NCBI GenBank assembly: GCA_020628645.1
Contig: JAHDES010000002.1
Location: forward strand, 218,832-282,831
Reading direction: 5' to 3'
Source of the DNA: Saprospiraceae bacterium
GTDB taxonomy: Bacteria > Bacteroidota > Bacteroidia > Chitinophagales > Saprospiraceae
DNA length: 64,000 bases
The position numbers and the translations under genes were made by a program. Positions 1 through 64,000 of this stretch are shown here, piece by piece (position 1 is the first letter of the stretch; each line of letters starts with the position of its first letter). The notes under the pieces are model-generated. The model made no database searches and had not been told where the DNA came from. It worked only from the letters and a program-made list of their open reading frames with translations.

Positions 1-31
1 TGACGAACTTGAAAAGTTTTTTCCTTTGTGA
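1..31 (+). CDS. possible 3' end of trpE (partial)
   Basis: Nine codons (DELEKFFPL) followed by TGA lie just before trpG, 20 bases from its start. In this gene order the preceding gene would be anthranilate synthase component I (trpE). The fragment is too short to identify by itself, so this is inference from synteny only. Confidence 0.3.
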   Translation, partial: DELEKFFPL

Positions 32-51
32 AATAAATAGAATTATTCAAA

Positions 52-669
52 ATGAAAATACTAGTCCTAGATAATTACGATTCTTTTACTTATAACTTGG
101 TGCAATACATCCAAGAATTAGTGGAGCATGAAGTAGATGTATACCGAAATGATGCCATAAGTTTGGAGGCAGTCGATCAATATGATGTCATTATCTTATC
201 GCCAGGCCCTGGTTTGCCAGAAGAAGCAGGTATCATGCCGCAATTGATTAAAAAATACGCGCCAACAAAACGAATTTTAGGCGTTTGTCTAGGGCATCAA
301 GCGATAGGTGAGGCATTTGGAGCGAAATTGGAAAACTTAGCAGATGTTTTTCACGGTGTCGCTACTGCTATGAATGTAAAGGAAAAAAATACCCTTTTAT
401 TTCAAAATATTCCCTCGGAATTTCAAGCTGGACGTTATCATTCTTGGGTGGTAAAAAAGGGGACAACTCCTTCTGAATTGATTATCACAGCAGAAGATCA
501 AAGAGGCGAAATTATGGCGATGCGACATGAAACCTATGATGTTCATTCAGTTCAATTTCATCCAGAATCAGTCATGACACCTGATGGTAAACGCATGTTA
601 GCCAATTTCTTAGGAATTGAATTTGATGAAGAAAAACACGCTCCTCTTATTTTAACTTCTAGTAAATAA
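52..669 (+). CDS. trpG: anthranilate synthase component II (glutamine amidotransferase)
   Basis: This 205-aa class I glutamine amidotransferase supplies ammonia to TrpE, which converts chorismate to anthranilate in the cytoplasm. The nucleophile elbow GVCLGHQAI puts the catalytic Cys at residue 79. The triad is completed by His171 and Glu173 in VQFHPES. The oxyanion-type loop SPGPG is at about 50-54. Length is normal for the family. It is a separate protein rather than fused to TrpE or TrpD. The gene opens the visible part of the trp operon and lies 6 bases before trpD, so the two are surely cotranscribed. In some bacteria the same subunit also serves folate synthesis (PabA); the trp context argues for TrpG here. 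Confidence 0.96.
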   Translation: MKILVLDNYDSFTYNLVQYIQELVEHEVDVYRNDAISLEAVDQYDVIILSPGPGLPEEAGIMPQLIKKYAPTKRILGVCLGHQAIGEAFGAKLENLADVFHGVATAMNVKEKNTLLFQNIPSEFQAGRYHSWVVKKGTTPSELIITAEDQRGEIMAMRHETYDVHSVQFHPESVMTPDGKRMLANFLGIEFDEEKHAPLILTSSK

Positions 670-675
670 ACTGAG

Positions 676-1662
676 ATGAAACAGATTTTAAATCGCTTAT
701 TTCAACATGAAACCCTTTCTAAGCAAGAAGCTTATGAAGTGTTGGTCGATATTTCAAAAGAGACCTATAATAATGAACAAATTGCTGCTTTTCTCACGGT
801 TTTTCAAATGCGTCCAATTACCGTTGATGAATTGACTGGTTTTCGAGATGCTTTATTAGAATTGTGTTTGCCTATTGATTTTGAAGGCCGAGAAATGATA
901 GATATTGTAGGTACTGGTGGCGATGGAAAAAATACCTTTAATATTTCAACTTTGACCTCATTCGTAGTGGCAGGTGCTGGTTATCAAGTGACAAAACATG
1001 GTAATTATGGTGTTTCATCGGCTTGTGGTTCATCCAATGTGTTGGAATATTTAGGCTATGAATTTACGAATGATACGGATACTCTAAAACGTCAATTAGA
1101 TAAAGCGAATATCTGCTTTTTACATGCACCTAAATTTCATCCTGCTATGAAAACAGTTGCGCCAGTTCGTCGAGCAATGGGCGTAAAGACCTTTTTCAAT
1201 ATGTTGGGCCCACTCGTCAATCCAGGGCAACCCAAGTACAATATGTTAGGGGTGTTTAATCTGAATTTATCCCGTTTGTATCAATATCTCTTACAAGAAA
1301 GTCAGCGCAATTTTGCAGTTATTTATGCTTTAGATGGCTATGATGAAATTTCCTTGACTGGAAATGTAAAAGTCGTCACAAATTCAGGCGAACAAATAAA
1401 TCACCCTTCTTTTTATGGCTTTAATAAAATTGCTCAAGAAAGTTTACATGGAGGAGATACCGTACCAGAAGCAGCAAAAATATTTATGGACATCTTAGAA
1501 ACAGGAGGAACACCAGCACAACAAGCTGCTGTCTTAGCCAATGCAGGAACTGCCATTCAATGCTTTGAATCCCATAAATCCATCTCAGATTGTATCGAAA
1601 TTGCGAAGGATTCTTTATTGTCCCAAAAAGCCCTTTCCAAACTCAAACTATTAACCAACTAA
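676..1662 (+). CDS. trpD: anthranilate phosphoribosyltransferase
   Basis: This 328-aa enzyme transfers the phosphoribosyl group of PRPP to anthranilate, the second step of the tryptophan branch. The glycine-rich PRPP loop GTGGDGKNTFN is at 79-89. KHGN is at 107-110 and the RRAMGVKTFFNMLGPLVNPG region at about 165-184; both are family hallmarks for anthranilate and Mg-PRPP binding. It has an N-terminal helical domain of about 65 residues, as usual for the class II nucleoside-phosphorylase-like fold. It follows trpG by 6 bases. A 51-base spacer separates it from trpC. Confidence 0.96.
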   Translation: MKQILNRLFQHETLSKQEAYEVLVDISKETYNNEQIAAFLTVFQMRPITVDELTGFRDALLELCLPIDFEGREMIDIVGTGGDGKNTFNISTLTSFVVAGAGYQVTKHGNYGVSSACGSSNVLEYLGYEFTNDTDTLKRQLDKANICFLHAPKFHPAMKTVAPVRRAMGVKTFFNMLGPLVNPGQPKYNMLGVFNLNLSRLYQYLLQESQRNFAVIYALDGYDEISLTGNVKVVTNSGEQINHPSFYGFNKIAQESLHGGDTVPEAAKIFMDILETGGTPAQQAAVLANAGTAIQCFESHKSISDCIEIAKDSLLSQKALSKLKLLTN

Positions 1663-1713
1663 AACAAATCAAGAAAGCCAAGCATGGCGGGTTAGCAAAT
1701 AAAAACTAAAAAA

Positions 1714-2526
1714 ATGACCATACTCGAAAAAATCATACAACATAAAATAAAGGAAGTGGCAGAACGAAAAGCCATTTATCCGCAACAATTATTGGAACGA
1801 AGTATTTACTTTGAAACGCCAGTTGTTTCCTTGAAAAAATATTTGCTCCGTCCAGATAAATATGGAATCATTGCAGAATTCAAACGTCGTTCTCCCTCAA
1901 AAGGCAATATAAATCCATATGCAAAAGTAGAAAAAGTGTCTATTGGATACATGCAAGCAGGTGCATCTGCTTTATCGGTTTTAACGGATGAGCAATTTTT
2001 CGGAGGGCAAAATGCAGATTTGACAGAAGCACGTAAATTCAATTTTTGTCCAATTTTGCGTAAAGACTTTGTCGTAGATGAATACCAATTAATAGAGGCA
2101 AAATCCATAGGTGCAGATGCTATTCTATTAATTGCGGAGTGTTTGGAAAAAAAGCAGCTTCAACAATTAGCTAAAATGGCAAAAAGTTTGGGATTAGAAG
2201 TATTAATGGAAATTCATTCAGCAGATCAATTGGATAAATTGAATCAATATGTGGATGTAGTTGGTGTAAACAATCGAGATTTAAAAACCTTTAAAGTAAG
2301 TATCCAACATTCTTTGGAAATTATTCATGCAATTCCAAATGATGTGGTGAAAATTTCAGAAAGTGGTATCAGCAATCCGGAATCAATTATCACGTTAAAA
2401 CAAGCTGGTTTTCAAGGCTTTCTAATTGGTGAACATTTTATGCATACAGCAGAGCCTCATAAAACTTGTGCTCAATTTATCTCGGATATTAAATCACTAG
2501 AAACCGTGAAAAATAAACCTTCTTAG
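1714..2526 (+). CDS. trpC: indole-3-glycerol phosphate synthase
   Basis: This 270-aa TIM-barrel enzyme closes the indole ring, making indole-3-glycerol phosphate from CdRP. IIAEFKRRSPSKG near 52-64 carries the catalytic Lys of beta strand 1. The downstream segments with LRKDFVVDEYQ, VGVNNRDLKTF and ISESGI are the other active-site strands. It is monofunctional, since trpF is a separate gene. Its last residues and stop codon (KPS-TAG) lie within the left arm of an inverted-repeat element that fills the gap to trpF, so that element may have replaced the original 3' end. Confidence 0.96.
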   Translation: MTILEKIIQHKIKEVAERKAIYPQQLLERSIYFETPVVSLKKYLLRPDKYGIIAEFKRRSPSKGNINPYAKVEKVSIGYMQAGASALSVLTDEQFFGGQNADLTEARKFNFCPILRKDFVVDEYQLIEAKSIGADAILLIAECLEKKQLQQLAKMAKSLGLEVLMEIHSADQLDKLNQYVDVVGVNNRDLKTFKVSIQHSLEIIHAIPNDVVKISESGISNPESIITLKQAGFQGFLIGEHFMHTAEPHKTCAQFISDIKSLETVKNKPS

Positions 2527-2611
2527 ACAAATTCCGTGGCCAGTTCAAAATAAATGAGTGAACAATTTTAGATTTGAATTGGCTTGTAGTCACGGGATTT
2601 GTTTAAGAACC
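2520..2611. repeat. inverted-repeat element, copy A, inside the trp operon
   Basis: Left arm TTCTTAGACAAATTCCGTG (2520-2538) pairs with right arm CACGGGATTTGTTTAAGAA (2591-2609). Inner arms GGCCAGTTCAAA and TTTGAATTGGC extend the hairpin to most of the element. The outer arms match those of copy B at 39196-39327 but the middles differ. The copy lies between trpC and trpF and contains the trpC stop codon. It could be a MITE-like or REP-like element, or an operon-internal RNA hairpin that tunes trpFBA expression. Confidence 0.6.
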
Positions 2612-2664
2612 AGAATAAATAAATCTTACACTCCCCATTTTGATAATGAATAAATCCTAGACAA

Positions 2665-3348
2665 ATGTTAAAAGTCAAAGTATGTGGGATGCGCGACATC
2701 GCTAATATTGAAGCCTTAGTTAAGTTGCCAATTCAGTATATGGGCTTTATTTTCTATGAAAAGTCAAGTCGCCATATTGATGAAGCTACTACCAAACAAT
2801 TGGAAGCTGCTTTTTCTTTTTTAGAATTTAAAAACTTGTATCGCCATATTGAAAAAGTAGGCGTTTTTGTCAATGCAGAGGAAGATTATATTTTAGAAAA
2901 GGTGGAGCGACTACAATTAGATTATGTACAATTACATGGAAGAGAAAGCGTCTTCTTTTGTGAAAAATTAGCAAAAAGAGACATTAAAATCATCAAAGCC
3001 TTTTCGGTAGATGAACGCTTTCGCTTTACCAATACGGATTTTTATCAGTTTTTCTGTGAGTATTTCTTGTTTGATACAAAAGGAAAATTACCTGGAGGAA
3101 ATGGCGAGTCTTTTAATTGGAAATTACTAGAAAATTATACGGGAAATACACCTTTTTTTCTAAGTGGCGGTATCAAAAAAGAAGATGCTTCCATTATTAA
3201 ACAACTAGATTTTGAATGCTTGCATGCGATTGATATCAATAGTAAATTTGAAACAGCACCCGCATTAAAAGACATTCCATCAATAAAACAGTTTCTAAGC
3301 GATTTAAAAGAATCCAAAAAAACTAATAAATCTACACTAAAAAACTAA
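2665..3348 (+). CDS. trpF: phosphoribosylanthranilate isomerase
   Basis: This 227-aa TIM-barrel enzyme performs the Amadori rearrangement of phosphoribosylanthranilate to CdRP, the step before TrpC. The N-terminal KVKVCGMR carries the catalytic Cys7. The catalytic Asp lies in the FDTKGKLPGGNG segment. The C-terminal phosphate-binding motif, usually DVSSGVE, reads DINSKFE, a mild deviation. A lysine- and asparagine-rich tail of about 15 residues exceeds the usual length. It lies 138 bases after trpC, beyond the repeat element, and 10 bases before trpB. Confidence 0.93.
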   Translation: MLKVKVCGMRDIANIEALVKLPIQYMGFIFYEKSSRHIDEATTKQLEAAFSFLEFKNLYRHIEKVGVFVNAEEDYILEKVERLQLDYVQLHGRESVFFCEKLAKRDIKIIKAFSVDERFRFTNTDFYQFFCEYFLFDTKGKLPGGNGESFNWKLLENYTGNTPFFLSGGIKKEDASIIKQLDFECLHAIDINSKFETAPALKDIPSIKQFLSDLKESKKTNKSTLKN

Positions 3349-3358
3349 GGACTAAAAT

Positions 3359-4534
3359 ATGTACCAAGTAAACGAACGAGGCTATTACGGAGAATTTGGA
3401 GGAGCTTATATTCCCGAAATGCTCTTTCCCAATGTAGAAGAGTTGCGACAGTGCTATGTCGAAATCATGAACGAACCGAAGTTCCAAAAAGAATTCCAAG
3501 ATTTATTGCGAGATTATGTAGGAAGACCTTCGCCTTTGTATTATGCAAAGCGACTTTCGGCGCATTATCACACCAATATTTACCTTAAAAGAGAAGACCT
3601 TAATCACACAGGCGCGCATAAAATCAATAATACCATCGGACAAATTTTGATGGCTAAACGATTGGGCAAAACTAGAATTATTGCAGAAACGGGTGCAGGT
3701 CAACATGGCGTAGCAACAGCGACTGTTTGTGCTTTAATGGGCATTCAATGCATTGTTTACATGGGAGCGGTCGACATCAAACGACAAGCTCCAAATGTAT
3801 CGCGTATGAAAATGTTAGGCGCAGAAGTTCGTCCAGCCGAAAGTGGTAGCAAAACCCTAAAAGATGCTACCAACGAAGCTATTCGAGATTGGATCAATAA
3901 TCCAGAAAATACACATTACATCATTGGTTCAGTCGTGGGGCCACATCCATATCCTGATATGGTGGCTCGTTTTCAATCGGTGATTTCAGAGGAAATGAAA
4001 TGGCAATTGAAAGAACAAACAGGGAATGAAAATCCTGATATCATCATTGCATGTGTGGGAGGAGGAAGTAATGCAGCAGGAGCCTATTATCACTACATGG
4101 ATGAAAAAGAGGTACGCTTGGTAGCCGTAGAAGCAGCAGGTCATGGCATTCATTCAGGCGAATCAGCAGCGACAAGTGTTTTAGGAACGAAAGGAATCAT
4201 TCACGGAAGCCGCACCCTTTTAATGCAGACAGACGATGGACAAATTATAGAACCGTATTCCTTATCGGCTGGTTTGGATTATCCTGGAATTGGCCCCCTT
4301 CATGCTCATTTGATTGATTCTGGACGTGCTGAGGCCGTCAGCATTACCGATCAAGAAGCTTTAGATGCTGCTTTTTTCTGTTCTCGTCAAGAAGGAATCA
4401 TTCCTGCATTAGAAACGGCTCATGCTTTTGCCGCAATGGATAAAATCAAGTATTCAGAAAAGGATGTGGTCGTTATTAACTTATCTGGTCGAGGAGACAA
4501 GGATTTACAAACCTATATCAAACATTTGAAGTGA
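3359..4534 (+). CDS. trpB: tryptophan synthase beta chain
   Basis: This 391-aa PLP enzyme condenses indole with serine to give tryptophan and works as an alpha2-beta2 complex with TrpA. The PLP-binding Lys88 sits in [11 protein letters not shown]. The phosphate loop GGGSN is at 234-238. The N-terminal [10 protein letters not shown] and the C-terminal LSGRGDKD motifs are classic for TrpB1. Length is normal. Its stop is followed after one base by the trpA start, implying translational coupling of the two subunits. Confidence 0.97.
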
Positions 4535-4535
4535 T

Positions 4536-5336
4536 ATGAATCGTATAAAACAACTATTCAAAAATAAAAAGAAAGACATCCTCAATATCTATTTCACGGC
4601 TGGATATCCAAATCTTAGTGATACCAAAACCATCATTTTAGAATTAGAAAAAGCTGGAGTTGATTTAATAGAAATCGGAATGCCTTATTCTGATCCATTA
4701 GCAGATGGGCCAACGATACAAGAAAGTGGGACGCATGCCTTAAAAAATGGAATGAATTTGCCTTTATTGTTTGAACAAATAGCAGAGATTCGTCAGCATT
4801 CAAATATTCCTTTGATTTTGATGGGCTATTTCAATCAGATGATGCAATATGGTGATGTAGCATTCCTACTAAAGTGTGCAGAAGTGGGGATAGATGGACT
4901 CATTTTACCTGATATGCCTTTGTATGTCTATGAAGAACAATATCAAACTTTATTTGAAAAATATGATTTGACGATTAGCTTTTTAATTACACCACAAACA
5001 GGGGAGGAGCGTGTCCGAAAAATTGATGCTTTGAGTAAAGGATTCATTTATATGGTCTCCAATTCTTCCATTACTGGAGCAAAAACAGGTATTTCTGAGG
5101 GACAATTGAATTATTTCAATCGTATCAATCAATTGCAATTACAAAATCCTCGTTTGATTGGCTTTGGAATTTCCGATCATAAAACCTATTCTACCGCTTG
5201 TCAATATGCAAATGGAGCGATCATCGGAAGTGCTTTTATTAAAACCATTGCACAAGAAGGTGATTTAACAACATTAATTCCTGATTTCATCAACTTTGTT
5301 AGAAATCCTCAACTAGAAACGACTGAAATAGTCTAA
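4536..5336 (+). CDS. trpA: tryptophan synthase alpha chain
   Basis: This 266-aa TIM barrel cleaves indole-3-glycerol phosphate to indole and G3P and channels indole to TrpB. The catalytic acids are Glu46 in LIEIGMPYSDP and Asp57 in LADGP, matching E49 and D60 of the E. coli enzyme. The phosphate-binding GFGISD and GAIIGSA segments lie towards the C terminus. It closes the trp genes proper and is followed by a 15-bp tandem repeat and the DAHP synthase gene. Confidence 0.97.
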   Translation: MNRIKQLFKNKKKDILNIYFTAGYPNLSDTKTIILELEKAGVDLIEIGMPYSDPLADGPTIQESGTHALKNGMNLPLLFEQIAEIRQHSNIPLILMGYFNQMMQYGDVAFLLKCAEVGIDGLILPDMPLYVYEEQYQTLFEKYDLTISFLITPQTGEERVRKIDALSKGFIYMVSNSSITGAKTGISEGQLNYFNRINQLQLQNPRLIGFGISDHKTYSTACQYANGAIIGSAFIKTIAQEGDLTTLIPDFINFVRNPQLETTEIV

Positions 5337-5340
5337 ATTC

Positions 5341-5395
5341 TAAAAATCTAGCATCTAAAAATCTAGCATCTAAAAATCTAGCATCTAAAAATCTA
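5341..5395 (+). repeat. 15-bp direct tandem repeat, about 3.7 copies
   Basis: The unit TAAAAATCTAGCATC occurs exactly at 5341, 5356 and 5371, and a partial unit TAAAAATCTA ends at 5395, five bases before the DAHP synthase ATG. The repeat fills the whole gap between trpA and that gene. Such arrays change copy number by slippage, which could alter the spacing or translation start region of the next gene. Confidence 0.9.
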
Positions 5396-5399
5396 AATC

Positions 5400-6419
5400 A
5401 TGATTATCCAATTAGCTAAAGATATCACCACAGCCCAACATGCTCAATTAGAAGAACAACTAAAAGCGATCAATTACAAATCTAACCATGTAAAAACCCA
5501 ATTTGGCGATTATATCATTGGGGTAGGGAAGAAAGATTTTGATATTCGTACCATCGGGATTTTAGAAGGTGTGCAAGATATTCATCGAGTGAGTGATGCT
5601 TATAAATTAGTCTCCAAAAAATGGAAGGTTCAAGATACCGTAATTGATTTAGGAGATGGCGTAAAAATAGGAGGTGGACATTTCCAAATGATGAGTGGAC
5701 CTTGTTCTATAGAATCCGAAGATCAAATTGAAAAAACGATTCAGCTCTTAAAGGATAATGAAGTGAAAATCATGCGCGGAGGGGTATACAAACCACGTTC
5801 ATCTCCATATTCGTTTCGAGGATTGGGCATTGATGGTTTGAAAATGTGGTACAAAATGACCCGTGCTGCTGGCATCAAAATCATAACCGAAGTGATGATG
5901 ACCGAGCAGATTGATGCTATGATGGATTATGTGGATATTTTCCAAGTGGGGGCTCGTAATTCTCAAAATTTCAATCTATTAGATGCTTTGGGTAAAGTAG
6001 ACAAACCTATCATGCTCAAACGTGGAATTTCGGGTACTTTAGATGAATTGTTACAAGCGGCAGAATACATTTTTTCTAATGGTAATGAACGCATTATGCT
6101 ATGTGAGCGCGGTATTCGTTCTTATGAAAAAGCCTATCGTAACACCTTTGATATCAATGCAATAGCGATGTTGAAGGAAAAATCGCATTTGCCTGTTATC
6201 GCAGATCCATCTCATGGAATAGGTGTGCGCCGATTTGTGGAGCCAGTTGCTTTGGCGGGTGTGATCGCAGGAGCTGATGGAGTGATCTTTGAATCGCATC
6301 ATGTGCCTGAAAAAGCCTTTAGTGACGGACAACAAACACTCAATCATCAAGAAGCTTCAAAATTGATCCAAAAAATAAGAAAAACACATGCTTTAAGAGA
6401 AGAAATGGCAAGAATGTAA
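5400..6419 (+). CDS. aroF: DAHP synthase, type I-beta with N-terminal ferredoxin-like regulatory domain
   Basis: This enzyme condenses phosphoenolpyruvate with erythrose 4-phosphate to DAHP, the first shikimate step. It has 339 aa, nearly the length of the Thermotoga maritima enzyme. Residues 1 to about 75 form the ferredoxin-like domain that senses aromatic amino acids in that enzyme. The barrel follows, with the metal-ligand Cys102 in SGPCSIES, the substrate motif KPRSSPYSF from 131, and ADPSHGIGVR late in the chain. No chorismate mutase domain is present, although fusions of the two are common in Bacteroidota. Its place behind trpA suggests joint expression with tryptophan synthesis. The effector cannot be told from sequence. 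Confidence 0.93.
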   Translation: MIIQLAKDITTAQHAQLEEQLKAINYKSNHVKTQFGDYIIGVGKKDFDIRTIGILEGVQDIHRVSDAYKLVSKKWKVQDTVIDLGDGVKIGGGHFQMMSGPCSIESEDQIEKTIQLLKDNEVKIMRGGVYKPRSSPYSFRGLGIDGLKMWYKMTRAAGIKIITEVMMTEQIDAMMDYVDIFQVGARNSQNFNLLDALGKVDKPIMLKRGISGTLDELLQAAEYIFSNGNERIMLCERGIRSYEKAYRNTFDINAIAMLKEKSHLPVIADPSHGIGVRRFVEPVALAGVIAGADGVIFESHHVPEKAFSDGQQTLNHQEASKLIQKIRKTHALREEMARM

Positions 6420-6541
6420 CGTAATTATCTAGTTACAATCAATTCTATTGAAATAGTTTATTAGATTATTTTAAATCCCTAAAAGCTTTGGTATATTAGA
6501 CCTATCAAACCCAAACTTCTATTTTACCAAATGATTAAATT

Positions 6542-6742
6542 ATGCTTCAAAAAATAGACGTTTACTTACCTTTTGCAGATGATGATGATGATATACGATG
6601 GGAACATGGAAGAGATGACGGTGGAGGAGAACCCAGTAAATTAGCAGGTTGTATGAGGAATACCATGAATATCATCGGATTTATTATCATGGCTATCTTA
6701 ATTATTGGATGGATAAGTTCCTATTTGGAAGGCTGTTTTTAG
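6542..6742 (+). CDS. small acidic single-pass membrane protein, unknown
   Basis: A 66-aa protein I do not recognise. Residues 14-18 are a run of Asp, followed by an acidic Gly-rich stretch. The C-terminal third has one hydrophobic segment (about 42-60) and ends in EGCF. The acidic N-terminal part has few positive charges. The ATG at 6542 is the only start in frame near a plausible spacing from the stop-containing upstream region. It stands alone between aroF and an exported protein gene. The coding call rests on ORF integrity and membrane-segment composition only. Confidence 0.55.
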   Translation: MLQKIDVYLPFADDDDDIRWEHGRDDGGGEPSKLAGCMRNTMNIIGFIIMAILIIGWISSYLEGCF

Positions 6743-6805
6743 TACTTTATAGAGATAGCCTTTAACTGTCATACATTTTTATTTTAACAAAACTAAAAAA
6801 CCAAA

Positions 6806-7570
6806 ATGATGAAAAAAATCACTTCCTTTTTTTCTTGTCTTCTCTTATTTGCCATCCTCACGGCTTTTACATCAAATAAATTTCAAAATGAGACCACTAT
6901 TGATCCCATCGCTTATAAAGTGATGGAAATTGGATTCATGTGGGATGTATTAAATCAGGGTTTTGAGCCTGATATGGATCGAGATGCGACTTGGCTAGAT
7001 GTCGGCTTTCGCTCAAAGTATGCCGCTGTAAAAAAGCATGCCTCTTTAGAAATTATTGAATCTACTTTTGGTGTGCCAGTTTTCATACGAGGGCCACATG
7101 ATGGAGAAATGAATTTCAAGAGTACTACTTCATTTGGCTACTATAATCCTGAATTTATAGCTAAACTGAAATCATACACCGAACTCGCTTTAGAGCATCC
7201 AATGTTTAAACAAGTAGTTAAACAAACGTACGATCAATATTTAAAAAGTATGGCGCTGACTTATCAAGAAGCTTATCGATTTATTAATGATAATCCTTCT
7301 CAATTGGCAGAATTACAAACCTATTATTTATTAGAAATTGCAAAACCAGAAGGGAGCACAGAGGGTTCACTTCAAGAAGTGTTTAGAGATTATGCCGATA
7401 ATGGTTACTTTGCAGATGAGGCTGGAAGTAAGGCGTATAGTATGAAAAATCCTAATGCTGATTGGTACGAAGCAGTTACTGCGCCTTCTTTTTGGTTAAG
7501 ACGATCTATTGATGGCACTGCTCCACAAATTTATGAATTATTAGAAATGCTTATAAATGAAATGGAATAG
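6806..7570 (+). CDS. exported protein of unknown function
   Basis: A 254-aa protein with a clear signal peptide: lysines at 3-4, then a hydrophobic stretch to about residue 22. There is no lipobox. The mature part is acidic and mostly helical in appearance, rich in Tyr and Phe, with no motif or Cys pair that I recognise and no T9SS sorting domain. It probably resides in the periplasm. It is followed convergently by the response regulator gene 43 bases away. Confidence 0.75.
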   Translation: MMKKITSFFSCLLLFAILTAFTSNKFQNETTIDPIAYKVMEIGFMWDVLNQGFEPDMDRDATWLDVGFRSKYAAVKKHASLEIIESTFGVPVFIRGPHDGEMNFKSTTSFGYYNPEFIAKLKSYTELALEHPMFKQVVKQTYDQYLKSMALTYQEAYRFINDNPSQLAELQTYYLLEIAKPEGSTEGSLQEVFRDYADNGYFADEAGSKAYSMKNPNADWYEAVTAPSFWLRRSIDGTAPQIYELLEMLINEME

Positions 7571-7613
7571 ATTTGAAGAAAAGGTAAAAATGGTTTAGAA
7601 GGAAGAAAAGAAA

Positions 7614-8303
7614 TTATTCTTTCACATGAAGAATAAAGCCAACTTTAAAGACATTTTCGATTTTAATGCGTTCGTCTTTTTTTAATAATTTTCGGATGCG
7701 GGATACAAAGACATCGAAACTTCTTCCTAGAAAATAATCTTTTTTACCGTAGATTTTTTCTACCGCCTCATCGCGACGGAGAATTTGATTTTTATTTAAG
7801 CAAAGTAAGCGTAAAACCTCATTTTCTTTCTCGGTGAGGCGTTTGATTTCATCAGAATGACTTAATTCTTGACGACAATAATCGAAGGCATAATCACCTA
7901 ATTCAAATTGAGTAAGTTGACGTTCTTGAATAGGTTGATTTTGTCTTCGAAGAATGACTTTTATTTTGCAAAGTAATTCATCTTCATCAAAGGGTTTTAT
8001 AATAAAATCTTCGGCTCCAAGGGCGTAGGCACGTAATTTATCTTCTTTTAATGATTTGGCTGTCAGAAAAAGAAAATCAGTAGTTTGATTTTCTAAACGG
8101 ATGTGTTTGGCAAGACAAAAACCATCCATTTTGGGCATCATAATATCCAAAATACAAAGATCAAATTGTTCTTTTTTAAAGGTATCTAAACCCGATTTTC
8201 CATCTCTACAAAGCTTCGTTTGAAATCCTTCCCCTTCTAGAAATTCCATTAATAAAAAACCCAGACTTATATCATCTTCAACGATTAAAATTCGTTTTTG
8301 CAT
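7614..8303 (-). CDS. response regulator, OmpR/PhoB family
   Basis: This 229-aa regulator has a receiver domain (about 3-117) with acidic pocket Asp10/Asp11, phospho-acceptor Asp53 in LCILDIMMPKMDG, Thr81 and Lys103. A winged-helix DNA-binding domain follows (about 130-228). It lies 11 bases behind its kinase gene and is surely cotranscribed. It resembles the RprY-like regulators of Bacteroidota, but I cannot name the orthologue. OmpR-family proteins bind direct repeats with an 11-bp period, and such an array lies upstream of the kinase gene. Confidence 0.93.
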   Translation of the reverse strand: MQKRILIVEDDISLGFLLMEFLEGEGFQTKLCRDGKSGLDTFKKEQFDLCILDIMMPKMDGFCLAKHIRLENQTTDFLFLTAKSLKEDKLRAYALGAEDFIIKPFDEDELLCKIKVILRRQNQPIQERQLTQFELGDYAFDYCRQELSHSDEIKRLTEKENEVLRLLCLNKNQILRRDEAVEKIYGKKDYFLGRSFDVFVSRIRKLLKKDERIKIENVFKVGFILHVKE

Positions 8304-8314
8304 TATTTTACATT

Positions 8315-9547
8315 TTAGGATTGAAGGGGTAAAATGACATCAAAACGGCTTCCTTTTTTTAAATTACTTATTACACGAATCATGCCCTTGTGGAGTTCCA
8401 CGACTTTCTTTACATACACTAAACCCAAACCAAAGCCTTTTTTATCATGGACATTTCCAGTAGAAATACGTTGAAATTTTTCAAATATAAAGGCTTGATT
8501 GCTTTTACAAATTCCTACTCCATTATCTTGAAATTGGATGTTAATATCCTTTTCATCTTGTACCAAAGAAATTTGAATTTGAGGCGTATGATCGCAATAT
8601 TTGATGGCATTATCAATCAGATTTCGGAAGACATTTGCTAAATGAAAGCGATCAGCTTCTACAAATAAGTGGGAATTATTGGGTTGAAAAATCAGTTGGC
8701 CTCCTTTATCTTCCAAAGCGACTTGCATGCCATGAATGGTCTCATTTAATAATTGAACGAGATCAATTTTTTCTTTGTGAAGGATGTCTTCTCCACTTTC
8801 GAGTTTAGAAATTTGAAGAATACGTTCTACTTGTTCTCTTAATTTTTTTCCTTCATCGGAAACGATTTGGAGGTAGCGATTATCTTTTAAATGCGTTTCT
8901 TTTTTGGCTAATAAATTACTGGCTAATTGAATATTCGTAAGAGGCGTTTTAAATTCATGTGCCATGTTATTAAAAAAGTCAATATTTCGTTGTGCTACTC
9001 TTTTTTGACGATGTAACATCCAATTGATTAAGGCAAACAAACCACTTATCAGTAACAAAATAAGGATGGAAGAAATCAGCATAAAACGAATTTCTTTAAA
9101 AATATAAGCTGATTTACCAGGAAAACTCACCTGCATTCGATGTCCATCAGAGTTAATCGAAAATGGAGTTAAGGCACAGCAATATGTCCCTGTTTTATTT
9201 GATTTTTTTTGAGTAATTTCTACTTGATAATAGGCATCAATATTATAAAACTCCATAGCTCTTTGGAGGGCGATTTCAGTATCTTCTATTGAAAAGGGAG
9301 AGCTGGAAACCACTTTATCTTCACATTTAGGCGTGTTATTGATGGGAGCTGCGCAGGATAGAGTGGCAGTAGGTGAATCAGCATTTAAATAATTAACTGC
9401 CATACACATTGCCATATCCACTTTTTGATCGAATTGTTCTTCTAATAAAGATCTGGACTGTTGTAACCAACTAATTTGAAAATACAACAATAGCAAAATT
9501 GCAGCAATGGAAATAAAAAGGGTAATAGATTCTTTGTAGGCTTTCAT
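8315..9547 (-). CDS. sensor histidine kinase, two-TM with Cys-containing periplasmic domain
   Basis: A 410-aa membrane kinase. TM1 is at about 8-28 and TM2 at about 154-178; between them is a sensor domain of about 120 residues containing Cys48, 65, 75, 123 and 124. The cytoplasmic part has the H box with His197 (NNMAHEFKTPLTN), the N box with Asn313 (NLIDNAIKY), and the G boxes DNGVGI (341-346) and GFGLGL. It phosphorylates the OmpR-type regulator next door. The unusual Cys content, and the divergent Cys-rich target, suggest a metal or redox signal; that is inference. Confidence 0.93.
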   Translation of the reverse strand: MKAYKESITLFISIAAILLLLYFQISWLQQSRSLLEEQFDQKVDMAMCMAVNYLNADSPTATLSCAAPINNTPKCEDKVVSSSPFSIEDTEIALQRAMEFYNIDAYYQVEITQKKSNKTGTYCCALTPFSINSDGHRMQVSFPGKSAYIFKEIRFMLISSILILLLISGLFALINWMLHRQKRVAQRNIDFFNNMAHEFKTPLTNIQLASNLLAKKETHLKDNRYLQIVSDEGKKLREQVERILQISKLESGEDILHKEKIDLVQLLNETIHGMQVALEDKGGQLIFQPNNSHLFVEADRFHLANVFRNLIDNAIKYCDHTPQIQISLVQDEKDINIQFQDNGVGICKSNQAFIFEKFQRISTGNVHDKKGFGLGLVYVKKVVELHKGMIRVISNLKKGSRFDVILPLQS

Positions 9548-9600
9548 TAAAATGAAGTTATAGATACAAAAAACGGCATTTTTTAGGCAGTATGCTATGC

Positions 9601-9640
9601 TTTAACAGCTCTTTAACAAGTGAATAACAGCTTTGTCACA
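9601..9640. promoter_or_regulatory. putative response-regulator operator: four 7-mers at 11-bp period
   Basis: Four related 7-mers begin at 9601, 9612, 9623 and 9634: TTTAACA, TTTAACA, AATAACA and TGTCACA, each separated by 4 bases. The 11-bp spacing of direct repeats is the classic binding geometry of OmpR/PhoB-family regulators. The array lies between the kinase gene and the Cys-rich protein gene, 22 bases before the -7 box of the latter. Confidence 0.6.
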
Positions 9641-9661
9641 GCTACAACTCTTGTTTAGGAC

Positions 9662-9669
9662 TAACTTTG
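9662..9669 (+). promoter_or_regulatory. -7 box (TAnnTTTG) for the Cys-rich protein gene
   Basis: TAACTTTG matches the Bacteroidota -7 consensus exactly. It places transcription start near 9675, giving a leader of about 60 bases that includes a small CTCAG/CTGAG hairpin. A TTTG at 9632-9635, inside the last operator repeat, is somewhat far for a -33 box, so activation by the regulator is plausible. Confidence 0.55.
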
Positions 9670-9733
9670 TGGTATCAATTTTATACGTTCGGTAGCTCAG
9701 CGATTCTGAGTGAAAATATTAAATTCAAATCCA

Positions 9734-10123
9734 ATGAAACGTTTATTCATGTTCAGTTTTTTATTTGTAATGATGAGTTTTGCTGCAACAAGCACATTTG
9801 CACAAACGAAAACTTGTACTAAAGCAAAAAAGGCAGCTTGTCAAAAAGCGAGTAAAGTAGCCCTTGAAGAAGGAACAAGCAAAGCAAATTGTGAAGCCAT
9901 TTGTAAAATATTGAACTGTGATCCCAAAGATTGTCCTCCTAAATGTTGTAAAGGAACAAAAGCAACAGCTACGGCGACAGCAACAATGGAAGCGACTCCT
10001 GTAAATTATGTTGAAGTAAAACAAGCGGCTACCACTAAAAAAGCTTGTTGTAAAAATAAAACGGCTTCCACTTGTAAGAAATCCGAAGCTACGGCTACTA
10101 AATTAGCAATGAAAGAAGAATAA
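9734..10123 (+). CDS. small Cys-rich exported protein, probable target of the adjacent two-component system
   Basis: I choose the ATG at 9734 (129 aa), because it starts a standard signal peptide (MKRLFMFSFLF and onwards, cut after about residue 24 at FAQ). A GTG 24 bases upstream would only add charged residues. The mature protein is Lys-, Ala- and Thr-rich with 11 cysteines, including two CC pairs and a CEAIC motif, and an Ala-Thr run in the middle. It looks like a periplasmic metal-binding or thiol-rich protein. I do not recognise the family. A strong terminator follows. It is divergent from the two-component pair, with the 11-bp repeat array between them. Confidence 0.8.
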   Translation: MKRLFMFSFLFVMMSFAATSTFAQTKTCTKAKKAACQKASKVALEEGTSKANCEAICKILNCDPKDCPPKCCKGTKATATATATMEATPVNYVEVKQAATTKKACCKNKTASTCKKSEATATKLAMKEE

Positions 10124-10155
10124 GAAAATATTTATTTTGATTAGTTGATCAGAAA

Positions 10156-10182
10156 CCTGATGCCTAAGCATCGGGTTTTTTT
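10156..10182 (+). terminator. rho-independent terminator after the Cys-rich protein gene
   Basis: CCTGATGC pairs with GCATCGGG (one G-T pair) around a CTAA loop and is followed by seven Ts. It overlaps the stop codon of the convergent AlkC-like gene. Confidence 0.85.
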
Positions 10183-11258
10183 ATGACCTCAAATGAAATA
10201 GTGGCTTTTTCTACACCATTAATGATAATGCTTAATTGATGTATTCCGGGATAATGCGTTCGAGTAGTAAAATCTTGAAAAGATTGACGACGTTTGATAT
10301 TTGTTATTCCTTTAGGGTAGGTGTTTTCTGTAATTTTGAATACTTTTCTAGACGTTTTTCCTGATTTTTTAACATAATCAATAGCGTATTCAATACGACT
10401 AACATCCTTAGTTTCTGCACTATTATTTATATCAAAATTAAAATGTAAATAATCCCCAATTTCAATAGGAGAAGGCGCACAGCTTAAATTATTTATAGAA
10501 ATATGAATAGGATCAGCAAATCCGAAAATTAACATTGCTTGTGTATTTCCAGCTTTTAAAAGTGTACGACAAGCATGTTTGACCAATTTATCTCGATTTT
10601 CATTTGCGCCAATCCATTTTTCAGCGATTTTTAAAACTAAATTAGGATGTTCTTTTGCAATGTCATTTAAATTATTGGCGACAGAACGGCGAACATATTC
10701 CGAAGAATCATCTTTAAGTTGTTTTAAAATAGGCAAAATAGGAGCGGGGTCTTTTTTTAAATTTGGAAGTCCCATACCCCAAGGCAATCTAGGGCGACAG
10801 CCTTCACTAGCAAGGCGACGGACATGATGGTTCTCATGTTTTGACCAAGTATACAATTGCTTAAATGCTCGCTTTGAATCCTTTTTGATAAAGGGACGAA
10901 TGGCAAATTCTGCACTTGAAAACTGCGTCAAATATTCCATATTTTGCATCGAAATATCCCAATGTTCTAATCCATATAATTCAACAAAATCAGGAAACCA
11001 CATATCCAAAAGACCATCGCCAACAGGTGCAATAGCTTTTACAATTTCGACAGCTTTTTCATATGGAAGGGCGATTGCTTCAAAGACACTTTCACTAATC
11101 CGTCGCATTCGTGCTTTTAAGGCTAAATCTTCCCAATCATTTTTATAAACGATTTGCAAAAAAGCATCCTTCTCAAAATAAGGAATTTGTAGTGCAATTT
11201 TATCAGCTATTTGTATTAAATAGGATTCATTATATCGGTCTTTGAGTAATTCTGCCAT
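10164..11258 (-). CDS. DNA alkylation repair protein, AlkC-type HEAT-repeat glycosylase with C-terminal Ig-like domain
   Basis: A 364-aa protein. Residues 1 to about 250 are HEAT-like helical repeats. The segment LASEGCRPRLPWG is the signature of the AlkC branch (COG4335) of the AlkC/AlkD superfamily, which excises cationic alkylated bases such as 3-methyladenine and 3-methylcytosine without flipping them. Residues about 255-362 are beta-rich, with a YAIDYVKKSGK strand pattern like the Ig-like domain known on the C terminus of some AlkC enzymes. Just upstream is a small lipoprotein gene, 7 bases away and probably in the same transcript. The role in alkylation damage repair is inferred from the family. 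Confidence 0.88.
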   Translation of the reverse strand: MAELLKDRYNESYLIQIADKIALQIPYFEKDAFLQIVYKNDWEDLALKARMRRISESVFEAIALPYEKAVEIVKAIAPVGDGLLDMWFPDFVELYGLEHWDISMQNMEYLTQFSSAEFAIRPFIKKDSKRAFKQLYTWSKHENHHVRRLASEGCRPRLPWGMGLPNLKKDPAPILPILKQLKDDSSEYVRRSVANNLNDIAKEHPNLVLKIAEKWIGANENRDKLVKHACRTLLKAGNTQAMLIFGFADPIHISINNLSCAPSPIEIGDYLHFNFDINNSAETKDVSRIEYAIDYVKKSGKTSRKVFKITENTYPKGITNIKRRQSFQDFTTRTHYPGIHQLSIIINGVEKATISFEVIKKPDA

Positions 11259-11265
11259 GCAAAAT

Positions 11266-11649
11266 TTATTGACGGGTCATATAAATAATTTGTTCTTTTG
11301 GCTCTGTTCCTTCTTTAACTATTGCTGCCATTTTAATGATTAAACTATCTGGATGAGCTTGTTCGACGAGCAGATGTTGAGGGTTGGTATTGGAGCGGAT
11401 GGTATCTGTAGTCTGTAGAATGTTTTGTTCAAGAATGTAATGACCTGCTTCTTTATAACCAATTGTACTTTTGAAGCTGTATTTTTTATCTTTTGTTAAA
11501 TGAAGCTGTACTTCATTTGCATCAATCTTCATATCATCTCCACCAAGAGTAACTTGATAGGCTTGCCATTTTCCGACAATGTTTTTTTCTAAACTTGATT
11601 GACAACCAAAGAAAAGAAATAGTAATAATCCGACAAAATATATTCTCAT
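11266..11649 (-). CDS. small lipoprotein, lipocalin-like
   Basis: A 127-aa protein with a lipoprotein signal ending in FFGC (Cys16). The following IVGKWQAYQVTLGG and the alternating beta strands resemble the short lipocalin-like proteins common in Bacteroidota (GKW motif near the start of the barrel). It is probably anchored in the outer or inner membrane on the periplasmic side. The ligand is unknown. Confidence 0.7.
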   Translation of the reverse strand: MRIYFVGLLLFLFFGCQSSLEKNIVGKWQAYQVTLGGDDMKIDANEVQLHLTKDKKYSFKSTIGYKEAGHYILEQNILQTTDTIRSNTNPQHLLVEQAHPDSLIIKMAAIVKEGTEPKEQIIYMTRQ

Positions 11650-11694
11650 AAGGACATAATTTAAGTGCGAAATTAAGGAATGCTATCCAAATAA

Positions 11695-11729
11695 AAAACA
11701 GCCAGCAATAGAAAACTGCTGACTGTTTT
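11695..11729 (-). terminator. terminator after the GIN-domain gene
   Basis: AAAACAGTCAGCA and TGCTGGCTGTTTT (minus strand) form a 12-13 bp stem with one mismatch and end in a T run. It sits 31 bases after the stop of the gene at 11760. Confidence 0.75.
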
Positions 11730-11759
11730 GATATGACTATTTCAAATTCTTTTTAGAGC

Positions 11760-12491
11760 TTATAATGGCTTAACAGATCCTGATCCAACTTTGCTTACAG
11801 AAACTTGCGGATTGCCCTTGTAAAATACATCGCCACTTCCTACAATACTGACATCCAAATTGCTAGAAACATCTACTTTGCAACTGCCACTACCAGCAAT
11901 GCTAACATCACAGTCACTACTTTGTAATCCTGCGGCATCAATATCGCCACTACCAGCTATACTCAAATCTAAATCAGGGCTTTGTCCTGAAATATCAATA
12001 TCACCTGATCCACCGATGGAAGCTTCAACTGATTTTGCTTGGACATCTACTTCTATGCTTCCAGAACCGCCAATGGAAAGTTCAACTTGATTGGCTCGGT
12101 CAAAATGATTTTCTCCAATGATATCTCCAGAACCTCCAACAGAAAGTTCTTGAATTTCTTTCATAGTGACATAAATCTTCGTTTTGCCATAATTTTTCTT
12201 GTAATTATTCCATTTGTCTTTCATTTCAATTTGCCAAGTACCATTTTTAACTTTGCGGCTAATTTTACTAATGAATTCGTCGTCTCCTTCAAAACGGACG
12301 CTTTGCTTATTGCCTTGTTTGACATAAACATCTGCGCTTATGCCTAATGCAATTCCAGTTATTGGAGCCAATTCAGCAGATTTTTCAACGAATTTTACAT
12401 TCGTGGCTTTACCTTGTTGAACATCCGAAGAACAGCTAAAAAAGAAAAGGGTGATGGAAAAGAGGAAAAGGCTAAGATATTGGTTTTTCAT
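11760..12491 (-). CDS. lipoprotein with GIN / DUF2807 beta-helix head domain
   Basis: A 243-aa protein with a lipoprotein signal ending at Cys20 (FFFSC). Residues about 40-240 contain the repeating pattern SIGGSGDI / SIAGSGDI (at least nine copies), the hallmark of the putative auto-transporter adhesin head GIN domain (DUF2807) of Bacteroidota, which folds as a right-handed beta helix. It sits at the cell surface or periplasm. The biochemical role of the family is unclear. A terminator follows the gene. Confidence 0.88.
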   Translation of the reverse strand: MKNQYLSLFLFSITLFFFSCSSDVQQGKATNVKFVEKSAELAPITGIALGISADVYVKQGNKQSVRFEGDDEFISKISRKVKNGTWQIEMKDKWNNYKKNYGKTKIYVTMKEIQELSVGGSGDIIGENHFDRANQVELSIGGSGSIEVDVQAKSVEASIGGSGDIDISGQSPDLDLSIAGSGDIDAAGLQSSDCDVSIAGSGSCKVDVSSNLDVSIVGSGDVFYKGNPQVSVSKVGSGSVKPL

Positions 12492-12673
12492 AAAAAGTGG
12501 TTTTGGTAAGTTAATGCTTTTTCGTTTTTATAGACAAGATAATTTTTGGGAAGTTGCTTGACAATTAATTATAATTTTATGCAAGATCATTTAAAAAAAG
12601 CTAATCTTAATGGTATGTTTTTTTGCCTAGAATAATTTATATTGTAGGAGTAAACTAGTCTAATTCCAAAACA

Positions 12674-14128
12674 ATGCATATGAATCTAAATGTTTACATC
12701 TTCTTGCTTCTTGTTCTTTGTAATGTATTAAATGCCCAAACCACGCCATTGATTACAGAGCGAGTTAATTCCAATCAAATAGATAATGTATGGGTCCCTG
12801 AATACAGAGAACGGGTAGAATACGATGCGAATGGAGACTTTCGTGTCCGTTATTATGATGAATATGACCAACTTACTCAAAATTGGACACCAAGTTATGA
12901 ATACTATGTAGTTCGAAATGAAAATCGACAAGTCTATTTATCAATAAGGAAAGCTCATTCTTATATTTATAATGATCAAGGAGAACAAGAAAATGTTCTT
13001 GTAAAATCTACTACTTCTTCTGATTTTGATGATTTTGGAAATAGAACGCTTTATCAACGTCTTGAAGAAACAACATTTGAGGATGGAAGAACGGAAATCA
13101 CCTATGGACGAAAGAATGAATACTTTTTTCAGGAGGAAGATTGTTTATGGCAAGTCATTTATTCGGATTATGATATTGAAGAAAGCGAATACATTCCTTT
13201 TTATAAAACCACTAATTTAATTTTTGAAGACTGTCAAGTTCGAAAGGTCACCAACTCGACTTATGTGAATAACAATTGGGACGATTTTCATCAAAATGTA
13301 TTTAGCTATAATGAAGAAGATCAGTTAATCAAAGAAGAACAATCTACTAAAATTGGTGGAGAATGGGTATTAGAATGGCAAATAGATTATACTTATTACC
13401 CAGATGGACAATTAGCTACTAAAAGCAGTGAGAAATTAGAAGGCAATTATGTACTTACACACGAAGAATATTTCTATGAAGATGACTTTACCAAACGATT
13501 TGAATATAGAACTAATGACCCTACCTTAGCTCCAAGCCTTCGACATGAAGTTTGGGAAAAATATGACGAAGAATATAACTACAATGCTTTTTCGCGATTC
13601 ATTACTTCGGAAGGAGTTGAATATAAAACGTCAAGAAATTACTTTTATGAATATGATACAGAAGGAAAGTTATCAAAGGCTTTATTAGTTTATCAGGAAT
13701 ATGAAAATGAAGTGATGACTCGCCTAGATTCTTTAGAAAGGAATTATTATTATAGATGTGATGATGTTTTAGAACGCGAAGAATCTCATTGGTTGCAAAA
13801 TAGTAGTGTATTTGGCAATTCAGCTCCCTTCAAAGTAGATTTTATTTACACCCAAAAAGCAAATTGTGAAACTCCAGATAATTTGGAAGATGAAATGCTA
13901 CTTTTTCCTAATCCAACTTCAAACTATCTCATATTAGAACATCCCTTATTAAGTATTCAAGGAACAAATTTAGAAGTACTTGATGCTACAGGAAAGCGAA
14001 TGTTTAAATACAATAATTTTATATCTCGCACGCATCAATTTGATGTTTCCTTTTTACCTAAAGGCATTTATTTTATACGCTTGCAAAACGCAGATCAATC
14101 CGTAAAATCTAAATTTATCAAACAATAA
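12674..14128 (+). CDS. T9SS cargo protein with YD-like repeats
   Basis: A 484-aa secreted protein. The signal peptide covers about 1-22 (ends NAQ). The middle (about 30-390) is Tyr-, Glu- and Asp-rich with imperfect motifs of the type YDANGDFR and YDTEGKLSK, spaced like YD/RHS-type beta strands. The last 75 residues (FPNPTSNYL, then LEVLDATGKRMF, then LPKGIYFIRL) are a type A T9SS C-terminal sorting domain, so the product is exported through the outer membrane and anchored or released. The ATG two codons further in is an equally possible start. The stop codons of this and the next (convergent) gene are two bases apart. Confidence 0.85.
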   Translation: MHMNLNVYIFLLLVLCNVLNAQTTPLITERVNSNQIDNVWVPEYRERVEYDANGDFRVRYYDEYDQLTQNWTPSYEYYVVRNENRQVYLSIRKAHSYIYNDQGEQENVLVKSTTSSDFDDFGNRTLYQRLEETTFEDGRTEITYGRKNEYFFQEEDCLWQVIYSDYDIEESEYIPFYKTTNLIFEDCQVRKVTNSTYVNNNWDDFHQNVFSYNEEDQLIKEEQSTKIGGEWVLEWQIDYTYYPDGQLATKSSEKLEGNYVLTHEEYFYEDDFTKRFEYRTNDPTLAPSLRHEVWEKYDEEYNYNAFSRFITSEGVEYKTSRNYFYEYDTEGKLSKALLVYQEYENEVMTRLDSLERNYYYRCDDVLEREESHWLQNSSVFGNSAPFKVDFIYTQKANCETPDNLEDEMLLFPNPTSNYLILEHPLLSIQGTNLEVLDATGKRMFKYNNFISRTHQFDVSFLPKGIYFIRLQNADQSVKSKFIKQ

Positions 14129-14130
14129 AA

Positions 14131-15225
14131 TCACTCCTCCTCTAAAATATGTAAGGGTTCATCTTCTTGCTCAGCTTTTGATTTTGCATGTGCCATTTGA
14201 TCGCGTCGAACAGCGATGGCTGTATTTAATTCATAACCAATTAATAGAATGAAGGCATTGATTTGTATCCAAAGCATGATGACAATAAATGTACCTATCG
14301 AACCATATAAATCATTGTACTTACCATATCCATTTACATAAACCGCAAATATAAAAGAAGTCAAAACAGATAACACCGTGGCTAGTGTGGCTCCTGCCGA
14401 AAAATAATCCATCTTTTTACGTAAGGGCGCACCATAACGGTAGATAAAAGCAATACCAAAATAGAATAAAAAGAAGACCGTCAAATAACGCAATAAAATC
14501 AAGGTGACACTCACCATTCCATCCAAACGAACAACTCCTAATAACCAAGAAAGTATTGTATCTCCCAAAATGATAAAGATGACAGAAGCAATCACCAAAA
14601 AACCAATTATAAAAGTTAATTGAATGGCTACTAATCTTTTTTGAAATACATTGCGTTTTAAGAAAGTCAATTGATAATGTTTTTCAAAACCTCTCATCAT
14701 TGTAATCATTCCATTCGAACCAAAAAAGATCGCTAATACAAATCCTACTGATAATAATCCAAAACGCGGTTCTAATAAAATATTCGTGATAAAATCAATC
14801 AATTGTTGATGTGCATTTTCAGGAATGACCTTGACTTGGTCTATGAGTTCATTAAATTGAGCTATGATGGTTTGATTAAAATCAACTTGTCCAGAAGTGT
14901 TTCGTTGTATTAAATCTTCTGCAATCCAAGGAATAATATAATCCTGAAAAAGAGGTAAAATAATAGGAATGAGCGTAAAGAACACCAATAAAATTGGAAA
15001 AAGAGATAAGAAAAAACTAAATGCTATTGAATTGGCGCGAGTGGTGATGCTATCTTCAGATATTTCTTTATAACTAAAAAGTACGACTTCATATAAAGGG
15101 ACGTTTTCAAATCCGGGCAATGAATTTTCCTTCGACCACGCTATAAGTCGCTTAATAATAGCATTACCAAGCACTATTTGTTGTAGTCCGCCTTTTTGGA
15201 AAATTAAGGGTCGCTTTTTTGCCAT
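14131..15225 (-). CDS. YihY/BrkB family inner-membrane protein
   Basis: A 364-aa membrane protein with about six hydrophobic segments and a cytoplasmic N-terminal part. It contains the family features ARANSIAFSFFLSLFPILLV near the first membrane segment and YGSIGTFIVIMLWIQINAFILLIG near the last. The family (formerly called ribonuclease BN, wrongly) has no firm function. I start at the ATG at 15225, four bases after the preceding gene's stop; an ATG 33 bases upstream would overlap that gene. It is cotranscribed with the thioesterase gene. Confidence 0.88.
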   Translation of the reverse strand: MAKKRPLIFQKGGLQQIVLGNAIIKRLIAWSKENSLPGFENVPLYEVVLFSYKEISEDSITTRANSIAFSFFLSLFPILLVFFTLIPIILPLFQDYIIPWIAEDLIQRNTSGQVDFNQTIIAQFNELIDQVKVIPENAHQQLIDFITNILLEPRFGLLSVGFVLAIFFGSNGMITMMRGFEKHYQLTFLKRNVFQKRLVAIQLTFIIGFLVIASVIFIILGDTILSWLLGVVRLDGMVSVTLILLRYLTVFFLFYFGIAFIYRYGAPLRKKMDYFSAGATLATVLSVLTSFIFAVYVNGYGKYNDLYGSIGTFIVIMLWIQINAFILLIGYELNTAIAVRRDQMAHAKSKAEQEDEPLHILEEE

Positions 15226-15229
15226 TGGT

Positions 15230-15640
15230 TTATTCAAAATGAGGCGATAAACAGTCAATCAAAAATGAGGGAGCTGATACTGTTTCATACGTATCAGCTG
15301 CGATAAATCCTAGTCGAACACTTCCACCATTTACCAATTCTTGTTGATCGTTAAAAATTTCCATATGAAAGGTAATATTATCTTGTGGCAATTTACGTAC
15401 CGTAGTTTTTATAGTCAACAAATCGTCATAATGCGCAGGTCGTACAAAACGCATATTTAAAGACATTACAGGCATGAGTACTTGATACTTTTCTTCCATT
15501 TCTCGATAAGTATGCCCTAAAGAACGAAGCATTTCTGCACGTCCAACTTCATAATACAAGGCATAATTCCCATAATATAAATAGCCCATTTGATCCGTTT
15601 CACCATAACGAACTCTTACTTGTGTTTGATGTGTATACAT
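15230..15640 (-). CDS. acyl-CoA thioesterase, YbgC/4-hydroxybenzoyl-CoA thioesterase family
   Basis: A 136-aa single hotdog domain. The signature is ETDQMGYLYYGNYALYYEVGRAEML, with the catalytic Asp16 and the conserved YG.Y..YYE.GR pattern. Such enzymes hydrolyse short acyl-CoAs; YbgC types act with the Tol-Pal system or in phospholipid metabolism. It starts a two-gene operon with the YihY-type membrane protein and is divergent from lpdA; a -7 box is 25 bases upstream. Confidence 0.9.
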   Translation of the reverse strand: MYTHQTQVRVRYGETDQMGYLYYGNYALYYEVGRAEMLRSLGHTYREMEEKYQVLMPVMSLNMRFVRPAHYDDLLTIKTTVRKLPQDNITFHMEIFNDQQELVNGGSVRLGFIAADTYETVSAPSFLIDCLSPHFE

Positions 15641-15664
15641 TTAAGTTGATTTATGTATTCCCCA

Positions 15665-15672
15665 CAAATATA
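15665..15672 (-). promoter_or_regulatory. -7 box (TAnnTTTG) for the thioesterase-YihY operon
   Basis: The minus strand reads TATATTTG, an exact match to the Bacteroidota -7 consensus, 25 bases before the thioesterase ATG. Confidence 0.45.
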
Positions 15673-15711
15673 ATATCTAAATTCAAATCTCTGGTATATC
15701 TTTAAAAATGG

Positions 15712-15719
15712 TATATTTG
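15712..15719 (+). promoter_or_regulatory. -7 box (TAnnTTTG) for lpdA
   Basis: TATATTTG is an exact consensus match 81 bases before the lpdA ATG. No clear TTTG -33 box lies at the usual distance. It sits back to back with the box at 15665. Confidence 0.5.
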
Positions 15720-15800
15720 CGTCGTTTTTCAAAACATCGATTTTAGAAGCGTTGTTTATATCATAAACCAAGTTTCAAAATTTAAAAAAAACTAGTTCAT

Positions 15801-17198
15801 ATGAATTTTGATTTAATCGTTATAGGAAGTGGCCCTGGGGGTTATCCTGCTGCCATTCGTGCTTCTCAATTGGGGATGAAAGTTGCTGTGGTTGAACGAG
15901 AATCCTTAGGAGGTATCTGTTTAAATTGGGGATGTATTCCTACCAAAGCCTTACTCAAAAGTGCACAAGTTTTTGAATATATTCAACATGCTTCCGATTA
16001 TGGAATTAATGTAGGAAGTGCAGAAGCTGATTTTTCTGGTATGGTTAAACGTTCTCGTGGGGTAGCGGAAGGAATGAGTAAAGGGATTAATTTTCTATTT
16101 CGTAAAAACAAAATTACGGTTCTTGAAGGAAATGGGAAATTAGCCAGAGGCAAAAAAGTAGAAGTAACGGCTGCTGATGGTACAAAACAAACTTACGAAG
16201 CTAAAAATATTATTATTGCTACAGGAGGTCGTGCCCGTCAATTACCCAATCTTCCCATAGATGAGAAAAAAATAATTGGTTACCGCCAAGCCATGACCCT
16301 TCCAAAACAACCAAAGAAAATGGTAGTAGTAGGAGCAGGGGCCATTGGGGTAGAGTTTGCTTATTTTTATAATGCAATAGGTACAGAAGTTACCATTGTA
16401 GAATTTATGGAACAAGGACTCGTACCGCGTGAAGATGCAGATGTATCAAAAGAACTTACTAAAGTTTTCAAAAAAGCGGGTATTAAAGTACTTGCCAATA
16501 CGTCGGTAGAAAAAGTAGAAACCAAAGGTAGAGGATGTACAGTTCACACTAAAAGTAGAAAAGACGGAAAAGAAGAAGAAATCAAATGTGATGTAGTTTT
16601 ATCAGCTGTTGGAGTTACTCCAAATACTGAAAATATTGGTTTAGAAGTTTTAGGGATTCAAACGGATCGAGGATTAGTAAAAGTAGATGAATACTACCAA
16701 ACGAATGTAACTGGAATTTATGCCATTGGAGATGTAGTAGCAGGACAAGCACTCGCGCATGTGGCTACAGCAGAAGGAATTATTTGTGTTGAAAAAATGG
16801 CAGGACATAACCCTGAACCTTTAGACTATAATAATATTCCAGGTTGTACCTATTGTATCCCTGAAATTGCTTCCGTTGGCTATACCGAACAAGCGGCTAA
16901 GGAAGCAGGCTACGAAATAAAGGTGGGTAAATTTCCATTTTCAGCTTCTGGAAAAGCAAGTGCCGCTGGTGCAAAAAGTGGTTTCGTAAAAGTGATTTTT
17001 GATGCAAAATATGGCGAATTTTTAGGAGCGCACATGATAGGAGCAAACGTAACTGAGATGATTGCAGAAGTAGTCGCTGCCAGAAAATTAGAAACTACAG
17101 GACACGAAATTATTAAAACAGTACATCCGCATCCTACTATGAGTGAAGCAGTTATGGAAGCTGCTGCTGCTGCTTATGATGAAGTGATTCATCTTTAA
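15801..17198 (+). CDS. lpdA: dihydrolipoyl dehydrogenase (E3)
   Basis: A 465-aa flavoprotein disulfide reductase that reoxidises dihydrolipoyl groups of 2-oxoacid dehydrogenase complexes or the glycine cleavage system with NAD+. It has the FAD GxGxxG at 9-14, the redox pair Cys40/Cys45 in GGICLNWGCIPTK, the NAD-binding VVVGAGAIGVEF near 180, the second FAD motif GIYAIGDV, and the C-terminal catalytic HPHPTMSEA. The interface part contains an unusual GAKSGFVKVIFD segment but all key residues are present. It is a single-gene unit with its own promoter and terminator. Confidence 0.96.
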   Translation: MNFDLIVIGSGPGGYPAAIRASQLGMKVAVVERESLGGICLNWGCIPTKALLKSAQVFEYIQHASDYGINVGSAEADFSGMVKRSRGVAEGMSKGINFLFRKNKITVLEGNGKLARGKKVEVTAADGTKQTYEAKNIIIATGGRARQLPNLPIDEKKIIGYRQAMTLPKQPKKMVVVGAGAIGVEFAYFYNAIGTEVTIVEFMEQGLVPREDADVSKELTKVFKKAGIKVLANTSVEKVETKGRGCTVHTKSRKDGKEEEIKCDVVLSAVGVTPNTENIGLEVLGIQTDRGLVKVDEYYQTNVTGIYAIGDVVAGQALAHVATAEGIICVEKMAGHNPEPLDYNNIPGCTYCIPEIASVGYTEQAAKEAGYEIKVGKFPFSASGKASAAGAKSGFVKVIFDAKYGEFLGAHMIGANVTEMIAEVVAARKLETTGHEIIKTVHPHPTMSEAVMEAAAAAYDEVIHL

Positions 17199-17220
17199 TA
17201 TTTTAGAAAAAATAGGATTA

Positions 17221-17260
17221 AAAAAAGTGTTTCTGAATTAACATAAGAAACACTTTTTTT
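17221..17260 (+). terminator. rho-independent terminator after lpdA
   Basis: AAAAAAGTGTTTCT pairs perfectly with AGAAACACTTTTTT over 14 bp, with an 11-base loop. The T run makes it work on the + strand. It lies 22 bases after lpdA. Confidence 0.9.
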
Positions 17261-17308
17261 ATATGAAAGATTTCTTTTATATTTACACCATAACGGATTA
17301 CGGATACT

Positions 17309-17929
17309 ATGAACACACTACACACACTAATCATAGGGTTTGCCCTATGTATGCTAATTCCTTTTGGCATATCTGGGCAGACAAAACAGCCGATAAGAGA
17401 TTCTCTTTTATCAACGATCAATCAGTTGGAGTATGAAGAAAAAATTAGATTTTTTGAATTTTTCCTTCAAGTTACTCAACAAGATATTAATTCTATCATT
17501 GAAAGAAATACCCCTCATCTTACTGAATCCGATAAATTATTGTTGCTGCATTATGCACAAGATTTAAGTATTAAAAAAGGCAAACAGTTGTACACGCAAA
17601 CTGAATGCCTCCAAGCTTCTCACAACTTTGGAAGAGTAAAAGCAGGTGAATTGATTGAATATCAATTTTACATTAAAAATATAGGACATCAACCTCTATT
17701 TTTTCATCATGCTAATTCTTCCAACCACATAAAAATTAATTTTCCTAAATATCCCATTCCTCCTAAGCATACGGCAATTATTAATGTTTTTCTTAATACT
17801 CAAAGTTTGTATGGTACGATAAAAGAAGGTATCATTTTAGAAAATAATAGCGAACCCAATTTCAGGGAATTACTTTACATTCAGGGAGAGGTCATCCCAA
17901 GCGATTACAATATAGGACGAAATAAGTAG
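17309..17929 (+). CDS. exported protein with DUF1573-like beta domain
   Basis: A 206-aa protein with a signal peptide (about 1-23, ending SGQ). The N-terminal half is helical. Residues about 100-195 read FGRVKAGELIEYQFYIKNIG and then PLFFHHAN, typical of the DUF1573/HYDIN-like Ig fold in which F..v..Ge...f.f.N.G is conserved. Exported single-domain DUF1573 proteins are common in Bacteroidota, and their role is unknown. It stands alone between lpdA and pruA. Confidence 0.75.
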   Translation: MNTLHTLIIGFALCMLIPFGISGQTKQPIRDSLLSTINQLEYEEKIRFFEFFLQVTQQDINSIIERNTPHLTESDKLLLLHYAQDLSIKKGKQLYTQTECLQASHNFGRVKAGELIEYQFYIKNIGHQPLFFHHANSSNHIKINFPKYPIPPKHTAIINVFLNTQSLYGTIKEGIILENNSEPNFRELLYIQGEVIPSDYNIGRNK

Positions 17930-18064
17930 GAAAAAACTTTCCTGCTTTCTCCTTTTTAAGTATTAATACTAACCTACGACCATTCATAAATATAGGGGTA
18001 ACTTATGATTAGCTCTGCTTTTTTAATTTTTGTCCCGTACTAAAAAATTATCTAAGAAAAATCC

Positions 18065-18072
18065 TACATTTG
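18065..18072 (+). promoter_or_regulatory. -7 box (TAnnTTTG) for pruA
   Basis: TACATTTG matches the consensus exactly, 72 bases before the pruA ATG. A TTTG at 18029 is too far for an ideal -33 box. Confidence 0.5.
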
Positions 18073-18144
18073 TGGCGTATCTTATTATTCACGAAAATTG
18101 AAAATAATAGGATACATTTTAAGTTCAATTAAAACCAAATTTTT

Positions 18145-19776
18145 ATGGCAAATGCATTTTTCGAAGTTCCTATAGCAACAAATGAACCTGTTTTAAGTTA
18201 TCGGGCAGGATCTCTGGAAAAAGCTAACTTAAAGGCCGCACTAGCTTCTTGTAAATCTAATGAAGTTAGCATTCCTATGGTCATTAATGGAAAGGCTGTT
18301 CATACAGATAATAAAATTTCTTTATATCCACCACATGAGATTAATCATTGTTTGGGGCATTTCTCTAAAGGTGATTCTTCACATGTAAAAGCTGCTATTG
18401 ATGCTGCCTTAAAAGCTAAAGCAGATTGGGAGACGATGGATTGGCATCAACGCGCTTCCATTTTTCTAAAAGCTGCTGATTTAATAGCTGGCCCGTATCG
18501 TGCTCGTATGAGTGCTGCCACTATGCTTGGGCAATCAAAAAATGTATATCAAGCAGAAATTGATTGTATTGCAGAATTAGTCGATTTTCTTAGATTCAAT
18601 GTGCAATATGTTACTGAAATTTATGCGCAGCAACCTGAAAGTACGGATAAAATTTGGAATCGATTAGAATATCGTCCCTTAGAAGGTTTCGTTTTTGCAA
18701 TTACACCTTTCAATTTCACGGCGATTGCTGGCAATCTTTGTGCGGCACCTGCTATGTTAGGAAATACCATTGTTTGGAAACCTGCGGAGACACAAATCTA
18801 TTCTGCTCAATTAATTATGGAAATTTTTGAAGAAGCAGGATTACCTCCCGGAGTTATCAATCTCATTTTTGTAGATGGCCCAGTGGCAGGAGATGTAGTT
18901 TTTAATCATCCAGATTTTGCAGGATTACATTTTACAGGTTCTACAAAAGTGTTCCAATCTTTGTGGGCAACTATAGGAAATAATATTGGTAAGTATCGTT
19001 CTTATCCTAGAATAGTAGGGGAAACTGGTGGTAAAGATTTTGTGGTGGCGCATTCATCTGCACATCCTGAAGAAGTCGCTACTGCTTTAGCGAGAGGTGC
19101 ATTTGAATATCAAGGACAAAAATGCTCGGCGGCATCTCGTGCTTATATTCCTAAAAATATCTGGCGTTCGGTGAAAAAACATCTAATGGAACAAGTAAAG
19201 TCTTTTAAGATGGGTACGGTAGAAGATTTTACTAATTTTGTAAATGCAGTAATAGACGAACGTGCATTTGATAAGATTACAAACTACATAGCAGAAGTCA
19301 AAAAATCCAAAGACGCAGAAATTATTGTTGGAGGAGATTATTCCAAAAAAGAAGGTTATTTCATTGAGCCTACCGTTATTGTTGCCAATGACCCCAAGTA
19401 CACAACGATGTGTGAAGAAATATTTGGTCCAGTATTAACGATTTATGTCTATGAGACTAAAGAGTTTGAAAAAACCTTAGCATTAGTGGATGATACCTCT
19501 CCTTATGCTTTGACAGGATCTATTTTTGCTAAAGATCGAAGAGCAATTGCATTTGCAGAAGAAAAATTGCGCCATTCAGCAGGTAATTTTTACATCAATG
19601 ATAAACCTACTGGAGCGGTAGTAGGACAACAACCCTTTGGTGGAGGAAGAGCTTCTGGTACGAATGACAAAGCAGGTTCAATTCTCAATTTATTCCGTTG
19701 GATTTCTCCACGTACGATTAAAGAAAATTTAGTACCTCCTAGAGATTATCGCTATCCATTTTTGGAAGAGGCGTAA
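18145..19776 (+). CDS. pruA: L-glutamate gamma-semialdehyde (P5C) dehydrogenase
   Basis: A 543-aa aldehyde dehydrogenase that oxidises glutamate semialdehyde, formed from proline via P5C, to glutamate with NAD+. The catalytic Cys327 is in GQKCSAASRAY and the general base Glu293 in VGETGGKDF. The substrate and cofactor strands FAITPFNFTAIAGN and LHFTGSTKVF are typical of the eukaryotic-type P5CDH (ALDH4), whose length also matches. No PutA proline dehydrogenase domain is fused, and no proline dehydrogenase gene lies nearby, so the pathway partner is elsewhere. Own promoter box and a very strong terminator. Confidence 0.95.
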   Translation: MANAFFEVPIATNEPVLSYRAGSLEKANLKAALASCKSNEVSIPMVINGKAVHTDNKISLYPPHEINHCLGHFSKGDSSHVKAAIDAALKAKADWETMDWHQRASIFLKAADLIAGPYRARMSAATMLGQSKNVYQAEIDCIAELVDFLRFNVQYVTEIYAQQPESTDKIWNRLEYRPLEGFVFAITPFNFTAIAGNLCAAPAMLGNTIVWKPAETQIYSAQLIMEIFEEAGLPPGVINLIFVDGPVAGDVVFNHPDFAGLHFTGSTKVFQSLWATIGNNIGKYRSYPRIVGETGGKDFVVAHSSAHPEEVATALARGAFEYQGQKCSAASRAYIPKNIWRSVKKHLMEQVKSFKMGTVEDFTNFVNAVIDERAFDKITNYIAEVKKSKDAEIIVGGDYSKKEGYFIEPTVIVANDPKYTTMCEEIFGPVLTIYVYETKEFEKTLALVDDTSPYALTGSIFAKDRRAIAFAEEKLRHSAGNFYINDKPTGAVVGQQPFGGGRASGTNDKAGSILNLFRWISPRTIKENLVPPRDYRYPFLEEA

Positions 19777-19793
19777 CTGAAAAGTAAATTATA

Positions 19794-19832
19794 AACAAAA
19801 AAGCCTTCGTCATTGACGAAGGCTTTTTTGTT
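19794..19832. terminator. bidirectional terminator between pruA and the exonuclease-like gene
   Basis: A perfect 18-bp stem, AACAAAAAAGCCTTCGTC with its complement, has an ATT loop. Its A and T runs serve both strands. It sits between convergent genes. Confidence 0.93.
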
Positions 19833-19852
19833 ATCTGTAATATCTAAAATTA

Positions 19853-20764
19853 TTATTCTGCTGGAGGAGTTTCAGAAGCCGAAGCATCTTCTGAAGCTGG
19901 AGTTGATTCAACTGTTTCAGCAGCAGTTTCTTCGGTTTTAGCTTCTTCCGCTTTAGGCGCTTCAGTTGCTTTGGTTTCTTCTTCTTTTGTACCTTCTGTT
20001 TCTTCTTTCAGTTTGGCTAGTTCTGCTTCTTTAGCCTTTTTCTCTTCTTGCTGAATTTGTATTTTATTTAATATTAAAGCAGCTTTCATTAAGAAGTCGT
20101 CCTTGTGTTCAAAATATTCTTGATGAACCATCAATAAACGAGCTGCATCATAAGCGGCTGACTTTGGTCTTAATTGACGACCAGCAATTGGATGTACGAA
20201 GAAGTTGAGATTATTTGAACGAAGTGAATTTGGTGTTTGTTCAAATCCAGTAACTACAGATAATTTATTCAAAGAGAATAAGTAGTTACATTCTTTATTA
20301 AGAACTCGCTGTAAATCCAAAATATTACAATATTTGAAATCTACACCTGCACGTTCACATAAGAACAAATCTCGTCTCCCATCAAAAGTTACAAGGTCTC
20401 TTACACGATATTTACGAAGGTTCTTCATCAAGAAACCTTTGATGTAACGTTTAACGCCTCGACTTTTCTTGAATTCAAAGTCTAGATCACGTTCTTCCAA
20501 TTTGAAATCTTCGTGAAAACGTTGTTTTTTGCGTGTTTTAAGATTGGTAACGTACTTGATACGACCAAGTGTGTGCCCGAGTTCATTAACTTTAGTATTA
20601 ACAAAAACGACATTTACATCCGCATTGATAGAAAGACTTTCGACGAAAATCTTCTTAGAATGTGGCTCAAAAACTAAGAGTGAAATATCACTAATCACGA
20701 AGTAGTTCGGGTACCCTCCGTAAATGTTTCCGTATTTGAGCTCTAAAAAAGCTATGTTATCCAT
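19853..20764 (-). CDS. degenerate DnaQ-like exonuclease-fold protein with acidic Ala/Glu/Thr tail
   Basis: A 303-aa protein. Residues 1 to about 235 look like a DEDD 3'-5' exonuclease fold: Exo I position FLELKYG at 5-11, Exo II-like VTFDGRRDLFL, and Exo III-like SAAYDAARLL. The Exo I D-x-E is replaced by E-x-K, and the Exo III His is not seen, so two or more catalytic positions are lost. The C-terminal tail of about 60 residues is almost only Glu, Ala, Thr, Lys, Ser and Pro. It may be a nucleic-acid or protein binding relic rather than a nuclease. This fold call is tentative. It is an isolated gene with a -7 box. Confidence 0.75.
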   Translation of the reverse strand: MDNIAFLELKYGNIYGGYPNYFVISDISLLVFEPHSKKIFVESLSINADVNVVFVNTKVNELGHTLGRIKYVTNLKTRKKQRFHEDFKLEERDLDFEFKKSRGVKRYIKGFLMKNLRKYRVRDLVTFDGRRDLFLCERAGVDFKYCNILDLQRVLNKECNYLFSLNKLSVVTGFEQTPNSLRSNNLNFFVHPIAGRQLRPKSAAYDAARLLMVHQEYFEHKDDFLMKAALILNKIQIQQEEKKAKEAELAKLKEETEGTKEEETKATEAPKAEEAKTEETAAETVESTPASEDASASETPPAE

Positions 20765-21069
20765 AAGTATTACTGCGTTGAAGTTGCAAATGTAAGCAAT
20801 TTTTAATAGTAATAAATATTGCGTTCAGTTTATTTTATAAAAAAATTCAATACGTTTTGGGTCTTCATTGAAAAACTATCTTTTCATTACATAATTCAAC
20901 GCACGGTTCGTTTTGTGATTGAAGTAAGATTGCCTTTTGTACGTTAATAAGATAAATTTTGATACCTTTCCACAACAAAAAAATATCCATATTACGATCA
21001 AAGATAATAATTCCGTGGATTATAAAGACGATTCCTATTATTTTTGAGAAGATTATTTTTATTTAATTT
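20765..21069. other. 305-base intergenic region
   Basis: It separates the divergent exonuclease-like and GNAT genes. Apart from the minus-strand -7 box at 20787-20794 I see no ORF, RNA, repeat or strong hairpin. It is about 70% A+T. Confidence 0.6.
20787..20794 (-). promoter_or_regulatory. -7 box (TAnnTTTG) for the exonuclease-like gene
   Basis: The minus strand reads TACATTTG, an exact consensus match, 22 bases before the ATG at 20764. Confidence 0.5.
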
Positions 21070-21615
21070 ATGCATCTATCGCAAACCTACCAATTGAAAA
21101 GTGGAAACACACTACTTATTCGCCCTATTGAGATAAGGGATGCGACTGCTTTTATACGCTTAGTTGCGAATATACTTACCACGACTCCTTTTACCCTTAC
21201 ACAAATAAATGAGCTAGATCAAAATGTAAAAGCGCAAGAAGAATGGATTGCTTCTTATATCAAAAACATCAACTGGGTTGTTTTTGTTGCTGAATTAGAA
21301 GGACAACTCGTTGGGAATATTGATTTTCAAAATAATAGAAAATTGCGCAATCAACATTCAGGTGAGTTTGGAATGGGCGTACATGCTGATTTTAGAGGAA
21401 TAGGTATAGGAAAATTCCTGTTGAATCATTTTTTAGATTGGGCTGAAGAAAATCCAATTCTTGAAAAAATTAATTTAATGGTCATGAAAACGAATATGCA
21501 TGCTTTTCAACTGTATAAAAATGCTGGTTTTATTTATCAAGGCATTCATCCTAAAGCGATTCGAATCAATGAAAATGAATATGTTGATGTTATAGAAATG
21601 TACAAATGGGTATAA
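21070..21615 (+). CDS. GNAT family N-acetyltransferase (RimJ/RimL-like)
   Basis: A 181-aa acetyl-CoA-dependent transferase. The acetyl-CoA pyrophosphate loop RGIGIG is at 109-114 within MGVHADFRGIGIGKFLLNH. The later MKTNMHAFQLYKNAGF is motif B, where acetyl-CoA meets the acceptor. Such proteins acetylate protein N termini, polyamines or small molecules; the substrate cannot be inferred. It lies 34 bases before the LytS-type kinase gene and could be cotranscribed with it. Confidence 0.9.
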   Translation: MHLSQTYQLKSGNTLLIRPIEIRDATAFIRLVANILTTTPFTLTQINELDQNVKAQEEWIASYIKNINWVVFVAELEGQLVGNIDFQNNRKLRNQHSGEFGMGVHADFRGIGIGKFLLNHFLDWAEENPILEKINLMVMKTNMHAFQLYKNAGFIYQGIHPKAIRINENEYVDVIEMYKWV

Positions 21616-21649
21616 GCATAAGCCTCAGTTAATTATTGAACATAAATTT

Positions 21650-22885
21650 ATGTCTACAACTAAAGTATTAGAAGAAGAAATTAAGGAAATACGGAAAATT
21701 CCGCTGCAACGATTACGAATTTATCGTTGGTTGCAACAAGAACACATACAACATTCTTTGTTTTGGGTTGGAATTTTTTTAGTGGTGTTTAGTTTTTTTG
21801 CGATCCATGCTTGGTATCAAAATATGATAACAGGGGTAGAAATTCAGTCTCCTTTTTGGATTGAATTTTTTATACAATCGAATAATCTTCCACGTTTCCA
21901 GTCATTTTTACATGTATTTATTGAATCCTTAGTCTATACGATTATTATAGCGATTCCTGTTTACGTAAACTTTTTTGCGCTGTATAAAAATAATAATGTC
22001 TTTAGTTTTATTCGGAATAGAATGCGTAAAGGTGAACAAGAGGGTTGGGGCTTGATTCTGTTTATAATAGGAAGTGGTATTATTGCTTTTTTATTTGCGT
22101 TTCCTATTTATTTCTTTTTTCACGAATATTTGGTAATTATAGAATCAAGGCATTGGTCCCATACTTTTGTTGTTATCTTACTGTTAACTATAGTGACCGC
22201 CGCATTATCTAATAATAATGCTGAAATGGAACGGATTCGTGATTTAGAACGATTAGAACGCTTAAAAGTGATTGAAGATCGAAAACGTGCAGAAGAGAAG
22301 CTAAATTTCTTGAAGAAACAAATTCGTCCTCATTTTTTATTTAATACGCTTCAAAATCTACAAATTCTTGCCAAAAAGAAATCGGATGATCTTCCTCAAT
22401 TGATGCTTCAGTTAAGTACCTTATTGCGTTATTTGATTTATAGAACAGATGCTGAAAAAGTTAGTTTATTGGATGAGTTGGATTTTATTGAAAGTTATAT
22501 TGACCTTAAATCCTTTCAAAAAAGTCCTTCTACAGTAGTATCCTTCACTAAAAAGGGAGAATTTACCCCACATTTAAAGATTGCTCCAATGGTTTTACTT
22601 AATATTATAGAAAATTGTTTTAAACATGCAAGTAGTACAGCAGATGGACAAGAATTTATTCATATCAATTTGAATGTACAAGGACATTATCTAGATTTAG
22701 AAACTAGAAATACCTTTCAGAATAACATTCAAAATGAAGCTTATATGAATGAATTCAAAGATGGGGGAGTAGGTTTGCAAAGTACTAAAGAAATCTTGAA
22801 AATGGTTTATAAAGAAAGTTTTCTTTGGAATCAATTTGCGGAAGATAATGTGTATGTTTCACAATTACGTTTACCTTTGATGTAG
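21650..22885 (+). CDS. LytS/YehU-type sensor histidine kinase
   Basis: A 411-aa membrane kinase. About four hydrophobic segments occupy 35-185, followed by a charged coiled coil (about 190-220). The His_kinase domain (PF06580 type) has the phospho-acceptor His228 in KKQIRPHFLFNTLQNL and the conserved LLRYLIYR and ENCFKHA boxes. It lacks a periplasmic sensor domain of any size, so it may sense through its membrane part. It forms a pair with the LytTR regulator 19 bases downstream; such pairs are abundant in Bacteroidota. Confidence 0.93.
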   Translation: MSTTKVLEEEIKEIRKIPLQRLRIYRWLQQEHIQHSLFWVGIFLVVFSFFAIHAWYQNMITGVEIQSPFWIEFFIQSNNLPRFQSFLHVFIESLVYTIIIAIPVYVNFFALYKNNNVFSFIRNRMRKGEQEGWGLILFIIGSGIIAFLFAFPIYFFFHEYLVIIESRHWSHTFVVILLLTIVTAALSNNNAEMERIRDLERLERLKVIEDRKRAEEKLNFLKKQIRPHFLFNTLQNLQILAKKKSDDLPQLMLQLSTLLRYLIYRTDAEKVSLLDELDFIESYIDLKSFQKSPSTVVSFTKKGEFTPHLKIAPMVLLNIIENCFKHASSTADGQEFIHINLNVQGHYLDLETRNTFQNNIQNEAYMNEFKDGGVGLQSTKEILKMVYKESFLWNQFAEDNVYVSQLRLPLM

Positions 22886-22904
22886 TTCAATTATCTAATA
22901 GTTT

Positions 22905-23660
22905 ATGAGAAATACATTTAATTATATCATAGTTGAAGATGAGCCTTTACAATTGGAAAACCTAACGGATATGTTAGGCAAACGCTTAGATTTGGTCAAT
23001 CAAGGGGGCTTCTATAATGCGGCATCTGCCTTTCAGTTTTTAACACAAACAGAACGTGCAAGCATAGATATTCTCTTTTTAGATGTACAAATGCCTGGAC
23101 AAAGTGGCTTTGATTTATTGGGTTCTATTAAGAATATAGCGGATTATCCAAAGGTGATTATCGTTTCAGCCCATGAAGAATATGCCTTAGAAAGTTATAA
23201 TTATGCAGTAACAGATTATGTGACCAAGCCTGTTCAAGAAAATCGTTTGTATCGTGCTGTAGATAAAGCAATAGAAGAGATAAAATCCACTAACTATTTG
23301 AAAGTCAATGATAAAACAGTAGATTATTTTATCTTAAATGTAGGTAAAAAAGAAATCAAAATTCATTATGATGAACTTATCTACTGTGAAAGTAAAGGAA
23401 ATGATGTGATTTATTATACCGAAACAAGTAGCTATTCCACAAGAGAAAGTTTGAAAGTACGAGAAGCCGAATTGCCAGCAAACCAATTTATGCGGATTCA
23501 AAATAGTTTTATTGTCAATTTAGATCATTTGATTGGACATGAAGGCTTTAATAAAGTTATTCTTAGTTCTAGAAGGCAAAAAGAACCACTCGAAATTCAA
23601 ATTGGAGGACGAAAATTTCGAGAAGTTTTCAAAGCATGGTGGGATACTAATCGTGTTTAA
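22905..23660 (+). CDS. LytTR-family response regulator
   Basis: A 251-aa regulator. The receiver domain (about 7-125) has the phospho-acceptor Asp60 in ILFLDVQMPGQSG, acidic residues Glu11-Asp12 and a late Lys in VTKP. The LytTR DNA-binding domain (about 150-250) has the typical YCESKGNDVIYYT and FMRIQNSFIVNLDHL motifs. It is partnered with the LytS-type kinase just upstream. Target genes are unknown; no obvious LytTR direct repeats were spotted nearby. It converges on the sirtuin gene with two bases between the stops. Confidence 0.94.
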   Translation: MRNTFNYIIVEDEPLQLENLTDMLGKRLDLVNQGGFYNAASAFQFLTQTERASIDILFLDVQMPGQSGFDLLGSIKNIADYPKVIIVSAHEEYALESYNYAVTDYVTKPVQENRLYRAVDKAIEEIKSTNYLKVNDKTVDYFILNVGKKEIKIHYDELIYCESKGNDVIYYTETSSYSTRESLKVREAELPANQFMRIQNSFIVNLDHLIGHEGFNKVILSSRRQKEPLEIQIGGRKFREVFKAWWDTNRV

Positions 23661-23662
23661 GA

Positions 23663-24367
23663 TTACGAGTTTGTTGATTTCAATAATTCATCTACAACTT
23701 TTCGTACACCTGTTGATCCAACTTCTTCAATAACAGTTAGGTTTTTTCGCTGACTCAATTCATAATTGATGGTAGGGCGAGGATCAATGTAATAAATAGG
23801 TGCGAAAGGAGGCGCATAACCCACCAGTCCTGCTGCTGGATACACTTGCATAGATGTACCTACGATGATGACGCATTCTGCTTCTACCATTATAGAAGCA
23901 GCTACTTCTAACATGGGCACCATTTCACCAAACCAAACGATATGAGGACGCATTTGATGTCCTTTTTCACATTTATCGCCTAACACTAAGTCACCTTTCC
24001 ATTCATAAACCAAAGAGGGATCGCCAAGTGATCGTACTTTCAATAATTCACCATGTAAATGAATAATTTGAGAACTACCAGCTCGTTCATGAAGATCATC
24101 TACATTTTGAGTGATGATATAGGTGTCATATTTTTCTTCTAACTCTACTAAGGCTTGATGTCCTGCATTGGGTTGTACTTCATGAAGTTGTTTTCGGCGT
24201 TGGTTATAGAAATCGAGGACTAGTTCTTTATTTCTATGCCATCCTTCAGGAGAAGCGACTTCCATCACATCATGTCCTTCCCATAAGCCATCCGCATCAC
24301 GAAAAGTTTTGATACCACTTTCAGCACTAATTCCTGCTCCTGTAATAACCACTAATTTTTTCTTCAT
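23663..24367 (-). CDS. cobB: NAD-dependent protein deacylase, SIR2 class III
   Basis: A 234-aa sirtuin that removes acyl groups from lysines, using NAD+. It has GAGISAESGI (10-19), FRDADGLW, the TQNVDDLHERAG motif and the catalytic His105 in HLHGEL. Tyr54 and Arg57 in FYNQRRKQ match the Y-x2-R pair that binds succinyl or malonyl groups in SIRT5/CobB, so it may be a desuccinylase. Only one Cys (133) remains of the four zinc ligands, so it lacks the structural zinc. It probably acts in the cytoplasm. Confidence 0.93.
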   Translation of the reverse strand: MKKKLVVITGAGISAESGIKTFRDADGLWEGHDVMEVASPEGWHRNKELVLDFYNQRRKQLHEVQPNAGHQALVELEEKYDTYIITQNVDDLHERAGSSQIIHLHGELLKVRSLGDPSLVYEWKGDLVLGDKCEKGHQMRPHIVWFGEMVPMLEVAASIMVEAECVIIVGTSMQVYPAAGLVGYAPPFAPIYYIDPRPTINYELSQRKNLTVIEEVGSTGVRKVVDELLKSTNS

Positions 24368-24422
24368 AATTTTTATTGGAAGTTATGAGGTTGAATATAA
24401 GCACAAGGTAAAAGAAATAAAA

Positions 24423-24458
24423 AAAGTTCCCAAATCCATCTACAGATAAGGGAACTTT
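24423..24458 (-). terminator. terminator after the anti-sigma-like gene
   Basis: AAAGTTCCC pairs with GGGAACTTT over 9 bp around an 18-base loop. On the minus strand it ends in a T run. It lies about 55 bases after the gene end at 24514. Confidence 0.75.
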
Positions 24459-24513
24459 GAATAGAGAGGTTAGTTAATAAGTTGCTTTATAGCGCAATTA
24501 TTGAATTTTAGGT

Positions 24514-26271
24514 CTACAGGGCTAAGATGTTTCGAATGTCTTCTTCCGTATTGATTTCTTGATCGATTAAATCCAAGACAAAGGTATGTTTACCTTCTTG
24601 TTCATCAATTGTCTTGAAATCTTCTGGACGATAAACCGCTAGCTTATTTTCTTCAGTTATAATCCACATTAGATTTTCGCCACGATTATCAAATTGTACT
24701 CTTGTTTTTGGGCTAACGTGGAATTTTACGACGGTGTTACGTGCTTTATTCACCAAGAAACCAGTATTCGAATCGTATTTAGTATTAAATTGATCTTTAA
24801 AATTTCCAGCTAGACTATAGATAAATGGCGGAAGAGGACGATCACAATTCCAAATACCCATAGAAGACACGCGGAAGCGATTGACGATTTTATGCTTCAT
24901 TGTTTCGGTGGTAGCTAAATCTTGCCTTCCATTATTTTGATAAATAGCTAAACGTTCTTCATAGCGTTCATCGGCGGCTTTTTGCTCCAAATCAATACGA
25001 GCTTGTAAGGCCGCTTTTTGGTCTGCTAATTGCGCTTCACGACTAGCCATTTGTTCTTCAAAAGTAGCCATTTGTGCGTCAAAGGCTTGAATAGCTTTTT
25101 GATAATCATCACCCATTAAAACAGGTTTAGCATTGAAATTGAGTCGTTTTTCGCCTTTTACTAAAGTGATTTCATAATCTTGAATGCCTATTTTTCGTAA
25201 AGTTGGATATTCCCATTCCACTGAACTGATGGCTTCTAATAAATCTTCATCAGAGGCAGGGATTTCCCAGACCGTACCTTCATATTGTTTTTGTAATTGA
25301 TGCATTTCAGCTTCTGTATTGGCAATAGCATCATGTTCATTAGAAACACCAGTTTGAAATTGAACATCAGAAAAATCGAAATCAAAAGTGATATTATTTT
25401 CATTCGCCACTTGCGGACGTTGCGGTTGTGCAGGTTTAGGGATAGTCGCTTCTATTTTTGCTAGTTCCTGTTTTTGATTGTTTGCAATAGCAGCTTTTTC
25501 TTCTTCATAAGCTTCCGAAATAGCCTCTTCAGATGAAAGAATTTCTGATAAATCTTCTGGCTTTGCAAGAATTTCGTATTGATCTTTACCATTATAAACC
25601 CAATTTCGAGCTTCTTCATCTAGCTTATAAATATTATAAGAAGGAGGATTGGATGGATCGGGAATATTGATATTAGAAACGAGTTCTACATCAATGGAAG
25701 ATTCAGGATTCATAAAAATACGTTCACCATTTTGTTCTGCATAGATTTCAACCATCCCAGCAGATTCAAGAATGTATTCTACACCAGCCGAATCATAATT
25801 CATCGGTATTCCAGACATAAAAAAGTCTACAAAATCATGGTATTCACGATATTTAATTTCTACTTCACCTTGGATGACATTGCCCGAACGATTTACAAAT
25901 GATCGAGGTGGAATCACCAATTTTGAACCACTTTTGTATTCATACGTACCGCCTAGATAAGCATCTACGGTATAGGAAGCAAAAGCAGGTAAAGCTTCTT
26001 GAATTGGTGGGTTGACATAATCTTGTGCCGCGAAATATTCATCTGAGGTCATGGAAGAAGAAGTTCCAACTGTTCCAAAATAGACAAACAATCCTGCAAG
26101 AATAGCTGCAATGGCTGCTGCGCCTACCCAAAGGTTTCGAATTTTTGCACTTTTAGGTGGTGTTTGTTGGGCTTCATAGCTTGCCATCAATTGCTCAAAG
26201 TCCTTGTGCTTTTCAATGGCATTAGGATCAGGTGCTTTGTAATGTCGATTAAATTTGTAATTATTATCCAT
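24514..26271 (-). CDS. large single-pass membrane protein, putative anti-sigma factor
   Basis: A 585-aa protein. A charged cytoplasmic N-terminal part (1-45) is followed by one TM segment (46-68) and a large periplasmic domain. That domain includes a beta-rich part (about 95-200), Gln/Glu-rich linkers, a coiled coil (about 395-450, rich in Glu, Ala, Gln) and a beta-rich end. It lies 57 bases downstream of an ECF sigma gene. This order and topology suggest an anti-sigma or signal-transmitting partner; no canonical zinc-binding anti-sigma motif (HxxxCxxC) is visible. The fold of the periplasmic domain is not recognised. Confidence 0.7.
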   Translation of the reverse strand: MDNNYKFNRHYKAPDPNAIEKHKDFEQLMASYEAQQTPPKSAKIRNLWVGAAAIAAILAGLFVYFGTVGTSSSMTSDEYFAAQDYVNPPIQEALPAFASYTVDAYLGGTYEYKSGSKLVIPPRSFVNRSGNVIQGEVEIKYREYHDFVDFFMSGIPMNYDSAGVEYILESAGMVEIYAEQNGERIFMNPESSIDVELVSNINIPDPSNPPSYNIYKLDEEARNWVYNGKDQYEILAKPEDLSEILSSEEAISEAYEEEKAAIANNQKQELAKIEATIPKPAQPQRPQVANENNITFDFDFSDVQFQTGVSNEHDAIANTEAEMHQLQKQYEGTVWEIPASDEDLLEAISSVEWEYPTLRKIGIQDYEITLVKGEKRLNFNAKPVLMGDDYQKAIQAFDAQMATFEEQMASREAQLADQKAALQARIDLEQKAADERYEERLAIYQNNGRQDLATTETMKHKIVNRFRVSSMGIWNCDRPLPPFIYSLAGNFKDQFNTKYDSNTGFLVNKARNTVVKFHVSPKTRVQFDNRGENLMWIITEENKLAVYRPEDFKTIDEQEGKHTFVLDLIDQEINTEEDIRNILAL

Positions 26272-26328
26272 ATTTCTTTTGATTGAGGTTGTTGCTCTTA
26301 AATTAAGTTGATAATGTGGAAACTGAGA

Positions 26329-26955
26329 TTAAACAGTTCCAATTTTTTTCTTCAAACGGTCTAAAATGCGATAGGTCTTTACCTTGGCATTGCTCTCGGT
26401 AATGCCAAGGATATCAGCAATTTCCTTGAAAGGACGTTGTTCAAAAAAACGCATCTCAATTAAGGCTAAATCATTTTCTCTTAGTGTATCTAAAACTTGA
26501 ATCATTCGGTTTCGTAATGCTTCACGATCTTCATAGTTGATATCATCCGTCATGTTATCCAGATTAACATCATTCAAACTGACGACTCTATTTTTTTGTG
26601 TATTTCTAAAATGCTGCGTTACTTCATTAGAAGCGATACGATAGAGCCATGCTGAAAAAGGAACTCCCTTAAATTGGTAGCTTTTTATTTTTTGCATGGC
26701 TTTAAGAAAAACTTGTGCAGTGATATCACTACTTAAAGCTTCACTATTAGTACGGCGATAAATGAAACGGAAGATTTGGTCGTAATAACGGTCGTATAGA
26801 GGACGAAACTGAGCAGGATTTTGCTGTGCAGCTTGAATTTCTACCCATTCTTGTTGCAAGGCATCGTCCGAAACGGTTCTATTAGTGGAACTAGAACTCA
26901 TTAAAGTACTTTTTTTATCTGCAAGGGTACGATTTAATTGTAAATTCGTCAGCAT
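26329..26955 (-). CDS. ECF-family RNA polymerase sigma factor
   Basis: A 208-aa sigma-70 family protein. Region 2 (about 50-118) has FRPLYDRYYDQIFRFIYRR and FSAWLYRIASNEV; region 4 (about 150-205) has EMRFFEQRPFKEIADILGI and its helix-turn-helix. There is no sigma 1.1 or region 3. The 26955 start leaves a leader of about 25 bases after the -7 box; an ATG 18 codons inside (26901) would remove a Ser/Thr-rich N-terminal tail and cannot be excluded. It starts an operon with the putative anti-sigma protein. Confidence 0.93.
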   Translation of the reverse strand: MLTNLQLNRTLADKKSTLMSSSSTNRTVSDDALQQEWVEIQAAQQNPAQFRPLYDRYYDQIFRFIYRRTNSEALSSDITAQVFLKAMQKIKSYQFKGVPFSAWLYRIASNEVTQHFRNTQKNRVVSLNDVNLDNMTDDINYEDREALRNRMIQVLDTLRENDLALIEMRFFEQRPFKEIADILGITESNAKVKTYRILDRLKKKIGTV

Positions 26956-26984
26956 AAAATGGGTGTTTTTTCCAATTTAGTACG

Positions 26985-26992
26985 CAAAATTA
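26985..26992 (-). promoter_or_regulatory. -7 box (TAnnTTTG) for the ECF sigma gene
   Basis: The minus strand reads TAATTTTG, an exact match to the consensus, about 30 bases before the ATG at 26955. Confidence 0.45.
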
Positions 26993-27185
26993 AACAGTGT
27001 GTGTAACGGAGGACTTTTGCTTAGAACAGCTTCAAATGTTAGATTAAGTTGGAATTTTCAAATGGATATCGGCATGAGAATAATTCCTTCTTAATCTAAC
27101 TGATGACAATTTTTCTAAAAAGTTTTAAAACAATTCTACTAAAAATCGTCATAAAGACCGTTTCTGTATTCATAATGAAGAATAA

Positions 27186-27235
27186 AAAAAAAGATACAGT
27201 TGGAAAACAACTATTTTTCCAACTGTATCTTTTTT
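27186..27235 (-). terminator. strong terminator after the 27283-27864 lipoprotein gene
   Basis: AAAAAGATACAGTTGGAAAA pairs perfectly with its complement over about 20 bp around a 7-base loop. It ends in Ts on both strands and lies 47 bases downstream of the lipoprotein stop. Confidence 0.9.
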
Positions 27236-27282
27236 AGGATGGAGGGTTTAATTTATGCTAACAAAAGGAATGAAACCTTGTA

Positions 27283-27864
27283 TTAATATTTTACATCTGA
27301 AAAAGTACCACTTAACGAAATAGAAGACACAGGATCAGTAGGAGGGAAGGCTTCGATTTTAACATCAAACGAACCTGAAACAGTGCGTTTATCGGTATCA
27401 TTGTCGCTAATCGTGATGATCCCTCGATAATTGTCATCATCCAAGAAATCGGAATAAAAGGTAGTACCATCTTTACTATAAGTCACTTCTCCACCATCAC
27501 AAAAAGTGAAATTAGGATCATCAATACAATCGGTATCTGGACCTGGATCAAAAGCATCTTCATTGGTAGGGTAGGACTTCACTACTATTCCATTTACGGG
27601 CGGATTTTGAAAATCCCAGTTGGATACTGACACAAATAGAGAACCGCCATCGACTTCACAATTTAGGCTTAATTGACGACCTTCACGCCCACCTTGCTCC
27701 GCAATGATGATTCTATTTGTGAATTCTGTAATTTCAAACGTATCTCCATTTTTGGTTACGGTCATAGTACCTTGATCGGCGTTTTGAGGAGAAGTTTCAT
27801 CATCGTTTCCACATGAAAAAAAGAAAAGTGAGGTTGCAAAAAATAGAAAAAATAATTTTCTCAT
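27283..27864 (-). CDS. lipoprotein of unknown function
   Basis: A 193-aa protein with a lipoprotein signal ending FFFSC (Cys18) and an acidic start GNDDE. The mature part is beta-rich, with one Cys pair near a TDCIDDPNFTFCDGG segment. It ends in a strand pattern like KRTVSGSFDVKIEAF and SISLSGTFSDVKY, which resembles the short DUF6252-like lipoproteins of Bacteroidota. It may be anchored in the outer membrane. Its neighbours on both sides run in other directions or are distant. Confidence 0.78.
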   Translation of the reverse strand: MRKLFFLFFATSLFFFSCGNDDETSPQNADQGTMTVTKNGDTFEITEFTNRIIIAEQGGREGRQLSLNCEVDGGSLFVSVSNWDFQNPPVNGIVVKSYPTNEDAFDPGPDTDCIDDPNFTFCDGGEVTYSKDGTTFYSDFLDDDNYRGIITISDNDTDKRTVSGSFDVKIEAFPPTDPVSSISLSGTFSDVKY

Positions 27865-27947
27865 TAATGAATATATTTTTGGTTGAATAAATAATTCTGA
27901 ACTATTTCGTCATGAATGACATTTATATCTAAATCAGTGCTTAAATT

Positions 27948-28121
27948 ATGCCAAAACATAAAAAGAAAAGTGATTTGCCTTCTAAAATTTGCATCCAATG
28001 TGATCGACCCTTTGCATGGCGTAAGAAATGGGCAAATAATTGGGCAGAGGTCAACTATTGTAGTGAGCGTTGTCGAAATGATTACAAGAAAAGAAAGCAA
28101 AATACCAAACAAGATGACTAA
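27948..28121 (+). CDS. DUF2256 protein
   Basis: A 57-aa protein. The central part KICIQCDRPFAWRKKW (13-28), followed by YCSERCR (37-43), is the full DUF2256 signature. Cys15, Cys18, Cys38 and Cys42 form a zinc-ribbon-like set. Both ends are Lys-rich. The function of the family is unknown; it often sits near photolyase/cryptochrome genes. Here it precedes a cytochrome oxidase subunit III-like gene by 39 bases in the same direction. A 98-aa ORF on the other strand over the same bases has no such signature and is a shadow. Confidence 0.88.
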   Translation: MPKHKKKSDLPSKICIQCDRPFAWRKKWANNWAEVNYCSERCRNDYKKRKQNTKQDD

Positions 28122-28160
28122 TTTTGTGTTAGCTAAATAGAAAAATCTAAAAACTAGCAA

Positions 28161-28778
28161 ATGGCATCGACACCGACCGAGAATGAGTACCAGTCCTTAA
28201 CTTTTCATCCTTACAATATCATTTTGAGTTTAATGATGATAGGTATCACTGCTTTGTTTGTGGCTTTTTCTGTGTCTTATATGTATACGCGAATTCAAAC
28301 GGGTATTGCTCCAATAAAGATTCCTAATTTATTTATTTTCAATACCTTAATTTTATTAGCAAGTAGTGGCACGATGATGTGGGCTCGAAAAGCGTATGAA
28401 ACGGATAATACTCAAAAATACCAACAAGCGTTGGTGGCTACATTTGCACTTTCCGTCATTTTCATGATAGCGCAATATATTGGCTGGAAAATATTGATTG
28501 CAAATAATTTAAGTATCAATGAAACCGTTTTAGGCTCTTATGTTTGGGTGATTTCTATAGCTCATTTTGCTCACCTTGTTGCAGGATTACCTTTTTTGAT
28601 GCTATTCATTTGGACTGCTTATAAACGAATGAAAACGCCAGTGAGTGTACTCGTTTATTTTTCTGATCCAGAAAAATTGTTGAAACTCAATTTATTGACA
28701 CGGTATTGGCATTATCTGGATATTTTATGGATTTATTTAGTCTTATTTTTCTGGGTTAATTATTTCTTTCAAGCTTAA
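28161..28778 (+). CDS. heme-copper oxidase subunit III family protein
   Basis: A 205-aa integral membrane protein with five hydrophobic segments (about 18-42, 53-73, 88-110, 125-150, 180-203). It has the subunit III hallmarks SIAHFAHLVAGLPFL and YWHYLDILWIYLVLFFWVNYFF near the end. It could be the third subunit of a terminal oxidase or a stand-alone subunit III-like protein, since no subunit I or II gene is adjacent. It is about 60 residues shorter than the mitochondrial type but normal for five-TM bacterial forms. Confidence 0.88.
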   Translation: MASTPTENEYQSLTFHPYNIILSLMMIGITALFVAFSVSYMYTRIQTGIAPIKIPNLFIFNTLILLASSGTMMWARKAYETDNTQKYQQALVATFALSVIFMIAQYIGWKILIANNLSINETVLGSYVWVISIAHFAHLVAGLPFLMLFIWTAYKRMKTPVSVLVYFSDPEKLLKLNLLTRYWHYLDILWIYLVLFFWVNYFFQA

Positions 28779-28804
28779 TATTACACACCTTTCCTACACT
28801 TTTG

Positions 28805-28812
28805 TACCTTTG
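28805..28812 (+). promoter_or_regulatory. -7 box (TAnnTTTG) for the acyl-CoA thioesterase
   Basis: TACCTTTG is an exact match, 22 bases before the ATG at 28835. Confidence 0.5.
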
Positions 28813-28834
28813 TTATAAATAACTAAACTTTTCA

Positions 28835-29353
28835 ATGGAAGGAAAAAAAGTGAGTGTTTCTAAAACTATCATGACGGAGATGATTATGCCCAATGATACC
28901 AATCCATTAGGTAATTTGATGGGAGGTAATTTATTACGTTGGATGGACATCGTGGGGGGCATTTGTGCTGGAAAACATTGTGAAGCGAATACCGTGACCG
29001 CTTCAGTCGATCATGTATCCTTTGGCAAACCTATTTTAGTGGGTGATGTAATCACTTTAGAGGCACAGGTAACCCGAGCGTTTAATACGTCATTAGAAGT
29101 GTATGTGGAAGTTTTTGCAGCAGACATCAAGGGGAAGAATAATCGAATGTCCAATCATGCGTATTTTACTTTCGTAGCTTTGAATGATGATACATTGAAA
29201 CCTCAAGCAGTTCCGCCACTCATTCCATTGACGCGTGAGGAGCAATCTTTGTATGATGGAGCAATTCGTCGTCGTCAATTGCGTTTAATTTTAGGCGGAC
29301 GTATGAAGCCAGAAGAAGCGACAGAAATACGTTCTTTATTTGTTGATACTTAA
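28835..29353 (+). CDS. acyl-CoA thioesterase, YciA/BACH-type hotdog
   Basis: A 172-aa single hotdog domain. The motif NDTNPLGNLMGGNLLRWMDIV places the catalytic Asn24 and Asp39 as in the BACH and YciA thioesterases, which hydrolyse medium- and long-chain acyl-CoAs. The following ASVDHVSFGKPILVGD is also typical. It is cytoplasmic, probably acting in acyl-CoA pool control. A -7 box is 22 bases upstream, so it may be its own transcription unit rather than part of the oxidase operon. Confidence 0.92.
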   Translation: MEGKKVSVSKTIMTEMIMPNDTNPLGNLMGGNLLRWMDIVGGICAGKHCEANTVTASVDHVSFGKPILVGDVITLEAQVTRAFNTSLEVYVEVFAADIKGKNNRMSNHAYFTFVALNDDTLKPQAVPPLIPLTREEQSLYDGAIRRRQLRLILGGRMKPEEATEIRSLFVDT

Positions 29354-29357
29354 ATTT

Positions 29358-29486
29358 AATACACTGTAATCGAAATAATTTTCAACTTCAATGTGGTCTA
29401 ACCTAATTATAACGTCCTGAATTTCAAGGGAACATGTTCCCTTGGGGCAATCATAAAACTTAAACTAACTTAGATTACAGTGTATT
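29358..29486. repeat. MITE-like element: 14-bp terminal inverted repeats around a 20-bp palindrome
   Basis: AATACACTGTAATC at 29358-29371 matches its complement GATTACAGTGTATT at 29473-29486. Near the centre lies CAAGGGAACATGTTCCCTTG (29425-29444), a perfect 20-bp palindrome. No ORF is visible inside. It immediately precedes the EAD-like cassette, and a related core, CAAGGGAAT with its complement, recurs at 54067-54086. Confidence 0.6.
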
Positions 29487-29528
29487 TAAAATAGTCTAAA
29501 CCAATTTAATAACACCAAAACAAACCTT

Positions 29529-29927
29529 ATGGATTTAAAAAATTTCATTGATCGGATCTTTCATTTAATTGGAAATGATAAACTTGACGAAGCCATTAAA
29601 GAAATGGGCGCACTACTTTCCAATAGCGACCTATTAAATGATTTAACTTTACAAAAGGCACGTTATAAAGCCATTAATAAACAAATCAGAAATGGGTTGG
29701 TAAATTTAGAAGATGCGAATTTAGAACTTAATCGAGTACGTTATGCATTAATTGATATTGTACGAGATATTGAAGAATCTTCTGAACATGATGAAAAAAT
29801 AAATGCAGAAGTAAAAAATATTCCTGAAGATTTTGCCCAAACATCCATCAATGTAACAGGAGATAAGAATATAGTAATTGGAAATATTACAAGTGACCGA
29901 GATAGTAATATTAGTATTAATCAGTAA
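29529..29927 (+). CDS. EAD11-like effector-associated domain protein
   Basis: A 132-aa protein. Residues 1-90 (start MDLKNFIDRIFHLIGNDK, then LTLQKARYKAINKQIRNGL and NLELNRVRYALIDIVRDIEE) fit the pattern of effector-associated domain 11, an adaptor of NTPase-type conflict systems in Bacteroidota. The C-terminal SINVTGDKNIVIGN and SNISINQ form a short beta-strand repeat, like those that end many such adaptors. It has no catalytic motif. The stop TAA overlaps the next ATG (TAATG), so it is translationally coupled. Assignment is by eye; a profile search could overturn it. Confidence 0.75.
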   Translation: MDLKNFIDRIFHLIGNDKLDEAIKEMGALLSNSDLLNDLTLQKARYKAINKQIRNGLVNLEDANLELNRVRYALIDIVRDIEESSEHDEKINAEVKNIPEDFAQTSINVTGDKNIVIGNITSDRDSNISINQ

Positions 29928-30439
29928 TGGAAATTAATATCAATGATATTGAATCTGGGCAAGATAGTACGATAAGTATTCTCACCTACATTCGTAAAAA
30001 TATTGATCTAAATATCACGATAGATCAAATCAATTCTGGTCAAGATACGGATATTGTTATCAATAATTATTTCCAAAATTCGCCAAGTTATAAAAAATTA
30101 TTAGCTAAAATTGAGGCGCAAAAAGAATTGCTTCATTCTCTAAATCAATCTTCGGGTCGATACCAATTAGAAACTAAAAAATTAGCCGATTTAGAACAAT
30201 CCACACAAGATTTTAAAGTCAATGCGCTTCGCTTAGCGGATACCTTCTTGCTAATCTCATCTGATTCTGAACGAATAAGAAAAGCAAAAGCATATTTTGA
30301 ACAAGGCTTAATTGAAGAAGCTGATAAAATGCTCGTAGAAACTGAAATGTTGGAAGATCAAGAAAGCTTAATAGCACAGATGGATTATATTATGAATCGT
30401 ATTGAGTTCTTAAAAAATAATTCCCCCAAAAATGAATAA
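29927..30439 (+). CDS. cassette protein 2: beta-repeat head and helical coiled-coil body, unknown
   Basis: A 170-aa protein I cannot name. Residues 1-47 are two beta-repeats ending DQINSGQDTDIVINNYF. Residues about 50-95 are a probable coiled coil (KKLLAKIEAQKELL). Residues 105-165 are helical (ERIRKAKAYFEQGLIEEADKML). The same arrangement and many identities recur in the first 190 residues of the next gene, so the two are paralogous in this part. It overlaps the flanking genes by 1 and 8 bases. It may be a scaffold linking the EAD protein to the TPR protein. Confidence 0.75.
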   Translation: MEININDIESGQDSTISILTYIRKNIDLNITIDQINSGQDTDIVINNYFQNSPSYKKLLAKIEAQKELLHSLNQSSGRYQLETKKLADLEQSTQDFKVNALRLADTFLLISSDSERIRKAKAYFEQGLIEEADKMLVETEMLEDQESLIAQMDYIMNRIEFLKNNSPKNE

Positions 30440-32207
30440 TTCTGTTTTTCTCGAATCTGTTTATTCAAAAGTTGATACCAATATTCATATAAAAAAAGAT
30501 GTCAATGTAGAAGAAATCTTGAATATTCAACTCAAGAATGTTCGTTCTGGAAATAGCACTAGAATAGAATTAAATAACTTTTACGATCACTTTGATATCT
30601 ATCAAGAGTTACAACAAAAAAAGCAAGCTTTAAAGGAACAACTCAAAAATATTCCTCCAAGCACAAAAGAATACATTCCCTTACAAACCCAATTGCAACA
30701 ACTTCATGCTCAAGAAACGGAAATGCGAACCCACATTCTTGATTTAGCATTGATGCTGAATAAAATGAAGGATACAGAGAAGATTTCGGCGGTAAAATCT
30801 GCCTATGAAAAAGGACAATTGAAAGCTATTGACGGGTTGATTTCCGATGATTATCTGGAACAACAATTGACTACATTAGAACAGAAAAAAGAAAAAATTG
30901 CTGCTAAATTAATGGATAGCGCAAATGAGTTCAATATTAAAGCACGTATCACGTATTTATTGTTTGATGTAGAAGAAAATGAACGATTTAAGAAAGTCCT
31001 CTACTTTTATGATACAGGCTTAAAATCTGCTTCAAAAACACATAATAATGAATTTCATGTAGAGTATCTTCGTTCGTATTGTTTATTCACAGATAGTTTG
31101 CATTTGATTGATAAAACGGAGCAATTGTATGAGCAATTAGATGCAATTTCTCATGAATGGGGAACGACTCTCAATAAAGCTGCTTTTCTTCAACAACGAA
31201 ATAAATTGGATCAAGCACTTCGAGCGATGCAATTTCTCTTGGTCGATATTCGACATGGACGTTATCCTGATTTGAAGCCCAATGAACTAGCTACGATTCA
31301 TAATAATGCAGGAAATTTGTATCGTTCTTTGGCAGAATATGATACGGCGATCAAGCAATTATTGAAAGCAGAGTCGTATTTTACAGATTTAGCTCCTACA
31401 CCTTCTAATATCAATTTGTATGTATCGATAATGACGAATCTTTCGCTTTGTTATGCTTTAACAGAAAATTATCAAGAAGCAATCAAAATTGCCGAAAAGA
31501 GCCTCCAAATCAAACAACAATTTTTAACGGTAGATGAAACCTATACGAAACGATCTATCGCATTGACTCAATCCAATTTGGGTAAATTATATCTTCAAAT
31601 TAAAGATTTTGCAACTTCAGAATTTTATCATTTAGAAAGCCTTAAAAATATCAATTTTTGTGTACAGAAAGATGCTAATATCTATTTACCTTTTTATGCA
31701 ATTAATCTTTTTAACATGACTCAATTATTCTATGCCAAAAAAGATTTAGATCATGCATTGAAATATGGAATAGAATGTTTTGATATACGACAAAGGTATT
31801 TTGTAACAGCACGATTGCCCCAAAATGAGTTTATCGAAATAGGAGATTTGTTATTTAGTCTTCTTAGAGATATTATCGCGAAAGACGAAACTCAAACCAA
31901 TTTAGCGGCTTTAGAAGCGCATCTTTTGAATAGAAAGAATATGGCAAATATTATGCTTCCTTTACATGAATCTAAATTTATAATTGATCATTTGATTGCC
32001 AATTTAGATGTTGCTATTTTTTACACCAATCAAAAACCTGAGCTTACCAAAGCAAGCGAAGCTATGCAAATTTGTCAGCAGGATTTTCAACTCATTATGA
32101 AAAAATACTTATTTCAAGTACCTCAAAATTTATTGATGCAACTTCAAAATGTCTATTTCCGACTTGAAAAGATACATGCGGAAAAATCAGGTTCACAAAC
32201 GAATTGA
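30432..32207 (+). CDS. TPR protein with beta-repeat head, large partner of the EAD-like cassette
   Basis: A 591-aa protein. Residues about 28-55 hold the beta-repeat LNIQLKNVRSG followed by STRIELNNFY, matching gene 2. Then come a coiled coil (about 58-100), a helical domain (about 105-190) and TPR-like helices from about 195 to 560 (LHNNAGNLYRSLAEYDTAIKQL-type units around 285-330). Similar ADLALLL, KAYFEQG and ANEF segments occur in TPR proteins tied to NTPase and EAD conflict systems of Bacteroidota. No nuclease, protease, TIR or P-loop motif is visible. It could be a sensor or scaffold whose effector is encoded elsewhere. Confidence 0.8.
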   Translation: MNNSVFLESVYSKVDTNIHIKKDVNVEEILNIQLKNVRSGNSTRIELNNFYDHFDIYQELQQKKQALKEQLKNIPPSTKEYIPLQTQLQQLHAQETEMRTHILDLALMLNKMKDTEKISAVKSAYEKGQLKAIDGLISDDYLEQQLTTLEQKKEKIAAKLMDSANEFNIKARITYLLFDVEENERFKKVLYFYDTGLKSASKTHNNEFHVEYLRSYCLFTDSLHLIDKTEQLYEQLDAISHEWGTTLNKAAFLQQRNKLDQALRAMQFLLVDIRHGRYPDLKPNELATIHNNAGNLYRSLAEYDTAIKQLLKAESYFTDLAPTPSNINLYVSIMTNLSLCYALTENYQEAIKIAEKSLQIKQQFLTVDETYTKRSIALTQSNLGKLYLQIKDFATSEFYHLESLKNINFCVQKDANIYLPFYAINLFNMTQLFYAKKDLDHALKYGIECFDIRQRYFVTARLPQNEFIEIGDLLFSLLRDIIAKDETQTNLAALEAHLLNRKNMANIMLPLHESKFIIDHLIANLDVAIFYTNQKPELTKASEAMQICQQDFQLIMKKYLFQVPQNLLMQLQNVYFRLEKIHAEKSGSQTN

Positions 32208-32212
32208 ATACT

Positions 32213-35200
32213 TTATTGAAGTACAATCCGTTCAATGGCCCGTTTTCCATTTTCTTCCATTTCTATAAAATAAATTCCTTTGGGTAAATCGCTCAAATCC
32301 CATTGAATTTGTTGTGTACTAAAATTAGAATGGTTTTCTCTTTTTATAAGTTGTCCTAAAGTATTTAGTAAACGTAGTTCTAAAATGTCATTTGAAAAAG
32401 GACGTTCTAGATGAATCATTAAATTCCCCGCAGTTGGATTGGGGAAGATTTGGATGTTTTGATAATTGTATAGTTCATTTACATTGGTCAAATCTACTGA
32501 AACCACTTCAGAACTTGCTTCGCAACCATTTGGATCAGTCGTGATGACATAATAATTTCCAGATAAAGTAGCGGTATAATTCACATTTGTAGCTCCTGGA
32601 ATGATTAAATTATTAAAATACCATTGATACGAAATGGCATTTGAACTCGTCATTGCTGGGCCATCAAGAGTGATGGTTGGTATAATGGGCTCAATAACAG
32701 TTACAGTAAGACCTTCTGGAGAACTGACTTCACATCCAGCATTAGAAATGGTCACATAGTACGTTCCTGATTGAATTGCTTCATAAGAATTTCCTATATC
32801 AGTAATAAATGAATCATTTATTTTCCATTGGTATGTAAATCCATCCACTACTTCTAGTGTTACTGATTCACCTTCACAAAAAGTTGTTGGCCCTAATGCT
32901 GTAATTGTAGGATCGGGCAAATCAATAATCTCCACAATAATATCATTTGATATTTTAGAACAACCATTGAGTGTTGCCATAAAATTGTAGGTTCCAGCCG
33001 CATTTACGGTCAAACTATTGGAAGTCTCCTCTAAAATTTCTCCATTATTCATCCATTGATAAGTATCTGATCCCATGATACCAACTAAATCTACTGAATC
33101 TCCTTCACATAAATATACAACTGGTTCAGAAGGACTTGTAAAAGTCGCCAAAGGAATTGGGTTAATAATCAATTCAATACTTTCCGAAATATCAGTACAT
33201 CCATTAATCGTCGCTTCTAGCGCGTACATACCTTCTTCATTTAAGGAAATAGAAGAAGTGATTTCATCTGGAATTAGTTGTCCATTTTTATACCATTGAT
33301 AAGCATCTGCTTCAAGGGCAGTAGAAATAATTAACGATTGTCCTTGACAAATCTCAACAACTTGATCTGTTTCAAAAGTTACGACAGGGAGCGGATGAAC
33401 AATAACCTCAAATTCTTCCGAACGACTAACGCAAATGCCATCACTCACTTCAAGAAAATAATTTCCAGTTTCATTTACGATAATAGAATTGCCAGTTTCG
33501 CCTGCTATAATTTCATTATTATTATACCACTGATAAGCATCTGCATTGGAATTGGTAGAAAAAGTAAAAGTTTCTCCTTCACATAGTTCTATAATTCGGT
33601 CTGCGTCTATCGAAACTTCTAAAGGAATACTTACAGTGATTTCAATAGCTTGAGAATTAGTTGTACAATTATTAAGGTTTACAGCTACATTATAATTTCC
33701 ATCAGTAATAGCATCAAATGTACTTGAAGTTGCTCCATCTATGGGCATTCCATTATTAAACCATTGATAAGTATCAGCATTTGTATTCGCAGATAGCGTT
33801 GACGTTTCTCCTTGACAGATTACTTCTTGAGAAGCACTAATAATGACTTCAGTAGTGTCATTAACAACTACATTTATTATTTGAGAACTTGATGTACAAT
33901 TATTGGACGTTACTTCTACTGAATAAATACCAGATAAGGTAACATTAAAAATATCAAAGCTGCTATTTGGAATTGCTTCACCATCCAAAAACCATTGGTA
34001 AGTATCAGCGCCTTCAATCGTGGAAAGGGAATACGATTCTCCTTCGCATAATTCAATTTGCGCAGGTGCATTAATCGTTGCATCAGCTAATGTTGAAACC
34101 ATTATTTCTACAGGAGAAGATATAGCTGTACAATTATTCAAATTTATTTCTAGGGTATACAAACCCGCATTTTCAATTTGAAGTGTATTTGAAGTTTCAT
34201 TATTAATTGGCATTCCATTTACAAACCATTGATAAGCATCCGCTACATCATTGCTCATCAAAGTGAAGCTTTCTCCTTCACAGAGGTCAATTAAACTAGG
34301 TGCATCAATAGATACAGTTGGTGTATTATTGATGGTGATATTGATATTTTCTGAACGAGTAGTACAATTATTTGAACTCGTTTCTAAAGTATAAGTACCA
34401 GAAGATGAAGCATTATAAGAAGAATTTGTAGCACCATTTATAGGCATTTCATTTAAATACCATTGATACATTTGTGCAGTAGAACTGGTAGAAAGGGTAA
34501 ATGTTTCTTCTTCACATAAGGTGATGTTAGTCTCAGCATCAATGTTCGCTTCAGGATTATCATTGATAATAATTTCTACATTTTGAGAAGTGGCAACACA
34601 ATTATTTTGAATGAGTTCCACGGAATAATTCCCACTTGAAATTGCCTCAAAAGAACTATTGGTCGCATCATTTATAGGCATTCCATTTTGAAACCATTGA
34701 TATGAATCTGCCATATTAGTTGAAAATAGAGTAAAGGATTCCCCTTCACAAAGTTCAATACTATTGGGTGCATCAATTACAGATACAGGATTATCATTAA
34801 TCGCAATATTAATAACTTGAGAAGTAGCGATACAATTGTTTAAAGTCGTTTCCAGGGTGTAATTTCCAGTAATTTCAGCAGTATAAGAAGAAGCTGTAGC
34901 ATCGTTAATAGGCATTCCATCTTGATACCATTGATAAGTATCCGCATTAGAATTGGAAATTAATTGGAAGTTCTCTCCTTCGCATAAAGAGATTTCATTG
35001 GGTGCATTAATTATTGCATCTGGTAGATTGTTTATTACAATAGTTACATTTTGCGATCTTGCAGCACAATTATTTTGGATTGCTTCTACGGAATAACTTC
35101 CACTTGAATTTGTAGTAAACGAAGCATTTGTTGCACCATTAATGGGCATTCCATTTTGAAACCATTGATAGGAATCTGCTACATTAGTTGAAGATAAAGT

Positions 35201-38029
35201 AAAGGATTCTCCCTCACACAATTCTACTTCATTGGGCGCGTTAATTATTGCTTCTGGTAAATTGTTAATTACAACAGTTACATTTTGAGATATTGCAGAA
35301 CAATTATTATTGATAACCTCAAGTGTGTAATTTCCAGAAGAATTCGCTGAAAAAGTAGCATTTGTTGCGCCATTGATAAGTATTCCATCTTGATACCATT
35401 GGTAACTACCGGCGTTTGGCATAGCAGAAAGCATATAAGATTCGCCATCACAGATTTCTATGGAATTGGGTGCATTAATGCTTGCATTGGGTAAATCTAA
35501 GCTTATTATTTCAACTTCCTCTGAAATAGCAACACAGTTATTTTCTGTAATTTCAAGGCTGTAATTTCCTTCTTGTACAGCATCAAAATTTACAGTTGTC
35601 GCTCCATTAATTGGATCGCCATTTAATAGCCATTGATAGGAATCGGCATCATCATTGGTAGAAAGTTGGAACGATTCCCCTTCACAAAGCTTTATTGTAT
35701 TAGCAGTATTTAAAGTAGGGGAACTAATTTCGTTGACGACTAAGTTCAATTGAAATGAAGTTGCTGTACATCCATTACTATTTGTTTGTAAAGAATAATT
35801 TCCAGAAGCATCTAAAGTAATGGAATTATTGCTTGCTCCCTGAATAGGGTTACCATCTTCTAACCATTGATAAGAATCTGCAATGCTACTAGACGTAACT
35901 ATTATATTTTCTCCAGCGCAAATTTCATTTAATCCTACATAATTAATCTCTGCTGTAGGATTTTCATTTACTATAATAGTTACTACATCGGATATTCCAA
36001 AACATCCATTTAATGAAGTTTCGAGGCTATAATTCCCCGCGTTTGAAGTAGTAAGAGCAGAGCTGTTTGCTCCATCAATGGCGATGCCATTTTCAAACCA
36101 TTGAAAATTAGTGCCTGTAGTAGAAGCAGTAATGGTTATAGATTCATTTTCACATAGTTCAATCGTACCTGACTGATTGAGGCTGATACTTGGATTGTTT
36201 TGAACCTGAATTGAAACGACAGAAGAGGTCGTTGTACAATTATTAGTGGTAGCTTCGAGCACATAATTACCTTCTTCAGCTATAGTAATAGAAGAAGTAG
36301 TAGCCCCCATGATAGGATTTCCTTCATTAAACCATTGAAAACTAGCTGCATCAGAAGAAGCGTTGATCGTTGTAATTGCTCCTTCACAAAGCTCGATCGT
36401 TCCAGATTGATCTAAACTAAGGGTAGGATTATCTTGTACTATGATCTCTACAGCAGCTGATGTTGAAGTACATTCATTTGTAGTAACTTTTAATGAAATA
36501 TTACTTGAAACAGGAATCTCTAAAGTTGGATTAGTAGCTCCACCTATTGGAATGTTTCCATCATACCATTGATAACTATCTGCATTTACAGTTGAGGATA
36601 TAATAGTTGTTTCTCCATCACAAAGGTTGATTGTTCCACTTGTATCAATCTCAGCTACAGGAATAGGATTTACAATTAGTTCAAAATTGGAAGAAGTAGC
36701 CGTACAATTTCCTCTTGATGCTTCCACTGTATAATTACCAGCTTCCGTAAGAGAAAGACTTGAATTGGTCGCATTCGGGATTTGTTGTCCATCTTTAAAC
36801 CATTGATACGACGTTGCCCCAAAAGGAATGGACAAGTCAAAAGATTCTCCCATACAAATCTCAGTTGAACCAAATTCATTTAATGTAACATCAGGTGTAC
36901 CTGAGGAAATTTCAGCAAATGAAAATCCAGTAGCACTTAATACAAAAAATCCATTTCGAGTATCTGTTGCTAAGATCGTTCCTGAAGGTAAGTAAGGATA
37001 AGTACCCCAGTTGTTAGTGGTTCCATTATATTGGGTATTATTGGGATTGGTATCATAATAGGCAACTCGGGTGGGGTTTAATGGATCTGAAATATCAAAT
37101 ACTTGTACCCCATCTTCATAGTAGGAGCAAATAATGTGATTGCCACGAATAAAAGGATTATGGGGAGTATTATTCACATGTGTTGGTGCGAGCAAGGGTT
37201 CTTTAAAGGTTTTATCTACAGAAATATTACCAGAAGCTAAATCAGATAAATTAATCATCAATAAGGGTAATCCTCTTGGAACTTCTTCTGCTACTACAGC
37301 CCATGTACCATCATCAGTCAACCAGCTACTATGATTATAACCATTGGTAGGAGTAGAAGCTAGAATACTAGGATTTTGAGCATCTGTAAAATCCCAAATA
37401 TAATAACCATTCCATCCATGCGAACAATAGGCAATATTATCTCTTACATACACATCATGTACATATCCGCCACCACTCGCTAAAGACACATTGGCAATCA
37501 TTGTTGGATCAGCAGGATTTACAGATAAATCATAAACCAATAAACCATTTCCTCTAGTATCTGATCCAGCAACGTATAAGCGAGCATTTGCTTCATCAAT
37601 AAAGATATTATGCGCTTGTCCAAAATCAGAATTATCTAAACTAACTCGGCTAACAGAATTGGGGAGTTGAGTCAGATTAAAAATAGCTAGTCCTTCATTT
37701 CCTTGATCTGCTACACCATAAGCATATGAACCATAAGTTTTATAATCACGCCAGATAGAATTGACGGTTCCTTCAAAACGATCTACTTCTATAATATTAT
37801 CAGGATCAGTCACATTAAAAAAATGAGTATAACGCGCAGAGCCTACAATACCATATTCATTACCATCACAATCTACATACCCCCAAATGTCATTATATCG
37901 AACACCAGAAGAGGTAGGTAGGGTAGACTCGTCCCATTGCGTACGGAGCGCCATATTTTGGGATACTTGGGCTTTTGCGAAAAAATGACTTATAAGACTT
38001 AATAAAAATAGACAAATTAATCCTCTCAT
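32213..38029 (-). CDS. giant surface protein: choice-of-anchor B domain, 19 Ig-like repeats, T9SS sorting domain
   Basis: A 1938-aa protein. It has a signal peptide (about 1-21, ending AKA). Residues about 25-380 are a choice-of-anchor B beta-propeller-like domain with motifs such as IWGYVDCDGNEYGIVG and LPNSVSRVSLDN. Residues about 385-1850 hold 18 full and one partial Ig-like repeat of about 78 residues, each with LCEGES, SYQWF.NG and NNC, two cysteines per repeat that probably form a disulfide. The last 75 residues (FPNPTAGNLMI, then LPKGIYFIEM) are a T9SS sorting domain. It is probably a long surface stalk or adhesin. It is the only member of its transcription unit. Confidence 0.92.
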   Translation of the reverse strand: MRGLICLFLLSLISHFFAKAQVSQNMALRTQWDESTLPTSSGVRYNDIWGYVDCDGNEYGIVGSARYTHFFNVTDPDNIIEVDRFEGTVNSIWRDYKTYGSYAYGVADQGNEGLAIFNLTQLPNSVSRVSLDNSDFGQAHNIFIDEANARLYVAGSDTRGNGLLVYDLSVNPADPTMIANVSLASGGGYVHDVYVRDNIAYCSHGWNGYYIWDFTDAQNPSILASTPTNGYNHSSWLTDDGTWAVVAEEVPRGLPLLMINLSDLASGNISVDKTFKEPLLAPTHVNNTPHNPFIRGNHIICSYYEDGVQVFDISDPLNPTRVAYYDTNPNNTQYNGTTNNWGTYPYLPSGTILATDTRNGFFVLSATGFSFAEISSGTPDVTLNEFGSTEICMGESFDLSIPFGATSYQWFKDGQQIPNATNSSLSLTEAGNYTVEASRGNCTATSSNFELIVNPIPVAEIDTSGTINLCDGETTIISSTVNADSYQWYDGNIPIGGATNPTLEIPVSSNISLKVTTNECTSTSAAVEIIVQDNPTLSLDQSGTIELCEGAITTINASSDAASFQWFNEGNPIMGATTSSITIAEEGNYVLEATTNNCTTTSSVVSIQVQNNPSISLNQSGTIELCENESITITASTTGTNFQWFENGIAIDGANSSALTTSNAGNYSLETSLNGCFGISDVVTIIVNENPTAEINYVGLNEICAGENIIVTSSSIADSYQWLEDGNPIQGASNNSITLDASGNYSLQTNSNGCTATSFQLNLVVNEISSPTLNTANTIKLCEGESFQLSTNDDADSYQWLLNGDPINGATTVNFDAVQEGNYSLEITENNCVAISEEVEIISLDLPNASINAPNSIEICDGESYMLSAMPNAGSYQWYQDGILINGATNATFSANSSGNYTLEVINNNCSAISQNVTVVINNLPEAIINAPNEVELCEGESFTLSSTNVADSYQWFQNGMPINGATNASFTTNSSGSYSVEAIQNNCAARSQNVTIVINNLPDAIINAPNEISLCEGENFQLISNSNADTYQWYQDGMPINDATASSYTAEITGNYTLETTLNNCIATSQVINIAINDNPVSVIDAPNSIELCEGESFTLFSTNMADSYQWFQNGMPINDATNSSFEAISSGNYSVELIQNNCVATSQNVEIIINDNPEANIDAETNITLCEEETFTLSTSSTAQMYQWYLNEMPINGATNSSYNASSSGTYTLETSSNNCTTRSENINITINNTPTVSIDAPSLIDLCEGESFTLMSNDVADAYQWFVNGMPINNETSNTLQIENAGLYTLEINLNNCTAISSPVEIMVSTLADATINAPAQIELCEGESYSLSTIEGADTYQWFLDGEAIPNSSFDIFNVTLSGIYSVEVTSNNCTSSSQIINVVVNDTTEVIISASQEVICQGETSTLSANTNADTYQWFNNGMPIDGATSSTFDAITDGNYNVAVNLNNCTTNSQAIEITVSIPLEVSIDADRIIELCEGETFTFSTNSNADAYQWYNNNEIIAGETGNSIIVNETGNYFLEVSDGICVSRSEEFEVIVHPLPVVTFETDQVVEICQGQSLIISTALEADAYQWYKNGQLIPDEITSSISLNEEGMYALEATINGCTDISESIELIINPIPLATFTSPSEPVVYLCEGDSVDLVGIMGSDTYQWMNNGEILEETSNSLTVNAAGTYNFMATLNGCSKISNDIIVEIIDLPDPTITALGPTTFCEGESVTLEVVDGFTYQWKINDSFITDIGNSYEAIQSGTYYVTISNAGCEVSSPEGLTVTVIEPIIPTITLDGPAMTSSNAISYQWYFNNLIIPGATNVNYTATLSGNYYVITTDPNGCEASSEVVSVDLTNVNELYNYQNIQIFPNPTAGNLMIHLERPFSNDILELRLLNTLGQLIKRENHSNFSTQQIQWDLSDLPKGIYFIEMEENGKRAIERIVLQ

Positions 38030-38160
38030 TTCGAAATGTATCTTTTGTGTTATATTGAGACAATAAATGCTCCAACTATTAGAAAGTTAAAAATACAAAA
38101 TCAAATGAAAGAAGAAATAAAAAAAAAGGTTGGAAGTCTATGGAAATACAAAAAAAGATT

Positions 38161-38168
38161 TACTTTTG
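38161..38168 (+). promoter_or_regulatory. -7 box of the SRP RNA gene
   Basis: TACTTTTG fits TAnnTTTG and lies six bases before the predicted 5' end of the SRP RNA, the ideal distance for transcription start. No clear -33 TTTG is seen. Confidence 0.65.
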
Positions 38169-38173
38169 CAGTC

Positions 38174-38267
38174 GGTGAGAATTATACGACCAGCTCCCTT
38201 CCAACTCCCCCAGGTCAGAAATGAAGCAAGGGTACGAAGGTTGTAGCGGTGTGTATAATTTCTCACC
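38174..38267 (+). ncRNA. ffs: small signal recognition particle RNA (4.5S type)
   Basis: About 94 nt form one long hairpin: GGTGAGAATTATAC at the 5' end pairs with GTATAATTTCTCACC at the 3' end. The apical part has the conserved Ffh-binding segments CCAGGTCAGAAATGAAGCAA, as in the bacterial small SRP RNA. It binds Ffh and directs membrane and exported proteins to SecYEG. A -7 box ends 6 bases upstream and a T-rich stretch follows. Both ends are inferred from pairing and could shift by a few bases. Confidence 0.92.
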
Positions 38268-38380
38268 TTCTGTTTTTAGGTTAAATTAATTTTAAAATAT
38301 AGGGACTTTTGTTTAGTTAAAGTATTTATAATCAATTTTTTACATTTAAAAGTCCTAGGTCAAATCTAAAACCCTCCCTT

Positions 38381-39037
38381 ATGAAATTTTTTGTTGATAC
38401 CGCTAGTTTAGACCAAATAAAAGAAGCACGAGACCTTGGTATTTTGGATGGAGTAACCACCAATCCTTCACTTATGGCAAAAGAAGGTGTTACAGGAAAA
38501 GACAATATTCTTAATCATTACCGAGCAATTTGTGAAATTGTAGATGGCGACGTAAGTGCAGAGGTGATTTCAACCAATTTTGAAGGGATGATTGCAGAAG
38601 GGCAAGAATTAGCAGAAATTGCGCCCAATATCGTAGTAAAAGTGCCTATGATAAAAGAAGGCGTAAAAGCAATTCGTTGGTTTACAGATAATGGAATTCG
38701 TACCAATTGTACGCTGGTTTTTTCTGCTGGACAAGCTATTTTGGCAGCAAAAGCTGGGGCAACATACTTATCTCCATTTATTGGTCGTATTGATGATATT
38801 AATTGGAATGGAATGGATTTGATTCGAGATGTAGCAGAAATTTATGCGATACAAGGATTTGAAACAGAAATCTTAGCCGCATCGATTCGCTCTGCTCGCC
38901 ATATTGTAGAAGCAGCCAAGAATGGAGCAGATGTAGTAACTTGCCCACTTAGTTCAATCCTTGGTTTATTAAAACATCCATTGACTGATATTGGATTAGA
39001 GAAATTCTTAGCCGATTATAAGAAAGGAAATAGCTAA
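38381..39037 (+). CDS. transaldolase / fructose-6-phosphate aldolase family enzyme
   Basis: A 218-aa class I aldolase of the short transaldolase (MipB/TalC) subfamily. It has [13 protein letters not shown] at the start, [13 protein letters not shown], the Schiff-base Lys in IVVKVPM (about residue 87) and [26 protein letters not shown]. In the pentose phosphate pathway it moves dihydroxyacetone units between sugar phosphates. Short forms may act as transaldolase or fructose-6-phosphate aldolase; sequence alone does not settle which, so I give no symbol. It is a single gene. A 34-bp palindrome follows it. Confidence 0.94.
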
Positions 39038-39063
39038 CTTATTTTAGTTAATCATATTTTTTT

Positions 39064-39097
39064 GAATGCCATTAATAGTTAACTATTAATGGCATTC
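39064..39097. repeat. 34-bp perfect palindrome after the transaldolase gene
   Basis: GAATGCCATTAATAG, TTAA, then CTATTAATGGCATTC forms a perfect 34-bp palindrome. It is followed by only a weak T run, so it is a poor rho-independent terminator in sequence, but its position after a stop fits an end-of-transcript hairpin. Confidence 0.7.
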
Positions 39098-39195
39098 TTA
39101 TATGTAATAAAAAAATGTAATATAAATGTTGTGTTTATGAAGTGAAATTGTTAGCTTTGTCATGTACACAGGTAATATTTAATTAAGAAATATCA

Positions 39196-39327
39196 TTCTT
39201 AGACAAATTGTGAAGACTTGATAAATCTATGATTTTGAGAGACAAGCATTTTGAAACCCGCCTGCCTACCATTGAATATTTCATAGCGGGCAGGTTCCAT
39301 TAAAGTCACAATTTTTGTCTAAGAACC
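39196..39327. repeat. inverted-repeat element, copy B
   Basis: Left arm TTCTTAGACAAATTGTGA (39196-39213) pairs with right arm TCACAATTTTTGTCTAAGAA (39306-39325). Both arms match those of copy A in the trp operon, and both copies end in AAGAACC. The inner part has an imperfect GC-rich hairpin, CCGCCTGCC with GCGGGCAGG. No ORF is present, as in a MITE-like or REP-like element. Confidence 0.65.
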
Positions 39328-39511
39328 AAAAATACTACTATGTACATTTCTAGAAAAGGAAATACTTTTCTAAATCTTCAAAAATATTTGGCTTCCCTTG
39401 CAGTATTAATTAGTTAATTTTTTAAAAGAATATTTAGCTAAAATTTTCTTAGAATATGTATCAACATACTTCAAGAAAGTTTTATTTCTAACAAACGATA
39501 AACCGATTATT

Positions 39512-42500
39512 ATGTTGAGTTTCAAAAGTTACTCTACAGGTGTAATGCTATTCAGTATTGTTGCACTTTGTAGCCTAATTTCATTTTCCTTATCTGCACA
39601 AACTAATTCAGCACAATCCAATACAAAAGGAGGGTATGGTGTTCGAGTCAATACCTATAATGGTAATCTTTTATATCAACGTTCTGATTTAAATCTACCT
39701 GCAATTGGTCAAAATATTGATTTCACTTTTACGTATAATAGTCGTTGTACAGGAAAAGATTTTGGTTATGGTAGAGGTTGGACGATGAGTTATAATATGC
39801 AATATACTACCAATGGTAGCGGTGATATAACAATTGAATATCATGACGGGAAAGCTAAAACATTTACCAATTCAGGTAGTGGATTTAATGCACCTTTAGG
39901 TACATTTGAATTACTTGAAGAATATGCGATTGGCAAATTTGTATTAACTTCTGTGAATCAAATCAAATATTATTTTGACGATGGAAGTCATAAAAAACTT
40001 ACTTCAATTGTTGATTTGAATGGAAACACTACTACTCTGTCTTATTCTTTAGCTGGAGAATTAATACAAATTAATAGTTCATGTGGTACAGCAATAGATT
40101 TAATCTGGACAAATGGCTATCTCACATCAATTAATGATAATGGCACCCTTCCTGCTCGATCCTATCAATATGATTATACAGGAGACTTACTAACAAAATA
40201 TACTGATCCTGCTGGAAACACAGAATTATATACTTATAATGATCGTAATTTATTAGCACAACTCACCAATAAGAATGGACATGCTGTAACAATAGATTAT
40301 GCTACGCCATCCAATGCAGTTATTAATTTAACAACGCCACTAAGTACCCAAACTTATCAGTATAATGATATGACATTGACAACTACCTTGTCAGAACAAG
40401 TGGGTGCTAATATTCAAAACACAACTTTTCAATATAATACTTCGGGTCAGTTAATGCAGAAAATTGGGAGTTGCTGTGGTTATAATATTCAATATGTTTA
40501 TGATACAAATAACAACCTTGTTCAACGAATAGATGCTGCTGGTAATAGTACCACTTATACCTATAATCTTCACGGACAGAAGTTAACAGAAACGGATGCT
40601 TTAGGCAATATGAAGTCCTATACATATGATCCCCTATCTCATCGAAAATTATCAGAAACAGATAAAAACGGAAATACAACTAGTTATACCTATGACGCCA
40701 ATGGAAATCTTATTCAGATTAACTACCCCTTAGGTTTTAATGAGTCATATACCTATACGCTGGATGGTAATGTAGCTTCTTTTACCGATAAAAATGGCAA
40801 CACAACTAGTTATACCTATGACGCCTGTGGTCAATTAATTACCATAAACCGCCCTCTTGGAAGCTCTACTTTTTTTTCTTACTCAAAAGGATTGAAAATA
40901 AGCGAAACAGATGCTAATAATTGCACCACTACTTATGCTTATGATGTTTTAAATCGTATGATTAGTCAAACAGATGATTTAGGGTATATCACTTCCTATA
41001 CCTATGATGCTGTTGGAAATAGAATAAGTCTTACTGACCCGAATGGCAATATAACGAGTTATACTTATGATGCATTAAATCGTTTATTAACTATTGCTTA
41101 TCCATTGGGGATATCAGAAGCAAGAACATACAATCAAAAAAACCGAGTGAGTCTAACTGACCCGAATGGAGGTATTACAAATTATACCTATAATAGCCAA
41201 AACCTTCTTGAACAAACCATTAATCCAGAAGGGGGAGTAACGTCTTATGTTTATGATGCAAGAGGCAATCGAACAGGAGTAACCGACCCTAATGGAAACA
41301 CCTTCACTTACAGTTTTGATGTTTTATCTAGATTAATACAATACATAGATCCCTTAGGAGGAATTACCCAGTATACTTATGATGCTCATGGTAACCGTAC
41401 AAGCATGACAGATCCGCTTGGAAATACTACAACTACTATTTTTGATGCATTACATCGACCGATTCAAATAATTGATCCATTAGGTGGGATTACCAGTACA
41501 CAATATGATGGAATTGGCAATGAAGTTTCAGTTACAGATGCTAATGCTAATACAATTTTGTATGCCTATGATGCCTTAAATAGAGGCACTTCAAAAACAG
41601 ATGCTTTAGGAATTGTAACTACCTATACGTACGATAATGAAAACAATATTATTGCCATGAAAGATGGCGAAAATCAAACCGTTATTCACACCTATGATTG
41701 CAATAATAACTTACTAAGTACTACCAATCCAGATGGGAATGGAGCATCATTCGTTTATGATGGAAATAGAAATCTTATTCAATCCACACAAATGAATAAT
41801 AATACCATTCAAATGACTTATGATGCATTAAATAGAAAAATACAGGAACAAGATAATCAAGGTGTTTTAGTACAATATACCTATGACAATAAAGGCAATG
41901 TACTTAGTAAAACAGATCCAAATGGTAATACAACTCAATATACGTATAATGGTATAGATCAAAAAATCAGTGAAATTGATCCACTTGGTGAAACTATGCT
42001 GTTTTCATACGATGATAATTCTAATTTATTAAGCACTACAGATCGAGAAGGACATGTAATGAATATGCAGTATGATGCATTGAATAGAAAAGTATCTCAA
42101 ACGGATCATCTAGGAAATACTACAACTTTTACACGCGATGCCAATGGAAATACCACAGCTATAATAGATGCCAATGGAAATACTACTCAATATGTTTTTG
42201 ATGCCAATTCAAGAAATACAACAGAGCAATTTGAAGATGGTACTACGAAAAATTATACCTATGATGCAGTGGGTAATATGATTAGTCGCACGGATAACAA
42301 AGGGGAAACCATCAATTATCAATACGATGATGGTGACCGCTTAATTACCATAGATTATCCTGATTCAAATGATGATACTTATACCTATAACAACCTTAAC
42401 AAATTAGTCTCTGCTACCAATGGCAATGCCATTATTAATTTTACTTATAATGCGGATAGCCGTCTATTAAGCGAAGAATTAAATGGTTATGTAACGGCTT

Positions 42501-44335
42501 ATGCCTATGATTTGAACAATAGAACCCGTACTATTTCTTATCCAAATGGTCGATCTATTCAAGAAAATTTTGATTATCGTTATCAAATGACGAGTATTCA
42601 AGAAGGAGGGACGACTTTAGCTTCTTTTACTTACGATGCAGGAGGACGAATCACACAAAAGTCCTATGCTAATGGTGTAACTTCTACTTTTTCGTTTAAT
42701 GCAAATGATAATCCTCTTTCTATTTTACACAATAATGGTAATCCATTTGTCCATCTACAATACAGTTATGATAAAGAAGACAACAAATTAAGTGCTACTG
42801 CGCTTCATCAATCTGATCAATCTGAACAGTATGAATATGATTTCAACCATAGATTGATTAATTACAAAAAAGGAGTAATTGCTTCCAATAACATCCCTAG
42901 TCCCAATCAACAAGAAGAATTTACAATTGATCCCCTTTATAATAAAGTGGCACAAATAGTTAACGGAAATACTACAACTTATTCAGCTAATGAAATGAAT
43001 GAAATTACTCAGATGAATAATGGTTCGAGTACCAGTTTATTTCATGATGCAAATGGTAATTTGACTTATGATGGATTTTTTCATTATTCCTATGATTACG
43101 CGAATCGTTTAATCGTAGCCGCAGAAGATGCAAATCTTGAACAAATGGTCGCTCATTATAAATATGATGCGCTGGGAAGAAGAATTCAAAAAATTGCGGA
43201 AGGAAAAATTACGAATTACTATTATCAGGGTATGAGAATAATCTTAGAAGAAGTCTTAAATCCAAATTGTCCTTATTATTTAAGTTTATATGAACGAGAA
43301 ACAGGGCAAGTAAAACTTTATCAAGCAAGAGATTTTGTAACATCTACAGCTACAATAGATTCTAATTCAGATGTGACGTATCAAGCAGGAGATTCTATTG
43401 TTTTAGCATCTGGATTCTGTGTTGAATTAGGAAGTGAATTTTTAGCAGAGATTCAAGCTTGCGATCCAAATACAGATACACCTGAGCAAATAAGCTATGT
43501 GTATGGTACAAGTATAGATGATGTTATTAGTATGAACAGTAGCACTTGTACCCATTATTTCCATAAAAATGCACTGGGTAGTGTCATTGCTTTAACGGAC
43601 GATGTAGGTAGTATAACAGAGCGATATGAATACAGCCCTTATGGAGAAGTAAAAATTTATGATGCCAATTATAATGAACGTTCCTCTAGTGAATGCAATA
43701 ATCCTTATCGTTATACGGGGCGGCGTTTTGATAAAGAAACAACGACCTATTATTATAGAGCGCGTCAATATCATCCGAGATTAGGACGATTTTTACAACG
43801 TGACCCATTTGATTATACAGATGCAATGAACCTTTATCAATATGCGAAAAGTAATCCTATAAAATATTTGGATCCTTACGGGTTTGGATCAGCTATTTAC
43901 CCATTTAATTCTAGAATTAGCAATCAATCTTCTGATCAATGTTTAATTGCTTGGAATGGTGATACAGGATATGAAGTTTTAAATCCTGGTGATTCTACTT
44001 CTGCTTGGAAAGATAGGGGAGATTATGGCTATTATAATAATCATTGGCATAAAGTACCAGGAGGTCATCATAAAGGTATAGATGATCGTGATTTAGACGA
44101 ATATGATAAAGACGGTGATGGCACACCTGATTCAGCAGTTCCTCCTGGTGAATGGACACCTGGTCCTCCTCCAGAGGATGTATGTAGAAAATATTGTGAT
44201 TGTATTCACAAATCGAGTAAGAGTGATCAATTTGATGATTTTAAAAATTGTGGTGGGCAAGACCCTGTAGAATGTTGTGTTCAGAAGTGTTTAGCAGGAG
44301 GTGCAAATGGTGGCGGCGGCGGAGGTGGTGCTTAA
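39512..44335 (+). CDS. RHS/YD-repeat surface protein with Cys-rich C-terminal region
   Basis: A 1607-aa protein. The signal peptide ends near residue 29 (SAQ). The N-terminal YNGNLLYQRSDLNLPAIG is followed by about forty YD repeats (pattern YTYDANGN) up to about 1250. Residues about 1285-1320 (VTYQAGDSIVLASGFCVELG) look like an inserted coat-hanger type beta domain. The RHS core RYTGRRFDKETTTYYYRARQ and YLDPYG is at about 1395-1457. The last 149 residues are Cys-, Asp- and Gly-rich, with a DKDGDGTPD calcium-like motif and a C-terminal Gly run. No known toxin domain is seen. It has no T9SS sorting domain. Confidence 0.92.
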   Translation: MLSFKSYSTGVMLFSIVALCSLISFSLSAQTNSAQSNTKGGYGVRVNTYNGNLLYQRSDLNLPAIGQNIDFTFTYNSRCTGKDFGYGRGWTMSYNMQYTTNGSGDITIEYHDGKAKTFTNSGSGFNAPLGTFELLEEYAIGKFVLTSVNQIKYYFDDGSHKKLTSIVDLNGNTTTLSYSLAGELIQINSSCGTAIDLIWTNGYLTSINDNGTLPARSYQYDYTGDLLTKYTDPAGNTELYTYNDRNLLAQLTNKNGHAVTIDYATPSNAVINLTTPLSTQTYQYNDMTLTTTLSEQVGANIQNTTFQYNTSGQLMQKIGSCCGYNIQYVYDTNNNLVQRIDAAGNSTTYTYNLHGQKLTETDALGNMKSYTYDPLSHRKLSETDKNGNTTSYTYDANGNLIQINYPLGFNESYTYTLDGNVASFTDKNGNTTSYTYDACGQLITINRPLGSSTFFSYSKGLKISETDANNCTTTYAYDVLNRMISQTDDLGYITSYTYDAVGNRISLTDPNGNITSYTYDALNRLLTIAYPLGISEARTYNQKNRVSLTDPNGGITNYTYNSQNLLEQTINPEGGVTSYVYDARGNRTGVTDPNGNTFTYSFDVLSRLIQYIDPLGGITQYTYDAHGNRTSMTDPLGNTTTTIFDALHRPIQIIDPLGGITSTQYDGIGNEVSVTDANANTILYAYDALNRGTSKTDALGIVTTYTYDNENNIIAMKDGENQTVIHTYDCNNNLLSTTNPDGNGASFVYDGNRNLIQSTQMNNNTIQMTYDALNRKIQEQDNQGVLVQYTYDNKGNVLSKTDPNGNTTQYTYNGIDQKISEIDPLGETMLFSYDDNSNLLSTTDREGHVMNMQYDALNRKVSQTDHLGNTTTFTRDANGNTTAIIDANGNTTQYVFDANSRNTTEQFEDGTTKNYTYDAVGNMISRTDNKGETINYQYDDGDRLITIDYPDSNDDTYTYNNLNKLVSATNGNAIINFTYNADSRLLSEELNGYVTAYAYDLNNRTRTISYPNGRSIQENFDYRYQMTSIQEGGTTLASFTYDAGGRITQKSYANGVTSTFSFNANDNPLSILHNNGNPFVHLQYSYDKEDNKLSATALHQSDQSEQYEYDFNHRLINYKKGVIASNNIPSPNQQEEFTIDPLYNKVAQIVNGNTTTYSANEMNEITQMNNGSSTSLFHDANGNLTYDGFFHYSYDYANRLIVAAEDANLEQMVAHYKYDALGRRIQKIAEGKITNYYYQGMRIILEEVLNPNCPYYLSLYERETGQVKLYQARDFVTSTATIDSNSDVTYQAGDSIVLASGFCVELGSEFLAEIQACDPNTDTPEQISYVYGTSIDDVISMNSSTCTHYFHKNALGSVIALTDDVGSITERYEYSPYGEVKIYDANYNERSSSECNNPYRYTGRRFDKETTTYYYRARQYHPRLGRFLQRDPFDYTDAMNLYQYAKSNPIKYLDPYGFGSAIYPFNSRISNQSSDQCLIAWNGDTGYEVLNPGDSTSAWKDRGDYGYYNNHWHKVPGGHHKGIDDRDLDEYDKDGDGTPDSAVPPGEWTPGPPPEDVCRKYCDCIHKSSKSDQFDDFKNCGGQDPVECCVQKCLAGGANGGGGGGGA

Positions 44336-44379
44336 AGTAAAAACGCTATCAATTTATCTCTTTATTTAAAACGAATATC

Positions 44380-44928
44380 ATGAATTTTATAAAATATAGT
44401 TTCTTTTTTCTTTGTTTCATTTTAACGTTTCCAATTTCTGCACAAAGTAGTGGCGGCGGTGGAGGAGATGATGATTGTCCACAAGAATGTGATGACCTCG
44501 GTACGGATGATTGCGGTTATTGTGGTATTTATTGTGGTTGTACCGATCCGAGCGCAACTAATTATAGTTCATCTGCTACCATAGATGATGGCACTTGTAC
44601 TTATGATCCTGACCCTTATTATGGTTCATTTCAATCAAGTGCTGCACAACTAAAAACAAATTATTATGAGAATCCAAAAGAGTTGTCTTCACAAATCTAC
44701 CCCAATCCAAATAATGGAAGTTTCGAACTGAAAATAAAAGCACCTTATACTCATCAAGCTACTGTTTCAATTTATGATCTACAAGGAAATCAAGTATTTT
44801 CTACAGATTTACTAGTTTTTAAAGGTGTTTTTACGAAACAACTTGACTTGAAACTCCCACAAGGAATCTATTTATTACATACTACTTTAGGAAATTATAA
44901 AACGAAACAGAAAGTCATAGTCAATTAG
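44380..44928 (+). CDS. small T9SS cargo protein, partner of the RHS protein
   Basis: A 182-aa secreted protein. The signal peptide ends near residue 21 (SAQ), then a Gly run and a Cys-rich stretch with CTDPSATNYSSSATIDDGTC, a common short motif of Bacteroidota extracellular proteins. The last 75 residues (IYPNPNNGSFELKI, then LPQGIYLLHT) are a T9SS type A sorting domain. It starts 44 bases after the RHS gene and may be cotranscribed. Its Gly run resembles that at the RHS C terminus. It could be a partner or anchor of the RHS protein; there is no evidence for an immunity role. Confidence 0.85.
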   Translation: MNFIKYSFFFLCFILTFPISAQSSGGGGGDDDCPQECDDLGTDDCGYCGIYCGCTDPSATNYSSSATIDDGTCTYDPDPYYGSFQSSAAQLKTNYYENPKELSSQIYPNPNNGSFELKIKAPYTHQATVSIYDLQGNQVFSTDLLVFKGVFTKQLDLKLPQGIYLLHTTLGNYKTKQKVIVN

Positions 44929-44951
44929 ATTTCAAATAAATACAAATAGTA

Positions 44952-44984
44952 AGGAGGGTTTGGTAAGTTTTCCTCCTCTTTTTT
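44952..44984 (+). terminator. terminator after the RHS partner gene
   Basis: AGGAGG pairs with CCTCCT around a 14-base loop and is followed by CTTTTTT. It separates the RHS pair from the glycan operon; the operon's TTG start is 19 bases further on. Confidence 0.7.
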
Positions 44985-45002
44985 GATTTAATACGAATTC
45001 AA

Positions 45003-47321
45003 TTGGTACAAAAAACAGCTATACGAGAAACTAAAAGCAAGGATAGAATAGTTGGAAAACCAAATTTTCAACTATCTATTCTTGGTATACGACTTTTATT
45101 GTTGCTAATAACAGTGTTCAACTTATTTAGCTTCTCATCTATTTTTAAAGATGGTTACATTAAGGGATGGGATACCACATCACATTATGTTTATACTGTT
45201 CGTTTAGCGGAGTTGTTTGCAGAAGGTAATTATAGGTTATGGCTACCTGATTTTAGTATGGGTATGCCTTTATATTATTATTACCAACCTTTGCCTCATG
45301 TAGCGACAGCCTTTTTGTACAATTTATTTCCTGTTGTCTCTCCTTTGATAATCATGAAACTAATAGTTGTTTTACTATTATTAGTTTTCCCTTTGAGTAT
45401 TTATAAAGGATTAAGATGGATGGGGATTTCTGTACCCGTGGCAATAATAAGTGCTGTATTAGTGTATACTTTAGAAAGTTGGGTGGGTTTAGGAATCGAA
45501 CTTAAATTAATCTTCCAATGGGGCTTATACACCCATCTTTGGGGATTAGTTTTGATGCCACTAACGATTGGATATTGTTACAAAAATTTCTTTGGGAAAC
45601 AGCGATTGTTGACTCCCATTTTATTGTTAGGGATATTGTTCTGGACACATGTACTTTCTGCTTTAATGTGTTCTATGGCAATTGCAATATTGTGGGTAAT
45701 TCCTAAATGGAATTTGAAATCGTATCGTAATAATTTATTTCATTTAGGGGCAGTATTTATTGGAAGTTTCACTTTTTTCGCATTGGTATTTATACCTACA
45801 CTTCAAGCCAGTGAATACATGAGTGGATACTTTAAACTAGATGAAGAACATCATTTAGGTTTAGGGGTAATCAATTTATTTCAGCATTTAGGATTGGGTG
45901 ATTTATTTGATGCAAATACATTTCCTGTATTTTCACTCTTATTTGGAATTGGTGTATTGTTGTTACTAAGAAAGATCATTAATTCAGCTATTGTAGAAGA
46001 TGATTTTAATCGCTCTTTAGCCACGTATTTCCTATTAAATATAGTACTCGTTCTATTATTTTTGATGGGATCAAAAACCTTTTCCTTTCTTCAATATACT
46101 CCTTTACATAATAATTTGCCCTATTTAAGAATGATTCCTTGGCTTCATTTTTTTGCATTACCCATTGTCAGTTGGACGTTATGGCAATTTTTCCTTTGGT
46201 CAAGAAAGAAATGGCTTCAATATTCATCATCAACTATATTGAACTGGATTTATGTTATTCCTTTTCTATGTTTAGCGGCTTATTTTTTAAACCGTATGGA
46301 AAAAAATACACAAAAGATAGTAGGTACAAGTTCAGTTCATACTAATAAAGATTATTTTGAAGCATTAAGCTTTTTAAAGGGGCAAGAAGATGGTCGTATA
46401 AATTTGGTTCAATTGAAAAATAATGCAGAATTATTTTTACCTCCTTTGTTTTCAGATAAGCCTATTGGACGATTTTCCGCGGCGGGTAATAGAGGGAATT
46501 TAGGACAATTCTATTTGTATTTTATGGATGATTATAATCTAAAGTCCTATGAAATATTTGACTATAATTATGCTTTAACAACCAAAAGGAATCAGTACAA
46601 ATTTCAACAAATGGGTTTAAGTCCTATTTTTCAAAATGACAATTATGCAGTTTATCAAACCTATGAGGATTTTAGTTATTTTGATCTTGTTCAATCAGAT
46701 ATTGTCTGTTTATCTCATAATAAAGCCGCTAGAAATTTGATTCAATATTGGCATAAACATACTGATATACATAAATCCAAACAACACATTACCATTGCAG
46801 AAGATCGAACAACTAATGAATTTCAGGATTTGGATTATCGAATTTTAATTGATCCATTAGAAAATGATTCTCGTGAAAGTAGTAGGGCTATCCATTTAAC
46901 AAACCTTGCAGCAAAAGAAAGTATTCAAACCAATATTGATAATCGAGATGCCACTCTAGCAAAATATCTCCATCCTCCTCATGATTCCATATCTCCAATG
47001 CTTGGTAGAGTAATCGACTCTTACCATGAAGCGGGTCTTTATAAGGCGACCATTCAGGTTAACTCAAATCCTCCTGATAACCCTATTTCTTGGGCTTTAT
47101 TAAAAGTAAATGCCCATCCTGATTGGATCGCAAAAGTAAATGGAAAACTAGTCAAATGGACACAAATGAATCCTTGTTTTATGGCGGTTCCTTTAGAAGA
47201 AGGAATACATAAGGTGGAATTTGAATTTGGTGTAAATCCCTTACGTAAGACACTATTTGTTTTAGCATTTATAGTAATAATAATCGCAGCTTACTGGGAC
47301 AAAAAACGTAGTTTATGGTGA
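45003..47321 (+). CDS. polytopic membrane protein of the PTPS-related / GT-C-like type
   Basis: A 772-aa protein with about ten or more hydrophobic segments between 25 and 440 and a long extracytoplasmic C-terminal part. The first loop has GWDTTSHYVYTVRLAEL and MGMPLYYYYQPLPHV, as in the 6-pyruvoyl-tetrahydropterin-synthase-related membrane family and GT-C glycosyltransferases. The only possible start before the first TM is TTG at 45003; the first in-frame ATG, at about residue 82, would cut off that TM. It overlaps the sulfotransferase start by 7 bases. The likely role is sugar transfer to a lipid- or surface-bound glycan. Confidence 0.75.
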   Translation: MVQKTAIRETKSKDRIVGKPNFQLSILGIRLLLLLITVFNLFSFSSIFKDGYIKGWDTTSHYVYTVRLAELFAEGNYRLWLPDFSMGMPLYYYYQPLPHVATAFLYNLFPVVSPLIIMKLIVVLLLLVFPLSIYKGLRWMGISVPVAIISAVLVYTLESWVGLGIELKLIFQWGLYTHLWGLVLMPLTIGYCYKNFFGKQRLLTPILLLGILFWTHVLSALMCSMAIAILWVIPKWNLKSYRNNLFHLGAVFIGSFTFFALVFIPTLQASEYMSGYFKLDEEHHLGLGVINLFQHLGLGDLFDANTFPVFSLLFGIGVLLLLRKIINSAIVEDDFNRSLATYFLLNIVLVLLFLMGSKTFSFLQYTPLHNNLPYLRMIPWLHFFALPIVSWTLWQFFLWSRKKWLQYSSSTILNWIYVIPFLCLAAYFLNRMEKNTQKIVGTSSVHTNKDYFEALSFLKGQEDGRINLVQLKNNAELFLPPLFSDKPIGRFSAAGNRGNLGQFYLYFMDDYNLKSYEIFDYNYALTTKRNQYKFQQMGLSPIFQNDNYAVYQTYEDFSYFDLVQSDIVCLSHNKAARNLIQYWHKHTDIHKSKQHITIAEDRTTNEFQDLDYRILIDPLENDSRESSRAIHLTNLAAKESIQTNIDNRDATLAKYLHPPHDSISPMLGRVIDSYHEAGLYKATIQVNSNPPDNPISWALLKVNAHPDWIAKVNGKLVKWTQMNPCFMAVPLEEGIHKVEFEFGVNPLRKTLFVLAFIVIIIAAYWDKKRSLW

Positions 47322-48262
47322 AAAAAAATCATCATAAAGGTACATTTTTAGAAGTGCAATGGCATTCAAAATTGATGCATTGGTATAGATGGCAATCATT
47401 AAAAATACCGGGCTTTAATACCCTTGCTCGAATGGTAATGTCACTTAAATACCATACAAAATCCTTTTCAGTAAATCGTAGTAATATTCATGCTTTAACG
47501 TCTGCTCATCAATTGATATTTGGACTTTCTAGTTTTCGATCAGGTTCTACCTTTTTAGCTGATTTATTGGCTAAAAATTTACCATTTGCACAAGTAGAAC
47601 ATGAATCTAATATAAATGATTATTGGAGTTATATGAACGTTTTGCAAGAAAAACAATTGGCGATGCATTATTTCAATTCGTATCGAAAATATGAATTACT
47701 AAATCGATTGGATGTAGACAAGCAAGTGTATATTGAGATGAGTCCATATCTTGTATTACACACAGCAGCCCTAAAAAAAGCTTTTCCCAATGCTATTTTA
47801 TTTCATTTAGTTAGAGATGGCAGAGCAGTCGTTCGATCTATGATGGCTCGTGAAATTATGGGAGAAAAAGATCCAATGACTCCACTAATGCAGCCTCCTA
47901 AAACAGATCCTTATTCTTTAAAATGGGATAAAATGAGTCGATTTCAAAAAGTGTGTTGGAAATGGCAATATGAAAATAAAGAGCTTCGACAACAAAATCT
48001 TCCTTTAATACATTTAGAACTCTTATTAAATGATTATCACTATTTTAAAACTCAAGTTCTTGACTTATTAAAAATTGATATTCCATACCAAAATTGGGAA
48101 AAAGCTCGGAAAAATGCACAACATGCTAGTCCTCGCCAATTGCTGCCCCATTGGACTAAATGGGATAAAAAACATCTTGTCCAGTTTGAAGAAATATGTG
48201 GTGAGGAAATGAATAAACTGTCTTATCCAACAATAAATAAAGCCCCAATTCAATATGTATAA
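47315..48262 (+). CDS. sulfotransferase family protein
   Basis: A 315-aa cytoplasmic-type sulfotransferase. The 5'-phosphosulfate loop FRSGSTFL is at 74-81, and the 3'-phosphate motif LVRDGRAVVRS at about 165-175, both for PAPS. It transfers sulfate to a hydroxyl or amine acceptor, here probably a sugar, given the neighbouring glycan genes. It overlaps the upstream gene by 7 bases, so it is translationally coupled. Bacterial sulfotransferases in glycan clusters are uncommon; the acceptor is unknown. Confidence 0.9.
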   Translation: MVKKNHHKGTFLEVQWHSKLMHWYRWQSLKIPGFNTLARMVMSLKYHTKSFSVNRSNIHALTSAHQLIFGLSSFRSGSTFLADLLAKNLPFAQVEHESNINDYWSYMNVLQEKQLAMHYFNSYRKYELLNRLDVDKQVYIEMSPYLVLHTAALKKAFPNAILFHLVRDGRAVVRSMMAREIMGEKDPMTPLMQPPKTDPYSLKWDKMSRFQKVCWKWQYENKELRQQNLPLIHLELLLNDYHYFKTQVLDLLKIDIPYQNWEKARKNAQHASPRQLLPHWTKWDKKHLVQFEEICGEEMNKLSYPTINKAPIQYV

Positions 48263-48280
48263 TACGATAAAAAGAATAAA

Positions 48281-49426
48281 ATGAAAAGCCCTGAATTATC
48301 TATAGTCATGCCTTGTCTAAATGAGGTAGAAACCTTATCCATTTGTATCAAAAAAGCACAAAACTTTTTAACCGAACAGCAAATAGAAGGCGAAATAATT
48401 ATAGCGGATAATGGAAGTACTGATGGTTCTGTAGAACTTGCTCAATCGCAAGGTGTTCGTGTTATTCAAATAAAGGAAAAGGGATATGGTAATGCCTTAA
48501 AAGGAGGAATTGCTGCTGCTAAAGGAAAATACATTTTGATGGGCGATTCAGATGATAGTTATGATTTTTACAATTTATCCCCTTTCATAGATCGCTTGAA
48601 AGCTGGATATGATTTAGTGATGGGAAATCGCTTTTCAGGAGGGATTGAGAAAGGAGCGATGCCATTCTTGCATCGTTATTTAGGAAATCCAGTCCTATCT
48701 TTTTTGGGTCGATTATTTTACAATATTAATGTTCGTGATTTTCATTGTGGATTAAGAGCATTTAGAAAAGATGCTTACCAAAAAATGCGTTTGTCAAGTC
48801 CAGGGATGGAGTTTGCGTCTGAGATGGTCGTAAAAGCTTCACTTATGGATTTGAAAATAACAGAAGTTCCTACAACTTTATCTCCAGATGGTAGGAGTCG
48901 TTCACCTCATTTGAATACTTGGCGAGACGGTTGGCGTCATTTGCGATTTTTATTGGGGTTTAGTCCAAAATGGATCTACCTCTATCCCGGAATAGGAATG
49001 ATGTTACTGGGAGGAGTACTTTCTATTTTATTGGTGATGTCTCGGTTGCAGGTAGGTGGAATCAATTTTGATGTGCAAACCCTTTTATATACCTGTTTAT
49101 TAGTATTGATAGGTTTTCAATTTTTTGCTTTTTATTTTTTAGCAATTGTTTATGCAAATGCAAAGGGACTTTTGCCCCCAAAAGATCAAATCGTTAGAAT
49201 ATTACATTATTTCAATTTAGAAAAAGGATTGTTAATTGGGATAATGTTAATTGGAGTTGGAGTCTTGCTATTTTTATGGGCGTTTAATGTTTGGAGAGGA
49301 GTAGACTTTGGGGCATTAAATCCACTAGAAAGTCTTCGAATTACGATTCCAAGTGTTACTTTTTTGGTATTGGGAATACAAATGATGATTTATAGTTTCT
49401 TTTGGCATATTTTAAAATTACGATAA
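48281..49426 (+). CDS. family 2 glycosyltransferase, dolichol-phosphate mannosyltransferase-like
   Basis: A 381-aa protein. The GT-A domain (about 5-225) has IVMPCLNEVETL, the NGSTDGS nucleotide-binding part and the metal motif DSDDS (Asp89-Ser93). Four hydrophobic segments follow (about 233-255, 270-295, 312-335, 350-378). It resembles enzymes that load a sugar on undecaprenyl phosphate for later transfer by GT-C enzymes such as the neighbours. It lies 18 bases after the sulfotransferase gene, and its stop overlaps the next ATG. Confidence 0.92.
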   Translation: MKSPELSIVMPCLNEVETLSICIKKAQNFLTEQQIEGEIIIADNGSTDGSVELAQSQGVRVIQIKEKGYGNALKGGIAAAKGKYILMGDSDDSYDFYNLSPFIDRLKAGYDLVMGNRFSGGIEKGAMPFLHRYLGNPVLSFLGRLFYNINVRDFHCGLRAFRKDAYQKMRLSSPGMEFASEMVVKASLMDLKITEVPTTLSPDGRSRSPHLNTWRDGWRHLRFLLGFSPKWIYLYPGIGMMLLGGVLSILLVMSRLQVGGINFDVQTLLYTCLLVLIGFQFFAFYFLAIVYANAKGLLPPKDQIVRILHYFNLEKGLLIGIMLIGVGVLLFLWAFNVWRGVDFGALNPLESLRITIPSVTFLVLGIQMMIYSFFWHILKLR

Positions 49427-51177
49427 TGAAAATGAACTGGAAACGCCAAAATTTGCTACAATTTTTGAATAAGAATGGCTTTGTAGTATTCGCTATTTTG
49501 TTCTTTTTAGGAATGGCTTATCAATATTTGTATGTTGACTTGTTAAGAGATGAAGCGACTTCATTTATGAGATGTTCCTTACATCCTTTTTGGACAACTA
49601 TGACCAATTATTTTGCACCCAATAATCATATTTTATTTAATTTATTTCAGAATGCAGTTTCGAAAATTCTTGGCTTTTCAGATTTAGCAGAAGCAATAGA
49701 TTATCTGCCTTTTTATCGAAGCTTACAAATAGGTGCTAGTTTATTTACACTATATTTTACCTATCAATTTGCTAATCATTTTTTCAATAAACAAACAGCT
49801 CAAATAAGCGTCCTTTTAGTAGTTAGTTGCATTCCTTTTATCAATTATGTTGTTCAATTAAGGGGATATAATTTTAGTATGTTGATGGGGATGATGATGG
49901 TTTATTCTTCTTATCGTTACATACAGACTCAACAGCAAAAATATTTTTGGGGAACGACCTTTTCTTCATTTGCTATTCTTTACATAATACCGTCCAATAT
50001 TTACCTAGTATTACCCTTAGGTTTGTTGTGGTTATTTAAATATGGAAAGACAATAATTGATACACGAAAAGTATATTTTTCTGAAGAGCAAAAACGATTG
50101 TTTGGCTTGTTAATCGCTTTTGGTATTGCTGCTTTTCTAGTGGCTTTAGTTTATGCTCCTATCTATGAACGCGTATTGTTTAATCGCTATGTTACTAGAG
50201 AACCCGCTCACCGTTTTTATGTGTTATTAGAATATTTACCTCATGTTACAAATGGATTTATTTCATCGAGACATGCCTTGTTATTGTTAGTTGTTCCCGG
50301 ATTATATTATTGTTTTAATAAAGAAAATCAGAAGAATTCATGGGGTGTTTGGCAGCAATTATTGGGGATATATTTAGCTGGTTTTGTTATTTCTTTTTTA
50401 CGAAATGATTTACCATTTTATCGTACTTTTTCTGTTATGATTCCAATTTTTTCAATTGTATTAGCTGTTCCAATTGCTAGTTTTATTGATAAAATAATAC
50501 GTTCAGATCAAGAACGTAATTATTGGATGATGGGGATTTATGTATATTGTATGTTTGCTGCTATAAATTTTTATGTCAAAACAATAGAGGAGGTCGATCA
50601 GCAAATTTTACAGGAAAAAAAAGTAGTAAATACGACGCATAGTTATTTTTTTTCCAATTTATACCAACCAGATGAAGCTGCAATAGAATTAAAAAAAAGG
50701 TACGAAAAAAATCCGTATCCTGTACTTTTAGTACCTAATGAATTAGAACACATAATATCAGGACAATATTTAAGAAAATTGGATATTCCTTCTTATCTCT
50801 TACGCTGGATTAATGAAAATAAAAATTTGAAGACCAAAATGAAAAATCCCCGTCTAGCTCATATCACACATTCATCAAAATCCTACCAAACCTATGATAA
50901 AACGCTCCGTTATCCTATCCATCCCAAAAACTATCATCCCTCCTTTATGCAATTTGAAGTAATGTTGGAGTTTCTCAACAAGAAAGTACCATCCGATCAC
51001 TATTATCTCTTATCGTCTTATGAAAAAAGATTGCAAAAGAAATTTTATCAGTTTTTAGACAAAAAATATACCCTTAAAAAATTGAGTAAAGGTAATTCTG
51101 CTTACAATTTATATTTATTATCAAGGAAGAAGAAAATGGCAAGCACAACTGAAAATTTGGAAAATAAACCCTCGTAA
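49426..51177 (+). CDS. polytopic GT-C-like glycosyltransferase, unknown specificity
   Basis: A 583-aa protein with about ten hydrophobic segments up to about 380 and a soluble C-terminal part. The early loop LRDEATSFMRC and the FAPNNHILFNLFQ segment recall the acidic first loop of GT-C (PMT-like, ArnT-like) enzymes that use lipid-linked sugars. I start at the ATG at 49426 in the TAATG overlap; a longer form beginning 24 bases earlier is possible. It ends the glycan operon. Together with the GT2 gene it could add a sugar to a surface glycan or protein. Confidence 0.78.
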   Translation: MKMNWKRQNLLQFLNKNGFVVFAILFFLGMAYQYLYVDLLRDEATSFMRCSLHPFWTTMTNYFAPNNHILFNLFQNAVSKILGFSDLAEAIDYLPFYRSLQIGASLFTLYFTYQFANHFFNKQTAQISVLLVVSCIPFINYVVQLRGYNFSMLMGMMMVYSSYRYIQTQQQKYFWGTTFSSFAILYIIPSNIYLVLPLGLLWLFKYGKTIIDTRKVYFSEEQKRLFGLLIAFGIAAFLVALVYAPIYERVLFNRYVTREPAHRFYVLLEYLPHVTNGFISSRHALLLLVVPGLYYCFNKENQKNSWGVWQQLLGIYLAGFVISFLRNDLPFYRTFSVMIPIFSIVLAVPIASFIDKIIRSDQERNYWMMGIYVYCMFAAINFYVKTIEEVDQQILQEKKVVNTTHSYFFSNLYQPDEAAIELKKRYEKNPYPVLLVPNELEHIISGQYLRKLDIPSYLLRWINENKNLKTKMKNPRLAHITHSSKSYQTYDKTLRYPIHPKNYHPSFMQFEVMLEFLNKKVPSDHYYLLSSYEKRLQKKFYQFLDKKYTLKKLSKGNSAYNLYLLSRKKKMASTTENLENKPS

Positions 51178-51234
51178 AATAAATTTTAATTTGGAATAGC
51201 ATTGGTTTGTAGAAATAATTTTCTTCTGCCTTTT

Positions 51235-52482
51235 TTATTCTGGATAGATCAAATATTTTTTACGCACTTTTTTAAACTTAACTAAGTTGGTTGCCCAACT
51301 TTTTCGTATTTCATCCTCCGATTTTCCATCCATAATTTGTTGGCGTAATTGATTGGTGCCCGCTAATTTATCTATGAATTTATTGGATAGAAAGAACTCA
51401 TCTTTTTTAGGAAAATTTTGATAACTATTAATAAGATAAGATAAATTTAACTGTCCTTTTTCTTTTAACTCACTTATGGGTAAAACGCTCAAATCATAGC
51501 CTTTACAAACTTTATTTTCATGCTTGGGGTATTTTGCTCCTTCTCGTGAAATGGGAGTAAACTGATATTCATCTGAAGGATATTCTGGATGACCTATCAC
51601 TTGAAATTGCCTAGTCGTACCACGCCCCACACTCATTTTTGTGCCTTCAAAAAAACAAAGGGAAGGATATAAATAAATAGACCGTTGATTGGGGAGGTTA
51701 GGGGAGGGAGAAATGGGTAAATGATATGCTTTTTTGTGCGTATAATTTTTACAAAAGATAATTTCTAAATTACAAGTAAGCCCACCTTTTAACCATCCTT
51801 CTCCATTGATCATTTGTGCATATTCGCCTACCGTCATTCCATGAACAACAGGTACTGCATGCATTCCGACAAAGGATGAAAAAGAAGGATCAAGAACAGG
51901 CCCATCCACATAATGTCCATTAGGATTGGGGCGATCAAAAACCATAAAGTCCACTCCATTTTCGGCGCATGCTTCCATCACATAATGCATCGTTGAAATG
52001 TAAGTATAAAATCGAGCCCCAACATCTTGAATATCAAAGATGACCAAATCAATTCCTTGAAGTTGTCTTGCCGTTGGTTTTTTATTTTTTCCATAAAGCG
52101 ATACAATGGGTAAATCAGTTTTTACATCCCGTCCATTTTTAATTTGTTCTCCAGCATCAGCTTTTCCTCTAAATCCATGTTCTGGGGCAAATAATTGCTG
52201 TATTTGGACGCCTTTTTTAAGTAAAATATCAACTACATGACCTTCCTTTGTCATAGAGGTTTGATTGACCACAAGAGCTACATTTTTTCCTTTTAATTTG
52301 GGTAGATAATAGCTCATTTGGTCGGCACCTACTTCTATTTCTAAAGATTTTACTTCTACTTTATCAGGAATGTTTTCGCTAGTTTGAACCTTTGTCTTTG
52401 GTGTATCACAACTACTAATTATACAGATCGAGAGAAGGATTATTTTTATTTGTGCTAACATAATTGTATTTTGGATTTTCAT
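51235..52482 (-). CDS. DUF1343 family lipoprotein, NamZ-like exo-beta-N-acetylmuramidase
   Basis: A 415-aa exported lipoprotein (signal ending ISSC). The conserved block ALVVNQTS, LFAPEHGFRGKADAGE and FDIQDVGARFYTYISTMHYVMEA is typical of DUF1343. Members of this family (NamZ) remove MurNAc from the non-reducing ends of peptidoglycan fragments, so a role in cell wall recycling is likely. I start at the ATG at 52482; two other ATGs (52509, 52461) keep the signal peptide and cannot be excluded. It is divergent from the exonuclease gene. Confidence 0.9.
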   Translation of the reverse strand: MKIQNTIMLAQIKIILLSICIISSCDTPKTKVQTSENIPDKVEVKSLEIEVGADQMSYYLPKLKGKNVALVVNQTSMTKEGHVVDILLKKGVQIQQLFAPEHGFRGKADAGEQIKNGRDVKTDLPIVSLYGKNKKPTARQLQGIDLVIFDIQDVGARFYTYISTMHYVMEACAENGVDFMVFDRPNPNGHYVDGPVLDPSFSSFVGMHAVPVVHGMTVGEYAQMINGEGWLKGGLTCNLEIIFCKNYTHKKAYHLPISPSPNLPNQRSIYLYPSLCFFEGTKMSVGRGTTRQFQVIGHPEYPSDEYQFTPISREGAKYPKHENKVCKGYDLSVLPISELKEKGQLNLSYLINSYQNFPKKDEFFLSNKFIDKLAGTNQLRQQIMDGKSEDEIRKSWATNLVKFKKVRKKYLIYPE

Positions 52483-52577
52483 TATGAAAAACAGCAGGAC
52501 GCAGCGCAACTAAGGTAGTAAACCTATCTCAGTTTGGCTGCGTTTTTTGTTTAAAAATTAGAAATTCTACTGAATAA

Positions 52578-53993
52578 ATGGCATCTAAACGTTATGCAAT
52601 AATAGATATTGAAACCACAGGAGGACGAGCAGACCGTGAAAAGATCACAGAGATCGCTATTGTTATTCATGATGGTAAAGAAGTATTAGAATCCTTTGAG
52701 ACATTGCTCAATCCTGAATGCTCTATTCCGTATAATATTACTCGTCTAACAGGGATTACCAATGAAATGGTGGCGGATGCGCCTAAATTTTACGAAGTAG
52801 CCAAACAAATCGTGGAAATGACAAAAGGTGCTGTTTTCGTGGCTCACAACGTCCGTTTTGATTACTCCTTTATTCGTGCCGAATTCAAGCGTTTGGGCTA
52901 TACTTATTCTCGTCGTCAGCTTTGTACAGTTCGGCTTTCTCGTAAGGCATTTCCTGGATTACGATCCTATAGTTTGGGTAAATTAATCCGACATTTTGGT
53001 ATTAAGGTAAAAGATCGTCACCGTGCTATGGCAGATACGATGGCTACAGTAGAATTATTTGAGAAAATTCTAGCCAAAGAAATGGCAGCTACCACCATTG
53101 ATGGTATGATTAATAAGGGAATTAAAGAATCTTTATTGCCAGCAAGCATCACGCTTGAACGTTTGCATGCCTTAGCTGAAGAATGTGGTGTTTACTTTTT
53201 GCATAATAAGAATAATGAAGTTATTTATGTAGGAAAGAGTATCAATATCAAGAAGCGAGTAATGGAACATTTTGCTGATATTACGGAAAAGGCAAGCAAA
53301 TTACAACATCTTGTTTGTGATATATCTTATGAAATTACTGGAAGTGAATTAGTGGCATTATTGTATGAATCACAACTGATAAAAGAATTGCGTCCATCCA
53401 TTAATCGTGCGCAGCGACAGCGACATTTTCCTTTCATGGTGCATCGTTATTTGAATGAAGAGGGCTATTTATGTTTTGATACCGCTAAAAATACAGCTGC
53501 TAATCGAAAACGCTATCAATTGGTTTCGGAATATCCAACGATAAATAGAGCTAAAGGGGCAATCAAGCGAGTAATGGCGGAGTACGAACTTTGTGCCTAT
53601 TATTGTAATATTGAGGCTGGAAGTCGTCCATGTTTTAATTATCATCTTAAACAATGTTCAGGAGCTTGCATTCAAAAAGAAGATGTGATTGCCTACAATC
53701 AACGAGCGATGCAAGCTGTAGAATTATTATCTACAGTTTTTGAGGAAGATTTTTTTATTATTGATAAAGGACGAACCCTTACTGAAAAATCTGTCATTTT
53801 AGTGGAGGATGGTGCCTATCGTGGATATGGATTTATGGAAGAAGAAGATTTTTCTGGTTCTATAGATCAATTAAGAGATACGATTCAATATTTTCCTAGT
53901 TTTCCAGAAAGTAATCGCTTGATTCGTCGATTTTTATACGAAAAAAAGGGAATCAAAATAGTGAAATTTCAAAAACAAGATGAATTTTTATAG
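52578..53993 (+). CDS. DnaQ-like exonuclease fused to GIY-YIG nuclease domain
   Basis: A 471-aa fusion. Residues 1 to about 175 are a DEDD 3'-5' exonuclease: Exo I YAIIDIETTGG (Asp10, Glu12), Exo II VAHNVRFDYSF, Exo III with HRAMADTMAT. Residues about 200-285 are a GIY-YIG nuclease (GVYFLHNKNNEVIYVGKS) of the UvrC/Cho type. A UvrC-like CAYYCNIEAGSRPCFNYHLKQCSGAC block follows at about 340-370. It resembles the Cho-type endonuclease fused to a proofreading-type exonuclease known in several phyla. A role in DNA repair is likely. No UvrC RNase-H-like C-terminal domain is present. Confidence 0.93.
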   Translation: MASKRYAIIDIETTGGRADREKITEIAIVIHDGKEVLESFETLLNPECSIPYNITRLTGITNEMVADAPKFYEVAKQIVEMTKGAVFVAHNVRFDYSFIRAEFKRLGYTYSRRQLCTVRLSRKAFPGLRSYSLGKLIRHFGIKVKDRHRAMADTMATVELFEKILAKEMAATTIDGMINKGIKESLLPASITLERLHALAEECGVYFLHNKNNEVIYVGKSINIKKRVMEHFADITEKASKLQHLVCDISYEITGSELVALLYESQLIKELRPSINRAQRQRHFPFMVHRYLNEEGYLCFDTAKNTAANRKRYQLVSEYPTINRAKGAIKRVMAEYELCAYYCNIEAGSRPCFNYHLKQCSGACIQKEDVIAYNQRAMQAVELLSTVFEEDFFIIDKGRTLTEKSVILVEDGAYRGYGFMEEEDFSGSIDQLRDTIQYFPSFPESNRLIRRFLYEKKGIKIVKFQKQDEFL

Positions 53994-54066
53994 ATTTTGT
54001 AATTTTATGGTGGTAAATCTTTCTAATTTCTAATTCAAAACCATACAAAATTAACAGGATCAATGA

Positions 54067-54086
54067 CAAGGGAATAAATTCCCTTG
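54067..54086. repeat. short inverted repeat, related to the palindrome at 29425
   Basis: CAAGGGAAT, AA, ATTCCCTTG forms a 9-bp stem. The arms CAAGGGAA and TTCCCTTGG are shared with 29425-29444. It lies about 75 bases after the exonuclease gene and has no T tail, so it is not an obvious terminator. Confidence 0.65.
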
Positions 54087-54181
54087 GATTATGAATGTTT
54101 CAAGGTGCTTTTAACCCCTTGTTAGGCTCAATTTAAGAGACTTATCCTTTAAAACTTCTAAAAGAAAATAAAAATAAACAG

Positions 54182-54745
54182 ATGAATTATTGTAGCAATT
54201 GTGGCGCATTAGTTAAATTCCAAGAAGTGGAAGGTGACGATCGTATGCGTCATTATTGCAAAAGCTGTGATACGATTCATTATCAAAACCCTAATATTGT
54301 TACAGGATGCTTACCCACTTGGGAAGATAAAGTTTTGCTTTGTAAAAGGGCGATTCCCCCTAGAATAGGCTATTGGAATGTCCCCGGTGGCTATCTGGAA
54401 AATGGAGAAACTGTAGAAGAAGGGGCAATTCGAGAAGTTTGGGAAGAGGCGGAAGCGAAAGTAGTTGATTTAAAATTACTTACCTTATTTAGTATCAGTC
54501 GGATCAATCAGATTTATATGCACTTCCTTGCTCCTCTTGAAAAGCTTGATTACAAAGCAGGACAAGAGAGTTTAGAAGTCGCATTATTTACCGAAAAGGA
54601 GATTCCTTGGGAAGAAATTGCCTTTACTTCTTCCATTTTTACCTTACAAGCTTATTTTTTGAATCGTAAAAAAAAGATTCATCAGTTATATTCCAGTAAT
54701 TATCTTGCTTTCGAAGAAATTCGAAAGAATGGAGGATTGAAATAA
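54182..54745 (+). CDS. Nudix hydrolase with N-terminal zinc ribbon
   Basis: A 187-aa protein. A zinc ribbon with Cys4, Cys7, Cys26 and Cys29 precedes the Nudix domain. The Nudix box runs from Gly70 to Ala92 (GYLENGETVEEG, then REVWEEAEA), with the last Gly replaced by Glu but the metal ligands kept. It hydrolyses a nucleoside diphosphate linked to another group; NADH-type (NudC-like) substrates often have a zinc ribbon, but the short length argues for the small ribbon-Nudix group. Its gene converges on kbl, four bases apart. Confidence 0.9.
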   Translation: MNYCSNCGALVKFQEVEGDDRMRHYCKSCDTIHYQNPNIVTGCLPTWEDKVLLCKRAIPPRIGYWNVPGGYLENGETVEEGAIREVWEEAEAKVVDLKLLTLFSISRINQIYMHFLAPLEKLDYKAGQESLEVALFTEKEIPWEEIAFTSSIFTLQAYFLNRKKKIHQLYSSNYLAFEEIRKNGGLK

Positions 54746-54749
54746 AATT

Positions 54750-55937
54750 TTATATCACCCCTAATTGCTTACCTACTTTAGTAAAAGCAGCAACAGCTTT
54801 TTCTAAATGCATTCGTTCATGTGCAGCCGATAATTGTACACGGATTCTTGCTTTCTCTTTTGGAACGACAGGATAATAAAACCCAATAACATAAATCCCT
54901 TCTTCCAGTAAGGCATTTGCAAAGTCTTGAGATAGTCGAGCATCATATAACATGATAGGTACAATAGGATGAATACCTTCTAAAATATCAAAACCTGCTT
55001 TTGTCATTGCAGATCGAAAATAAGTGGTGTTTTCTTCTAATTTATCTCTTAAAGCAGTAGAAGAACTTAATAAATCCAATACTTTGATAGAGGCGCCAAC
55101 AATAGCAGGGGCAAGCGTATTGGAAAATAAATAAGGGCGTGAGCGTTGGCGTAATAGATCGACAATTTCTTTTCTAGCAGCTGTAAAGCCACCCGATGCT
55201 CCTCCTAAGGCTTTCCCGAAAGTACCCGTAATAATATCAACTCGTCCCATGGCATTTCTGTATTCATGAGTACCGCGACCTGTTTTTCCTACAAATCCAG
55301 TAGAATGACATTCATCTACCATAACCAAGGCATCATATTGATCGGCAAGATCACAAATCTTATCAATTTGAGCAATCGTACCATCCATTGAAAAGACCCC
55401 ATCTGTAGCAATCAATCTTCGTCTAGCTCCTTGGGCTTCTTGTAATTTTTGTTCTAAATCAGCCATATCATTAGTTGCATATCGATAACGTGCTGCTTTA
55501 CACAAACGAATACCATCAATGATAGAAGCATGATTTAATGCATCAGAAATAATAGCATCTTCTTTTCCTAAAATGGGTTCAAACAAACCACCATTCGCAT
55601 CAAATGCAGCAGCATAAAGTATGGCATCTTCCATTCCCAAGAAGGAGGCAATTTTTTCTTCTAGTTCTTTATGAATATCCTGTGTTCCACAAATAAACCG
55701 TACAGATGACATCCCAAAACCATGACTATCGATGGCATCTTTAGCTGCTTGAATAACTTTAGGATGAGAAGAAAGCCCCAAATAATTATTGGCACAAAAA
55801 TTTAAAACTTCTTTGCCCTGATTGGTAGCAATTACGGCTGATTGAGGGGTAGTTATGATTCGTTCTTCTTTGTATAATCCTGCTGCTTTGATTTCTTGAA
55901 TTTCTTCTTGTAAGGTATTTTCTATAGTATGAAACAT
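54750..55937 (-). CDS. kbl: glycine C-acetyltransferase (2-amino-3-ketobutyrate CoA ligase)
   Basis: A 395-aa PLP enzyme that cleaves 2-amino-3-oxobutyrate with CoA to glycine and acetyl-CoA. The PLP Lys is in [11 protein letters not shown] (residue 242 from the chosen start), and the phosphate/substrate motifs DECHSTGF and NYLGLSSHP are typical of the alpha-oxoamine synthase family. I start at the ATG at 55937, which matches the normal family length; the ATG 39 bases upstream adds an unlike N-terminal tail. It follows the threonine dehydrogenase gene by 66 bases; together they convert threonine to glycine. Confidence 0.95.
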
Positions 55938-56003
55938 AAGGCTGGTTTTATCAAATGAAAAATAGTTATTGCTCAATTAAAAAATCTTTTGAGAAAATTA
56001 GTT

Positions 56004-56972
56004 TTAGATTTTTAAGAATTTTGGATTATTAAAATAGTTGATTTTTAAATGATGAATCATCTCCTCTGTCATCTTTTTTAAATCATATTCTGCTTTCCAA
56101 GCCCAATCATTCCTAGCATAATGGTCGTCGATACTGTTCGTCCACGAATCAGCAATTTTTTGTCGAAAATCAGGCTTGAAATTTACTTTAAAATTTGGAA
56201 AATGATGTTGAATAGCTTGAGTAAGTTGTATAGGGGTAAAACTCATTCCTGCTATATTATAAGAGGAACGAATGCTAATAGAAGATTTAGGAGCATCCAT
56301 AATGGAAATGGTAGCTTGTACGGCATCATGCATATACATCATAGGAAGCATTGTATCTTCTTTCAAAAAGCAAGTATAGGTTTTCTGTTGCACGGCTGCA
56401 TGAAAAATTTCTACGGCATAATCGGTCGTTCCTCCCCCCGGTAGAGATTGATGACCAATGACCCCAGGGTAGCGTACAGAACGTACATCCAATCCGTATT
56501 TTTCAAAATAATATTGACACCATTGTTCCCCTGCTAGTTTACTAATACCATAGACCGTACTAGGATTCATTAAGGTAAATTGTGGAGTAAGTTCTTTTGG
56601 CGTATTCGTTCCAAACACAGCGATCGAACTTGGAAAGAATACTTTTTCTAATTGATGAAGACGAGCCACTTCTAATACATTCAAAAGACCTTTCATATTG
56701 ATATCCCAAGAATGAATAGGATTCGTTTCTCCTTTAGCAGATAGGATGGCAGCAAGGTGATAAATTTGAGTAATTCCAAAACGATCTACTACTTCTTCTA
56801 ATCTATTTCGTTTTGTAATATCTAATATTACAAAACGACCTTCCAATTGCTGAGGAACACGGATATCAGATGCAATGACTTGTCCAGCACCATAACGGTT
56901 TTTTAGGGCTTTCGTCAATACAGAGCCAATTTGACCATTGGCACCAATGACCAAGACCATATCTTTTTTCAT
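56004..56972 (-). CDS. tdh: L-threonine 3-dehydrogenase, SDR type
   Basis: A 322-aa short-chain dehydrogenase/epimerase-type enzyme that oxidises threonine to 2-amino-3-oxobutyrate with NAD+. The NAD motif GANGQIG is at 10-16, and the catalytic Tyr141 and Lys145 are in YGISK. The segment PGVIGHQSLPGGGTTDYAV is a hallmark of the SDR-type threonine dehydrogenase of animals and Bacteroidota, different from the zinc-dependent E. coli Tdh. Its product feeds Kbl, encoded just downstream. Confidence 0.93.
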   Translation of the reverse strand: MKKDMVLVIGANGQIGSVLTKALKNRYGAGQVIASDIRVPQQLEGRFVILDITKRNRLEEVVDRFGITQIYHLAAILSAKGETNPIHSWDINMKGLLNVLEVARLHQLEKVFFPSSIAVFGTNTPKELTPQFTLMNPSTVYGISKLAGEQWCQYYFEKYGLDVRSVRYPGVIGHQSLPGGGTTDYAVEIFHAAVQQKTYTCFLKEDTMLPMMYMHDAVQATISIMDAPKSSISIRSSYNIAGMSFTPIQLTQAIQHHFPNFKVNFKPDFRQKIADSWTNSIDDHYARNDWAWKAEYDLKKMTEEMIHHLKINYFNNPKFLKI

Positions 56973-57391
56973 AAATTTGGTTAGGTTGGTGTAGACTAAT
57001 ACCGAATTGAAAAAAATCTTTCGTAAATAATTTATGATTTTTTCAAATCGTCATTATACGATTAAGTGTATGTCTAAAATTTATTTTATTTTGAAAATCA
57101 AGAGTTTATGGTTCTAGCTAAGAAAAAAATGCGCGTTTAGCGAGCTAAATAAGCAGGCTTTTTCAACGATAGGTTCATAAAATATTGGTTTTCAGTTGAT
57201 AGAAATTTAGACATACTCTAAGGTGTGATTTATGAAATTACTTATCCAATTACGTATAATAATTAAATTATCATCTACTGTTTGACCACTATAATCAATT
57301 GCTAAGGTACATATTCTATAGCAAAAATTAAATAAACAATAAAAAAGGAAATTCAGATATTTTTTTGATTTGAAAAGTGCGACTTTTTAAC
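56973..57391. other. 419-base intergenic region with an inverted-repeat element
   Basis: Between the tdh gene (minus) and the HsdR-N gene (minus). It holds the inverted-repeat element 57068-57216. The rest (56973-57067 and 57217-57391) is A+T-rich without ORF, RNA or promoter that I can support. Confidence 0.6.
57068..57216. repeat. MITE-like element with about 14-bp terminal inverted repeats
   Basis: GTATGTCTAAAATTT at 57068-57082 pairs with AAATTTAGACATAC at 57203-57216 except for one extra A. Flanks TTAAGT and TCTAAGG extend the match weakly. The 120-base interior has the hairpin TTTAGCGAGCTAAA and no ORF. It could be a non-autonomous remnant of an insertion sequence. Its sequence is different from the other two element types here. 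Confidence 0.5.
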
Positions 57392-57844
57392 TTAATACAA
57401 GTTGGGAAATCGTTCCAAAAAATTAAACGATTGTGTCGTAAAATCAATTTTAGCACAATAAGATGTTAGACCATTAGTTACAAACAAATAAGGGGCTTTT
57501 AAGGTGAGATTATAAGTAGAAATTTGCTCAAAAGTAGCTTGAGAAATAGAAATGTTTGGGGCTTTACACTCAACAATCATCTGAGGATAAAGTCCTTCTT
57601 GGTAGATCAAAATATCAAATCGTTTTCGGCGTTCATTGACCAAAATCATTTTTTCTACATTGATCCAATTCTTATTGATATTTTCTTGTTCAATTAAATA
57701 ATGAAGTACTAATTGACGCACCATTTCTTCAGGTGTAAGTACTAAATATTTTTTACGAATAGCACAAAAAATAAAACGTTTTCCTTCTTCCGTCTTAACG
57801 TTTAGATGAGATTTGAAGTCGGTAAAAGCAATTGATAGATCCAC
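57392..57844 (-). CDS. stand-alone HsdR N-terminal (PD-(D/E)XK) nuclease-like protein
   Basis: A 150-aa protein resembling the N-terminal nuclease domain of type I restriction enzyme R subunits. The active site is Asp77 (RRKRFDILIY), Glu92 and Lys94 (VECKAP), preceded by Glu40 in the TPEEMVRQ helix. No helicase, HsdS or HsdM gene is nearby, so it is an orphan domain, a form common in Bacteroidota and of unknown role. It could be a repair nuclease, a defence protein or a cofactor-independent remnant. All catalytic residues are intact. Confidence 0.85.
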   Translation of the reverse strand: MDLSIAFTDFKSHLNVKTEEGKRFIFCAIRKKYLVLTPEEMVRQLVLHYLIEQENINKNWINVEKMILVNERRKRFDILIYQEGLYPQMIVECKAPNISISQATFEQISTYNLTLKAPYLFVTNGLTSYCAKIDFTTQSFNFLERFPNLY

Positions 57845-57988
57845 TTTTAAGGAAATGAGTGATATGCTTGAATTTATTAAGTTTTAATAAGAATTGACTA
57901 ATTTACAAACTATACATGACACCGTTTAATTTTATGATAATGAAATTTATATTAAACCGTATCATGTATAAAAATTTCTCTACCATTT

Positions 57989-58465
57989 TTACTTTCTGAA
58001 AGTTATAGTACCTTTTATTTTAGATACTTTTCTATCCCCAAAAATGAAGTAAAGATCGTCTCCTTTTTTATTTATGAATAGGTCATGACCTTTATTTGCT
58101 CTCCATTCTGAAGAAGGATCATCTCCAATTTTTATATTCAAAAAGCGGAGAATATTAGGGTCGTTTTCAATGTAATATGATATTTTGATACTATTTTCTT
58201 TATTCGTTATTTCTACTAAATTAAGAGTTGAATCTACGATATCACTACTGAAACATCCATTTACTGTTTTTTCACTTATTAATTTGTCAGTACCTACTTC
58301 ATAAGCATTGATTTCAACAGAAGAATAGTCACAAGTATTATCTACTCGAGTAACTGTAGCTTTTTCAACCTTTTTTTCTTCTTTTTTGAAAAAAGTACCG
58401 ATTATACCAACAAGTAAGAAACCAATAATGAAGTATTTGAGATTAGATTTTTTTTTCTGTGCCAT
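57989..58465 (-). CDS. membrane-anchored protein of unknown function
   Basis: A 158-aa protein. Residues about 10-26 are a hydrophobic segment after a Lys-rich start, then a highly charged stretch (KKEEKKVEKA), so an anchored periplasmic or extracytoplasmic part follows. The C-terminal two-thirds are beta-rich, with two Cys (in TCDYSS and NGCFSS) that could pair. I do not recognise the family. A -7 box lies 58 bases upstream, supporting its own transcription. Confidence 0.65.
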   Translation of the reverse strand: MAQKKKSNLKYFIIGFLLVGIIGTFFKKEEKKVEKATVTRVDNTCDYSSVEINAYEVGTDKLISEKTVNGCFSSDIVDSTLNLVEITNKENSIKISYYIENDPNILRFLNIKIGDDPSSEWRANKGHDLFINKKGDDLYFIFGDRKVSKIKGTITFRK

Positions 58466-58522
58466 AATTTTTTTGAATATGTTTTTAATTTTATATTTAT
58501 TGCTTTCGGAAAATGACTGTCA

Positions 58523-58530
58523 CAAATATA
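58523..58530 (-). promoter_or_regulatory. -7 box (TAnnTTTG) for the 158-aa membrane-anchored protein gene
   Basis: The minus strand reads TATATTTG, an exact consensus match, 58 bases before the ATG at 58465. Confidence 0.45.
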
Positions 58531-58582
58531 CTGAATATTATTTAATTTTATAGAGACAAAATTAAATTACTAATTGGAGATG

Positions 58583-59443
58583 CTAAATTTCTAGAGAGTC
58601 GATTCGATTATATTTTTGCTTAGCCTTATACTTTCCACGCTCATTTTTTATCACAGTAGCAGCAGCATAAACAGGATCATGTTCAAAGAAAAGTAAATAG
58701 TCATGTTCAATAGCTTCATCCAATAAATCGCGTTTTTCTTGCATACTCAACAAAGGCTGTACATCATAACTCATAATGTACGGAATACCAATATGATAAG
58801 AGGACGGAACTAAATCTGCACAATACACCAAGGTTTGTTTTTCTAAGGGAATATACAAGCACATCATGCCTTGGGTATGTCCATTCGCGATGCTAATTTG
58901 TAATCCTTCAATCCAGTCCGTTTTACCCGATTCTTGAAGCTCAATAAATTCAAGTACTCCGGCTTCTTGAAGCGGCAATAAATTCTCTTTTAAAAAAGAT
59001 GCTTTTTCTCTAGGATTTGGATGGAGGGCATTTTCCCAGTGTATTTGATTTGTCCAGTAGGTGGCGTTTGGGAAAGTTGGTTTTAAGGAACCATCTTTTG
59101 TACGTTTTACGGCGCCTCCAACATGGTCAAAGTGTAAATGCGTCAGAAAAACATCGGTAATATCTTCTGCATGAAGCCCATTTTTTTTGAGCGATTGTAC
59201 TAATGAATCTTCTCCGTGCGGTTCAAAATGTGAACGAAATTTTTCATCTTGTTTATCACCAATGCCACAATCCACGAGTATTTTTCGATCATTGGTTTCG
59301 ATTAACAAACAACGCATGGCCCATGTACACATATTTTTTTCATCAGGTGGATTTAATCTTTCCCACATTTGGCGAGGAACGACCCCGAACATAGCACCAC
59401 CATCTAATTTGAAATAACCCGTGTCTATAATTGAAACCTTCAT
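58583..59443 (-). CDS. MBL-fold metallo-hydrolase
   Basis: A 286-aa metallo-beta-lactamase fold protein. The metal motif THLHFDHVGG (101-110) gives His102, His104, Asp106 and His107; later ANGHTQGM and CADLVPSS supply further ligands, as in quorum-quenching lactonase-like (AHL lactonase/AttM) and related hydrolases. I start at the ATG at 59443; the upstream ATG would overlap the RNase D gene. It is 11 bases after rnd and probably in the same transcript. The substrate is unknown; a lactone or ester is plausible. Confidence 0.9.
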   Translation of the reverse strand: MKVSIIDTGYFKLDGGAMFGVVPRQMWERLNPPDEKNMCTWAMRCLLIETNDRKILVDCGIGDKQDEKFRSHFEPHGEDSLVQSLKKNGLHAEDITDVFLTHLHFDHVGGAVKRTKDGSLKPTFPNATYWTNQIHWENALHPNPREKASFLKENLLPLQEAGVLEFIELQESGKTDWIEGLQISIANGHTQGMMCLYIPLEKQTLVYCADLVPSSYHIGIPYIMSYDVQPLLSMQEKRDLLDEAIEHDYLLFFEHDPVYAAATVIKNERGKYKAKQKYNRIDSLEI

Positions 59444-59454
59444 TTGCTTATGTT

Positions 59455-60627
59455 CTACATTGAAATGATACATTTTCCATCCTCCATTTTCATTTCAAGG
59501 TTGGATGGATTTCTGACCCACTCAATCAATTCTTTACCCAACAATTCTTCTCGCCAACCACCCGCAAGGCGATTTTTTACGCCATTTGGATTTTGACGGA
59601 TGCGTTTTAACTCATTTTTACTAACGACCATACTAGTGGATACATCCATGTCCCCACAACGCTTTTTGATTAATAAATAAAGCAATTCAGAGGTTAATTC
59701 TTGCTTAGAATCTTCTTCGACTATTTTAGGAATACGTTTTAATATTTGGCGTTCTTCATCAGTTGGTGGAGCTTGAAATAAAGAATTGAAAGTATCCCAA
59801 TATCGATCGAGCATTTTATTATTGACAATTCGATTATCGCGGAGCGCATTTCTACCTGAATTCATATTCCGTACAATGATAGCAATCATTTTATTGGGCA
59901 TAATCATTTCTTTAGAATAATTTTTTTTGCGCGCTTCTTCTCGTCGCCATTCCATTAATCGCAGTAGAAAAACTTGTTCTCGAAGTTTCGATTGTTGCAT
60001 CAATCGCATATCAAGGGCTTCTCTGTGGATATCATCTTCATAATAGGCTTCCGTTTCATAAATTTTCATTTCTTCCTCGGCCCAATGTGTACGGTTTAAT
60101 TTTTCAAGTGCATGTGTGAGTTGGGTATACAATTGGTACAAAGGAATAACGTCATTTAAAGCATATTTAATTTGTTTGGCTTTGAGTGGTCGTTTTTGCC
60201 AATCCGTGACGGTATATCCTTTGCTCACTTGCAAATTTAACTCTCGATCCACTAATTTTCGGAAGGATATAGGATAATTATACCCCACAAAACCAGCGAT
60301 GACTTGGGTATCAAATATATTTTTAGGGATAATACCAAATTGACGATTGAGCAGACGATAATCGTTTTCGCCTGCATGGGTGATTTTTAGAATATTAGGA
60401 TTCGTAATTAATTGAAGAAAGGGAGATAAATCTTTGATTTTTAAACTGTCGATTAAATAGAAGCCATTTTTTGTTGAAATTTGAATTAAACAAAGTAAAG
60501 TGAAGAAGCGTTTTTCACCAACAAACTCTGTATCAAATCCCATCCATGTAATGTCCTTATTTTCAGCGACCATTTCTTCCAATGCTGCTGTAGTCTCGAT
60601 GAGGGTGTGGGAAGTAGTATCGGTCAT
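59455..60627 (-). CDS. rnd: ribonuclease D
   Basis: A 390-aa 3'-5' exoribonuclease acting in tRNA 3'-end maturation. The DEDD exonuclease domain has Exo I GFDTEFV (Asp32, Glu34), Exo II HAGENDYRLL and Exo III YALNDVIPLYQLY. A helical HRDC-type domain follows (about 215-375, with RLMEWRREEARK). The length and order match bacterial RNase D. It is followed by the MBL hydrolase gene. No defect in catalytic residues is visible. Confidence 0.94.
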   Translation of the reverse strand: MTDTTSHTLIETTAALEEMVAENKDITWMGFDTEFVGEKRFFTLLCLIQISTKNGFYLIDSLKIKDLSPFLQLITNPNILKITHAGENDYRLLNRQFGIIPKNIFDTQVIAGFVGYNYPISFRKLVDRELNLQVSKGYTVTDWQKRPLKAKQIKYALNDVIPLYQLYTQLTHALEKLNRTHWAEEEMKIYETEAYYEDDIHREALDMRLMQQSKLREQVFLLRLMEWRREEARKKNYSKEMIMPNKMIAIIVRNMNSGRNALRDNRIVNNKMLDRYWDTFNSLFQAPPTDEERQILKRIPKIVEEDSKQELTSELLYLLIKKRCGDMDVSTSMVVSKNELKRIRQNPNGVKNRLAGGWREELLGKELIEWVRNPSNLEMKMEDGKCIISM

Positions 60628-60672
60628 GAAATTATAATTTGTGTTTCAATTTGTTTACGAAGGTAAGAAAAA

Positions 60673-61797
60673 TTAATCTTTATTCTTTTTACGTTTTTTC
60701 TTTTTAGAAGGTTTATTTTCAAGAATAGAAATCACAGAAGCTTTTAAATCGGGATAATGAAATTCTTCATCAAAAGCATATTGTACATAACTGGTATGTC
60801 CTGTATTATCATTTTTACCCAAAATATATTTCTTTTCCATCATACTGACAGCAAAACTATGCTCTGTTTGCACTGAAAATTCTACTCGATTTTCTTTATT
60901 TAACACATAAAAAATATGTTTGTAATAGAGCTTATCTTTTGGCTCTTCATATTTTTCAAACGCCATAATCCGTTTATCTTCCCACTCAAATTGATCAAAA
61001 CAAAACATATCTTTTTGATTGTCGGGTAAATTTCCTGTCTCAAAAGCACGATACATACTAGTTTTTAAGCGATTGGCTGCTTCAAAATTTTGTTGCGCAT
61101 AAAATACTTGTATTTGTTTAGCGATTACCTGATAATCTAAAGGACGAAGATCCAATACTTTAGAAAATGCTTCTTCTGCTTTTGTGTAATTTTCATATAG
61201 ATATTCGATAAGCCCAATATTGAATACACAATCAATGTATGATTCTCCAAACGGGTCAATTTCTTTTGCTGCTAAATAATAAGCACCAAGTGCTTCGTCT
61301 AAACGATTTAAATCATTTAAGGTTTGCGCCTGCATAATATAGGCACGATCTTGACATTCGGGTAGTAAAATAGCTTTTTTGTATTGTGTCAGTGCCGCTT
61401 CTAATTTGTTGGAGTTAAAATAAGCATCTCCTAAACCGACATAGTAAATAGCGTTTTTATCATCAAGTGAGATACATTTTTCGTAAGATTGAATAGCTTC
61501 AGGATATTGATCGTTATACAATTGACTAGTTCCTTTAAAAAAATGATAATCTGGATTAGCATCATCAAATTGAATGGCTTTTTCAAAGCAAATAACGGCC
61601 TTTTCGTCTTGTGCTAAATGATAATAACTCATTCCCAAGATATAAACAGCTCTTTCACTTAGATTATCATTGATACTATAGCTTTTAATGATGTTTTCAT
61701 ACGCTTGCGCCCTATACAATTCATCTATCGTTTGTGAAAAAAGAGGGAAATATAATTGAATTATAAAAATGAAAACTCCTATTTTTCTTATGTTCAT
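60673..61797 (-). CDS. exported TPR-repeat protein
   Basis: A 374-aa protein. The signal peptide covers about 1-22 (ends LFSQ). From about 40 to 240 there are five or six TPR units, such as AVICFEKAIQFDDANPDYHFF and AIQSYEKCISLDDKNAIYY. The C-terminal part is different, Phe- and Tyr-rich, and ends in a Lys-rich tail (KKKKRKKNKD). It is probably a periplasmic scaffold protein of unknown partner. The gene stands alone. Confidence 0.88.
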   Translation of the reverse strand: MNIRKIGVFIFIIQLYFPLFSQTIDELYRAQAYENIIKSYSINDNLSERAVYILGMSYYHLAQDEKAVICFEKAIQFDDANPDYHFFKGTSQLYNDQYPEAIQSYEKCISLDDKNAIYYVGLGDAYFNSNKLEAALTQYKKAILLPECQDRAYIMQAQTLNDLNRLDEALGAYYLAAKEIDPFGESYIDCVFNIGLIEYLYENYTKAEEAFSKVLDLRPLDYQVIAKQIQVFYAQQNFEAANRLKTSMYRAFETGNLPDNQKDMFCFDQFEWEDKRIMAFEKYEEPKDKLYYKHIFYVLNKENRVEFSVQTEHSFAVSMMEKKYILGKNDNTGHTSYVQYAFDEEFHYPDLKASVISILENKPSKKKKRKKNKD

Positions 61798-61874
61798 GTG
61801 ATTAATTTAAAGCTACATTTATAGCCTGTTGTAAATTAGGATAGCGACTAAAGGTAATTATGAATGTTACAGCA

Positions 61875-63071
61875 TTAATCAAAAGCCTGACCCAAATCCT
61901 CTATAATATCCGCTACATTTTCAATACCTACAGAAAGACGAATGAGTCCATCCGTAATACCATTTCTCAATCGTATTTCCTTGGCAACATTTAAATGAGA
62001 CATAGAGGCTGGATGTAAAATGAGTGTATCCACGTCACCCAAAGTAGGGGCGAGGGTACAAAATTGAATACGATTCATGAATCGTATCCCAGCTTCTAAT
62101 CCTCCTTTTAATTCAAAACTAAGCATGCCACCAAAAGCACGCATTTGCTTTTTAGCGACTTCATGATCGGGATGTGAAGATAGTCCATTGTAATTAACCC
62201 GTTCGACCTGCGAATGTTGTTCCAAATATTCAGCAATAGACATGGCATTCGTACTATGACGGTTCATTCGCAACTCTAAAGTTTTAATGCCATTATTAAT
62301 TAACCAAGCATCAAAAGGATTACAATTTGTACCTAACAGTTTCATGGCAGTCCAAACTTTTTCTTTCATAAAAGAAATATCTCGACTAACGACTGCACCA
62401 GCAATCGAATTTCCATGTCCGTTTAAGTACTTCGTGGTAGAGTGTACAATGTAATCTATTCCAAAACGGAAGGGTTGTTGGAGGTAAGGGGTACAAAACG
62501 TATTATCTATAGCAGTTTTAATGCCATATTTTTGTGACAGGCTAGCTAAAGCCCCTAAATCCACACAAGCAAGGGTTGGATTAGCGGGTGTTTCAAAATA
62601 AGCCAACTTGATTTTGGGTTCCTTTTTGAGAATTTTTTCTACTTCTGCTAAATTAGTGAGATCCGTAAAAATAGTTTCAACGCCCAAAGGTTGTAGAATT
62701 TTTAATAATAACTCAGTCGTTCCGCCGTACAAATTGCCTTGTGTGAGGACTTTATCCCCTGTTTTTACACAAGCTAAAAGGAGCGTAGAAATCGCAGACA
62801 TGCCAGAACTAAATAAAATAGCACTGGCTTCTTCATCCATTCCAAAAGTTTCTAATTGAGCAATTTTATCTGCTACAACTTCAATGGTCGGATTGCCATA
62901 ACGTCCATACACATGGCCTTTTTCTTTTCCTGTAAAAATATTTATACCATGATCTATAGAATCAAATTCAAAACTAGAAGTTGCATAAATAGGAAGCTGA
63001 TGGGGTTTGGTGGTACGCTTATCCGCTAATTCGTGAGAACAGAAAGAACCAAAACCAATTTTTTTAGACAT
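61875..63071 (-). CDS. PLP-dependent enzyme of the Cys/Met metabolism family (methionine gamma-lyase / cystathionine gamma-synthase-like)
   Basis: A 398-aa aminotransferase-fold enzyme. The PLP Lys214 is in HSTTKYLNGHGN, with YGRYGNPT (56-62) and AIDNTFCTPYLQ as family hallmarks. The order and length match cystathionine gamma-synthase, cystathionine beta/gamma-lyase and methionine gamma-lyase, which differ only in a few residues. The neighbouring genes give no pathway hint, so the exact reaction is uncertain; a methionine gamma-lyase-like role is my first guess. Confidence 0.9.
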   Translation of the reverse strand: MSKKIGFGSFCSHELADKRTTKPHQLPIYATSSFEFDSIDHGINIFTGKEKGHVYGRYGNPTIEVVADKIAQLETFGMDEEASAILFSSGMSAISTLLLACVKTGDKVLTQGNLYGGTTELLLKILQPLGVETIFTDLTNLAEVEKILKKEPKIKLAYFETPANPTLACVDLGALASLSQKYGIKTAIDNTFCTPYLQQPFRFGIDYIVHSTTKYLNGHGNSIAGAVVSRDISFMKEKVWTAMKLLGTNCNPFDAWLINNGIKTLELRMNRHSTNAMSIAEYLEQHSQVERVNYNGLSSHPDHEVAKKQMRAFGGMLSFELKGGLEAGIRFMNRIQFCTLAPTLGDVDTLILHPASMSHLNVAKEIRLRNGITDGLIRLSVGIENVADIIEDLGQAFD

Positions 63072-63170
63072 AGAAATTCATTGTACTTTATCAAATAAAT
63101 AGCAAAGTACGACCTAAAATTGGTAATACAAAAATTAGGAGAATATCAGCTTTCTTTTGTTGACATATTT

Positions 63171-64000
63171 CTAATAATAATTCTTTCGTCGAACGCCAGC
63201 AGCATGTTTAGCAAGACGAATAACTTGACAGGTATAGCCAAATTCATTATCATACCAAGCATAAATGGTAGCAGATAAGCCATCAGGCGATACAATCGTT
63301 GAGGGAGCGTCCAAAACGGAAGTGGTCGTCATGCCAACTGCCTGAGAAGAAACATATTCCGTTGAATCTGAATAGTGAATTTGTTCAAAGAAATCCGTTC
63401 CTAAACAAGCTTCTTTTAAAATATTTACCAGTTCATCTCTTGTTGTCACTTTTTTCAAATGTAGATTCATAATAGCTAAAGAGACATTGGGTGTGGGTAC
63501 TCGAATTGCATTACCCGTAAGTTTGCCAGCGAGTTGAGGTAAGACTTTAGACACTGCTTTGGCTGCCCCCGTAGTAGTTAATACCATATTTGTTGCGGCG
63601 CCTCTTCCTCGTCGCGGTTTTTTATGAAAGTTATCCAGCAGATTTTGATCAGAAGTATAAGCATGGATGGTTTCAATATGACCCTTTTCAATTCCAAAAT
63701 TATTTTCAATTACAGACAAAATTGGAACAATAGCATTAGTCGTACAAGAAGCCGCGCAGTATACTGGGTCTTTATTTGTATATAATTCACTATGATTAAC
63801 ACCAAAAACAATATTCGGAACATCTTTCGCAGGAGCAGTTAACATGACTTGTGCAATACCTGGACGAAGGTGTCCACTTAAACTGGCTTTGTCTCGCCAA
63901 ACGCCAGTATTATCTATTAAAAGGGCATTATGTATACCATATTCGGTGTAATTAATTTCACTAGGTTTTCCAGCAAATATCATTTGTACAGGATTCCCAT
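63171..64000 (-). CDS. gap: glyceraldehyde-3-phosphate dehydrogenase, partial (5' end beyond the window)
   Basis: The reading frame runs off the right edge; 276 codons are visible, with GNPVQM before the first internal Met. The active Cys is in AASCTTNAIVP and the general base His in ETIHAYTSDQN. The C-terminal YDNEFGYTCQVI is typical. Before the catalytic Cys there is a longer segment with HLRPGIAQVMLTAPAKDVPNIVFGVNH, as in the long GAPDH (about 480 aa) of Bacteroidota. It acts in glycolysis or gluconeogenesis. Confidence 0.95.
   Translation of the reverse strand, partial: GNPVQMIFAGKPSEINYTEYGIHNALLIDNTGVWRDKASLSGHLRPGIAQVMLTAPAKDVPNIVFGVNHSELYTNKDPVYCAASCTTNAIVPILSVIENNFGIEKGHIETIHAYTSDQNLLDNFHKKPRRGRGAATNMVLTTTGAAKAVSKVLPQLAGKLTGNAIRVPTPNVSLAIMNLHLKKVTTRDELVNILKEACLGTDFFEQIHYSDSTEYVSSQAVGMTTTSVLDAPSTIVSPDGLSATIYAWYDNEFGYTCQVIRLAKHAAGVRRKNYY

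Follow-up and report, generated by a model that had tools for sequence, protein, structure and literature searches.

Regulators of the OmpR/PhoB family bind to tandem direct repeats placed about one helical turn apart beside the core promoter. In the CpxRA-CpxP and ZraSR-ZraP systems, a small exported protein is encoded divergently from the sensor-regulator operon. Metallothioneins are Cys-dense proteins with CxC and CxxC clusters, and preQ1-I riboswitches are small H-type pseudoknots in mRNA leaders. The locus analyzed here lies in a stretch of 64,000 nucleotides from Saprospiraceae bacterium (the window) and comprises the following features.

7614 to 8303, minus strand: OmpR/PhoB-type response regulator of 229 aa (Pfam Response_reg 7.6e-28, Trans_reg_C 1.7e-12)
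8315 to 9547, minus strand: membrane histidine kinase of 410 aa with a Cys-bearing periplasmic sensor region (HisKA, HATPase_c)
9601 to 9640, plus strand: four 7-mers with an 11-bp period, predicted regulator sites (cores TAACA at 9603, 9614 and 9625; TCACA at 9636)
9662 to 9669, plus strand: putative -7 box TAACTTTG for sigma-A in the promoter of the Cys-rich gene, starting 59 nt beyond the first core
9689 to 9710, plus strand: predicted H-type leader pseudoknot of 22 nt, two interleaved helices with covariation (RNA-model match at 9686-9720)
9689-9691 with 9701-9703, plus strand: pseudoknot helix S1, TCG/CGA
9696-9700 with 9706-9710, plus strand: pseudoknot helix S2, CTCAG/CTGAG
9734 to 10123, plus strand: putative exported Cys-rich protein of 129 aa with 11 Cys, the predicted output (ATG at 9734, stop codon ending at 10123)

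With a probability of roughly 0.7, we propose that a dedicated two-component system activates the exported Cys-rich protein and that the leader pseudoknot tunes its translation. Comparison of orthologous loci at the level of sequence shows co-conservation of the components, the array, its promoter register, covariation in the RNA and a link between the RNA and the start codon.

Much of this arrangement, the leader pseudoknot excepted, had been noticed in a preliminary description of the locus, and the particulars of that description were confirmed. The 7-mers TTTAACA, TTTAACA, AATAACA and TGTCACA do begin at 9601, 9612, 9623 and 9634 with exact 11-bp spacing, and the ORF at 9734-10123 beyond them has the 11 Cys claimed for it. 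The divergent operon, said to encode a kinase and an OmpR-type regulator, has the domains of such a pair: a receiver (Response_reg) with Trans_reg_C, and a HisKA/HATPase_c partner encoded alongside, as in OmpR/PhoB two-component systems. The kinase sensor was said to bear Cys, and 3-7 Cys were found in all 87 orthologues defined below.

Orthologues of the kinase were searched for in 398 Saprospiraceae-like family genomes with a profile of the N-terminal 200 residues (12 sequences). The 87 matches of at least 168 bits were accepted, the next best being at 117 bits, and the upstream DNA of all 87 was examined. The phospho-acceptor His is invariant among 12 aligned kinases. Counted over the 87 orthologues and numbered as in the window, Cys 48 is conserved in 64, Cys 65 in 79, Cys 75 in 53 and Cys 124 in 78; the sensors of 18 paralogous kinases have 0-4 Cys. 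A structure model of the sensor reached a pLDDT of 86 and had no match at E <= 0.001 in Foldseek. The best Z score for this fold in VIA was 5.8, among unrelated proteins, with the sensor domains of CusS and WalK among the weak matches. The structure alignment (A4) was made with the window and 63 other loci, picked by hand from the 87 to thin out near-duplicates. The nearest NCBIfam family to the regulator is RprY (232.2 bits, below the equivalog cut-off of 370).

With up to three mismatches allowed, the four-copy repeat pattern gave a single match in the window, whereas 100 dinucleotide shuffles gave none. Copies 1-3 with free spacer bases occur a single time in the genome to which the window belongs (6.18 Mb), where the backwards-read three-copy pattern has no occurrence. 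Exact three-copy sites were found 16 times in 60 genomes, nine at the kinase/Cys-rich module and seven elsewhere; the reversed-pattern control gave five, so the seven outside the module may be due to chance. One of these seven, in the window's own genome, is accompanied by a -7 box in register.

To compare loci, arrays were scored as three TAACA cores (15 letters) reading away from the kinase within 700 nt. The preliminary description had made its proposal depend on the repeats being kept upstream of orthologues. At period 11 a score of at least 13/15 was found in 82 of the 87 loci, with the full 15/15 in 59, and in two more (L063 and L068, scores 15 and 14) the array lies beyond 700 nt from the kinase. 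Three loci (L098, L124, L128) score 12/15. At periods 7-10 and 12-15, or on the opposite strand, at most one of the 87 loci reached 13/15. The 11-bp array is not chance. As a further control, 18 paralogous kinase loci from related genomes were scored at period 11: none exceeded 13/15, two reached 13, and one had a nearby 7-Cys ORF that looks unrelated.

In 79 of the 87 loci the array is followed, within 400 nt, by the start of a plus-strand ORF encoding 6 or more Cys. The count rises to 82 with three displaced cases, in which the ORF follows another gene (L144, L145) or the array is far from the kinase (L147). In L106, L130 and L136 the contig end is reached before any Cys-rich ORF, and in two of the 87 (L098, L104) none was found, with no contig end to explain it. 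Kinase, regulator and Cys-rich ORF are, on this comparison, conserved as a set. At L104 (G102:C18) the kinase and an array with one core mismatch are kept while the -7 box and the hairpin are altered, and the locus looks as if its output is being lost.

Eight named relatives of the kinase consist of seven Saprospiraceae/Saprospirales records (one a fragment) and one from Arsenicibacter rosenii. Outside the family, an array with a Cys-rich ORF is present in Arsenicibacter rosenii (L154) and in L157 and L158, two of the three kinase matches at class level, the exception being L159. Diverged modules were seen at L197 (G063:C70) and L196 (G163:C40), with array copies 1, 2 and 4, the pseudoknot and Cys-rich ORFs of 79 aa; the L197 kinase has 12 Cys and scores 109 bits against the profile.

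According to PMC6847099, the main sigma factor of Bacteroidota has TAnnTTTG as its -7 box. The start of this sequence lies precisely 59 nt beyond the first core in 58 of the 82 loci, and in 69 if one mismatch is allowed. The interval 9601-9669 singled out in the preliminary description ends exactly where the -7 box TAACTTTG ends. By our own arithmetic on the numbering used in PMC6847099, the fourth core falls at about -38 to -34, the place expected for the -33 box. A sigma-70 scan of window positions 9500-10300 gave no match. On the kinase side of the 82 arrays, 46 occurrences of TAnnTTTG with no more than one mismatch were counted at a distance of 28 or 29 nt from the first core (23 per offset), and in nine of the 82 loci the exact sequence occurs between array and kinase. 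These boxes in register weakly suggest that the kinase operon is autoregulated through the same array. Overall, the proposal of a self-contained circuit is supported by the comparison: the array (82/87), the Cys-rich ORF (82/87), sensor Cys (87/87) and the fixed -7 register all recur.

Two arrays elsewhere were recorded. In the window's own genome a second three-copy 11-bp array (L057/L199, G000:C92:155366-155392) precedes a DUF4349 gene (Pfam 6.2e-44); by manual count TAnnTTTG stands 48 nt after its first core, in register and one repeat short of 59. This array is possibly a second regulon member or chance. At L049 (G028:C21:23691) a three-copy TAACA array lies in reverse orientation upstream of a protease-like gene, which we take to resemble HtrA/DegP.

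The program that listed ORFs started the Cys-rich gene at GTG 9710; the hydrophobic N-terminus begins at ATG 9734, as in orthologues, and from this N-terminus, inspected by eye, the protein is predicted to be exported. It matched no Pfam or NCBIfam family at E <= 0.001, and a protein search with the ORF in 60 genomes returned only the query itself. Because the protein could not be traced by similarity, its relatives were found through the neighbourhood and an RNA model instead. Seventy-nine such proteins have a median of 10 Cys (range 7-21) and 136 aa. Past the signal peptide they contain 16.0% Ala, 14.6% Lys, 8.9% Cys and 0.2% His. The spacings CxC and CxxC are depleted in them (0 and 8 observed versus 61.6 and 55.2 in shuffles), and CxxxC and Cx4C are enriched (145 and 164 versus 50.9 and 47.0). 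An AF2 model made with 10 sequences was poor (pLDDT 51) and mostly unstructured, with three short helices after the signal peptide. Matches of 10 Cys-rich proteins to Pfam at E <= 1 were scattered; the best, to MerR-DNA-bind at 2.3e-05 in a single member, we regard as a chance helix likeness. Visual inspection of 10156-10182, 3′ of the Cys-rich gene, suggests a terminator-like element, an 8-bp stem and then a run of T, which is absent from the output of the scan of 9500-10300.

The analysis of leaders revealed a 5-bp hairpin with a 5-nt loop in 51 of 85, whereas 200 shuffles had 0.9 on average and never more than 4; it was not found in the other 34. A triplet 4 nt upstream of the hairpin pairs with the first three loop bases, and this pairing constitutes S1. 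It is Watson-Crick in 40 of 55 leaders (CCG/CGG 19, CTG/CAG 9, TCG/CGA 7, GCG/CGC 3, ACG/CGT 1 and ATG/CAT 1), while 20,000 permutations, with all 55 leaders taken in, gave a mean of 14.0 and a maximum of 27. Since the 5-bp stem and a C as the first loop base had served as selection criteria for leaders, counts for S2 are biased towards structure; S1 was unselected apart from that C.

For covariation, an alignment of 52 leaders (51 distinct) was used. L069, L071 and L098 were dropped from the 55 and L066 was moved to its second hairpin, because the scan had picked an unrelated stem in these; two variant leaders with another loop (L083, L085) stand outside the alignment. Over both helices 98.0% of cells were paired, and covariation was 0.339 versus 0.154 in shuffles (0/500 as high) and at most 0.100 when the helices were slid. 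S1 alone gave 0.491 versus 0.212 (0/500), and at most 0.141 when slid, with two of its five measures unremarkable (both-side changes, 461/500 shuffles; further pair types, 57/500). Mapped on the kinase tree, the outer S1 pair requires at least 18 changes of state and the middle pair at least 11. In independent tree pairs the S1 partner follows in an average of 2.9 of 8 and of 4.7 of 6 cases and does the opposite in none, crossed controls giving 0.1 and 0.0; these tests comprised 8, 6 and 4 pairs, too few to reach significance. Seven model matches from outside the alignment pair in S1 in all cases, one with a G-U and one by a new double change (TTG/CAA). Compensatory changes in two interleaved helices thus back the predicted H-type pseudoknot. 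Minimum-free-energy folding of the window leader was no better than that of shuffles (z 0.29), so the structure rests on the covariation.

Comparison with Rfam 15 gave no match over the pseudoknot up to E = 1 for window positions 9540-10200, nor any over the element in 10 loci, nine of which bear the pseudoknot. A resemblance of GGTAGCTCAG to a tRNA D-arm was also weighed; it was dropped because the loop changes jointly with the upstream triplet.

The distance from the end of the stem to the start codon, with start codons chosen by a custom signal-peptide score, is 16-28 nt in 47 of the 51 leaders and 36, 54, 80 and 139 nt in the others. The distance from the first core of the array to the stem varies from 79 to 290 nt, unlike the stem-to-ATG spacing. 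In the 398 family genomes at E <= 0.001 the RNA model gave one match each in 58 genomes, and all 58 directly precede an ORF: 56 of these ORFs have at least 6 Cys, and the other two run into a contig end after 29 and 5 codons. In G018 and G147, where the Cys-rich gene lies behind another gene, the pseudoknot is still at its start codon. Its sequence pattern occurs once in the window's own genome, allowing up to one mismatch. Among 390 genomes of the class, three weak matches outside the family were rejected as true elements; they sit within unrelated ORFs and look like background. Since the pseudoknot tracks the start codon and not the promoter, an action on translation is favoured over transcription attenuation.

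At L169 (G020:C2:21975) and L164 (G021:C311:1456) a pseudoknot and a Cys-rich ORF are present with no array, away from detected kinase orthologues; the RNA and the Cys-rich protein are thus separable from the kinase. The pseudoknot match in G163 has 475 nt of contig on its upstream side.

There is a serious chance, somewhat short of even, that the leader structure is passive, a spacer or an mRNA stabilizer with no regulator. It is only 22 nt long, has a poor free-energy score and is missing in 34 of the 85 leaders; no hairpin was seen in the out-of-family loci L154, L157 and L158 either, and these gaps together mean that the RNA is not required everywhere. Against a passive structure stand its fixed distance to the start codon, the strong S1 covariation and its restriction to Cys-rich genes. 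More tentatively, the pseudoknot could represent a new class of regulatory RNA, one that acts on the translation of fast-evolving exported Cys-rich proteins only and is read by a factor or a cellular signal (cysteine supply, thiol state or metal), which would put a second, post-transcriptional lock on the circuit.

For binding, activation, the signal, the translational effect and the job of the Cys-rich protein, we infer the following course. The membrane kinase, through its Cys-bearing periplasmic sensor, would detect a signal in the envelope, the likeliest being a soft thiophilic metal or a thiol/disulfide change, and would phosphorylate its OmpR/PhoB-type partner. The regulator would bind head-to-tail on the four 11-bp repeats and, as the promoter-proximal repeat lies at the place of the -33 box, would help sigma-A polymerase at the -7 box to switch on the Cys-rich protein. 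The weaker -7-like match on the kinase side may place the kinase operon under the same array. In many species the leader pseudoknot, 16-28 nt before the start codon, would tune translation. The exported protein would serve as a thiol or metal sink, perhaps with feedback on the sensor.

The signal and the job of the exported protein could be read in three ways, which may hold together. Defence against metals is plausible at rather less than even odds: the sensor would bind a soft metal (Cu(I), Ag, Cd, Hg or Zn) and the protein would be a periplasmic metal sponge. A Cys-rich output together with a Cys-bearing sensor fits this, as do the enrichment of CxxxC, as on Cys-lined helices, and CusS and WalK among the weak fold matches of the sensor. 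However, those matches fall below any useful threshold, the spacings of metallothioneins are absent (CxC) or rare (CxxC), His makes up 0.2% and the cassette has no metal transporter.

A thiol-redox circuit we consider somewhat unlikely; here the sensor would respond to whether its own Cys form disulfides, and the protein would serve either as a sacrificial thiol buffer or as a substrate for the disulfide machinery. Sensor Cys are conserved at two main positions, and the protein is Lys/Ala-rich, mostly unstructured and fast-changing, so that what persists is the number of Cys and the type of spacing, not the sequence; yet that number itself varies from 7 to 21. That the exported protein mainly binds its own sensor, damping or setting the response as in CpxP/ZraP-like feedback, is unlikely. 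It would fit the 79 of 87 loci in which gene and kinase operon diverge from one shared array, but the Cys-rich gene can sit apart from the kinase with its RNA element alone (L164, L169), and its sequence evolves much faster than the sensor. Reading of the repeats by an RprY-type paralogue in place of the adjacent regulator is improbable. It is favoured by the likeness of the adjacent regulator itself to RprY, by a near match to two TTTAACA copies in front of a paralogous kinase in the window's own genome (L034) and by the 2 of 18 paralogue loci that reach 13/15, but 82 of the 87 loci of this kinase family have full arrays and no paralogue among the 18 exceeds 13.

A DUF2807 head-GIN-domain gene (Pfam 4.4e-46) lies a few genes past the module, at window positions 11760-12491, and the genes adjoining the module at 3359-6419, presumably resembling trpB, trpA and DAHP synthase, have no evident link with it.

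A dedicated two-component system acting on an exported Cys-rich protein would be a complete, testable cassette in a little-studied family, with sensor, regulator, array in promoter register and a single output gene. Where protein similarity could not trace the Cys-rich protein, the array and the RNA element do so through genome after genome; since the RNA outlasts recognizable protein sequence, the pseudoknot would also serve to locate members of a protein family that sequence searches miss. Should the RNA turn out to be regulatory, it would be a new class. According to PMC6847099, Bacteroidota do without Shine-Dalgarno sequences and initiation is tuned by mRNA structure and by nucleotides close to the start codon. 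With its fixed position ahead of a start codon, a conserved pseudoknot would be a natural case in which to study the control of initiation by structure in this phylum. No report of the module or the RNA appears among the matches listed from the open-licence literature, a weak sign that none exists.

Systems of this kind are known; what sets the present one apart is its Cys-rich output and, more than that, the leader pseudoknot specific to one gene. With OmpR/PhoB-family regulators the locus shares the domains and half-sites about one helical turn apart, the last of them in the -33 region; it differs in having its own core nnTAACA and a Bacteroidota sigma-A promoter, with binding predicted. Within Bacteroidota the closest relative is RprXY, RprY being the best NCBIfam match to the regulator, yet at 232 bits against a cut-off of 370, and the paralogous kinases tested lack a full array and a convincing Cys-rich neighbour. 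The divergent layout of CpxP and ZraP recurs in 79 of the 87 loci, with export judged by eye from the N-terminus, whereas the window protein is Cys-rich, predicted to be mostly unstructured, of a kind often preceded by a leader pseudoknot, and has no Pfam match at E <= 0.001. Csp copper-storage proteins likewise have many Cys, and CxxxC is enriched here; they form a Cys-lined four-helix bundle, whereas the poor AF2 model has no confident helix bundle. Metallothioneins are alike in their many Cys, but here CxC is absent and CxxC rare. Finally, preQ1-I riboswitches resemble the leader element in having two short interleaved helices just before the start codon, whereas the element described here, 22 nt long and with no Rfam match, is tied to Cys-rich genes.
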